Below, in pieces: positions 1 through 37,282 of a DNA stretch of 37,282 nucleotides. A model generated the notes under the pieces. That model searched no databases. It had not been told where the DNA came from and worked only from the letters and a program-made list of their open reading frames with translations. This DNA is from Clostridiales bacterium. Lineage in GTDB: Bacteria > Bacillota > Clostridia > Lachnospirales > Lachnospiraceae. The position numbers and the translations under genes were made by a program. Position 1 is the first letter of the stretch. Each line of letters opens with the position of its first letter. The DNA is taken from the NCBI GenBank assembly GCA_029227635.1, contig JAQYAH010000049.1:1-37282 (forward strand). The letters run 5' to 3'.

Positions 1-99
1 TACCTGCCACAGCAAGATCATGCGCTTGTCCTTCTGCCAGTAGCTGAGTCCCATAGTAATTAATGCACCAAAGCCGATCAGCTGATAAAGCACATTCAT
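1..99 (-). CDS. YgjV-like inner membrane protein, 5' end only
   Basis: Only the first 33 codons are in the window; the gene runs off the left edge. The peptide starts MNVLYQLIGFGALITMGLSY followed by a WQKDKR turn and another hydrophobic stretch (MILLWQV). This looks like the first membrane segment, a basic loop and the start of the second segment of YgjV/DUF-type small inner membrane proteins. The ATG at 99 is well supported: GGGAGGAC lies 6 nt upstream (106-113) and the encoded start is hydrophobic at once. The gene sits behind its own promoter, a terminator and a structured element (116-207), so it appears to be a separately regulated unit. The family call rests on very little sequence; any short multi-pass membrane protein remains possible. 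Confidence 0.5.
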   Translation of the reverse strand, partial: MNVLYQLIGFGALITMGLSYWQKDKRMILLWQV

Positions 100-115
100 T
101 CGTCTGTCCTCCCAT

Positions 116-207
116 GAATCATCAGAAGTGCCCGATGGGCACGTTCTGAGATTGTCGCGGTCGCCAAATTCCGGGTTCTGCCCGGACCTTGGCTCGTCGC
201 TAAACAA
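116..207 (-). promoter_or_regulatory. Structured post-terminator RNA element, copy 1
   Basis: A 92-nt element between an intrinsic terminator and the YgjV-like start codon. Minus-strand reading: helix P1 (UUGUU, UA bulge, GCG paired with CGC-GACAA) encloses a long hairpin P2 (GCCAA/UUGGC, then UCCGGG/CCCGGA with loop CAGAA). P1 is followed after UC by hairpin P3 (UCAGAA/UUCUGA, bulged C, GUGCCC/GGGCAC, loop AUC) and a tail UGAUUC. Two other copies (8715-8807 and 14621-14714) share blocks and length. P1 begins in the last U's of the terminator tract. The element ends two bases before the GGGAGG ribosome binding site. The element is seen directly; its regulatory role is inferred. Confidence 0.7.
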
Positions 208-238
208 AAAAGCCACACACCCAGCAAGGGCGCGCGGC
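206..238 (-). terminator. Intrinsic terminator in the leader of the YgjV-like gene
   Basis: The minus-strand arms GCCGCGCGCCC (228-238) and GGGUGUGUGGC (212-222) form 11 pairs with a 5-nt loop, followed by UUUUUU (206-211). Three of the pairs are G-U in the minus-strand RNA and would be A-C mismatches on the plus strand, so the hairpin is functional only in the minus direction. It lies between the promoter at 290-319 and the gene, so it would block the gene unless bypassed. Confidence 0.75.
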
Positions 239-289
239 GAAAAATGGATGCAATGTTCCAGAAAAACCCACACAAATTTTGGAATCATA

Positions 290-319
290 TTGTACCATAG
301 TAAAGGATCGCTTGTCAAT
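290..319 (-). promoter_or_regulatory. Sigma-70-type promoter for the YgjV-like gene leader
   Basis: Perfect -35 TTGACA (314-319) and -10 TACAAT (290-295) with an 18-bp spacer. Transcription would begin near 283 and give a leader of about 185 nt containing the terminator and the structured element. Confidence 0.75.
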
Positions 320-332
320 CCGCAGAGAGGCG

Positions 333-351
333 CGTCTCTATGCGTCTCTAC
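333..351. repeat. Tandem 9-bp direct repeat upstream of the promoter
   Basis: GCGTCTCTA occurs at 333-341 and again at 343-351, one helical turn (10 bp) apart. The pair lies 14-32 bp upstream of the -35 box at 314-319, a typical location for an activator or other DNA-binding regulator. No protein is known to bind it; the role is inferred from position. Confidence 0.4.
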
Positions 352-438
352 GCAAAACATTGTCGAAATAGAAGTTGGATCTTATGATTTCCATGAATCT
401 GGGAACTGGTGGAAACGTGCGCCGCTAGGCACACATTT

Positions 439-476
439 AAAAGAGCTATGACCTCAGCATTGAGATCATAGCTCTT
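439..476 (-). terminator. Terminator of the dgt-to-nucleoside-kinase operon
   Basis: The minus-strand arms AAGAGCUAUGAUCUCA and UGAGGUCAUAGCUCUU form a near-perfect 16-bp stem with loop AUGC, followed by UU and then AAAUG. It lies 7 nt downstream of the nucleoside kinase stop codon. The stem is symmetrical, so it may also act on plus-strand transcripts. The rest of 100-482 holds the leader and promoter of the YgjV-like gene; I see no gene there. Confidence 0.75.
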
Positions 477-482
477 ACTAGA

Positions 483-2138
483 CTATACGTTAAAACAGCT
501 TCCTCCTACGAACTCCCGGATAATGGAGTTTCTGGGAATGTAATCGCTGCTGAATCCCAGGAAGTAGTCCATGAACTTGAGCAATCGTTTTGCCTCAGGG
601 TACTCCGGTGAATCCTGAGGGATTCCGTAAAGCAAAGGCTCGCAGCACTGCTTTAATACCGCCAATTCATAGATCAGGGATGAGTTAAACATTACATCTG
701 CCGTTTCCTGGTAAGGGAAAATATTCTTCTCCTCTCCTCTTTTTACGGAAGGCCACATCCGGATGGTCTCCCTTGCAGAAATTCCCCTGGTTCTGGCATC
801 TCTCGCCATCCGGCGAAGAAGCCTGCCGTCGGTAGTGGGAATTCGATTGTGCTCATCAATATTCAGGGAAGTCAGCGCACTGATATAGATCTTGAACTTA
901 TTCTTGGCGGGAAGCAGGTACGTGAGCTGATCATTGAGCCCGTGAATACTCTCCAGAAGAAGTATATCATCTGCACCCATCTTCATCTTATTGCCCAGAT
1001 ATTCCCGTCGGCCCTTGACAAAATTGTAGGTGGGAGCATCTATCTCCTGCCCTTCCACCAAAGCTTTGATATCCTTGTTCAGCTGCTCCAGATCAAGCGC
1101 ATATATTGACTCGAAATCATACTCACCATTCTCATCAATGGGAGTCTTCTCTCTGTCAACAAAATAGTTATCCACCGAGATCAGTTGAGGACGGATACCG
1201 TGAGTTCTGAGCTGGATGGAAAGTCTGTTGGTAAAAGAAGTCTTACCCGATGAAGAAGGACCAGCCACCAGTACAAACTTGTAATCTTTGTTGGAAACGA
1301 TCTGCTCTGCAATGTCACCAATCTTCTTCTCCTGAAGAGCCTCCTGGATAAGCACCAGGTCATTTCCTCTACCGGCAGTAATCTCATCATTTAGAGCTCC
1401 AACGGTATCGACACCCATAAGCCTGCTCCACTTTTTGCTCTCTTTCAACACTTCATAGAGCTTATTCTCCGGTCTGAAGTCCGCAACCTTGTCGGGATCA
1501 TTGAGAAAAGCAAACTGGAGTACAAAGCCTTTGTCGTACTTGTGCACATCAAATGTCTTGAGAATTCCAGTGCTGGAAGCCATATAACCGTAGAAATAGT
1601 CGGAATAGTTGTCCAGGCTGTAAATATTTACCTTGGATGCCTGACGGTATCTGAACAGCTTCTCCTTGTCCACCATGCGCTTTTCCCGGAAAAAGTCGAT
1701 GGCCTCATTGGTGGGAAGACTGCTTTTTACAATAGGTTCATCAGCCTCCACGATCTCTCTCATTCTGGTTTTTAGTTTCTCGATAAACGCCTCATCGCAG
1801 ATATATTTCGGATCCAGCTCGCAGTAGTAACCTTTGCTGAGTCCGTAGAGGATCTTCACCACCTGTCCGGTTCCGTCTGAGAGGATATCATCAGCTGCGG
1901 TGATCATGAGGAAAGTGACGCTGCGGTTGTAGCAGTCTCTTCCCACACTGTCATCCACAGTGAAAAAACTGATCTCCTGACCATCCTCAACTTTTGAAAA
2001 AAGCTCCCTGAGCTTGTTTTTTGCTTTTGCAAGGATAATGTCGTACTCATAATTATCCTGCACGAGTTTTGCCACATCCCCGTAGGTGGCTCCCTCTTTT
2101 ACTTCGTATTCTTTTCCGTCAACAGTAACCCTTATCAT
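483..2138 (-). CDS. Nucleoside (uridine-type) kinase with N-terminal TGS domain
   Basis: A 551-aa protein of the clostridial uridine kinase/phosphoribulokinase superfamily. Residues 1-60 look like a TGS domain, followed by a region resembling the second additional domain of threonyl-tRNA synthetase (about 60-230). A P-loop kinase domain begins at about 285, with Walker A GPSSSGKT at 293-300. The expected reaction is ATP-dependent phosphorylation of a nucleoside such as uridine; the true substrate of these long fused kinases is not evident from sequence. AAGGAG lies 8 nt upstream of the ATG and overlaps the TAA of the Nif3-like gene, so the two are translationally adjacent. It is the last gene of the operon and is followed by a strong terminator. 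Confidence 0.85.
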   Translation of the reverse strand: MIRVTVDGKEYEVKEGATYGDVAKLVQDNYEYDIILAKAKNKLRELFSKVEDGQEISFFTVDDSVGRDCYNRSVTFLMITAADDILSDGTGQVVKILYGLSKGYYCELDPKYICDEAFIEKLKTRMREIVEADEPIVKSSLPTNEAIDFFREKRMVDKEKLFRYRQASKVNIYSLDNYSDYFYGYMASSTGILKTFDVHKYDKGFVLQFAFLNDPDKVADFRPENKLYEVLKESKKWSRLMGVDTVGALNDEITAGRGNDLVLIQEALQEKKIGDIAEQIVSNKDYKFVLVAGPSSSGKTSFTNRLSIQLRTHGIRPQLISVDNYFVDREKTPIDENGEYDFESIYALDLEQLNKDIKALVEGQEIDAPTYNFVKGRREYLGNKMKMGADDILLLESIHGLNDQLTYLLPAKNKFKIYISALTSLNIDEHNRIPTTDGRLLRRMARDARTRGISARETIRMWPSVKRGEEKNIFPYQETADVMFNSSLIYELAVLKQCCEPLLYGIPQDSPEYPEAKRLLKFMDYFLGFSSDYIPRNSIIREFVGGSCFNV

Positions 2139-2148
2139 GTGTAACTCC

Positions 2149-2901
2149 TTAAATTATGGAATAGGGAATTCTGACAGCTTCCTTCAGTACCTCAACCCCT
2201 GGTACCCTCTCCGCCAGATATTCTCCCATGTCTTTTACAAAAATCTGCTCCACTCCGTAGTGACCGGCATCAATGATACTTAACCCCATTTCCTTTGCAT
2301 CTAGCCCGTCATGATGACCAATATCTCCGGTGATAAGCACCTGAGCCCCCTTTGAAAGAGCCTCGCGAATCGTGCTTTTTCCCGATCCGGGAACGATTGC
2401 CACTTTATCGATCCGGGTACTCGTATTCCCATAAAAGATCACCTGAGAAAGCCCAAATGTGTGCTTTACCTTCTCACAAAGTCCTGCTGCCGTGTCTTTT
2501 AGATTGCCGATAACCCCTATGCCATCTTCACACAATTCTTCCATGTCCGAAAGCCCCAGCAGCTCTCCGGCGAGTTTTGCCATTCTCACCGTGTCATAGT
2601 TGGTATGCATGGCAAAGCAGCAAATATTATTGCGAATCAGCTTCAACAGTTTTCGCCCGGTATGGTCTTTTGCGTTTACCGAGTAAAGTGGAGAAAAGAT
2701 CATCGGATGGTGAGAGATTATCATATCGCATCCCTTGACCACAGCACTCTCAACAATCTCCTCTGTTACATCCACTGCCACCAGGATCTTTGACACTTCC
2801 TGATCTTCGTCTCCGCACAAAAGCCCCACGTGATCCCAGGAAAGTGCTTTGTCTTCAGGAAAAGTCTCCCGAATGACCTCCATTATCTCACTGCATTTCA
2901 T
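2149..2901 (-). CDS. Nif3-like dinuclear metal center protein (YqfO/YbgI family)
   Basis: A 250-aa protein with family hallmarks: SWDHVGLLCG near residue 21, the metal ligands ISHHPMIF (His64-His65), MHTNYD around residue 100, and the C-terminal GHYGVEQ with a His and Glu that complete the dinuclear site. Family members form hexameric rings and are often annotated as GTP cyclohydrolase I type 2 homologs, but the physiological reaction is uncertain. This is the short form without the central PII-like insert of Bacillus YqfO. The start overlaps the end of trmK by 14 nt, and this trmK-nif3 pairing is conserved in Firmicutes. Confidence 0.9.
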   Translation of the reverse strand: MKCSEIMEVIRETFPEDKALSWDHVGLLCGDEDQEVSKILVAVDVTEEIVESAVVKGCDMIISHHPMIFSPLYSVNAKDHTGRKLLKLIRNNICCFAMHTNYDTVRMAKLAGELLGLSDMEELCEDGIGVIGNLKDTAAGLCEKVKHTFGLSQVIFYGNTSTRIDKVAIVPGSGKSTIREALSKGAQVLITGDIGHHDGLDAKEMGLSIIDAGHYGVEQIFVKDMGEYLAERVPGVEVLKEAVRIPYSII

Positions 2902-3586
2902 ATTGCTTCAAAACCTCTTTCAGCTCCTGTATTTCTCGACTGATTTCTATCCTTCTGCGCTTAACCTTCTCGCTCTCCAGATCTCTCAGATGCAAAAGCA
3001 CCTCTTCCTTCTCCGTCAAAAGCTTTGACAGGTGCTCAAAAAGCACAGAATCGTGATCTTTAACCAGCAGATGTCCATATGGAAAAGCCGGATCTTCGGG
3101 AATATCTCTATGACCTTCTACTGCCCGGAACATAAAGTAATACTTGCCATCCTCGTAGAGATCCGCCTGGGCTTCAATGTGAAAACCTGCCTCATACACA
3201 TATGAAAGCAATCGATCATTGTCCGATTGCGGGGATAACACCCACTCCTTAAAGCTTACAGCCTTAGCGTGGTCCCTCCTCAGGATTTCCGTAATGAGAT
3301 TTCCTCCCATTCCCGAGATCACCAGAGCCTCCCCTTCTCCTGCCTCAATGTTTGAAAGACCGTCGGAAAGCCTTGTCCTTATCCTGTCTGAAAGGCCTTT
3401 TTCTGCTATATTCTTTTCTGCACCGGCCAAAGGTCCTTTTCTCAGATCAGCGGCTACCGCCCTCTCGATCTGCCCCCTGGATACCATAGCTATAGGCAAA
3501 AAGCCATGATCCGTGCCCACATCTACGATACTGCTTTTTACCGTAACCAATTGGGAAATACATTCCAGTCTTTTTGATAGAACCAT
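2888..3586 (-). CDS. trmK: tRNA (adenine(22)-N1)-methyltransferase
   Basis: A 232-aa class I SAM-dependent methyltransferase. The SAM-binding motif VDVGTDHGFLPI is at about 21-32, the acidic end of strand 2 at AADLRKGP, and the catalytic-region motif VISGMGGNLI near 90-100. The C-terminus is a charged helical region (EKEEVLLHLRDLESEKVKRRR), as in B. subtilis TrmK (YqfN). It methylates N1 of A22 in the D-arm of tRNAs. It follows rpoD after a 3-nt gap, the usual order in Firmicutes, so it is cotranscribed with dnaG and rpoD. Confidence 0.9.
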   Translation of the reverse strand: MVLSKRLECISQLVTVKSSIVDVGTDHGFLPIAMVSRGQIERAVAADLRKGPLAGAEKNIAEKGLSDRIRTRLSDGLSNIEAGEGEALVISGMGGNLITEILRRDHAKAVSFKEWVLSPQSDNDRLLSYVYEAGFHIEAQADLYEDGKYYFMFRAVEGHRDIPEDPAFPYGHLLVKDHDSVLFEHLSKLLTEKEEVLLHLRDLESEKVKRRRIEISREIQELKEVLKQYEMQ

Positions 3587-3589
3587 CTG

Positions 3590-4708
3590 CTACTCCAGAT
3601 AATCTTTGAGTTTCTTGCTTCTTGTCGGGTGACGAAGCTTTCTGAGGGCCTTCGCCTCGATCTGACGAATACGTTCTCTTGTTACGTCAAACTCCCGTCC
3701 TACTTCTTCAAGAGTGCGGGCTCTTCCGTCATCCAGTCCAAATCTGAGTCTCAACACCTTCTGCTCTCTGTCGGTCAGGGTATCCAGAACCTCATTAAGC
3801 TGCTCCTTGAGGAGGGTAAAAGCCGCTGCCTCGGAAGGATATGGAACATTGTCATCCTGAATGAAATCTCCAAGATGAGAATCCTCCTCCTCACCGATAG
3901 GAGTCTCAAGAGATACCGGCTCCTGAGATATCTTAAGGATCTCTCTTACTCTCTCCACAGGGAGATTCATCTCCGCAGCGATCTCCTCCGGGGAAGGCTC
4001 TCTGCCCAGCTCCTGAAGGAGCTGTCTTGATACTCTGATCAGTTTGTTGATGGTCTCCACCATGTGAACCGGAATACGGATGGTTCTCGCCTGATCCGCA
4101 ATGGCTCTGGTGATGGCCTGTCTGATCCACCAGGTAGCATAGGTACTGAACTTGTAACCTTTTCTGTAGTCAAACTTCTCTACCGCCTTTATCAGGCCCA
4201 GGTTTCCTTCCTGAATGAGGTCGAGGAAAAGCATTCCGCGTCCTACGTAGCGCTTTGCAATGCTGACCACAAGTCGTAAGTTGGCTTCCGCAAGACGTTT
4301 CTTGGCTTCCTCATCACCTTCCTCCATGCGTTTTGCCAGCTCTATCTCCTCCTCTGCGGTAAGAAGAGAAACTTTGCCGATCTCCTTGAGATACATTCTC
4401 ACCGGATCTTCAATGCTGATGCTGTCAGAAAGAGTGAGATCAAGATTCTCTGCCTCATCAACGAGATCATCTTCATTGTCAAGAATAATGTCATCGTCAT
4501 CGATCTTGTCATCATCGTCATCAATCTTCAGAATATCAATGTTCTTTGATTCAAGCATATCCAGGACTTTTTCATATTGTTCCGCAGTGATATCAAGATC
4601 ACCAAGAAGATCCGCTACTTCCCGATCTTCCAGGACATTTCTTTTTTTCTTGGCAAATTCCACGATCTCCTCGATACGCTGTTCCAGTGTTACTTTGTTT
4701 TCTTCCAT
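3590..4708 (-). CDS. rpoD: Primary RNA polymerase sigma factor (sigma-70/SigA)
   Basis: A 372-aa primary sigma factor. Region 1.1 is at about 5-60, followed by an unusual aspartate-rich linker at about 63-82 (runs of five and four Asp). Region 1.2 starts with [11 protein letters not shown]; region 2 contains [23 protein letters not shown] and [12 protein letters not shown]; region 3 is centred on [10 protein letters not shown]. Region 4 ends with a helix-turn-helix that includes [29 protein letters not shown]. The conserved 2.4 helix predicts recognition of TATAAT-type -10 boxes, which agrees with the TTGACA/TATAAT promoters seen in the window. A GAGGTG site precedes the ATG. Confidence 0.97.
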
Positions 4709-4731
4709 TTTGTCACCTCTATTGATTATCT

Positions 4732-6510
4732 TCAGTTTGCAAGTATATCGATCTTCTCCAACTGCTCAAGAGCTTTTCTTCCCTTGATAAGCCTCTGCAT
4801 TTCCTCCAGATCTGCCGGATTCATATTGTCTCCTGCGATCTTAAGGGAATATCTCTTTATGCGGAGGACTGCCTCCTTTAAAACTCTGGATCTCTCTTTC
4901 TGATCCGCCTCTGTGATCTTCATCTGAAAAAGTGCGGCCGCCTCCTGCTGCTCCTTCTCATTTCCGAAACAGCTCACTATGGCTGCGGGATTAGCTTTTC
5001 CCGAATCTAACTGAGAGTAGAGCTTTGTTGCCGCTTCCCGATAAAGCCCTTCGGAAAAATCTTCCGGATACACATATTTACTGATCTTTGGGTAAATTCC
5101 CGGGTTGTCCGTGAGCATTGTAAGCAGCAATCTCTGAGCCTCTTTTATCGAACTGTCTTTTTCCGGCTTTTTCTTCCTCAATGCCGGCGCCTGTTCCTCC
5201 TCAGCCCTAACTGGTGCCGGAACTCTCATGGCCTCTGATGCCACCAGCTTTCTAAGGCTCTCAAAGCTCACACCGTACTCCTCAGCCACCGCCTGGATGT
5301 AGGTGGTACGTTCAATCTCCTCCTCGATCTTCACCAGCTCTCTGGCCGCTTCGTGCAAAAACCTGGTCTTCTCCTCAGGGCGCCTGAGATCATAACTGCC
5401 TTGAATATTCCTGATTATGAACATGAACCCGCTGGAGGCTTTATCAAGCCGCTCCTGAAAGGCTTTGGCACCGCGATTGCGGATAAACTCATCAGGATCT
5501 TTGAAGGGTTTAAGGTCCACTACCAGTGATTCCAACCCTGCTGACTTCAGGATATACCAGCCTCTTACAATCGCCTTTACTCCCGCGGCATCACTGTCAT
5601 ACACCAGATAGACTGTGTCACCGTACCGCTTCAGAAGCTGTGCCTGACCTCTTGTCAGCGCCGTTCCAAGGGAAGCCACTGCAATGGGAAATCCGGCCTG
5701 GTGAAGAGCAATAACATCCATGTAGCCTTCGCAGAGAATCAGCTTGCGAGTCTTATTTCTCCGTGCTATATGAAGACCGTAAAGATGATTGCTTTTGGAA
5801 AAAGCTTTGGTCTCCGGGGAGTTTAAATACTTGGGTTTGGCATCCCCCATGACTCTGCCGCCGAAAGCTACCACCTTGCTGTTCACATCCATTATGGGAA
5901 ACATGACCCGGTTCCAGAACTTATCAGACATGCCATATTTCTCATCAAACCTGAAAAGCCCCGTCTCCATAAGCACCTCATCAGAGTACCCCTTGTTCTT
6001 GATGTAGCGATACAGCCCGCTGCTGTACTTATCCGCAAATCCAAGTCCGAACTGTTTTATAGTCTCCTCAGACAATCCTCTTCCCGAAAGATACCGTCTT
6101 CCTGCGGCCCCCTTTTCGGATTTCAGCATAGCATAGTAATATCTTGCCGCCTCCTTGTTGACCTCAAGGATAGTCTGCTTAAGATCTGCTTCTTTTCTCG
6201 CTTCCTTCGAGATATCCTTCTCAGGGAGCTTAATTCCGGCTTTGTCTGCCAGATACTTAAGGGCTTCCGGAAAAGAAAAATTCTCGTACTCCATGAGAAA
6301 CGTGATGGCATTACCTCCGGCTCCGCATCCGAAGCAGTAATACATCTGCTTGGTCTCGCTCACGGAAAAAGATCCGGTCTTCTCATTATGAAAAGGACAT
6401 AGCCCAAAATATGAGCTTCCTTTCTTTGTTAGCTTCACGTATGAAGAGATCAGGTCCACAATATTGGTGGAACTTCTGACTTCCTCAACAATATCTTCCG
6501 AATAATACAA
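4732..6510 (-). CDS. dnaG: DNA primase
   Basis: A 592-aa primase. The N-terminal CHC2 zinc finger has Cys38, His41, Cys59 and Cys62. The TOPRIM catalytic core contains [14 protein letters not shown] near residue 260 and YDSDAAG near 305, with its acidic metal ligands. The C-terminal part is a helicase-binding-type region. It synthesises RNA primers at the replication fork. The start must be TTG at 6510: GGAGG lies 9 nt upstream, and the in-frame TAG stop of dgt is only two codons upstream. No in-frame ATG precedes the conserved SEDIVEEVR start. dgt and dnaG are therefore in the same frame, separated by one stop and one lysine codon. Confidence 0.96.
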
Positions 6511-6513
6511 CTT

Positions 6514-7518
6514 CTAGTACCTCCAGGATTTCGGAACATATATTTCTTCAAATTTCTTGATGGCATATTGGTCGGTCATACCTGCGATGTAGTCGCACAC
6601 TGCCCTCTCGCAGCCATCTCCTTCTTCAGCCCGGCGGATATAATCCTCAGGAAGCTCGTGATACCTCACCAGGTAGTAATCATAGAGTCCTTCGATTATA
6701 TTCTTGACCTTGCTCTCCTCTTTCTTAGCACTGGGATTGGTATAAACATACTCAAACATGAACTTTCGAAGATCCATCATAGCCTCCAGATGAGCCTCAT
6801 CCATGGCAATGTCATTTCTCTCCCAGCTTGTGGTTATAATACTGTTCATGAGGGAATCCAGTCTGGTTCCGGAATCTTCTCCGAGAAAACTTCTGATCTC
6901 CCGGGGTATCATGTCCTGAGTTATGACTCCGGCTCTGATAGCATCATCTATGTCATGATGTATATAGGCGATCTTATCCGAAAAACGGATGATCTTTCCC
7001 TCAAGAGTTGAAGGTCTGCCCGCCGTCTTGTGGTTCAGGATGCCGTCTCTGACCTCAAAAGTAAGATTCAGTCCTCTCCCCTCATTCTCGATCACTTCCA
7101 CGATTCTAAGGCTCTGCTCATTGTGGCAAAAACCCTCCTCATTGATCTCATTTAAGGCTCTCTCTCCGGCATGACCAAAAGGCGGGTGGCCAAGATCGTG
7201 GCCAAGAGCAATGGCTTCCACCAGATCCTCATTAAGCATCAGGGCTTTACAGATGGTCCTGGCATTCTGAGACACTTCAAGAGTGTGGGTAAGCCTGGTA
7301 CGGTAGTGATCTCCTACCGGGTCCAGAAATACCTGAGTTTTATGTTTGAGTCTTCTGAATGATTTGCTGTGAAGAATTCTGTCCCGGTCCCTTTGATAGC
7401 AGGGTCTGATATCACACTCTTCCTCCTTAACTTTTCGACCTTTGGAATTCCTGCTCAGGGAAGCCAGGGGACTCAAATACTCCTGTTCCCTCGCTTCAAG
7501 CTGCTCTCTGATATTCAT
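6514..7518 (-). CDS. dgt: Deoxyguanosinetriphosphate triphosphohydrolase-like HD protein
   Basis: A 334-aa HD-domain phosphohydrolase. The conserved start RDRDRILHSKSFRRLKHKTQVF is followed by the metal-binding residues His78 (RLTHTLEV), His107-Asp108 (LGHDLGHPPFGHAGE) and a distal Asp (FSDKIAYIHHDIDDA). Family members hydrolyse dNTPs to deoxynucleosides and triphosphate and help control dNTP pools. At about 330 residues this is the short Gram-positive type, for which the preferred dNTP is uncertain. It heads the dgt-dnaG-rpoD-trmK-nif3-kinase operon. I did not find a convincing promoter in the 88-bp gap upstream. Confidence 0.92.
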   Translation of the reverse strand: MNIREQLEAREQEYLSPLASLSRNSKGRKVKEEECDIRPCYQRDRDRILHSKSFRRLKHKTQVFLDPVGDHYRTRLTHTLEVSQNARTICKALMLNEDLVEAIALGHDLGHPPFGHAGERALNEINEEGFCHNEQSLRIVEVIENEGRGLNLTFEVRDGILNHKTAGRPSTLEGKIIRFSDKIAYIHHDIDDAIRAGVITQDMIPREIRSFLGEDSGTRLDSLMNSIITTSWERNDIAMDEAHLEAMMDLRKFMFEYVYTNPSAKKEESKVKNIIEGLYDYYLVRYHELPEDYIRRAEEGDGCERAVCDYIAGMTDQYAIKKFEEIYVPKSWRY

Positions 7519-7591
7519 TAAAAAACCTTTCTTTATTTAATAGCCTATGCTTATTAATACAGTCTCCTTTAATCGAAATCCTTTTTTGAAG

Positions 7592-7615
7592 AAAAAAAAG
7601 AGGAAATTATTCCCC
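7592..7615 (-). terminator. Terminator overlapping the deacylase stop codon
   Basis: The minus-strand arms GGGGAA and UUUCCUC with loop UAAU are followed by eight U's (7592-7599). The hairpin includes the stop codon (7607-7609), so the coding sequence runs into its own terminator. It separates the tRNA-Leu/Cys-cluster/deacylase unit from dgt. Confidence 0.7.
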
Positions 7616-8149
7616 TTTTAAATCCACAAAAGTTATTTCATGCTCAAGTGCCGGAATGACTTTCTCAAACAGGTCTTTGCTCGAAAAAGCAATGCTGGAA
7701 GTATTGATACAGGGATGACACCCGAAGCACTCTTCCTTAGTGAGGTCTCGATCTATAAGGAGTCTCACCTCGTTCCCGGAATCATTTAAGAGACCAAGCA
7801 CCGTGGAGGATCCGGGGGTTACCCCAAGTTTCTCCTCCATCTCCTCACCGGATGCAAAAGAAAGCCTTGCACTTCCTATCTGGTGGGAAAGCTCTTTGGT
7901 CTTAAACACCTTGTTCCCGGGCATCAATAACAGATAATAGTCTGTGTGCTGTCTGTTAGTGAGGAAAAGGTTCTTACACATATTGACCCCAAGAGTCTTA
8001 TCTGCCTCCTCGCAGGCCTCCATTGTAAAAGCCGCCTCGTGATCACACCGACTGTATGATACCCCAAGGCCATCCAGAAAATCGTAACATCTTATCTCTC
8101 TCTCAAGGCGTCCCGAAGCATCCCCGGGTCTTCCAAAACACTTTTCCAT
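7607..8149 (-). CDS. YbaK/ProX-type aminoacyl-tRNA deacylase (ProXp-ala-like)
   Basis: A 180-aa stand-alone editing domain of the YbaK/ProX family (prolyl-tRNA synthetase associated domain, PrdX-like). Typical pieces are CDHEAAFTMEACEE near residue 36, the lysine-containing CKNLFLTNRQ segment near 58, LSFASGEEMEEKLGVTPGSSTVLGLLND near 95-120, and GCHPCINTSSIAFSSKDL near 143-160 in the substrate-discriminating loop. Family members hydrolyse alanine (or similar) mischarged onto tRNA-Pro in trans. The start overlaps the upstream stop as TAATG. The upstream transcript begins with tRNA-Leu, so a tRNA quality-control gene sits directly behind a tRNA gene. Confidence 0.85.
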   Translation of the reverse strand: MEKCFGRPGDASGRLEREIRCYDFLDGLGVSYSRCDHEAAFTMEACEEADKTLGVNMCKNLFLTNRQHTDYYLLLMPGNKVFKTKELSHQIGSARLSFASGEEMEEKLGVTPGSSTVLGLLNDSGNEVRLLIDRDLTKEECFGCHPCINTSSIAFSSKDLFEKVIPALEHEITFVDLKGE

Positions 8150-8685
8150 TATTCTAAGAGCCCCTCCTCTCTTGCCCTGGAATCATAGTATACCAGGTCG
8201 AAAATCTTCTTATCCTGTATCAGCCTGCCCCAGGCCTTATAGGCCGCCTGAACAAATCTCTCATCCAGTTTCATCTGTTTATCAATAATGGGACAAGAAT
8301 ACATAAGCCCCTCATCAATGACGATCATTCTGAGTTCTCCCTCCACGGTCAGATGCGGAGTCAGTGGGAAAGTACGACACTGAATAGGACGTAAGTTTCT
8401 TTTACAGTATCCAGGACCCTTGCAGTTTACAAACCACACCTTTCCGCTCCAGGAATCAGGAAAATCATAGTCCTCAACATCATCCAGAGACCAATCAAGC
8501 CAGGAATCCCTCTTGTCATGTATCCTATCTTCTCCGGGCAAAAGATACATTCCCATTTCCACCCCTGGGTCACTCTTACAGCAAGCCGAGTCACAAAGCA
8601 TTCCGCAGTCGCATTTCAACGGAGAAAACTCATCCAGCAGGTCATATATTTCTCTGTATTCACGTGGGGAAACCGGTCTGTTCAT
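8149..8685 (-). CDS. YkgJ-like cysteine-cluster protein (putative metal-binding)
   Basis: About 178 aa. A Cys-rich N-terminal part (CDCGMLCDSACC, about residues 25-36) is followed by a second cluster, CKGPGYCKRNLRPIQCRTFPLTPHL (about 88-112). This is reminiscent of the CxxxCxxxC...RPxxCRxFP pattern of the YkgJ zinc/iron-chelating family. Its biochemical function is unknown. I prefer ATG at 8685, which has GAGGAT 8 nt upstream. A GTG six codons earlier (8703) is also open but lacks a good ribosome binding site. It is translationally coupled to the deacylase downstream (TAATG). No promoter is visible between the gene and tRNA-Leu, so expression probably requires readthrough of the tRNA terminator. 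Confidence 0.75.
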   Translation of the reverse strand: MNRPVSPREYREIYDLLDEFSPLKCDCGMLCDSACCKSDPGVEMGMYLLPGEDRIHDKRDSWLDWSLDDVEDYDFPDSWSGKVWFVNCKGPGYCKRNLRPIQCRTFPLTPHLTVEGELRMIVIDEGLMYSCPIIDKQMKLDERFVQAAYKAWGRLIQDKKIFDLVYYDSRAREEGLLE

Positions 8686-8714
8686 GGTCTTATCCTCAAA
8701 CACTTTCTAAAAAC

Positions 8715-8807
8715 GAATCATCACAAGTGCCAGATAGTCACTTTCTGAGATTGTTTGCATTCTCCAAGGTCAGGGCACTGACCAAACTATGGCACGTCGC
8801 TAAACAA
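8715..8807 (-). promoter_or_regulatory. Structured post-terminator RNA element, copy 2
   Basis: A 93-nt element directly downstream of the tRNA-Leu terminator. P1 pairs UUGUUU with AAACAA, then has a bulged A and GC/GC. P2 has stem GGUCAG/CUGACC inside CCA/UGG. P3 has UCA, a G-G mismatch and AA pairing, a bulged A, then GUG/CAC with apical UAUC. Blocks shared with copies 1 and 3 are UUGU, AGCG.CG.GC, ACAAUCUCAGAA and UGAUGAUUC. It ends about 30 nt before the start of the Cys-cluster gene. The conserved structure is seen in the sequence; its function is inferred. Confidence 0.7.
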
Positions 8808-8836
8808 AAAAATCTCAAAACAGTAGTTTTGAGATT
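8806..8836 (-). terminator. Intrinsic terminator of tRNA-Leu
   Basis: AUCUCAAAAC and GUUUUGAGAU pair as a perfect stem with a short loop (8812-8835), followed by seven U's (8806-8812). It begins 4 nt after the mature 3' end of the tRNA. The last U's form the 5' strand of helix P1 of element copy 2. Confidence 0.85.
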
Positions 8837-8839
8837 CAA

Positions 8840-8924
8840 TGCGGAGGATGGGACTTGAACCCACACGCCAATAAGAGGCACAAGATCCTTAGTCTTGCTC
8901 GTCTGCCAGTTCCGACACCTCCGC
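8840..8924 (-). tRNA. tRNA-Leu (anticodon AAG)
   Basis: An 85-nt class II tRNA. Acceptor stem GCGGAGG/CCUCCGC with discriminator A; D-arm with the GG pair in AACUGGCAGAC; anticodon stem CAAGA/UCUUG with loop CUAAGGA; variable arm UGCCUCUUAUUGGC typical of leucine tRNAs; T-arm GUGGG-UUCAAGU-CCCAU. The anticodon AAG is at 8888-8890 and would read CUU, and CUN codons broadly if A34 is deaminated to inosine. CCA is not encoded and must be added by CCA transferase. It has its own promoter and terminator. Confidence 0.95.
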
Positions 8925-8935
8925 GCAACACGTAT

Positions 8936-8964
8936 ATAATACATTAATATTTATATTGAGTCAA
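8936..8964 (-). promoter_or_regulatory. Promoter of tRNA-Leu
   Basis: -35 TTGACT (8959-8964), a 17-bp AT-only spacer apart from its ends, and -10 TATTAT (8936-8941). A run of seven A's on the minus strand just upstream (8968-8974) looks like an UP element. The start would fall a few bases upstream of the tRNA 5' end at 8924. Confidence 0.85.
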
Positions 8965-8974
8965 TACTTTTTTT

Positions 8975-9011
8975 CAAAATTATTGGGGAACTCTCTGATG
9001 AGAATTCCCCA
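8975..9011 (-). terminator. Terminator of the infC-rpmI-rplT operon
   Basis: UGGGGAA/UUCCCCA with an inner UCUC/GAGA stem (8984-9011) and loop AUCA, 12 nt after the rplT stop. It is followed by the U-containing AUAAUUUUG, so the U-tract is imperfect. Confidence 0.65.
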
Positions 9012-9023
9012 CAAAATAATCGA

Positions 9024-9380
9024 CTATGCAAGCTTAGCCTTAGCAGCCTCAGCGAGTGCAGCAAAACCTGCTGCATCATTAACTGCCATATCAGCGAGAA
9101 CCTTACGGTTGAGATCGATTCCATTGAGTTTAAGTCCATGCATGAACTTGCTGTATGAAAGACCATTCATCCTAGCAGCTGCATTGATACGAGCGATCCA
9201 AAGCTGACGGAACTGACGTTTCTTCTGCTTTCTTCCTGCGAATGCATTTGAAAGAGCCTTCATAACAGTCTGCTTCGCAACACGATACTGCTTAGATCTG
9301 GCTCCACGATATCCTTTTGCTAATTTAAGTGTGCGGTTGTGGCGTTTCTTTGCGCCCATTCCACCTTTAATTCTAGCCAT
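9024..9380 (-). CDS. rplT: 50S ribosomal protein L20
   Basis: A 118-aa protein with the standard length and sequence for L20: N-terminal basic extension [41 protein letters not shown], and a conserved globular C-terminal domain ([20 protein letters not shown]). It binds 23S rRNA early in 50S assembly and, in Firmicutes, represses its own operon through the leader upstream of infC. It is the third gene of infC-rpmI-rplT, 22 nt after rpmI. Confidence 0.98.
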
Positions 9381-9402
9381 TCCTATTTCCTCCTTCTACG
9401 AT

Positions 9403-9600
9403 CTACAGATACGGTAATACCTTCATCATGTTCTTAACGTTTGTCTTATCTGTTACTGCGTCCTTACGGAGATTACGTTTTCTCTTTGTAGACTTCTTTG
9501 TAAGGATATGGCTCTTATAAGCTTTATTTCTTACTAATAAACCTGTACCTGTTTTTTTGAAGCGCTTTGCAGCAGCTCTCTTTGTCTTCATCTTAGGCAT
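9403..9600 (-). CDS. rpmI: 50S ribosomal protein L35
   Basis: A 65-aa, very basic protein that begins [18 protein letters not shown] and ends MMKVLPYL, the full usual length of L35. The ATG at 9600 follows AGGAGG. A longer in-frame open frame extends upstream into infC but has no family support. It lies between infC and rplT in the universal order. Confidence 0.98.
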
Positions 9601-9622
9601 GATATTTTCCTCCTGGTATTTA

Positions 9623-10129
9623 TTAACGCTTCTCGGACAAAACCATCGAGATGTTTCTTCCCTCGATCTTCGCAGGCTTATCGACTGATGCACAATCTTT
9701 AAGAGCCTCGGCAAAATCATCAAGGATATGCTTGCTTGCATTCATGTGAGTCATCTCACGTCCGCGGAAACGAAGTGTAACTTTGACACGATTTCCTTTC
9801 TCAAGGAATTTTCTTGTTGAGTTGACCTTAGTGTTAAAGTCATTGACATCGATATTGGGTGTCATTCTGACTTCCTTAAGTTCAACTGTCTTCTGCTTCT
9901 TCTTTGCTTCCTTTTCACGTCTTGCCTGTTCATATCTGAACTTGCCATAGTCGATCAATTTACATACCGGCGGCTTGGCTGTGGGAGCAATCTTCACAAG
10001 GTCGAGATCCATCTCGTTAGCCTTCTCAAGAGCTTCACGGGATGACATAATACCCAGCTGCTCACCATCAGGGCCCACAAGACGTACTTCTCTGTCCCTG
10101 ATCTGTTCATTGATTAAAAACTCGCTAAT
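9623..10129 (-). CDS. infC: Translation initiation factor IF-3 with AUU start
   Basis: A 168-aa IF-3. The conserved N-terminal block ([23 protein letters not shown]) begins before the first GTG at 10078, so that GTG cannot be the true start. An in-frame AUU at 10129 lies 9 nt after GGAGG (10139-10143), and an in-frame TGA sits just before it. There is no ATG, GTG or TTG between that TGA and the conserved block. AUU starts for infC are known in E. coli and Bacillus, where IF-3 discriminates against its own start codon as autogenous control. IF-3 binds the 30S subunit and checks start-codon pairing. Confidence 0.92.
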
Positions 10130-10160
10130 TGTAATTCACCTCCAACACATCAAAAAAGAG

Positions 10161-10190
10161 AAATAAAAAAGGACAACCGAAGAGCTGTCC
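10161..10190 (-). terminator. Attenuator terminator upstream of infC
   Basis: GGACAGC and GUUGUCC pair across UCUUCG and are followed by six U's, an A and three U's. It lies 18 nt before the infC ribosome binding site, so it regulates the operon rather than ending an upstream gene. Confidence 0.85.
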
Positions 10191-10290
10191 GAACATACTT
10201 CACCGATGTGATCTATCGATGAGATATTGACCTGTCGACATATAAATGAGCAGGTGAGAGACACACTCTTCTTAATGTAACTAATCACAA
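10161..10290 (-). promoter_or_regulatory. L20-type leader (attenuator) of infC-rpmI-rplT
   Basis: The transcribed leader between the promoter at 10297-10325 and infC is about 160 nt. It contains an ACCUG/CAGGU stem with a large loop, further pairing around AUCGAU, and ends in a terminator hairpin GGACAGC/GUUGUCC with a UCUUCG loop (10171-10190) followed by UUUUUUAUUU. The position matches the L20 leader of Firmicutes, in which L20 binding favours termination. I infer the mechanism from position and the terminator; I did not match every helix to the Rfam model. Confidence 0.75.
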
Positions 10291-10296
10291 GAAATA

Positions 10297-10325
10297 ATTT
10301 AACATGACCGTCATTTAGATGTCAA
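10297..10325 (-). promoter_or_regulatory. Promoter of the infC operon
   Basis: -35 TTGACA (10320-10325), a 17-bp spacer and -10 TTAAAT (10297-10302). It faces away from the P-type ATPase gene. The remaining 100 bp up to 10433 is AT-rich and must hold the ATPase promoter (TATATT or TATTAT near 10380-10390 are candidates), but I see no clear -35 for it. Confidence 0.75.
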
Positions 10326-10432
10326 GCATTAAAAAAGAATTATCTCGTTCTTTTTCACCATCTCATGTGATATATTTATTCTATATTATTATGGCATTTT
10401 TTTCAAATTTTTTCATATAAGGAACTGATATC

Positions 10433-12895
10433 ATGAGCAAAAGAACCGGAAAAAACAAAGTTCAGAACACTCCCGCAAGGAGGATCCTCCGCTCCGCCGA
10501 CGTAAGACGCTTTGACGTCCTGCCCGGAGATGGCCTTAGTACAGCCCAGGTCAAACAGAGAATTTCTGAAGGACTCGTAAACACCCCTGTGGATCCCCCT
10601 TCCAAATCTGTGGCTGAGATCATACACAGCAACGTTTTTACTTATTTTAACTATATTTTTGCCGGGGTCACTGCCCTTTTGATCATCGCAGGTTCTTTCA
10701 GAGACCTCACTTTTCTTCCTATTATCATTGCCAACACTCTCATTGGTATAATTCAGGAGATCAGATCCAAGAAAACATTGGATAAGCTCAACATGCTCAA
10801 CGCCCCTAAGGCCAAGGTTATACGAGACGGTAAAAAATCCACGATCCCTGCAGAGAACCTGGTACTGGATGATATTGTGATTTTTACCGCCGGAGCCCAA
10901 ATTCCCGCTGATGGCACATTAGTCAGCGGCGAGGTACAGGTAAACGAGTCTCTTATCACCGGTGAGTCCGACGAGATCACGAAGAAACCCGGTGACTCCC
11001 TTTTATCCGGAAGCTTTATCATCTCCGGCAAATGCTTTGCGCGCATGGACAAGGTCGGCAGGGAATCCTATATCTCCCGCCTGACACTTCAGGCCAAGAC
11101 CGTGAAGGAAGCCGAGAGTTCCAAGATGATGAACTCTCTCAAGAAACTGGTCAAATTTGCCGGTATTATTCTTGTACCTATTGGCGTTATGCTTTTTATT
11201 CAGCAGTTCTTCCTCAACCACGCTTCTTTCAGAGAAAGCATCGTTTCCATGGTTGCTGCTATTATAGGAATGATTCCCGAAGGACTCTATCTTCTGGCAA
11301 GTGCCGCCCTGGTTCTCTCGGTAATGCGCCTGGCCAAGAAAAAAGTCCTGGTTCATGAACTCGCCTGCATCGAGACTCTGGCCCGGGTTGACGTTTTATG
11401 TGTAGATAAGACAGGTACTATTACTGAGAACCGGATGGAGACCGACGGTATGATAACTCTCCCTGCCTATCATCCGGAGAAAATGCCTCCTCTTGAGACA
11501 ATGATCTCAGATTTTGTAAATTCCATGTCCAGTGACAATATAACTATGGTGGCGCTTCAGTCCTTTTTCAATAAGCCTTCAGGCATAAGGGCCACAGCTA
11601 TCACTCCTTTTTCTTCCTCAACTAAGTACAGTTCTGTCACCTTTGGAAATGAATCCTTCGTTATTGGTGCCCCGGAATTTGTCCTTCGGGAGAAATATGC
11701 AGCATATCAATCAAAAATCGACCGAGAGGCGGATGAAGGTCACCGTGTCCTGGTATTTGGCCGCTATCACGGAACTCCGGTTATGGGTCAGCCTCTCAGC
11801 GACAAGTTTGATCCATATGCCCTGCTCCTCATGTCTAACCCTATCCGAAAAGAAGCTCCGGAGACCTTCTCCTACTTCCACAAACAAGGGGTTGAGATCA
11901 AGGTAATTTCCGGTGACAACCCTCATACCGTATCCAAAGTGGCAATGAAAGCCGGAATAATAGGTGCTGAGAATTATATTGACGCAAGACAGCTCAGAAC
12001 CGCAGAGGACTTTACCCGGGCAGTTACAAGATACACTGTTTTCGGCCGGGTCACCCCAAACCAGAAAAAGTTCCTTGTCAACGCGCTTCAGGCAAAAGGT
12101 CACACCGTTGCAATGACCGGAGATGGTGTCAACGATATTCTTGCTCTCAAAGAGGCAGACTGCAGTATCGCAATGGCCTCCGGAAGCGATGCAGCAGCTC
12201 AGGCTTCTCAGCTCGTGCTTTTGCAGAATAACTTTGCCTCCCTTCCCAGCGTTGTTCTGGAAGGACGCAGAGTCGTTAACAACATCCAGAGATCTGCCAG
12301 CCTTTTCCTTGTGAAAAACATCTTTTCACTGCTAATGGCTCTTTTTTCCATTATTACCTTCAACAGTTATCCTCTGACTCCTTCTCAGATCTCTCTGGTA
12401 AGCATGTTCACTATAGGCGTTCCGGCCTTCCTTCTGGCTCTGGAATCCAGCAAAAAGCGAATCGAAGGAGACTTCCTGACTAATGTCCTTTTGAAGGCCA
12501 TCCCCGGCGCCCTTACAAACTTCCTGGTAGTGGGATCCATGGTAGTTTTTGGCACTGTTTTTGAAGTGGACAAAGTGGACGTTTCCACGGCATCTGCCCT
12601 TCTCCTTGCGGTGGTAGGTGTAATGATCCTCTACAGGATCTCATCGCCTATGAATACCTTCCGATTAGTAGTATGGATTGCTATGGTCATAGGAATGCTT
12701 GGTGCCATCGTCTTCTTAAACGAACTCTTTGGCATATCTACCGTGTCTTTGAAGTGCGCTATGCTTTTGGGAGCGTTCACCATTATCACGGAGCCGGTAT
12801 TCAGATATCTTTCCAGAATAATGGAAAAGGTCGAGCAATTAAGCTCGACCCGTCGTATCCAGCGTGAAAAACAGAAGAAGTATTCCGCAGAATAA
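10433..12895 (+). CDS. HAD-type P-type cation ATPase (CtpE-like, probably Ca2+)
   Basis: An 820-aa P-type ATPase on the plus strand. TGES actuator motif at 176-179, phosphorylation site DKTGT with Asp325, hinge GDGVND at 563-568, and a helix 4 signature IPEGLYLL near residue 283. About ten membrane helices are predicted, including six after the hinge. There is no N-terminal metal-binding CxxC, which argues against heavy-metal (P1B) types. The compact P domain and the PEGL-containing M4 resemble the CtpE group, reported to carry Ca2+ in mycobacteria; the substrate here is inferred. AAGGA precedes the ATG. It converges on leuA with only 8 bp between the stop codons. Confidence 0.88.
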   Translation: MSKRTGKNKVQNTPARRILRSADVRRFDVLPGDGLSTAQVKQRISEGLVNTPVDPPSKSVAEIIHSNVFTYFNYIFAGVTALLIIAGSFRDLTFLPIIIANTLIGIIQEIRSKKTLDKLNMLNAPKAKVIRDGKKSTIPAENLVLDDIVIFTAGAQIPADGTLVSGEVQVNESLITGESDEITKKPGDSLLSGSFIISGKCFARMDKVGRESYISRLTLQAKTVKEAESSKMMNSLKKLVKFAGIILVPIGVMLFIQQFFLNHASFRESIVSMVAAIIGMIPEGLYLLASAALVLSVMRLAKKKVLVHELACIETLARVDVLCVDKTGTITENRMETDGMITLPAYHPEKMPPLETMISDFVNSMSSDNITMVALQSFFNKPSGIRATAITPFSSSTKYSSVTFGNESFVIGAPEFVLREKYAAYQSKIDREADEGHRVLVFGRYHGTPVMGQPLSDKFDPYALLLMSNPIRKEAPETFSYFHKQGVEIKVISGDNPHTVSKVAMKAGIIGAENYIDARQLRTAEDFTRAVTRYTVFGRVTPNQKKFLVNALQAKGHTVAMTGDGVNDILALKEADCSIAMASGSDAAAQASQLVLLQNNFASLPSVVLEGRRVVNNIQRSASLFLVKNIFSLLMALFSIITFNSYPLTPSQISLVSMFTIGVPAFLLALESSKKRIEGDFLTNVLLKAIPGALTNFLVVGSMVVFGTVFEVDKVDVSTASALLLAVVGVMILYRISSPMNTFRLVVWIAMVIGMLGAIVFLNELFGISTVSLKCAMLLGAFTIITEPVFRYLSRIMEKVEQLSSTRRIQREKQKKYSAE
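12825..12850 (-). terminator. leuA terminator located inside the ATPase coding sequence
   Basis: GGUCGAGC/GCUCGACC is a perfect 8-bp stem with loop UUAAUU (12829-12850), followed on the minus strand by UUUUCC (12825-12828). It lies 54 nt past the leuA stop but within the antisense strand of the last codons of the ATPase. The plus-strand reading is not followed by U's, so it should act only on leuA transcripts. Confidence 0.65.
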
Positions 12896-12903
12896 TACTT
12901 CGT

Positions 12904-14586
12904 CTATCTGAAATCTGTGTTCTTCTCCAGTCTGTTGGCAGCTGCTGCAAGAGCTTTGATGGAGCTTCGGATAATATCCTCATGGATACCTACGCCCCAG
13001 TACTTCTTGCCATCCTTAACAATACCCACATAGGATACCGCTTTGGACTTGGAACCCTTGGAAAGAGCTTTCTGCTCGTAATCTGTGAGTTCATAGCTTG
13101 TTCCAAAGTACTCTTTAATAGCATTGCTCACTGCATCGAGGCGGCCGTTTCCGGTCGCTTCTTTTGTGTATTCCTTTGAACCGACCTTAAGGGTTATCTT
13201 ACCCTTAACATCCTTGCCTTCCTTGTGGCTGAAAGCACAGTGTCCGATCTCGAATACTCCCTTCTGATCCACATACTCCTTAGTGAAGATCTCGTAAATC
13301 TCTTTAGGTGAGAGTTCCTTGTGGTGTCTGTCAGAGTATCCCTTGACAAGATATCCCACTTCTTCACGCATGGTCTTAGGAAGTGCGATTCCGAAGTTGT
13401 GTTCAAGGATAAAGGCTACGCCGCCCTTGCCGGACTGGCTGTTGATTCTGATGATATCTGACTCGTACTCTCTGCCAAGATCCTTGGGATCAATAGGCAG
13501 ATAAGGTACTGTCCACTTATCTCCGCTCTTGCCGGCCTCTCTGAATGCCATTCCCTTAGAGATGGCATCCTGGTGGGATCCGGAGAAGGCTGTAAATACC
13601 AGATCTCCGGAATAGGGAGATCTCTCATGTACCTTCATGCCGGTAAAGTGCTCATATCTCTCTCTGAGCTGAGAAATATGACTGAAGTCAAGTCCGGGAT
13701 CCACGCCATGTGTGTACATATTCATGGCAAGAACAATGATATCCACATTTCCGGTTCTCTCTCCGTTTCCGAAAAGAGTTCCCTCAACTCTCTCTGCTCC
13801 CGCAAGTACCGCAAGCTCTGCATCACTCACTCCACAGCCTCTGTCATTATGAGGGTGTACGCAGAGAGTAACTGCATCTCTGCTATGGAGATGCTTGTGG
13901 ATGTACTCTATCTGAGTAGCAAACACATGAGGCATGGCAATCTGCACTGTGGTAGGGATGTTGATGATAACCTTCTTATCAGGAGTAGGATTCCATACAT
14001 CAATCACTGCGTTGCAAACATCAACTGCATATTCAATCTCTGTTCCGGGGAAGCTCTCAGGGCTGTACTGGAAAGTAAAATCTCCCTTGGTCTCCCTGGC
14101 AAGCTTCTGAAGAAGGATCGCTCCGTCCACTGCGATCTGCTTGATCTCCTCTTTGCTCTTACCGAAAACCTGCTCTCTCTGAGCAACGGAAGTTGAATTG
14201 TAAAGGTGTACTACCGCATGAGGAGCCCCCTCAAGAGCATCGAAAGTCTTACGGATAATGTGCTCTCTTGCCTGAGTGAGAACCTGAATTGTCACATCAT
14301 CGGGAATAAGGCCTCTCTCAATGATCTCACGGCAGAATCTGTATTCTGTCTCTGAAGCCGCAGGGAAGCCTACCTCGATCTCCTTAAACCCGATCTTCAC
14401 AAGAAGCTTAAAGAACTCAAGTTTATCTTCAAGGGACATGGGCTTAATAAGAGCCTGATTTCCGTCTCTTAAGTCAACACTGCACCACTTGGGAGCTTTG
14501 GTAATACGGTCTTTCTTTACCCAATCATAAGTACATTCTTCGGGAAGAAAGTACTGAGGGGCATACTTGTCTGATATTGCTGTCAT
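12904..14586 (-). CDS. leuA: 2-isopropylmalate synthase
   Basis: A 560-aa enzyme of the long (fungal/actinobacterial-like) class. The TIM barrel begins with [12 protein letters not shown] (Arg40-Asp41, catalytic and metal site), continues with [13 protein letters not shown] near 65-77, and has metal ligands HPHNDRG (His243, His245) and [10 protein letters not shown]. The C-terminal about 130 residues form the LeuA allosteric dimer domain that normally binds leucine. It condenses 2-oxoisovalerate with acetyl-CoA, the first committed step of leucine synthesis. AAGGAGGAATTGACA precedes the ATG. Expression is controlled by a leucine T-box upstream, followed by a structured element (14621-14714). 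No other leu genes are adjacent. Confidence 0.95.
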
Positions 14587-14620
14587 GTCAATTCCTCCTT
14601 CACTGATCTAACAATAATAC

Positions 14621-14714
14621 GAATCATCAGAATAACCCGATAGACCTATTCTGAGATTGTAATCACCCGCCAGAGCTTCAGACACTGCCGGAACTCTGCT
14701 CGGCGCTATCACAA
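14621..14714 (-). promoter_or_regulatory. Structured post-terminator RNA element, copy 3
   Basis: A 94-nt element between the T-box terminator and leuA. P1 pairs UUGUGAU with AUUACAA, so pairs 5 and 6 differ from copies 1 and 2 but are compensated. P2 has CAGAG/CUCUG below UUC/GAA with loop CAGUG. P3 has UCAGAA/UUCUGA extended by UAG/UUA-type pairs with apical UAUC. It ends with UGAUGAUUCG, 22 nt before the leuA ribosome binding site. The leuA leader thus carries two consecutive RNA structures. Conservation is visible directly; function is unknown. Confidence 0.7.
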
Positions 14715-14750
14715 AAAAATCTCTATCAAACCTAAACGGTAAGATAGAGA
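14713..14750 (-). terminator. T-box terminator of the leuA leader
   Basis: UCUCUAUC (14743-14750) pairs with GAUAGAGA (14720-14727) around a 15-nt loop that can pair further, followed by seven U's (14713-14719). It lies just downstream of the T-box antiterminator sequence, and its last U's form the 5' strand of helix P1 of element copy 3. Confidence 0.88.
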
Positions 14751-14990
14751 CGCAAATTCATATTTACGCGGTACCACTCTATTTCATGGAAAACCATGCA
14801 CTCATGCAACACCATCATGTCGCTGTCTCTTATACGGAAGACATCTCCGTCTGTACCTACACAGCAAAAGCCTTCAGCCAGCAGCTCTGAGGCGAGTTCA
14901 TATACAACATTACGACAAGTCTTGCACCAACCGACTGTTCTCTGATTATCCTGAAGTATACTACTATTCCTCTTCAACGCATTTAAGTTT
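14713..14990 (-). promoter_or_regulatory. Leucine-specific T-box riboswitch upstream of leuA
   Basis: The T-box core AGAGUGGUACCGCG is at 14767-14780, preceded by GAAAU. Upstream, Stem I begins with GAAGAGGAAUAGUAG and contains AGAGAACAGUCGGUUGGUGCAAGAC (distal loop region). The Stem I 3' side reads AUGAACUCGCCUC. CUC (14894-14896) after GAA fits a leucine specifier codon followed by a purine, to be read by a GAG anticodon. The terminator at 14713-14750 competes with the antiterminator. Uncharged tRNA-Leu should promote readthrough into leuA. The specifier is my assignment from local pattern; the T-box itself is clear. Confidence 0.92.
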
Positions 14991-15007
14991 GATATCCGAT
15001 TTGCCTT

Positions 15008-15036
15008 AGCATATCACAACCGGACGATTATTTCAA
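15008..15036 (-). promoter_or_regulatory. Promoter of the leuA T-box leader
   Basis: -35 TTGAAA (15031-15036), a 17-bp spacer and -10 TATGCT (15008-15013). The -35 box is the last two sense codons (TTG AAA) of deoB, so the leuA promoter is built into the end of the preceding gene. No terminator separates deoB from this leader, so deoB readthrough would also meet the T-box. Confidence 0.65.
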
Positions 15037-16215
15037 CTCCTGCAGAAAAGATTTTCCAATCAGATGATCCGGCATATCGACAGAAAAGTTATCACAGATT
15101 GTTGCTCCGATGCATCCGAAGTTATCTGCTGTACCAAGAGTTCCCCTTCCTTTCATTGACGGAGAATACATAATTAGGGGAACCCTCTCTCTCGTATGAT
15201 CTGTACCTTTCCAGGTCGGATCATTGCCGTGATCAGCAGTGATCATAAGAAGATCATCCTCTCGGAGTTTCAAAAGCAATCTTCCGAGGTTAACATCAAA
15301 TTTCTCGATCTCCCCGGCATATCCTTCCGGGTTGCGCCGATGTCCCCAAAGGGAATCAAAGTCCACAAGATTGACAAAGCAGAGTCCGCAAAAATCCTCT
15401 TCCGCCTTCATAATAGTCTGCTCCATTCCGTGAACAGAACTCTTTGACGGATTATCTTCTGTGAGTCCACAGCCGTTAAAAATGTTAAATATCTTGCCAA
15501 TAGAAATGCAGGAATACCCCGCTTCCTTCATTACATCCAGCACAGTCTGATTTGGGGGTGAAAGGGCATAATCGTGACGATTGCTGGTTCTCACAAATTC
15601 ATCTTTGGTCTTTCCGATGTAGGGCCTTGCAATGACCCTCCCCACCTTCCACTCATCCCTCATTGTGATCTCTCTTGCGATTTCACAGCAGCGATAGAGT
15701 TCTTTAAGGTCAAAAGTCTCCTCGTTACCACAGATCTGAAGCACTGAATCCGCAGAAGTGTAGACGATCATATGGCCGGTTGCAATCTCTTCCTCGCCAT
15801 ATTCCTTTATGATCTCCGTTCCACTGGCCGCTTTATTTCCGATAACTTTATGCCCGGTTCGCTTTTCAAGTTCCTTGATCAGTTCCTCAGGAAATCCGGT
15901 ATCCGTAAAAGTGATGAAGGGTTTGTCTGTCCTTATACCCATCATCTCCCAGTGGCCGGTCATTGTATCCTTTCCGTTGCTGGCTTCATTCAGCGCCATC
16001 TGATAACCTTTGAAATCCACCAATTCAGGATACTGTCTTATTTTATGCAGATTAAGCATACCTAATCCGGCAAGATTGGGTATGCTTAAAGAATCTACTG
16101 TTTCAGAAATATGACCGAAGGTATCAGCTCCTTCATCTCCGAATCTTGCCGCATCTTCCATACATCCGATTCCGAGAGAGTCCATCACAATTACAAATAT
16201 TCTCCGGTATTTCAC
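15028..16215 (-). CDS. deoB: Phosphopentomutase
   Basis: A 395-aa enzyme of the alkaline phosphatase superfamily. The N-terminal IVMDSLGIG carries the metal-binding Asp, ADTFGH follows, [10 protein letters not shown] holds the phosphorylated Thr, and [24 protein letters not shown] supplies the distal Asp/His ligands. The cap domain lies between. It interconverts ribose (deoxyribose) 1- and 5-phosphates in nucleoside salvage. The start is GTG at 16215 with AAGGTG 5 nt upstream. It is the last gene of a chain reaching back to nusGII at 25554; its link to sporulation and cell-wall genes upstream is positional. Confidence 0.96.
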
Positions 16216-16231
16216 AAAATCACCTTCATTA

Positions 16232-16627
16232 CTATAATTCAGGATTAGCCTTAATATCCTCTACTGACTTCTCTACTGCCTCTTCAACGTCCTTGTCTTT
16301 CGGCTTAAAGCGGTCAAGCACGTCCGGCACCATATCCAAAAGCTTCGTTATGGAATCCTGATTCTTAATATTTACAAGCTTAACATTGCCGTCCTTTATA
16401 ACCAGAACAGAGTTGGGAATCATTTTTCCTCCCATACCTCCGTTACCTTTCTGCTTGGCAGCTTCACCGCTAGCTCCGGCAGCCATTCCAAAAGATACCT
16501 CCACAAGAGGGATAATCGTTGTGTCACCTACTCTGACCGGCTCTCCCACCACTGTCTTAGAAGCAATAAACTCGTTCATTCCTTTAAACAGTGACTCTAC
16601 TGTACTGTTGATCTTATTATCAGCCAT
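16232..16627 (-). CDS. gerW: GerW (YtfJ) family sporulation protein
   Basis: A 131-aa protein with the family pattern: N-terminal helix [41 protein letters not shown], a Gly-rich loop ([17 protein letters not shown]), and a C-terminal acidic tail. In Bacillus, GerW is a forespore protein needed for proper germination; homologs also occur in non-spore-formers with unknown roles. The start overlaps the DUF2953 gene by 8 nt, and the same pair (ytfI-ytfJ) is adjacent in Bacillus. Confidence 0.88.
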
Positions 16628-17663
16628 TTACGTTCCTCCTGATATCTTTGTATGCTTTTCTTAACTCCTTGCTTCTGTACAGCCTCCATAGGGAGGGCAA
16701 AAGAAAGGCAATGGTGATTCTTCCTTTGAGAGTAAGATCCAAATCTATAACTTTATTTGCAAAATCCGGATCTACTACAACCTTTGTTCTGGGTATCATC
16801 AAAAGCAATGTGACCAAGGCTCCGTAGATCTCACCTGTCATTGCCGGATCGTCCAGGCCAAAATTCACTTTACCTCTCAATTCTCTTGGCAGGATCTGTC
16901 TAAGAAGTATTCGAATTTCCTTCTTTAGAAGTGCTATGGAAACCTCCACTTCCTTTGAGGTAAGGGTTCCATACAAATCTTCTGCCTTCCCCTTAAGGGA
17001 CGCAACCTTATCACTTATTTGTGTCCTGCGGTCCGTAATCCCTTGGATAATGTTTCGGATCTTATCTTCAACACTCTCTTTCGAATCCTCGCAAGACTCT
17101 TTTTCGCATTCTTTAGAGCCTTCTTTCGGGACTTCTTCAGAGGCTTTGATACACTCTTTATCGCTTTGCGGGCTCGAAGCAAAAGCTCCATTGTCAGCCT
17201 CAGATCCTGTCTCCACATCTGCTGTATCCTCCTCAGGGATAGTTTCGATTTCTTCCCTCACCGTGAGATTCGATTCCTCCGGTATCTCTCCGTTGTCAAG
17301 ATCAAAGCTAAGCTCGTCACTCGATGAAGATTCAGTCCTGGTGCTGCTAACTTCTTCAGAACCGGTGGTCTCTGTCTTTCTGTCTCCGGTCGACGGATTA
17401 TCCTTCTTTCTGCCCCCCAGAGTGATTCCAAAGACTTTTATCTTCATCACAGACCCTGAATCCTTCTCCAGGGTGTACCAAAAACTCAATGCGTGAAAAA
17501 GCCAGTACGCTCTTGCTGTCACTCCATAGTCACCGGAATAATGTCCTTTAACCTGATACCCTAATGGGAAAAATAATACCAGCAAAAGGACTATCAGCAG
17601 GATTCCCAAAAAACTTCCAAGAGCAATGCCCAGAATCTTCAATATCAATAGAATAAAATGCAT
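16620..17663 (-). CDS. DUF2953 (YtfI-like) membrane protein
   Basis: A 347-aa protein. An N-terminal hydrophobic segment (ILLILKILGIALGSFLGILL, about 4-30) is followed by a short conserved domain (YQVKGHYSGDYGVTARAYWL). A long, low-complexity acidic Ser/Glu linker covers about residues 85-200. The C-terminal DUF2953 core contains EIRILLRQILPRELRGKVNFGLDDPAMTGEIYG, about 240-275, and ends with amphipathic FLLPSLWRLYRSKELRKAYKD. Bacillus YtfI is linked to sporulation. The function is unknown; coupling to gerW supports a shared role. The acidic linker is longer than I would expect for the family. Confidence 0.8.
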   Translation of the reverse strand: MHFILLILKILGIALGSFLGILLIVLLLVLFFPLGYQVKGHYSGDYGVTARAYWLFHALSFWYTLEKDSGSVMKIKVFGITLGGRKKDNPSTGDRKTETTGSEEVSSTRTESSSSDELSFDLDNGEIPEESNLTVREEIETIPEEDTADVETGSEADNGAFASSPQSDKECIKASEEVPKEGSKECEKESCEDSKESVEDKIRNIIQGITDRRTQISDKVASLKGKAEDLYGTLTSKEVEVSIALLKKEIRILLRQILPRELRGKVNFGLDDPAMTGEIYGALVTLLLMIPRTKVVVDPDFANKVIDLDLTLKGRITIAFLLPSLWRLYRSKELRKAYKDIRRNVNG

Positions 17664-17987
17664 TTAACCCCGCAATTCCTTTTCTTGTAAATAAGCCCTT
17701 ATGTTACAGTCCCCTGTCTCCTCCAGTGTTTCTCTGAGTATTGAGATCACCAGGTTTCTGGCATCCTCCTCATCGGCAGCAAAACCCACTACTCTTATGT
17801 CATTGAGGATTCTCTCCGATTGATAAAACAGAGCTGCCGGAAAAATATCCAACTGATCCCTGGAATTCCCGGAAAGAGCTATGACATTTGTTCCCATAAC
17901 CGGCTTATGTCTCTTTAGTTTTGCAATCAGCTGCGAATTGCTCTTTTTGAGTTTCTCGCCCCTGTACAAGTTTTTTAGGAACTCCAT
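17664..17987 (-). CDS. Unknown small protein between pbp and DUF2953
   Basis: 107 aa, no family recognised. It has a basic N-terminus (MEFLKNLYRGEKLKKSNSQL), a central stretch with alternating hydrophobic residues (GTNVIALSGNSRDQLDIFPA), and a C-terminal part EDARNLVISILRETLEETG that looks like an amphipathic helix. No signal peptide or membrane segment is visible, so it should be cytoplasmic. It has a good AGGTGAAAGT site before the ATG. It is directly abutted by the DUF2953 start (no gap) and lies 26 nt after the PBP gene, so it is a real member of this operon. Its position suggests a role in cell envelope or spore-related functions, by inference only. Confidence 0.7.
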   Translation of the reverse strand: MEFLKNLYRGEKLKKSNSQLIAKLKRHKPVMGTNVIALSGNSRDQLDIFPAALFYQSERILNDIRVVGFAADEEDARNLVISILRETLEETGDCNIRAYLQEKELRG

Positions 17988-18013
17988 ACTTTCACCTGAC
18001 AGTTGAAATGTTT

Positions 18014-19531
18014 CTATCTACTATGATAAACGTCAAAAATCTGTTTTGCAATTGCAACTGCGTTTGTCGAGATATTTCCGTCATTTCCTTCAACTATAAC
18101 AGAAACCACCAGGTCCGGATCCTCCACATTTGAGAAGCCTGTAAACCAGGAATGGCTCAGATCTTTGTTTGTGGTACTGTACTCAGCGGTACCTGTCTTA
18201 CCGGCCACGGTATATCCTGCTCCGGAAAGAGCCATGCCTGTACCCTGATCCACAACTGCCTTCATGAGGACTGTAAGTTCCGCTGCCTCGTCCTTAGTCA
18301 TTAACCTCTGATACTCTTGGGAGTGGTAGTTCTTGATCACTGATCCGGAATAATTCTGCACAGAATCCAGAAGACTAGGTTTCATCAGCACACCATCATT
18401 GGCAATTGCACAAGTGATAAGAGCCATATGGTAAGGACTAACCATAGTCTCTCCCTGTCCCATAGCTGTCATCATTATCTCCGCAGCGCTGGATCCCTCC
18501 TCTAATTTGAAGCTGCTTTTTGCCTTTACATTAGATAAGGGTGTTGGGAGTTTCTGATTGAAAAGCAGGTCTTCGCAGGTACTTCTGTACTCATTCACAT
18601 CGAGACTTAGTCCGATATTTATAAAAGATGAGTTACAGGAATTCGCAAATGACAAGATAAGATCCTCCGCACCGTGGGCTGTGGAATTTGAACAGTTAAC
18701 AGTAACCCCGGAATTTGTAATACTACCGCTGCAGTTATATGTATAGCTGTTGTAATTTGGATTCTGGCGAATATAGGCCAGTGCAGTCAGTATCTTAAAG
18801 GTGGATCCCGGTGCATACTGACCCGCGATCGCTCTGTTGTACAAAGGACTTGCTCCGGTAGTATCTGCGTTTAGGGCATCAAAGGTTTCAGAAATCGTAT
18901 TGGGATCAAAATCCGGTTTCGACACCAATGCCAGTATTCTGCCTGTAGAGGGCTCCATGACCACCACCGCTCCTCTGTTGTTTCCGAGGGCATTATAAGC
19001 CGTCTCCTGAAGAACTGTATCAAGAGAGGTAACCACAGTATCCCCCTGATTCTTCTGATCCTTAATATTATTCAGTATTTTCTCCGGGAAAAAGGCATTT
19101 GACGTAACCAAAGCAAAATTTGCCTCCAGCTCCAGTCCGCTTTTTCCTGCAGTCTCACTGGAATAACCCACCACATGGGCAAAAACATTTCCATATGGAT
19201 AGTTTCTGTAGGAAGAATCTCCCTCTGTAACAGTCTCTGCCAGAATCTTACCGTCGGAGGAAACTATGCTTCCTCTGATTATTCGATCCTCAAAAGCATC
19301 CAACCTCGGATTATGTGAATTGCTTATTATCTCGCTGCTTTTTACGGCATTGAAATATGCAAGGTATCCCATCATACAAACAAAAATGAACACTGTGAAG
19401 TATGTCACAATGGCAAAATCCCTGTTGCGGTTGATGCTTTTTTTCTTTTTCCGGGCAGGAGCTTTCGGGGCACTTGTTTTTCTTTTTGGTCTGTGATCCG
19501 GTCGTTCGTAATCTCTTCCGCTAGCGGTCAT
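18014..19531 (-). CDS. Class B penicillin-binding protein (PbpA/FtsI-like transpeptidase)
   Basis: A 505-aa class B PBP. It has a basic cytoplasmic N-terminus (about 1-38), one membrane helix (about 39-60), a PBP dimer domain around 80-150, and a transpeptidase domain from about 185. The active-site motifs are S243-TFK, S298-C-N and K445-TGT. It cross-links peptidoglycan stem peptides outside the membrane. The gene overlaps the end of the FtsW/RodA-like gene by 11 nt, which marks it as the partner transpeptidase of that SEDS glycosyltransferase, as in the actinobacterial rodA-pbpA pair. The PbpA label is inferred from this arrangement and length. Confidence 0.92.
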   Translation of the reverse strand: MTASGRDYERPDHRPKRKTSAPKAPARKKKKSINRNRDFAIVTYFTVFIFVCMMGYLAYFNAVKSSEIISNSHNPRLDAFEDRIIRGSIVSSDGKILAETVTEGDSSYRNYPYGNVFAHVVGYSSETAGKSGLELEANFALVTSNAFFPEKILNNIKDQKNQGDTVVTSLDTVLQETAYNALGNNRGAVVVMEPSTGRILALVSKPDFDPNTISETFDALNADTTGASPLYNRAIAGQYAPGSTFKILTALAYIRQNPNYNSYTYNCSGSITNSGVTVNCSNSTAHGAEDLILSFANSCNSSFINIGLSLDVNEYRSTCEDLLFNQKLPTPLSNVKAKSSFKLEEGSSAAEIMMTAMGQGETMVSPYHMALITCAIANDGVLMKPSLLDSVQNYSGSVIKNYHSQEYQRLMTKDEAAELTVLMKAVVDQGTGMALSGAGYTVAGKTGTAEYSTTNKDLSHSWFTGFSNVEDPDLVVSVIVEGNDGNISTNAVAIAKQIFDVYHSR

Positions 19532-20894
19532 ATCGAACTCGTCTCCTTTGTTTTCTTAATTCTCTGGCTCTTTGTCTCTCGATTTCCTCCTCCTCATCCT
19601 CTCTGAGGATATATAGTCCCTGAATAATCGCAAACATAAGAGTCGTTGACAAAAGTGAGCTTCCTCCGTAACTGACCCAGGGAAGGGTAAGTCCGGTCAT
19701 GGGGATAAACTTGATTACTCCTCCGATGTTAAGAAACACCTGGAAAATGTAGCAGGTACCAAGACCCAATGCCACAAGTTTGTAAAACTGCTCATGTATC
19801 TGCATTGCAATATTGAGAAACATTATATAGCAGCTGACGCACACAAGGATGAGTCCAAGTCCGAAAATGATTCCCAGTTCTTCACAGATTGCGGAAAAAA
19901 TAAAGTCAGTCTTGACCACCGGAACACTCTCCGGCATACCCTGGGTCAGTCCCATTCCTACCCAGCCGCCGGTTCCTATGGCAAAAAGAGCATTTCCGAT
20001 CTGATATCCATTGTCCCAGTTAGCGAATGGATCCTTCCAGACTTCCACTCTTACCCTGACATGGTTAAAGAGTTTGAAAGCCACAACTGATGCCCCGCTT
20101 CCCGCAAAAAGTCCAGCAAAGAGGTAAAGTGGCTGTCTTGTGGCAACAAAAAGCATGATCAGGTAAACTACAAACATGATAACTGCCGCACCAAGGTCAG
20201 TGGAAGCCACCAGAATAAGAACATGGGCCGCGGCTGCAATCGTAACCAGGACCACATACTTAAAATCAGTTCTCTCTCTCAAGGCAGCTGCCACGAAGAA
20301 TACAAACAGAATCTTTACAAACTCGGAAGGCTGAATTGTCACAGGACCAATATCAAAGGAAAGCTTCGCACCGCCGGTCACCGCTCCGAGCAAAAGCACG
20401 ATTCCAAGACAGGCAATTCCGACTCCGGCATAAAGCCATGTCCATTTCTGGAGAACTTTCATCTTTCGCACCACCACCGGTACAAAAAGACTTATTACAA
20501 TAGAAACTGCCGCAAAAAACATCTGTCTCATACAGGTGTCCGTATTCAGTCGTGCAAGCATAATAAAGCCCACCGACATCAGCATACACATATTGTTTAA
20601 AACAAGCCTTGAGGACTTTGGATAGAAAACCGAGTACAGGGACTGTGTCAGAATAAAAAGCCCTACCTGAAGTAGATAGAGGATTCCAAGCAATGTCCTT
20701 TTGTCCTCCATAGCAAAAAACAGAGCTGTGTATCCCAGAAAATGAATCAGAAATATCAGAGCCAGCTGAGTTCCCAGTATGGAATCCTGCTCATAATAAT
20801 CCTTATCGGTGAAATATGAAAAACATTTGTAAACATAGACCACAAAAAGGATTATCATAAGATATTTACTTAACTCAATTATCAAATGAACCAT
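19521..20894 (-). CDS. FtsW/RodA/SpoVE-family SEDS glycosyltransferase
   Basis: A 457-aa integral membrane protein with about 10-12 helices. The family signature is clear: the catalytic loop KDPFANWDNGYQIGNALFAIGTGGWVGMGLTQG (about 280-312) with its Asp, FSAICEELGIIFG, and the C-terminal IGGVIKFIPMTGLTLPWVSYGGSS. It polymerises lipid II into glycan strands together with a class B PBP, here encoded immediately downstream. The protein is longer than typical FtsW because of extra N-terminal helices. Whether it serves elongation, division or sporulation cannot be told from sequence. Confidence 0.93.
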   Translation of the reverse strand: MVHLIIELSKYLMIILFVVYVYKCFSYFTDKDYYEQDSILGTQLALIFLIHFLGYTALFFAMEDKRTLLGILYLLQVGLFILTQSLYSVFYPKSSRLVLNNMCMLMSVGFIMLARLNTDTCMRQMFFAAVSIVISLFVPVVVRKMKVLQKWTWLYAGVGIACLGIVLLLGAVTGGAKLSFDIGPVTIQPSEFVKILFVFFVAAALRERTDFKYVVLVTIAAAAHVLILVASTDLGAAVIMFVVYLIMLFVATRQPLYLFAGLFAGSGASVVAFKLFNHVRVRVEVWKDPFANWDNGYQIGNALFAIGTGGWVGMGLTQGMPESVPVVKTDFIFSAICEELGIIFGLGLILVCVSCYIMFLNIAMQIHEQFYKLVALGLGTCYIFQVFLNIGGVIKFIPMTGLTLPWVSYGGSSLLSTTLMFAIIQGLYILREDEEEEIERQRARELRKQRRRVRYDR

Positions 20895-20896
20895 TG

Positions 20897-23092
20897 TTAT
20901 TCAACACCTCTTGCAAAATGACCTCTTGTATATCTGTCTCCGGTCAGTTTTTTGGTCCTCGTATCACCGGAGTTATCTGAAGAGAGAGCCTCAAACACCG
21001 CTTTCATCTCACTATAGTCTTCATCCAGAAAACAAAGCCTCACAGATCTGAGTCCACTTCCACCAATGAAACCCTCCTCAGCTAACAGGGACAACGGCAG
21101 TGAGTTGTAGATCACATTGTGACAATACTGACATACATTTTCCACCTTGAAGATGTTATTGTATCTGTCACACAAGCCAAAGATTCCGGGAGTCTTTGTG
21201 CAGCCCGAAGAATTCTTTTTGAGGCACTGTGCCGTCACCATCAAAGGGAGGTACCCGTAGATCACTAACTCAGATCCGGCAAGCCCTCTCCTTCTGAGTT
21301 CATTGCGGTTAAGTTCCAAAGGTACGGTATCATATTGGATGCCCAGTTCCTTAAGAGTTTCCCTTGCGTTTCGATTCCAGGTATAAACACCACTGTCGGC
21401 AATCAGTGGAAGCCCGGGATAATTCTTTTTGAAAAAAGCAATCTCTTCCAGATTCCTCACCAATACTCCGTCCGCCCGTTCCACCTGGCAAAGGTCAAGA
21501 TCTTCCCGGAAATGATTCAGATCCTCTTCTCTAAGGACGAAGGGCATGGCGGGAATCAAACGTATTCCTCTGCTTTGACAGAGTTCTGCCATATCACTTA
21601 TACTGCCCCCAACTCCGCTCCAAAGTTCGACTTCAGGATATATTGACTCTACATTCCGTTCCAGACAGAAGTCAAACTGCATTTTGTTTCGGACCAAAGC
21701 AGTTATTCCGGGCTTATCGTATTTCTCAAGTTCTAAATTTTTTATACTGGTCTCGGGATGAACACTCTTATCCTCCCTGTGGTAACTCTCCACTATCTGT
21801 CTTTCAAGCTGATGGAGTGCATCTCTTCTAAGGGCATTGATACTCTTGATATCAAGGTAGGTATTCTCACCCAGAGAAAAGTCTATGGTTTCAAATTCAA
21901 ATGCCGTCTGACCAGTCTTTTTCAGGCGACCTTCAAGTTCTTTACTTGTAAGAGGACGAGAAAGAGCCTCACTCATCGGATTCTCAGACACTCCGCATCC
22001 CGCAAAAGTATCGTTGTATGCAGTAAAGCTTGCCGGCTCTCCCATGTGCCCTTCAAAGAATCCGTTGATAGACAGTTTTCTTTTTAAATTGGCTCTTTGC
22101 TTCTCTATCTTTTCAAAAAAAGCTCTGTCGGAAGTATATCCCGGATTGTCCGGGGTGATCATGTCCCGGCCGTTTCTCTCTTTGTAATAACCGGTTCCGG
22201 AATTGCTTCTGATGTAGTATCTGCTAAGAATCTCCATATCGCTTTTTTCTATACAAAAGCGCTTTCTGGCTTCCCTGGGAGAAAGCCCCCGGTTCCTCAA
22301 ATCACAGTAGATATCCACATACTTGCGATAAATCCCGGCAATTATTCCGGCATACTCCGGATTCTTCATTCGTCCCTCTATCTTTAGTGAAGCCACTCCC
22401 GCCTCAATGAGTTCCGGCAGGATCGTGATGGAATTCATGTCCCTAAGACTCATATAATGCCGGGGATTCTTCTCCTTGTTCAGTCTATAAGGGAGTCTGC
22501 AGGGCTGGGCACACCTTCCTCTGTTTCCGCTTCTTCCGCCTATAATACTGCTTAACAGACATTGTCCGGAATAACAATAACACATAGCCCCGTGAACAAA
22601 GCATTCTATCTCCGCCTTACAGTTCCGGATAATATCCTTCACTTCATATAACGATAGCTCCCGGGCAGTTACTACACGCTCAAACCCAAATTCTTCCAGA
22701 AGTTTAACTCCGTTAATTCCGGTAACTGTCATCTGGGTACTGGCGTGAAGAGGCAGATCCGGAAAATGCTTCTTCAAAAAACCGGCCGCTCCCAGATCCT
22801 GGACCAAAACTGCATCCAGCCCGTGAAGGTAGTAAGGTTTTATGAAATCATAAAGCTTCTCTGTGAGTTCGTCCTCCTTGATAAGGGTATTCACCGTAAG
22901 GTAAACCTTCACCCCGTAGAGATGGGCATAATCTATCCCTTCACACAGCTTCTCTTCGTTAAAATTATCTGCATATGCTCTTGCACCAAAGGCTGATCCG
23001 GCAAGATAAACCGCATCGGCTCCTGAGTTGACCGCTTCCTTAAGCGCCTCAAAAGAGCCCGCCGGTGCAAGTACTTCCGGCTTTCTTATCAT
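20897..23092 (-). CDS. Peptidase U32-family protein (RlhA/YhbU-like)
   Basis: A 731-aa protein with the U32 TIM-barrel start (KPEVLAPAGSFEALKEAVNSGADAVYLAG), the signature ECFVHGAMCYCYSGQCLLSS near 160, and the Cys cluster GNRGRCAQPCR near 190 followed by later cysteines (CDRYNNIFKVENVCQYC) that could bind an Fe-S cluster. Although called peptidases, characterised U32 members (RlhA, TrhP) add hydroxyl groups to rRNA or tRNA bases. The length suggests two U32-like parts. The start overlaps the ruvB stop as TAATG. It lies between ruvB and ftsW and is likely cotranscribed. Confidence 0.85.
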   Translation of the reverse strand: MIRKPEVLAPAGSFEALKEAVNSGADAVYLAGSAFGARAYADNFNEEKLCEGIDYAHLYGVKVYLTVNTLIKEDELTEKLYDFIKPYYLHGLDAVLVQDLGAAGFLKKHFPDLPLHASTQMTVTGINGVKLLEEFGFERVVTARELSLYEVKDIIRNCKAEIECFVHGAMCYCYSGQCLLSSIIGGRSGNRGRCAQPCRLPYRLNKEKNPRHYMSLRDMNSITILPELIEAGVASLKIEGRMKNPEYAGIIAGIYRKYVDIYCDLRNRGLSPREARKRFCIEKSDMEILSRYYIRSNSGTGYYKERNGRDMITPDNPGYTSDRAFFEKIEKQRANLKRKLSINGFFEGHMGEPASFTAYNDTFAGCGVSENPMSEALSRPLTSKELEGRLKKTGQTAFEFETIDFSLGENTYLDIKSINALRRDALHQLERQIVESYHREDKSVHPETSIKNLELEKYDKPGITALVRNKMQFDFCLERNVESIYPEVELWSGVGGSISDMAELCQSRGIRLIPAMPFVLREEDLNHFREDLDLCQVERADGVLVRNLEEIAFFKKNYPGLPLIADSGVYTWNRNARETLKELGIQYDTVPLELNRNELRRRGLAGSELVIYGYLPLMVTAQCLKKNSSGCTKTPGIFGLCDRYNNIFKVENVCQYCHNVIYNSLPLSLLAEEGFIGGSGLRSVRLCFLDEDYSEMKAVFEALSSDNSGDTRTKKLTGDRYTRGHFARGVE

Positions 23093-24093
23093 TATTCTTC
23101 CTTATATTCCAACCCGAGATGGACATATGCCCTCTGTGTTGCCATCCGTCCCCTGGGGGTGCGATTAATAAATCCGTTTTTAATCAGATAAGGTTCATAA
23201 ACATCTTCCAACGTTCCCGGATCCTCTCCGATAGCCGCAGCCAGGGTATCAAGTCCAACCGGTTTTCCGGCAAACTTATCGATCATAGTAACCAATATCT
23301 TCCTGTCCATGTGATCAAGTCCCAGACTGTCCACTTCAAGAAGATTAAGTGCATCAATTGCCACTTCCTTAGTGATCTTGCCGTCATATCTGACCTGAGC
23401 AAAATCTCTGACTCTCTTCAGAAGTCTGTTTGCCAGCCTCGGTGTTCCTCTGGATCTCTTCGCCATCTCAAGAGCTCCCCCCTGGTCGATATCTACCTTG
23501 AGGACTTTGGCGGACCTGGTAATGATGGTTCGAAGCTCCTCCTCATTATAGAATTCCAGTCTGCTTACCACGCCAAACCGATCTCTCAGAGGTGCTGTCA
23601 GCATTCCTGCCCTAGTGGTAGCTCCCACCAGAGTAAAGTGTGGAAGATCTAGTCTAATGGATCTGGCAGTGGGTCCCTTGCCAATCATAATATCAATGGC
23701 AAAATCTTCCATCGCCGGGTAGAGCACCTCCTCAACTTGTCGATTCAATCTATGTATCTCATCCACAAAAAGCACATCCCCGGGTGAAAGGGCATTGAGA
23801 AGTGCCGCCATATCTCCCGGTTTCTCAATTGCCGGACCACTGGTTATCTTCAGAGAAACTCCCATCTCATTGGCAATGATTCCAGCCAATGTAGTCTTTC
23901 CAAGCCCCGGAGGTCCGTAAAAGAGCACATGGTCCAGAGATTCATTTCGGCTCTTAGCTGCCTCCACATATACACTCAGGGTCTCTTTGACCTTCTCCTG
24001 ACCAACATATTCTCTAAAGCTCTGGGGTCTCAGTGATTTCTCAAATTCTCTGTCTTCTGTTCTGGCTTCAGTATTAATGATTCTTCCGGCCAT
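23092..24093 (-). CDS. ruvB: Holliday junction DNA helicase RuvB
   Basis: A 333-aa AAA+ motor. N-terminal [17 protein letters not shown], Walker A GPPGLGKT at 60-67, Walker [10 protein letters not shown] near 109, sensor/arginine-finger region [18 protein letters not shown], and a C-terminal winged-helix domain ([25 protein letters not shown]). It drives branch migration of Holliday junctions with RuvA. The gene follows ruvA after 2 nt. No ruvC is present nearby, as is usual in Firmicutes that use RecU. Confidence 0.98.
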
Positions 24094-24095
24094 CT

Positions 24096-24701
24096 TTATA
24101 CTCCTATTGCAGATAATGACTTCTTAAGTATATCCTCCACAGTCATGTGAGGATCTGTTGCCACCTTATTGACAGCCTTAAATGCTTCCGATGACGAATA
24201 TCCCAGGGCCGTAAGTGCTTCAATGGCTTCTCTTCTTGCGCTGTCATCTTCCGGTGCCTCCCCGACTACAGCCACTTCTTCATTGTCAAGAACGTCTTCC
24301 AGCTTGAGCTTGTCCTTTAGCTCCAAAATCAGCTTCTGGGCAGTCTTCTTTCCGATTCCGGGCACCTTTGATATGGTTTTCACATCATCAGAAAAAACCG
24401 CAAACCTAAGATCATCCGGTGATAGGGTCGAGAGAACGCTAAGCCCGCCCTTGGGCCCTATTCCATTGACAGTGATTAGCAGCTTAAAGATTTCCAGTTC
24501 ATCCTTGCCGTAAAAACCATAGAGCTGCATAGCATCCTCCCGAACTGCCATATACGTATACACAAAAACTGAACTACCTGTACTCCCAACCTTGTCTAAA
24601 GAACGCATGGGCATGAACACCTCAAATCCCACACCGTTTACATTGAGATAAAGTCGGTTTTCTGCCTTAAAGGCCACTGTACCTTCCAAAAAAGCAATCA
24701 C
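24096..24701 (-). CDS. ruvA: Holliday junction DNA helicase RuvA
   Basis: A 201-aa protein. N-terminal OB-fold ([28 protein letters not shown]), a central pair of helix-hairpin-helix motifs ([38 protein letters not shown]), an acidic linker, and a C-terminal RuvB-binding domain ([22 protein letters not shown]). Tetramers bind four-way junctions and load RuvB. The start is GTG at 24701, overlapping the upstream TGA as GTGA. Confidence 0.97.
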
Positions 24702-25201
24702 TGTCTCACAATTCCTTTCAGTCTTCCGGTAATGATGCCACCGGTTATTCCTATTATTATTCCACTGATAATGCCGAAAACAAAAAGCACCGGGAGGTAA
24801 TAAAAAATACCTGTCGTCTCCAGCAATACAGATGCCACCGCAATCTGTGCCGCATTATGAGAAGCTCCCCCCGCTGCACTTACTCCTACTATTGAAAACC
24901 TGTCAAACTTCTTCAATCCCCACATTACAAAAAGACTGAAGAGTGCTCCCGCCAAAGAATAGATTATGCTGCTCATGTTTCCGAACATAAATCCTATGAG
25001 AAACACCCGTATGACAGAGATGATCAGTGCGCTTACCGCCCCATCAAAGTAAAGGACAGCTACGATCACCATGTTAGCAAAACCGATCTTAATTCCGGGA
25101 ACACCTATTCCGATTGGAATAAGACTCTCAACATATCCAAGAATGATGGCAAGTGAGGCTAAAAGCCCCAATACTGCAACTCGTCTGCTCCTCATATTCA
25201 C
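24698..25201 (-). CDS. Gx transporter family membrane protein
   Basis: A 167-aa hydrophobic protein with about five membrane helices; segments include VAVLGLLASLAIILGYVESL, KIGFANMVIVAVLY and GAVSALIISVIRVFLIGFMFG. This is the Gx transporter family (ECF S-component-like), often annotated as heptaprenyl diphosphate synthase component I. Homologs in Clostridia lie next to NusG-II proteins and near apbE and rnf genes, as here. The substrate is unknown; a flavin- or quinone-related molecule has been suggested only by context. The start is GTG at 25201 (GTGA overlap with nusGII); ATG at 25195 is an alternative. Confidence 0.85.
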   Translation of the reverse strand: MNMRSRRVAVLGLLASLAIILGYVESLIPIGIGVPGIKIGFANMVIVAVLYFDGAVSALIISVIRVFLIGFMFGNMSSIIYSLAGALFSLFVMWGLKKFDRFSIVGVSAAGGASHNAAQIAVASVLLETTGIFYYLPVLFVFGIISGIIIGITGGIITGRLKGIVRQ

Positions 25202-25554
25202 TCCGCAATCGTATCCAACTGCGACTCCTCATCGCTTACTACTTCCACAACTATTCTGTTGGGCATACATACTATGCTCTCCCCGTTGCCGGAAATTGCT
25301 TTATGATGAACACAGATCAGATCCCTGCAATTTGCCTCTTTCATAAAAGCCTCACCATTCCTGATCTGAAGAACATTGGTTCCATTAATGTCGATCACAG
25401 CATCCCGGTCAAGAAGATACCTGCCGAATTCTTCCCCATTAACAGATACCACTACTTCATTACCCCCGGAGGAAGTTATAACCATATTGATTGCAAAAAG
25501 TATTCCTCCGCACATTAACAGTACCAAAATCAACAAAAAGTCATTCCTGCGCAT
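25198..25554 (-). CDS. NusG domain II-containing membrane-anchored protein
   Basis: A 118-aa protein with an N-terminal membrane anchor (LLILVLLMCGGILFAINMVI, about 7-27) and an extracytoplasmic beta domain of the NusG-II family. Its hallmark C-terminal block is CRDLICVHHKAISGNGESIVCMPNRIVVEV. This is not a transcription factor; no KOW/NGN pairing is present. It heads the transcript that continues through Gx, ruvAB and beyond, and is divergent from apbE. Association with redox and flavinylation loci is recurrent, but its role is unknown. Confidence 0.85.
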   Translation of the reverse strand: MRRNDFLLILVLLMCGGILFAINMVITSSGGNEVVVSVNGEEFGRYLLDRDAVIDINGTNVLQIRNGEAFMKEANCRDLICVHHKAISGNGESIVCMPNRIVVEVVSDEESQLDTIAE

Positions 25555-25582
25555 TGATCTGATCCAACCTCACATTTGGTTA

Positions 25583-25611
25583 ATAATAACATAATAGCCT
25601 TCATATATCAA
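25583..25611 (-). promoter_or_regulatory. Promoter of the nusGII-to-deoB chain
   Basis: -35 TTGATA (25606-25611), a 17-bp spacer and -10 TATTAT (25583-25588), giving a 5' UTR of about 20 nt. As no strong terminator is apparent until the leuA T-box, it may serve eleven genes. Confidence 0.65.
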
Positions 25612-25671
25612 GAAAAGCAATCATATGTTCGATTTTTGCAAATAATTCATAAATATTATCTTCACATCCTG

Positions 25672-25680
25672 TGCTATAAT
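25672..25680 (+). promoter_or_regulatory. Extended -10 promoter of apbE
   Basis: TGC followed by a perfect TATAAT (25675-25680), 28 bp before the ATG. The -35 region (AATATT) is poor, so the TGN extension probably compensates. AAAGGA at about 25695 is the ribosome binding site. Confidence 0.6.
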
Positions 25681-25707
25681 GAGGTATCAAATTAAAGGAC
25701 GAGCAAC

Positions 25708-26733
25708 ATGAAAAATACAAATCGAATCATCTGCATTCTATTATGCACCATAATAATATTTCAGCTTACAGGGTGTTACTCAGCAAATAAATCTACCCAT
25801 TATTCATTTTCCGGATTCTATTTTAATACTGTCATAAACATTACTCTCTACGATCTTTCAAATGTTCCGGATCCGAAAGCCCTGGAGTCAGAGATCAAAG
25901 AAATCTGTCTTCATTATGAATCACTGTTCAGCCGCACTGTTGAAGGAAGCGACGTTGACCGGATAAACAAATCAAAAGGAGCGCCGGTGACCGTATCGGA
26001 GGAGACCATAGAGATTCTTGAGAGAGCTCTTTACTACTGTGATATCACCGACGGAGCATTTGATATCACTACTGCCCCCCTTTCTATTCTCTGGAATGTT
26101 GAAGGAGAAGATCCAAAGGTTCCGGATGAAGGCCTGATAAGTGAAGCCCTCTCCCATGTTGACTATCATCTTATAAGTATCTCCGGAAACGCTGTGACCC
26201 TCCAAGATCCGGAGGCCAAAATCGATCTGGGAGCTATCGCCAAGGGGTATATTGCCGACAAAATCAGGGACTTCCTGAAATCTAAAAACATTGACCATGT
26301 TCTTATCAACCTTGGAGGCAACGTCCTTTGTATGGGAGGAAAGTCCAATTCAGAGAAGATCAACGTGGGAATCAGAAGACCTTTTGACGAAACCGGAGAG
26401 GCAATCGTATCAGCTTCCATAACAGATGGTTCCATCGTCACTTCCGGCTCCTACGAGAGATATTTTGAAGAAAATGGGCGGATATATCATCATATTATGG
26501 ATCCTGCAACCGGATATCCAGCAGATAGCGACCTATTATCTGTCACCGTGTTTTCTCCAAGTTCCATGGATGGGGATGCCCTTAGTACTGCCCTTTTTGT
26601 TCTCGGAACAGAAAAAGGCATGGAACTCATAGATTCCATGCCTGATTGCTGTGCTGTTTTTGTAGACAGTAATTATTCTGTTCATTACTCCAAAGGCTGT
26701 TCCAAAATACCTGTTAAGGTAATTGACGAATGA
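25708..26733 (+). CDS. apbE: FAD:protein FMN transferase (ApbE lipoprotein)
   Basis: A 341-aa ApbE with a lipoprotein signal peptide: hydrophobic segment ICILLCTIIIFQ and lipobox LTGC (Cys23). Family blocks are FYFNTVINITLYD, SVDRINKSKG-type SDVDRIN, ITDGAFDITTAPL, KIDLGAIAKGYIADKI, HVLINLGGNVLCMGG, IYHHIMDPATGYPADSDLLSVTV and SMDGDALSTALFVLG with the Mg2+-binding Asp. It uses FAD to attach FMN by a phosphoester bond to Thr in S/T-G-A-T motifs. The likely targets RnfG and RnfD are encoded next to it on the other strand. Its stop overlaps the 3' end of rnfB by 20 bp. Confidence 0.95.
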   Translation: MKNTNRIICILLCTIIIFQLTGCYSANKSTHYSFSGFYFNTVINITLYDLSNVPDPKALESEIKEICLHYESLFSRTVEGSDVDRINKSKGAPVTVSEETIEILERALYYCDITDGAFDITTAPLSILWNVEGEDPKVPDEGLISEALSHVDYHLISISGNAVTLQDPEAKIDLGAIAKGYIADKIRDFLKSKNIDHVLINLGGNVLCMGGKSNSEKINVGIRRPFDETGEAIVSASITDGSIVTSGSYERYFEENGRIYHHIMDPATGYPADSDLLSVTVFSPSSMDGDALSTALFVLGTEKGMELIDSMPDCCAVFVDSNYSVHYSKGCSKIPVKVIDE

Positions 26734-27514
26734 TTCCTCTGGGGCACTTTCTTGCGCATGCGCCGCAATTCTTACACTTGTCATAGTCAATGACTGCCAC
26801 ATTGTTAATAACATGGATCGCATCGAACTTACACTCTTTTTCACAAAGCTTGCAGCCGATACAGCCTGCCTGGCAGACCTGCATAACTGCCTTTCCCTTG
26901 TCTGTGGAACTACAGGCAACACGATACTTGTTCTTGTAGGGAATGAGCTCAATGATTCCCTTAGGACATGCCGCAACACATTTGCCGCAGGCCTGACAGA
27001 GTTCTTTTGATACTACGCTCACACCGTTAATGACCTGAATCGCACCAAACTGACAGGCAGAAACGCAGTCACCGTATCCGAGACATCCGGATTTACACGC
27101 CCAGGGGCCGCCGTTTTGCATAGCAGCAACCATTTTGCAGGAATCAACTCCGGTGTACTCATAGAGTTCTTTAGCTGTTCCATGGCTTCCACTGCATCTG
27201 ACAAAAGCAACTTTTCGCTCTGTTTCAATAGCTTCAACGCCCATGATCTCTGCAATTTTAGCTCCGACCGGATTACCACCCACGGGGCACTGGTTTACAG
27301 GAGCTTCTCCCTTTGCGATTGCTGCTGCAAGGCCTGAACATCCGGGGTATCCGCATCCTCCACAGTTATTTCCGGGGAGTACCGCAAGAATCGCTTCTTC
27401 CTTCTCATCTACTTCCACTGCGAACTTTTTACCGGCAAAACCAAGGAAAAATCCAATAAAGATTCCGGTTCCGCCTACAATTGCAGTGGCAATCAAAATA
27501 CCAGATAAACTCAT
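26714..27514 (-). CDS. rnfB: Rnf complex subunit B (ferredoxin-type Fe-S protein)
   Basis: A 266-aa protein. The N-terminal membrane helix (ILIATAIVGGTGIFIGFFLG) is followed by a 4Fe-4S domain CGGCGYPGC (about 51-59) with a later Cys at 76. Several ferredoxin-type clusters follow: CLGYGDCVSACQF, CQACGKCVAACPKG, CIGCKLCEKECKF and CKNCGACARKCPRG. It probably accepts electrons from reduced ferredoxin and passes them to the rest of Rnf. It is the last gene of the operon, with a good ribosome binding site, 14 nt after rnfA. Confidence 0.96.
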   Translation of the reverse strand: MSLSGILIATAIVGGTGIFIGFFLGFAGKKFAVEVDEKEEAILAVLPGNNCGGCGYPGCSGLAAAIAKGEAPVNQCPVGGNPVGAKIAEIMGVEAIETERKVAFVRCSGSHGTAKELYEYTGVDSCKMVAAMQNGGPWACKSGCLGYGDCVSACQFGAIQVINGVSVVSKELCQACGKCVAACPKGIIELIPYKNKYRVACSSTDKGKAVMQVCQAGCIGCKLCEKECKFDAIHVINNVAVIDYDKCKNCGACARKCPRGIIRQLP

Positions 27515-27528
27515 TTTTCAGATTCCTC

Positions 27529-28107
27529 CTAAATTATTCCTGAAAATCCAATGAACGCAATAGCCATGAGTCCGGCGGTAACAAGAACGATGGGGGTTCC
27601 CTTAAACGCCTCAGGAATATTATTGTTCTCCATCTTTTCACGAATTCCTGCCATGATCACAATTGCAATGGTGAATCCGACTGCAGTGGCAAATCCGTTT
27701 ACAGTACCTTCAAGGATGTTGTAATGATATTTGTCCACATTGTTGAGAGCAACACCGAGAACCGCGCAGTTTGTGGTGATCAGAGGAAGATAAACACCAA
27801 GGGCCTGATAGAGGGAAGGCATTGACTTCTTGAGGAACATCTCTACGAACTGAACCAGTGCCGCAATAACAAGAATGAACACAATAGTTCTCAGATATGT
27901 AAATCCGAGAGGATCAAGGATAAACTTATAGATCACACCGGTCACAAGGGATGACAGCGTGATTACGAATACTACGGCAGCTCCCATGCCGGCAGCCTGA
28001 TCCATCTTCTTGGAAACTCCAAGGAAAGGACAGATTCCAAGGAACTGGCTCAGCGTAACATTGTTTACAATTGCTGAGCCAACAGCGATCATCAATAATG
28101 TTTTCAT
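27529..28107 (-). CDS. rnfA: Rnf complex subunit A
   Basis: A 192-aa integral membrane protein with about six helices: VGSAIVNNVTLSQFLGICPFLG with the Cys that ligates the intramembrane 2Fe-2S cluster shared with RnfE, and TTNCAVLGVAL with a second conserved Cys. It forms part of the ion-pumping core of Na+/H+-translocating ferredoxin:NAD+ oxidoreductase. The start overlaps the rnfE stop at 28107. Confidence 0.96.
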   Translation of the reverse strand: MKTLLMIAVGSAIVNNVTLSQFLGICPFLGVSKKMDQAAGMGAAVVFVITLSSLVTGVIYKFILDPLGFTYLRTIVFILVIAALVQFVEMFLKKSMPSLYQALGVYLPLITTNCAVLGVALNNVDKYHYNILEGTVNGFATAVGFTIAIVIMAGIREKMENNNIPEAFKGTPIVLVTAGLMAIAFIGFSGII

Positions 28108-28802
28108 TATGCCTGTCCTCCTTCCCTTGCTTCCTTAGGGGCATTTGCACAATTCTGTGTGCAGTGACCACATTTCTCAGGGGAACAACCTATCTCAACC
28201 TTATTCTTTCCTTTGTTTACACGCACGGTGTTGATAACCGCTACCAAAATAGCAAGGACAAAGAATGCACCGGGCTGAAGCACAAAAATGGAAATCGGAG
28301 TATATCCCTTAGGCATAACCGCGATTCCAAATACGCTGCCCTTACCGATAAGCTCTCTTACCATGGCAATTGCGGTAAGACCAACGGTAAATCCAAGTCC
28401 CATTCCTATTCCGTCAAAAATCGAAGGCATTACAGGATTCTTTGAAGCGTAAGCCTCTGCTCTTCCAAGGATGATGCAGTTTACTACAATAAGCGGAATG
28501 TATACGCCAAGGGAGCTTGAAAGCGCCGGCAGATAACCATTCATAAGGAATTCAACGATCGTAACCAATGAGGCCACGATAACGATAAATGCAGGCACAC
28601 GGACTGAATCAGGTATGATCTTTCTGAGTGCCGAAATGATCAGGTTTGAAAATACAAGTACAACAGTTGTTGAAAGTCCCATTCCAACACCGTTAATAGC
28701 TGAGGTGGTAACTGCGAGAGTCGGACACATACCCAGCATCATAACAAAAGTGGGGTTTTCTTTGATAAGACCATTTATAAGTCTCTCTCTGGCTGAGCCC
28801 AT
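28107..28802 (-). CDS. rnfE: Rnf complex subunit E with Cys-rich C-terminal tail
   Basis: A 231-aa integral membrane protein homologous to RnfA: FVMMLGMCPTLAVTTSAING and IVVNCIILGRAEAYAS carry the conserved Cys pair of the membrane 2Fe-2S site. The last about 26 residues form a soluble tail with four cysteines (Cys206, Cys211, Cys214, Cys218; pattern CX4CX2CX3C), absent from enterobacterial RsxE. The tail could bind a metal or Fe-S cluster; this is inference. The start overlaps the rnfG stop at 28802. Confidence 0.95.
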   Translation of the reverse strand: MGSARERLINGLIKENPTFVMMLGMCPTLAVTTSAINGVGMGLSTTVVLVFSNLIISALRKIIPDSVRVPAFIVIVASLVTIVEFLMNGYLPALSSSLGVYIPLIVVNCIILGRAEAYASKNPVMPSIFDGIGMGLGFTVGLTAIAMVRELIGKGSVFGIAVMPKGYTPISIFVLQPGAFFVLAILVAVINTVRVNKGKNKVEIGCSPEKCGHCTQNCANAPKEAREGGQA

Positions 28803-29410
28803 TATTTCGCACCTCCTAACTCAGAATTGTAATAGCAAAGAGCCGCGTTGACTCCGGCGGTAATTGCTTTTGATGAAATAGTTGCACCGCTGAGTGCAGA
28901 GACCTCGCTATCCGAAGAGGATGCTCCTTTTACAACAGAAAAAGAAGCCACTTCCTTATCATAATACTGCTCTTTCCAGGTAGGGTCGTCCTTGGCATTC
29001 ATACCAAGTCCCGGAGACTCCGCAATAGAGAGAAAAGATATTCCTTTGATAACTCCTGAATTATCAATACCTACCGCGAACTGAATCTCACCACCATAAC
29101 CTTCACTGTCGGTTACTGTGATGACACATCCCACACTCTCTCCATTCTTAGTACCAACAACAACTTCGTTGATGGTGCAGGCAGAGATTCCGGAATCCTT
29201 AAGCACTGATGAAGCTTCACCCTCATCAAATTCTTCGTAAGCCGTAAACTCATCGGCATCTGCGAGCACCTCCCTGTAGGCTTCTACCTTGGCATTTTCT
29301 TTTGCCTGGGCGATAGGCGCCTTTGTAACTTCATACACCAGACCGAGAAGGAATCCGGAGATCACAGTGATTGCTGTAAGAATCATTGCATTTTTAACAA
29401 TCTTATTCAT
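28802..29410 (-). CDS. rnfG: Rnf complex subunit G (covalent FMN subunit)
   Basis: A 202-aa protein with one N-terminal helix (AMILTAITVISGFLLGLVYEV, about 8-28) and an extracytoplasmic FMN-binding domain. The flavinylation motif SGAT has Thr177, the expected FMN attachment site. Upstream motifs such as GYGGEIQFAVGID and SPGLGMNAK are typical. FMN attachment is expected to be done by the ApbE encoded at 25708-26733. The start overlaps the rnfD stop by one base at 29410. Confidence 0.95.
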   Translation of the reverse strand: MNKIVKNAMILTAITVISGFLLGLVYEVTKAPIAQAKENAKVEAYREVLADADEFTAYEEFDEGEASSVLKDSGISACTINEVVVGTKNGESVGCVITVTDSEGYGGEIQFAVGIDNSGVIKGISFLSIAESPGLGMNAKDDPTWKEQYYDKEVASFSVVKGASSSDSEVSALSGATISSKAITAGVNAALCYYNSELGGAK

Positions 29411-30342
29411 TACGCTTTCTTCCCCCTTCCAAATGCCTTCGGAACTGTAGCCCTCTCAATAATGGGAACAAGAAGGTTGCAGAAAATAATTGCGTAGGAA
29501 ACACCCTCGGCTGAGCTTCCGAACACTCTGAAAAGACCTGTCAGGATACCCAGACAAATACCAAACACAATCTGACCGTTTTTGGTAATAGGTGAGGTTA
29601 CATAGTCTGTGGCCATGAACCATGCACCAAGCATAAGACCTCCGCCGCAAAGCTCTCCGATGATATAGGTGGTGTCGAAGCCGTGTCCGCCAAACAGAGT
29701 GATGAAAACTACAAAAGTAAGAAGGTAGGTACCGGGAATTCTGAGATCGATGATTCCAAATGCTAAGAGAATTATAGCACCGATAAGAATCGCGATAACC
29801 GAAGTCTCGCCGATAGTACCGGCGGTCTTACCGATAAGCATATTCATGACATTAACCTTTTCTCCGGCCTTAAGCATTGCAAGAGGTGTCGCTCCGCTTA
29901 TACCATCGTAGGTGAAGTTCGTCATGGCACTGGTGAAGGAAAGCAAAAGGAAACATCTTCCTCCAAGTGCCGGGTTCATGAAGTTCTGTCCAAGTCCACC
30001 AAAGAGCTGCTTCACAACTACGATAGCAAAGATACCGCCAAGGATTGCCATCCATACAGGAATAGTAACCGGAAGGTTCAGTGCAAGGAGCAAACCTGTA
30101 ACTGCAGCAGAATAATCGCCGATGGTGATCTTTCTCTTAGTGATCTTCTCAAAGACATACTCTGAGATCACGCACGTTGCAACTGTCACTACAACGATCA
30201 AAAGCGCTCTGAGACCAAAATTGTATATTCCAAAAATTGTGGCAGGCATAAGCGCCACAAATACCATCAGCATGATAAACGATGTGGAAGCTTTGTCTCT
30301 GACATGAGGAGAAGCAGAGACTTTATTCAATTTATTATCCAT
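29410..30342 (-). CDS. rnfD: Rnf complex subunit D (covalent FMN subunit)
   Basis: A 310-aa membrane protein of the NqrB/RnfD family with eight to ten helices. The sequence SGAT with Thr152 is the covalent FMN site. Further hallmarks are KQLFGGLGQNFMNPALGGRCFL, the Leu-rich ALNLPVTIPVW, and MATDYVTSPITKNGQIVFG near the C-terminus. Together with RnfG it carries electrons through the extracytoplasmic side during Na+ or H+ translocation. It is translated 12 nt after rnfC. Confidence 0.96.
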   Translation of the reverse strand: MDNKLNKVSASPHVRDKASTSFIMLMVFVALMPATIFGIYNFGLRALLIVVVTVATCVISEYVFEKITKRKITIGDYSAAVTGLLLALNLPVTIPVWMAILGGIFAIVVVKQLFGGLGQNFMNPALGGRCFLLLSFTSAMTNFTYDGISGATPLAMLKAGEKVNVMNMLIGKTAGTIGETSVIAILIGAIILLAFGIIDLRIPGTYLLTFVVFITLFGGHGFDTTYIIGELCGGGLMLGAWFMATDYVTSPITKNGQIVFGICLGILTGLFRVFGSSAEGVSYAIIFCNLLVPIIERATVPKAFGRGKKA

Positions 30343-30354
30343 CTGTTCTCCTTT

Positions 30355-31689
30355 CTATTTCTTAGCTGCCGCTGCCTTCTTCTTGTTGGCAAGGACAGTC
30401 TTTCTCATAGTTGCAATGGACTGCTTGAGGGGACGTTTAGCGGGGCATACATAGCTGCAGCTTCCACACTCTACACATTCCACTCCGTACCACTTGTCAA
30501 AAGTTGCCTCATCATTGCGCTCTGCATAATCAGCAAGTCTTGAGGGAATAAGCCTTGAAGGACATACACTCACACATCTTCCGCAGTTGATGCAGTTGGT
30601 TTCTGTGGAAATGCTGACTACATCTTTTGCAAAAACAACCATATCCGAAGATGTCTTGGTAACCGGCACATCAGTTGAAAGCATAGCAAATCCCATCATC
30701 GGACCACCGGAGATAAATTTCTCAGGTTCACCCTTAAGTCCACCGGCAGCTTCAATGATCTCAGTCTGACTCATTCCTACCGGAACGATAAAATTGCCGG
30801 GTGCATTTACACCATCACCGGAAAGTGTAAATGTACGGCTTGTAACAGGCTCACCCTTAGCTACCGCTTTATATATGGAAATAACTGTTTCTACATTATC
30901 CACTACCGCCCCAACATCTGCAGGCAGCAGACTGGAGTTCAGGGTTCTTCCGGTTATTGCATAGATAAGGGATCGCTCAGCACCCTGGGGATACTTCGTC
31001 TTTAAGGGCACTACTTCCATGCGCTCTTCCTTGTCTGTGTATTCTTTAAGCTTAGCCACACAATCAGGCTTATTATCTTCAATGCCGAAAACACCGATAG
31101 CATTGTCAAAAAGCTTAAGTACGATCCTCATTCCCTCAATGAGCTCTTCAGGATTCTCAAGCATTCTTCTGTAGTCACAGGTAATGTAGGGTTCACATTC
31201 CGCACAGTTTACAATAAAATAGTCGATCTTGTCCGCATCTTTGGGGGCAAGCTTAACATGAGTCGGGAATCCGGCTCCACCCATGCCTACGACGCCGGCC
31301 TTCTGAACCGCTGCCTTGATCTCATCCTTGGTAAGCTCATCTAAGGGCTTAACCTCCGGCTTTTCTATTTCCTGATACTCTTCATCATTCTCAAGAATAA
31401 TAGAATTAACCATTGACCCGGTTGCCGTAAGTCGGGGTTCAATGTTCTTTACAGTTCCTGAGACACTTGCATAAATTGGCGCTGAAACAAATCCAGGAGC
31501 TTCTGCGATAAGCTGACCTTTAAGAACTTTATCTCCTTTGGAAACAACCGGAACAGCAGGGGCTCCGATATGCATGGAAAGAGGATAAACCAGTTCCTTG
31601 CCCGGCTTGAGCTCAACAAGGACTTTGTCCTTTGCAAGCGCCTTTCCATCATTCGGGTGAGTACCACCCTTAAATGTCCTAAGGCTCAT
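30355..31689 (-). CDS. rnfC: Rnf complex subunit C (NADH/FMN and Fe-S subunit)
   Basis: A 444-aa peripheral subunit. The N-terminal barrel-type segment (PLSMHIGAPAVPVVSKGDKVLKGQLIAE) precedes an NqrF/Nuo51-like NADH/FMN domain, with GVVGMGGAGFPTHVKL near 132-147 and NCAECEPYITCD. Two 4Fe-4S motifs are at C366INCGRCVSVCP and C405VECGSCSYVCP, and the protein ends in a Lys/Ala-rich tail. It reduces NAD+ with electrons from RnfB. It is the first gene of rnfCDGEAB, with AGGGAGG upstream of the ATG. The order C-D-G-E-A-B is the usual clostridial one. Confidence 0.97.
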   Translation of the reverse strand: MSLRTFKGGTHPNDGKALAKDKVLVELKPGKELVYPLSMHIGAPAVPVVSKGDKVLKGQLIAEAPGFVSAPIYASVSGTVKNIEPRLTATGSMVNSIILENDEEYQEIEKPEVKPLDELTKDEIKAAVQKAGVVGMGGAGFPTHVKLAPKDADKIDYFIVNCAECEPYITCDYRRMLENPEELIEGMRIVLKLFDNAIGVFGIEDNKPDCVAKLKEYTDKEERMEVVPLKTKYPQGAERSLIYAITGRTLNSSLLPADVGAVVDNVETVISIYKAVAKGEPVTSRTFTLSGDGVNAPGNFIVPVGMSQTEIIEAAGGLKGEPEKFISGGPMMGFAMLSTDVPVTKTSSDMVVFAKDVVSISTETNCINCGRCVSVCPSRLIPSRLADYAERNDEATFDKWYGVECVECGSCSYVCPAKRPLKQSIATMRKTVLANKKKAAAAKK

Positions 31690-31724
31690 TTTTGACCTCC
31701 CTGAAAAAAATCATATTTGTGACT

Positions 31725-31733
31725 ATTATATCA
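31725..31733 (-). promoter_or_regulatory. Extended -10 promoter of the rnf operon
   Basis: Minus-strand TGA plus a perfect TATAAT (31725-31730), about 36 bp upstream of the rnfC ATG. The matching -35 position reads GTATAA (weak). A 10-bp inverted repeat lies just upstream of it. Confidence 0.55.
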
Positions 31734-31756
31734 CCAGCAAATAATAATTATACTTA

Positions 31757-31780
31757 TTTGATAATTTTTTAATTATCAAA
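31757..31780. repeat. Perfect inverted repeat upstream of the rnf promoter
   Basis: TTTGATAATT, TTTT, AATTATCAAA: a perfect 10-bp palindromic pair with 4-bp centre, about 40-65 bp upstream of the predicted rnf start. It may be an operator for a dimeric regulator. Its half-sites and spacing do not fit the Rex consensus (TTGTTAA-4 bp-TTAACAA) or FNR (TTGAT-4 bp-ATCAA). Confidence 0.45.
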
Positions 31781-31815
31781 TTTTATACAATTTTAATATC
31801 TGGTTTTTGAGCGTT

Positions 31816-31849
31816 TAAAAAGGGGTATCGGATAAATCCGATACCCCTT
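31816..31849 (-). terminator. Terminator of the rpiR-to-S1 operon
   Basis: AGGGGUAUCGGAU pairs with AUCCGAUACCCCU around a short loop and is followed by UUUUUAAA on the minus strand (31817-31821 as A's). It lies about 20 nt after the S1 gene stop, upstream of the rnf promoter region. Confidence 0.85.
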
Positions 31850-31867
31850 AATCCACATTCTAAAAAA

Positions 31868-32947
31868 CTACTCTTCTGAAGTCTCTTCCTCAGAGGAATT
31901 CTCAAGTGCTTTCATGCTAAGGCTGATCTTGTGGTCTGCCTCATTGAAATCTACAATTCTTACTTCTACTTCCTGGCCGATCTTAAGAACATCAGCAGGC
32001 TTGTCAACGTGTGCTCTGGAAATCTGTGAAACATGAAGGAGAGCATCAACGCCGGGAGTGAGCTCTACAAATGCTCCAAAATCAGTCATTCTTGCAACAA
32101 CACCCTTTGTGATAGTTCCAACTGCAAATTTCTCAGATGCGTCAGCCCAAGGATTTGACTCAGGGAATTTAAGGCTGAGTGCGATCTTGTCTTCGTTGAT
32201 TTCCTTAACAAGAACCTTAACCTTATCTCCAACTGAGAAAAGCTTCTTGGGATTGTCAACACGACCCCAAGACATCTCAGAGATATGAAGGAGTCCGTCT
32301 ACACCACCAAGGTCGATGAATGCACCAAAGTGAGTAACATTCTTAACTGTTCCCTCAGTAACATCTCCAACCTTAAGCTCTGCAAGAACCTTCTCGCGAA
32401 GTTCCTTCTTCTCGTCCATAACGATCTGCTTACGGTTACCGATGATGCGGTTTCTTCTGGGATTGAATTCTGTGATTATGAATTCGATCTCCTGATCTTT
32501 ATACTTGGAGAGATCTCTCTCGTAGCTGTCTGAAACAAGGCTTGCAGGGATAAATACTCTTGCGCCTTCGATCTCAACACCGAGACCACCATTGAGGATC
32601 TGTGTAACGGGAGCTTTGAGTACTTCGTTGTTCTCAAATGCTTCGCGAATCTTCTCGTTGCCCTTCTCAGCTACAAGTCTCTTGTATGTAAGAAGAACCT
32701 GTCCTTCTCCGTCGTTAACCTTAAGGACCTTAACGTCCATCTTGTCGCCTTCCTTGGCAACTTCTCTTAAATCTACGCTGGGATCGTTTGAGTATTCCTG
32801 CTTGGTAAGAATACCGTCTGACTTATAACCGATGTTGAGAATGATCTCGTTCTCTTTAACATCAATAACTGTGCCTTCGACAACCTCCCCATTTCTAATT
32901 GTCTTGATGGATTCCTCCAACATCTGTTCAAATGTTAATTCCGGCAT
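31868..32947 (-). CDS. rpsA: S1 RNA-binding domain protein (ribosomal protein S1 homolog)
   Basis: A 359-aa protein with four S1 repeats, at about residues 17-85, 100-165, 185-255 and 270-340; the last two are the most canonical (GTVKNVTHFGAFIDLGGVDGLLHISEMSW; GVVARMTDFGAFVELTPGVDALLHVSQIS). It ends with an acidic tail. I place the start at ATG 32947 (MPELTFEQ), which has GGAGG 10 nt upstream and matches the family N-terminus; the frame is open further upstream inside ispH but without homology. It overlaps ispH by 13 nt. In several Clostridia these two are fused as one IspH-S1 protein. As a Gram-positive S1 homolog it may bind mRNA or ribosomes; essentiality is uncertain. Confidence 0.9.
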   Translation of the reverse strand: MPELTFEQMLEESIKTIRNGEVVEGTVIDVKENEIILNIGYKSDGILTKQEYSNDPSVDLREVAKEGDKMDVKVLKVNDGEGQVLLTYKRLVAEKGNEKIREAFENNEVLKAPVTQILNGGLGVEIEGARVFIPASLVSDSYERDLSKYKDQEIEFIITEFNPRRNRIIGNRKQIVMDEKKELREKVLAELKVGDVTEGTVKNVTHFGAFIDLGGVDGLLHISEMSWGRVDNPKKLFSVGDKVKVLVKEINEDKIALSLKFPESNPWADASEKFAVGTITKGVVARMTDFGAFVELTPGVDALLHVSQISRAHVDKPADVLKIGQEVEVRIVDFNEADHKISLSMKALENSSEEETSEE

Positions 32948-33786
32948 TTGTTTTGAACCTCCATGATAATATTGTTTGGGGTGGATGCCCCGGCTGTAAT
33001 GCCCAGGCGCTGAACTTGGTTGAACCACGAATTATCTATATCCGCTGACGTCTCAATGTGGTGTGTGTTACTGTTCTTTGCCTTACATATCTCATACAAT
33101 TTCTGTGTATTGGAGCTGCTTGCATCTCCAATTACCAGCATAACGTCATTCTCAGCCGCCATGTTACCGGCCTCTTCCTGACGAATATGCGTAGCATTAC
33201 AGATTGTATTATGAACAAATATATCATACTCTATATCTTCAGCAATTTCAACAAATTCTTTGAACTTTTTGCTATTAAAAGTAGTCTGTGCGACGACTGA
33301 AATCCCGGTTTTTACGGTCTTTATGAGAGCTCTGAATTCCTTTGGAGTCCTGACTACAGCACTTTGACCCCGGCACCATCCTTGAATCCCTTTGACCTCA
33401 GGGTGATCCGGATTTCCGACGATCACCACAAACCGACCGGCCTTCACTTCCTCCGATACTATCCTGTGAATTCTTTTTACAAAAGGACATGTCCCGTCAA
33501 CTACTCTAAGTCCGGCTTTTTCTAAAGCCTCATATATTTCAGGAGCAACTCCGTGGGCTCTTATTACTACTGTACCTTTTCCGGACTCTGCCAGTTCATC
33601 CTCATTATTGAAAACCCTGACTCCCTGTTCCTCATAACTTCGAATCACTTCCTTATTATGAATGATAGGTCCCCAGGTATAAATACTATTATTGTCCTTA
33701 TTATTGTGTATTTCCCGATCCAGGAGTTCTACTGCTTTTGTGACTCCAAAACAAAAACCCGCACTCTTTGCCACTCTGACTTCCAT
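32935..33786 (-). CDS. ispH: 4-hydroxy-3-methylbut-2-enyl diphosphate reductase
   Basis: A 283-aa IspH (LytB). The three Fe-S ligands are Cys12 (SAGFCFGV), Cys100 (DGTCPFVKRIH) and Cys196 (NTICNATHIRQEEA). Other blocks are GPIIHNKEVI and ITAGASTPNNII. It catalyses the last step of the methylerythritol phosphate isoprenoid pathway, giving IPP and DMAPP. The start overlaps the cmk stop as TAATG, and the end overlaps the S1 gene, whose ribosome binding site lies inside the last ispH codons. Confidence 0.97.
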   Translation of the reverse strand: MEVRVAKSAGFCFGVTKAVELLDREIHNNKDNNSIYTWGPIIHNKEVIRSYEEQGVRVFNNEDELAESGKGTVVIRAHGVAPEIYEALEKAGLRVVDGTCPFVKRIHRIVSEEVKAGRFVVIVGNPDHPEVKGIQGWCRGQSAVVRTPKEFRALIKTVKTGISVVAQTTFNSKKFKEFVEIAEDIEYDIFVHNTICNATHIRQEEAGNMAAENDVMLVIGDASSSNTQKLYEICKAKNSNTHHIETSADIDNSWFNQVQRLGITAGASTPNNIIMEVQNKCRN

Positions 33787-34451
33787 TATCTGACTCTGCT
33801 TTCAAACAAATCGATGATCCTATCTGCAACTTCCTGTATAGTCATATCAGAGGTGTCTACCAGAACAGCATCCTCCGCCTTCGTAAGCGGGGATTCGGCT
33901 CTCGTCATATCCCTATGATCTCTCTCCTCGATTCCCCTCTCAATCTCCGCCATGTCACAAGGTTGATTAGCTGCTTTTAGCTGAAGCGCCCGTCTTTCAG
34001 CTCTTACCTTCACACTTGCTGTCAAATAGATCTTAAGATCCGCTCCCGGGAGGATCTTAGTTCCAATATCCCTTCCGTCCATGACCACATTATTCTCTGC
34101 AGCTAAATTCAGCTGCAATCTTAATAGATGCTGTCTCACTTCAGGAACTGCGGAACTAACTGAGGCCATCTCCCCCACTTCCTCAGTTCTGAGAAGCCCG
34201 GTAATGTCCTCCCCGTTGAGATAAACATGTTGAGTATTATCAGGGTAAGCTATCTTTACTTCCGCTTTAGGCGCACAGACAGCTATCTTATCTGATTCAT
34301 CCTTCCCAATGCCACTATTGATAAAGTGAACTGCCATTGCCCGATACATTGCACCTGTATCTACATATATAAATGAAAGCTTCTCTGCCACGATTCTGGC
34401 AATTGTGCTTTTTCCGGAACCTGCAGGTCCGTCGATTGCAATACTATACAT
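33786..34451 (-). CDS. cmk: Cytidylate kinase
   Basis: A 221-aa (d)CMP kinase. P-loop GPAGSGKST at 8-16, YVDTGAMYRA, the CMP-binding insert around LNGEDITGLLRTEEV, VVMDGRDIGTKILPGADLKIYL, and lid region RDHRDMTRAESPL. I start it at ATG 34451 (MYSIAIDGPAG), with AAGGTGG upstream, rather than at the longer open frame from 34538, which overlaps the oxidoreductase gene by 95 nt and adds non-homologous residues. The start overlaps the FAD oxidoreductase stop by 8 nt. The cmk-ispH-S1 cluster is conserved in Clostridia. Confidence 0.95.
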   Translation of the reverse strand: MYSIAIDGPAGSGKSTIARIVAEKLSFIYVDTGAMYRAMAVHFINSGIGKDESDKIAVCAPKAEVKIAYPDNTQHVYLNGEDITGLLRTEEVGEMASVSSAVPEVRQHLLRLQLNLAAENNVVMDGRDIGTKILPGADLKIYLTASVKVRAERRALQLKAANQPCDMAEIERGIEERDHRDMTRAESPLTKAEDAVLVDTSDMTIQEVADRIIDLFESRVR

Positions 34452-35694
34452 TCGGATTACCACCTTTGGAAGCAGCCTCTCCTGCCGCAAAACCTGTTGT
34501 CCATGCCACCTGAAGGTTAAACCCTCCGGTGACTGCATCTATATCCAACACTTCGCCTGCGAAATACAGACCTTTCACCAATTTGGATTCCATGGTTGAG
34601 GGATCTACCTGCCTGACTGAAACTCCGCCTCTTGTAACTATCGCCTCACTAAAGCCTCTTGTCCCAACAATAGTAAAAGGCAGATGCTTGATAAGCGATA
34701 CAAAATTTCTGCGTTCCCCTTTAGTCACCTCGTTAGTCTTTTTGTGAGGGGAGATTCCTGAGAGCATAACCATCACCGGTACAAGTTTGCCCGGAAAAAG
34801 CGGACTCACCGCATTGATGAAGTCTTTGTTGGAATTCTCCCTAAACTCCCTCAAGAGTCTTGCATCCAGCTGTTCCTCTGTAAGGGCAGGTTTGAGATCG
34901 ATAAAAGCCGAAAGCGGCTGCTTTCTAAGCTTATCTCCCACCTTACTGCTGGCAGTCAGAATCAGAGGTCCACTGACTCCAAAGTGCGTAAACAGCATTT
35001 CCCCAAATCCACTGTATAACTCTTTCTTTCCATTCTTTATGGTAAGGGACACATTTCGAAGAGAGAGTCCCATGAGATCTCTAACCCAGGCTTCTTTAGT
35101 TTCCATTGGAACAAGGGAAGGTATAGTTTCTGTAACCTTATGCCCTGTTTCTGTGGCAAAACGATATCCATCTCCCCTGGATCCTGTCTGGGGATAGGAA
35201 CATCCGCCGGTGGCGATAATACATCTATCACAGAGAACATGGTCTCCCTTATCTGTGATAACACCCCTTATCTCCCCATTTTCAGCTATCAGAGACGCAA
35301 TTCCGGTATTAAGGTGAATCTTAATTCCTCTGCGGCTCATCTCCTTCTCCAGAGCTCTGATTATATCTGAGGAATGATCCGAAACAGGGAACACTCTGTT
35401 TCCTCTCTCAACTTTAAGACTTACTCCGGCGTTGCGAAAGAATTCCATGGTATCCGCAGCCCTAAAACGAGAATAAGAACTGTACAAAAACCGACTGTTC
35501 TTCATGACCGATTCGAAAAAAACCTCATCGGTACAGTCATTAGTCACGTTACAGCGGCCTTTCCCGGTTATAAAAAGCTTCTTGCCAAGCTTCTCGTTTC
35601 TCTCAAACAGATTTACTTCCGTATCAAAAGAAGAGGCGGCAATTGCTGCAGCCATTCCCGCAGCGCCTCCGCCTACTACTAATATTCTCTTCAT
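34444..35694 (-). CDS. HI0933-family NAD(P)/FAD-dependent oxidoreductase (YhiN-like)
   Basis: A 416-aa flavoprotein. N-terminal FAD Rossmann motif VVGGGAAGMAAAIAAS (about 5-20), then ERNEKLGKKLFITGKGRCNVTN, the family signature LCDRCIIATGGCSYPQTGSRGDGY near 158, and C-terminal GLYFAGEVLDIDAVTGGFNLQVAWTTGFAAG. The physiological substrate is unknown. A homolog commonly precedes cmk in Clostridia, which fits the order here. It is translated just after the rpiR-type gene (5 bp gap). Confidence 0.92.
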   Translation of the reverse strand: MKRILVVGGGAAGMAAAIAASSFDTEVNLFERNEKLGKKLFITGKGRCNVTNDCTDEVFFESVMKNSRFLYSSYSRFRAADTMEFFRNAGVSLKVERGNRVFPVSDHSSDIIRALEKEMSRRGIKIHLNTGIASLIAENGEIRGVITDKGDHVLCDRCIIATGGCSYPQTGSRGDGYRFATETGHKVTETIPSLVPMETKEAWVRDLMGLSLRNVSLTIKNGKKELYSGFGEMLFTHFGVSGPLILTASSKVGDKLRKQPLSAFIDLKPALTEEQLDARLLREFRENSNKDFINAVSPLFPGKLVPVMVMLSGISPHKKTNEVTKGERRNFVSLIKHLPFTIVGTRGFSEAIVTRGGVSVRQVDPSTMESKLVKGLYFAGEVLDIDAVTGGFNLQVAWTTGFAAGEAASKGGNPNV

Positions 35695-35699
35695 AAAAA

Positions 35700-36602
35700 C
35701 TACTCCTGAAGAATGATCTTATCGTTAGCCTTCTCTAATTCATCCGCCGCATACACTTCGTATTCCTTCCAGATCTTCTCAAGAGAGCTTAGGTTCTCAA
35801 TAACATGATCCTGATTGCGCATACACAAGGCCACAATAAGGGCATTGACCACACTGAGAGGTGCGGTACGAGAATCCACAATAGAAGCCATATCACTTCT
35901 AGCAATCAAGTTGCAGGAAGAATACAGAGTCATAGGGGAATTCACACTGTCAGTGATGGAAATCAATTTGGCAGATCTGCTTCCTGCAAACTCCATCGCC
36001 TTCAAAGTTCTGAGAGAATACCTGGGGAAGCTGATTCCGATTACCACATCATCCGGTCCTATACGTACCATCTGTTCAAAGATTTCAGTAGCGCTGCTGG
36101 TGTTGACCAGTTTAACATTGTCATAAATAAGATTGAGGTAAAACGCAAGAAAAGAAGCCAGCGGTGCACAGCTTCTGATTCCGATCACATAGATCTTACT
36201 TGCACCCGCAATGGTATCCACTGCGTTATCAAAAGCCTCTCTGTCGATCTCGTTCAGAGTCTGATGAATCTTCTCAGCGTCAGAGGTGAGCACTGAAGAA
36301 AGAATCTCAGATTTATCGATTCTCTCATATGTGTATTCCATTCGCTGAATAGAATTGAGTCGATTTCTCACAAGTTCGGAAAGTGATTTCTGGAATTCAG
36401 GATAGCCGTCAAACCCCAGGCTGGAGGCGAATCTTACAACAGTAGACTCACTGACGCCTGTTTCTTCACCAAGCTTTGCAGCTGTAAGGAAAGCGGCCTT
36501 ATCATAATTCTTCAAAACATAATTGGAAATTGCCTTGTGCCCCTTGCTCATTGAGCTGAACTTCTCATTGATAAGGTCTATAACTGTTGTTGATCCGTTC
36601 AT
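35700..36602 (-). CDS. MurR/RpiR family transcriptional regulator
   Basis: A 300-aa protein. The N-terminal HTH_6 domain contains LGEETGVSESTVVRFASSLGFDGYPEFQKSL (about 41-71). The C-terminal SIS domain starts near 125 (ASKIYVIGIRSCAPLASFLAFYL) and contains IGISFPRYSLRTLKAMEFA and ARSDMASIVDSRTAPLSVV. SIS domains bind phosphosugars, so the regulator probably senses a sugar phosphate or amino-sugar phosphate. Its targets are unknown; no sugar operon is next to it, and it is the first gene of the transcript ending with the S1 gene. Confidence 0.9.
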   Translation of the reverse strand: MNGSTTVIDLINEKFSSMSKGHKAISNYVLKNYDKAAFLTAAKLGEETGVSESTVVRFASSLGFDGYPEFQKSLSELVRNRLNSIQRMEYTYERIDKSEILSSVLTSDAEKIHQTLNEIDREAFDNAVDTIAGASKIYVIGIRSCAPLASFLAFYLNLIYDNVKLVNTSSATEIFEQMVRIGPDDVVIGISFPRYSLRTLKAMEFAGSRSAKLISITDSVNSPMTLYSSCNLIARSDMASIVDSRTAPLSVVNALIVALCMRNQDHVIENLSSLEKIWKEYEVYAADELEKANDKIILQE

Positions 36603-36645
36603 AAATCCACCTTTCGGATATACATGCCAAAACTAATAATTCGGT

Positions 36646-36675
36646 ATTTTATCATATAAAACCCACAGCTGTAAA
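36646..36675 (-). promoter_or_regulatory. Possible promoter of the rpiR-type operon
   Basis: -35 TTTACA (36670-36675), an 18-bp spacer and -10 TAAAAT (36646-36651). The -35 box lies in the loop and arm of the preceding terminator hairpin. AAAGGTGG precedes the ATG. Confidence 0.4.
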
Positions 36676-36689
36676 GCCGTGGGTTTTAT
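36656..36689 (-). terminator. Terminator of the carboxyltransferase gene
   Basis: AUAAAACCCAC and GUGGGUUUUAU are inverted around GGCUUUACAGCU; on the minus strand the run UUUUAUAU follows the GC-rich core. It lies about 30 nt after the stop of the carboxyltransferase gene. Confidence 0.75.
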
Positions 36690-36716
36690 ATTTATTATTA
36701 ATATTATAAATAATTC

Positions 36717-37282
36717 CTAGACGGGGTAAGCACCGTTCTTTGCATCCGCAGCAGTAACGTCTACTTTCTCCTTCTGAGCATCTCTGTACTTGAAGTAGTC
36801 GATTGCCACCTGAGGGAACAGAGCATAGGTAAGAACGTCCTCGTCCTGCTCTTTGTACTGAGCGATCTCTGCGGAAAGCTTATCAAGCTCGGGCTCGAGA
36901 GTATCAGCAAATCTGCAAGTAATAGGCTCCTGATCGCCAATGATCTTCTTCTGTACTTCAGGATTGAAAGGCTTGATAGTCTTTCCGTATTTGCCAAGGA
37001 GTACATCTTTGGTCTCTTTGGTTGCCATTTTGTAGCGCTCACCGAAGAGTACGTTCATAACCGCCTGTGTACCAACGATCTGTGATGAAGGTGTAACAAG
37101 AGGGGGTTCACCGAGATCTTTACGGACTCTGGGTACTTCCTCAAGAACTTCATAGAATCTGTCCTCAGCGCCCTGCTCAGCAAGCTGGCTGGTAAGGTTT
37201 GAGAGCATACCACCGGGCACCTGGTAAAGAAGTGTCTTGATATTAACACCAAGGTTCTTGGGATTCATAAGACCACTCTTTA
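36717..37282 (-). CDS. Oxaloacetate decarboxylase alpha / pyruvate carboxylase subunit B, 3' part
   Basis: About 188 codons are visible; the frame continues past the right edge (KSGLMNPKNLG), so the apparent ATG at 37268 is internal. VNIKTLLYQVPGGMLSNLTSQL, the conserved carboxylase domain (PRVRKDLGEPPLVTPSSQIVGTQAV), RYKMATKETKDVLLGKYG, and LTYALFPQVAIDYFKYRD belong to the post-barrel region of the carboxyltransferase family. There is no biotinyl domain at the C-terminus (the protein stops after NGAYPV), so biotin must be on a separate subunit. Whether it acts as Na+-pumping oxaloacetate decarboxylase or as a pyruvate or other carboxyltransferase depends on genes outside the window. Confidence 0.85.
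   Translation of the reverse strand, partial: KSGLMNPKNLGVNIKTLLYQVPGGMLSNLTSQLAEQGAEDRFYEVLEEVPRVRKDLGEPPLVTPSSQIVGTQAVMNVLFGERYKMATKETKDVLLGKYGKTIKPFNPEVQKKIIGDQEPITCRFADTLEPELDKLSAEIAQYKEQDEDVLTYALFPQVAIDYFKYRDAQKEKVDVTAADAKNGAYPV

Follow-up and report, generated by a model that had tools for sequence, protein, structure and literature searches.

Several described systems share features with the element reported here. The pneumococcal BOX, RUP and SPRITE sequences are small, non-coding, folded repeats interspersed in a Firmicute genome and thought to be mobile, and they at times insert in T-box leaders and cluster together (PMC3049150), all of which recalls our element. However, their sequence and structure are unrelated to it, they have terminal inverted repeats, and SPRITE is itself terminator-like, whereas our element sits behind pre-existing terminators in a single orientation. 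REP sequences and REPINs, which are mobilised in trans by TnpA-REP (RAYT), likewise form many intergenic hairpin copies near gene 3' ends with a genome-specific consensus. The element differs from them in lacking a GT[AG]G foot, in having three helices over about 90 nt, in being tied to a terminator T-tract and in reaching high copy numbers in several genomes that have no Y1 gene. In IS200/IS605 and REP systems, guide tetranucleotides lie at the feet of hairpins (PMC6006769), and the ends of IS200/IS605 elements and their short derivatives resemble ours in their hairpins, in a guide-like tract at the hairpin foot and in a short T-rich target with the insertion on its 3' side; in contrast, the two hairpins of our element are unlike each other, its target is a hairpin plus a T-tract, and several carriers have no TnpA. 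Group IIC introns recognise a DNA stem-loop and the T's that follow it, the latter by pairing with A's (PMC10190682), a target much like the one described below, but the element measures only about 90 nt and has neither ribozyme domains nor a reverse transcriptase (RT). Some copies sit within T-box or riboswitch attenuator leaders, although the element is not a part of these and is mostly found elsewhere. Unlike strict MITEs, it has differing ends, no terminal inverted repeats and a target-site duplication of a few T's at most. By these tested features, the element falls outside strict MITEs, REP/RAYT systems and group II introns.

The window copies and the extent of the family

The window, the whole 37,282-nt stretch of Clostridiales bacterium DNA that was analysed (contig JAQYAH010000049.1), carries three copies on its minus strand, delimited by model match and alignment at 113..211 (copy 1), 8712..8811 (copy 2) and 14618..14718 (copy 3). 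These agree with the positions 116-207, 8715-8807 and 14621-14714 given by an earlier reading of the letters alone (the sequence-only reading). Copy 1 extends from the T-tract through helices P1, P2 and P3 to GATT, with a mobile core at about 118-205. The three copies, each of about 93 nt, align over about 100 columns with a mean column identity of 82%, and the blocks that had been claimed for them are present in this alignment (UUGU, AGCG, ACAAUCUCAGAA and UGAUGAUUC being common to all three). The common fold proposed with these blocks was recovered in part: single-sequence folding gave P1+P2 and P3 in copy 1 (z -6.0) and copy 3 (z -2.9), whereas the best fold of copy 2 differs and is not better than that of shuffles (z -1.2), and P1, P2 and P3 of this copy are predicted from the alignment. 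All three copies start in the U-tract of an intrinsic terminator, as had been stated, and the order of terminator and then element recurs family-wide. The terminator hairpin flush upstream of copy 1 (212..238, minus strand; read from the sequence as GCCGCGCGCCC..GGGTGTGTGGC followed by T6) ends a short leader, that of copy 2 (8811..8836, minus strand) belongs to a tRNA-Leu gene (8840-8924), and that of copy 3 (14720..14750, minus strand) is the attenuator of a T-box leader upstream of leuA (RF00230, 114 bits; 14743..14986, minus strand). This leader is the context of copy 3 but lies outside the element, which sits between the attenuator and leuA. On the minus strand, positions 239-340 hold a promoter-like sequence and the short leader ending in copy 1's terminator, with a weak similarity to Rfam trpB that, at 23 bits, stays below the threshold of 59.

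A covariance model built from the three window copies (R1) was run on the genome from which the window comes, which is assembled to 1.75 Mb in 86 contigs and is 87% complete. At E < 1e-3 it found 30 copies, at unrelated loci; the resemblance of the three copies is therefore far beyond chance. A second model (R2), made from 18 sequences after a 7-nt insertion in member L108 had been taken out by hand before alignment, matched 77 of the 397 Lachnospiraceae genomes sampled (E <= 1e-3; best 10 candidates per genome scored), so that the covariance-model search of Lachnospiraceae suggested by the sequence-only reading returned many homologues. In a class-wide sample of 391 genomes, two from outside Lachnospiraceae matched (E <= 1e-4; best 10 candidates per genome). 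The load per genome in other Lachnospiraceae genera reaches 40 or more copies, and BLAST matches numbered 44 in G118, 45 in G383 and 23 in G182 (best 40 candidates per genome scored). No family in Rfam 15 matched the element at gathering or permissive thresholds, in line with the sequence-only reading, which knew of no class with these blocks. The literature searched, which covered few subscription journals, held no earlier description of the repeat. The element is thus a large, new repeat family with no prior description found, and an abundant one in common gut bacteria.

Searches of IMG/VR for the exact core pattern and of plasmids for one element subtype gave zero matches. Ten faecal scaffolds labelled 'Bacteriophage sp.' in GenBank, including MT836568 (L334), match the element, and the six examined are unverified and unannotated. 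One of the scaffolds has a T-box-like leader and an apparent tyrS start beside its copy; these scaffolds are thus probably bacterial DNA, and we rejected a phage-borne origin.

Target sites and evidence for mobility

Folding revealed a hairpin flush upstream of 85 of 94 copies (mean z -4.9), compared with 19 of 93 for a downstream control stretch, and most of the nine exceptions do have a hairpin, separated from the element by extra T's. A stricter, hand-written stem test was passed by 74 of 95 copies and 3.3% of shuffles, but because it misses bulged hairpins, the folding result was used. The targets include T-box attenuators (copy 3, L138, L148 and L151) and the attenuators of TPP (L123), FMN (L127) and lysine (L144) riboswitches. 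Terminators and attenuators are hence insertion hot spots, and the element could alter read-through as well as T-box and riboswitch leaders. When long ORFs stood in for genes in the window's own genome, 23 of 28 cases had an upstream gene running in the direction of the element; on the downstream side, 20 genes were co-directional and 6 opposing. What follows a copy may be a gene start, promoter-like sequence, a convergent gene or a tandem copy. The constant context claimed by the sequence-only reading accordingly fails on the downstream side, and its observation that copies end before a ribosome binding site holds for the three window copies but not for the family. A second palindromic repeat, TTGCATTGCATATCAATAATTGGTCC..GGATCAATTTTGAT, is also found at terminators and adjoins the element (L294, L313 and L315 in G118; G409:C1 near 166190).

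Comparison of copies exposed sharp boundaries. Over 95 bases, copy 1 is identical to the copy at G000:C41:22397, an unrelated locus; the identity ends at the T-tract and after GATGATT, and the flanks beyond are unrelated. The nearest relative lies within the same genome for 29 of the 30 own-genome copies and for all sampled copies of G337 and G191, and near-identical copies (97%) occur in different genera. Many copies stand in tandem, are truncated or lack P2. In the congeners G118 and G409, some elements are common to both at orthologous loci, but an orthologous terminator near G118:C1:129872 carries the element in G118 and not in G409, where the sequence is TTTTTACACG; this empty site is not perfectly clean and could possibly be a deletion relic. 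Near G118:C1:259986, a copy lacking P3 in G118 corresponds to a plain terminator T-run in G409. The same two genomes harbour at least 75 copies of a 142-bp MITE, GTAACTATTCAGT...ACTGAACAGTTAC (L183, L234-L263), whose empty form reads GGTGATTTTAAATGCA or GGTGATTTTTTATGCA and whose filled form reads GGTGATTT-ACGCG...ATCGTT-TAAATGCA, with the insertion in a T-run. The filled form measures 233 bp against 142 bp for the empty one, a net gain of 91 bp. Five filled copies were seen, and since they carry one insert variant, a single insertion probably spread with the MITE. In G383, a 530-bp repeat with copies 96-97% identical has the element inside (L296, L299 and L305).

These comparisons delimit a unit that starts in or at the end of a T-run and ends at GATT or AGTT. 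They show that it expands independently in different lineages, builds tandem arrays and degenerates, and that orthologous terminators can gain or lose it. Sharp-ended, near-identical copies and filled and empty sites, both hallmarks of a dispersed mobile repeat, were thus found. The sequence-only reading had named random positions, like those of a mobile repeat, as evidence against a cis-acting RNA; mobile-repeat behaviour is indeed what we observed, but the positions are terminator-specific rather than random. We conclude that the element is most probably a terminator-targeting mobile repeat of Lachnospiraceae, non-coding, non-autonomous and only about 90 bp long, of the same general sort as REP, BOX and MITE repeats. 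Several observations weigh against this conclusion: none of the enzyme families searched for tracks with the element, the 97% identical copies in different genera need horizontal transfer or constraint, covariation of helices across genera would also be expected of a functional RNA, and the filled MITE copies probably go back to one insertion, while one of the empty orthologous sites is imperfect. On balance, the best reading is that the element behaves as mobile repeats of the REP or BOX type do, and that its target is the terminator T-tract.

Proposed movement and candidate mobilisers

As a terminator-targeting mobile repeat, the element would enter, always in the same orientation, the T-tract that directly follows a terminator hairpin, those of T-box and riboswitch attenuators included. 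What moves might be the folded element in single-stranded form, DNA or RNA, with an enzyme acting in trans. In the outer part of P1, the target T's would pair with the element's internal AA, which could alternatively pair, within P3, with the TT at the element's 3' end. This 3' hairpin with its TT (P3) may resemble the target, and such a likeness would explain the tandem copies. Effects on neighbouring genes would be incidental or locally co-opted, and single copies could possibly exert a local regulatory effect. We tentatively propose, as a possibility that we consider somewhat doubtful, a novel type of structure-guided mobile element of less than 100 nt, in which three helices are present, the T-tract is read by base pairing, a hairpin and TT recreate the target, and movement in trans depends on an enzyme other than a Y1 transposase, a reverse transcriptase or an IS110 transposase. 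With this family, the question of how folded elements of so small a size can move in the absence of the usual enzymes can be put in concrete terms.

The search for a mobiliser addressed several enzyme families. Y1_Tnp had no match in G000, G337, G383, G182 or G280, all of which are carriers and most of which have many copies, whereas it was present in several element-poor genomes. Neither a group II RT nor RVT_1 was found in G182 (98% complete) or G000, and IS110 was missing from some carrier genomes. As their presence does not track the element, the Y1 transposase, group II RT, RVT_1 and IS110 were rejected as its mobiliser. The matches scored in these searches of G118, G383 and G182 (at most 40 candidates per genome, a number exceeded by the candidates in G118 and G383) included no candidate for a longer autonomous version with the same ends. 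The mobiliser may have been lost, may lie in the missing 13% of the window's assembly or may be of another kind.

One alternative is that a Y1 (HUH) transposase mobilises the element by its hairpins, in the manner of REP/RAYT systems or of IS200/IS605 derivatives, with hairpin ends, a guide (ACAA/AUAA) beside the hairpin foot and insertion 3' of T's. Its two hairpins, a guide-like tract that pairs with the target T's and the absence of target duplication beyond the T's would suit such an origin, as would the guide tetranucleotides published for hairpin feet (PMC6006769). Nevertheless, the uneven distribution of Y1_Tnp among carriers and element-poor genomes, together with the missing GT[AG]G foot, renders this origin unlikely.

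Covariation and the regulatory-RNA alternative

The compensatory helix changes described by the sequence-only reading were borne out. In a MAFFT alignment of 18 sequences, both partners are changed in at least one sequence for 18 of the 33 pairs, compared with 7.5 +/- 2.0 for shuffles and at most 11 for slid partners. Among 66 distinct sequences fitted to R2, two-sided changes occur in 28 of the 33 pairs, and the covariation score is 0.388 against a slid maximum of 0.119, although this model-fitted alignment is biased towards structure. Covariation in the helices is therefore strong relative to the shuffled and slid controls. Within P2, ACGA faces GAC in a conserved internal loop, and a single base bulges out of P3 close to its foot. 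However, departures from Watson-Crick pairing (in columns at least 70% Watson-Crick) comprised G.U and A.C in numbers of 24/17 in alignment A3, 15/9 in A4 and 32/30 in A5, a ratio of about 1.1-1.7 to 1 in the element helices, whereas tRNA stems from the same loci gave 18 G.U and 2 A.C in a small calibration of 15 tRNAs. This near parity argues against selection on a sense RNA and fits DNA-level palindromes or decaying copies, so that the strong covariation does not indicate selection on RNA.

A rival proposal is that the element is a host cis-acting RNA that folds after terminator read-through and serves the downstream gene as an antiterminator, processing site or riboswitch. Helices that covary across genera, the sense orientation behind terminators and the several copies that separate a gene from its riboswitch or T-box attenuator would all agree with it. 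Yet such an RNA would be transcribed only when termination fails, convergent genes or promoter-like sequence can follow it, the genes concerned are unrelated, and G.U is not in excess over A.C. Four related leuA loci have a T-box ahead of leuA and no element there; the single weak match in the leuA loci searched is cut by the locus edge and lies downstream of leuA. We consequently rejected the element as part of the leuA T-box mechanism. Across the family, the structure covaries, but the copies neither keep a constant position before a co-directional gene nor are conserved with orthologous genes. Given the varied downstream side, the absence from leuA leaders, the identical copies at unrelated loci and the filled and empty sites, the functional cis-regulatory RNA suggested by the sequence-only reading is unsupported and, in our judgment, improbable. 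The case thus cautions that a mobile repeat, and not just a regulatory RNA, can produce covariation together with a fixed terminator context.

Group IIC introns insert beside a DNA stem-loop and pair with T's, but a retroelement origin of our element, through kinship with these introns or mobilisation by them, is very improbable. The target type is the same, with a stem, a spacer and T's paired with A's (PMC10190682), but the element, at about 90 nt, lacks intron domains, no intron family in Rfam matches it, and G182 and G000 contain neither of the reverse transcriptases searched for. Alternatively, a host protein of the chromosome or of transcription might bind the element, with gene conversion, and not transposition, keeping the copies of each genome alike. 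This would account for the genome-specific consensus and for wobbles that show no strand asymmetry, but it is scarcely credible in view of identity that stops exactly at the element ends, empty orthologous terminators, insertion within a MITE and many truncated copies.

Beyond the terminator-targeting copies, distant copies of the core occur within longer palindromic, MITE-like repeats in G697, which belongs to another family (L210, L213, L216, L219 and L222); they again lie behind a hairpin, which lacks a long T-tract. Within P2, columns 26 and 60 of alignment A5 are unpaired, with A opposite C, in most genomes and form G.U or A-U elsewhere, and this A/C position may be a recognition feature.
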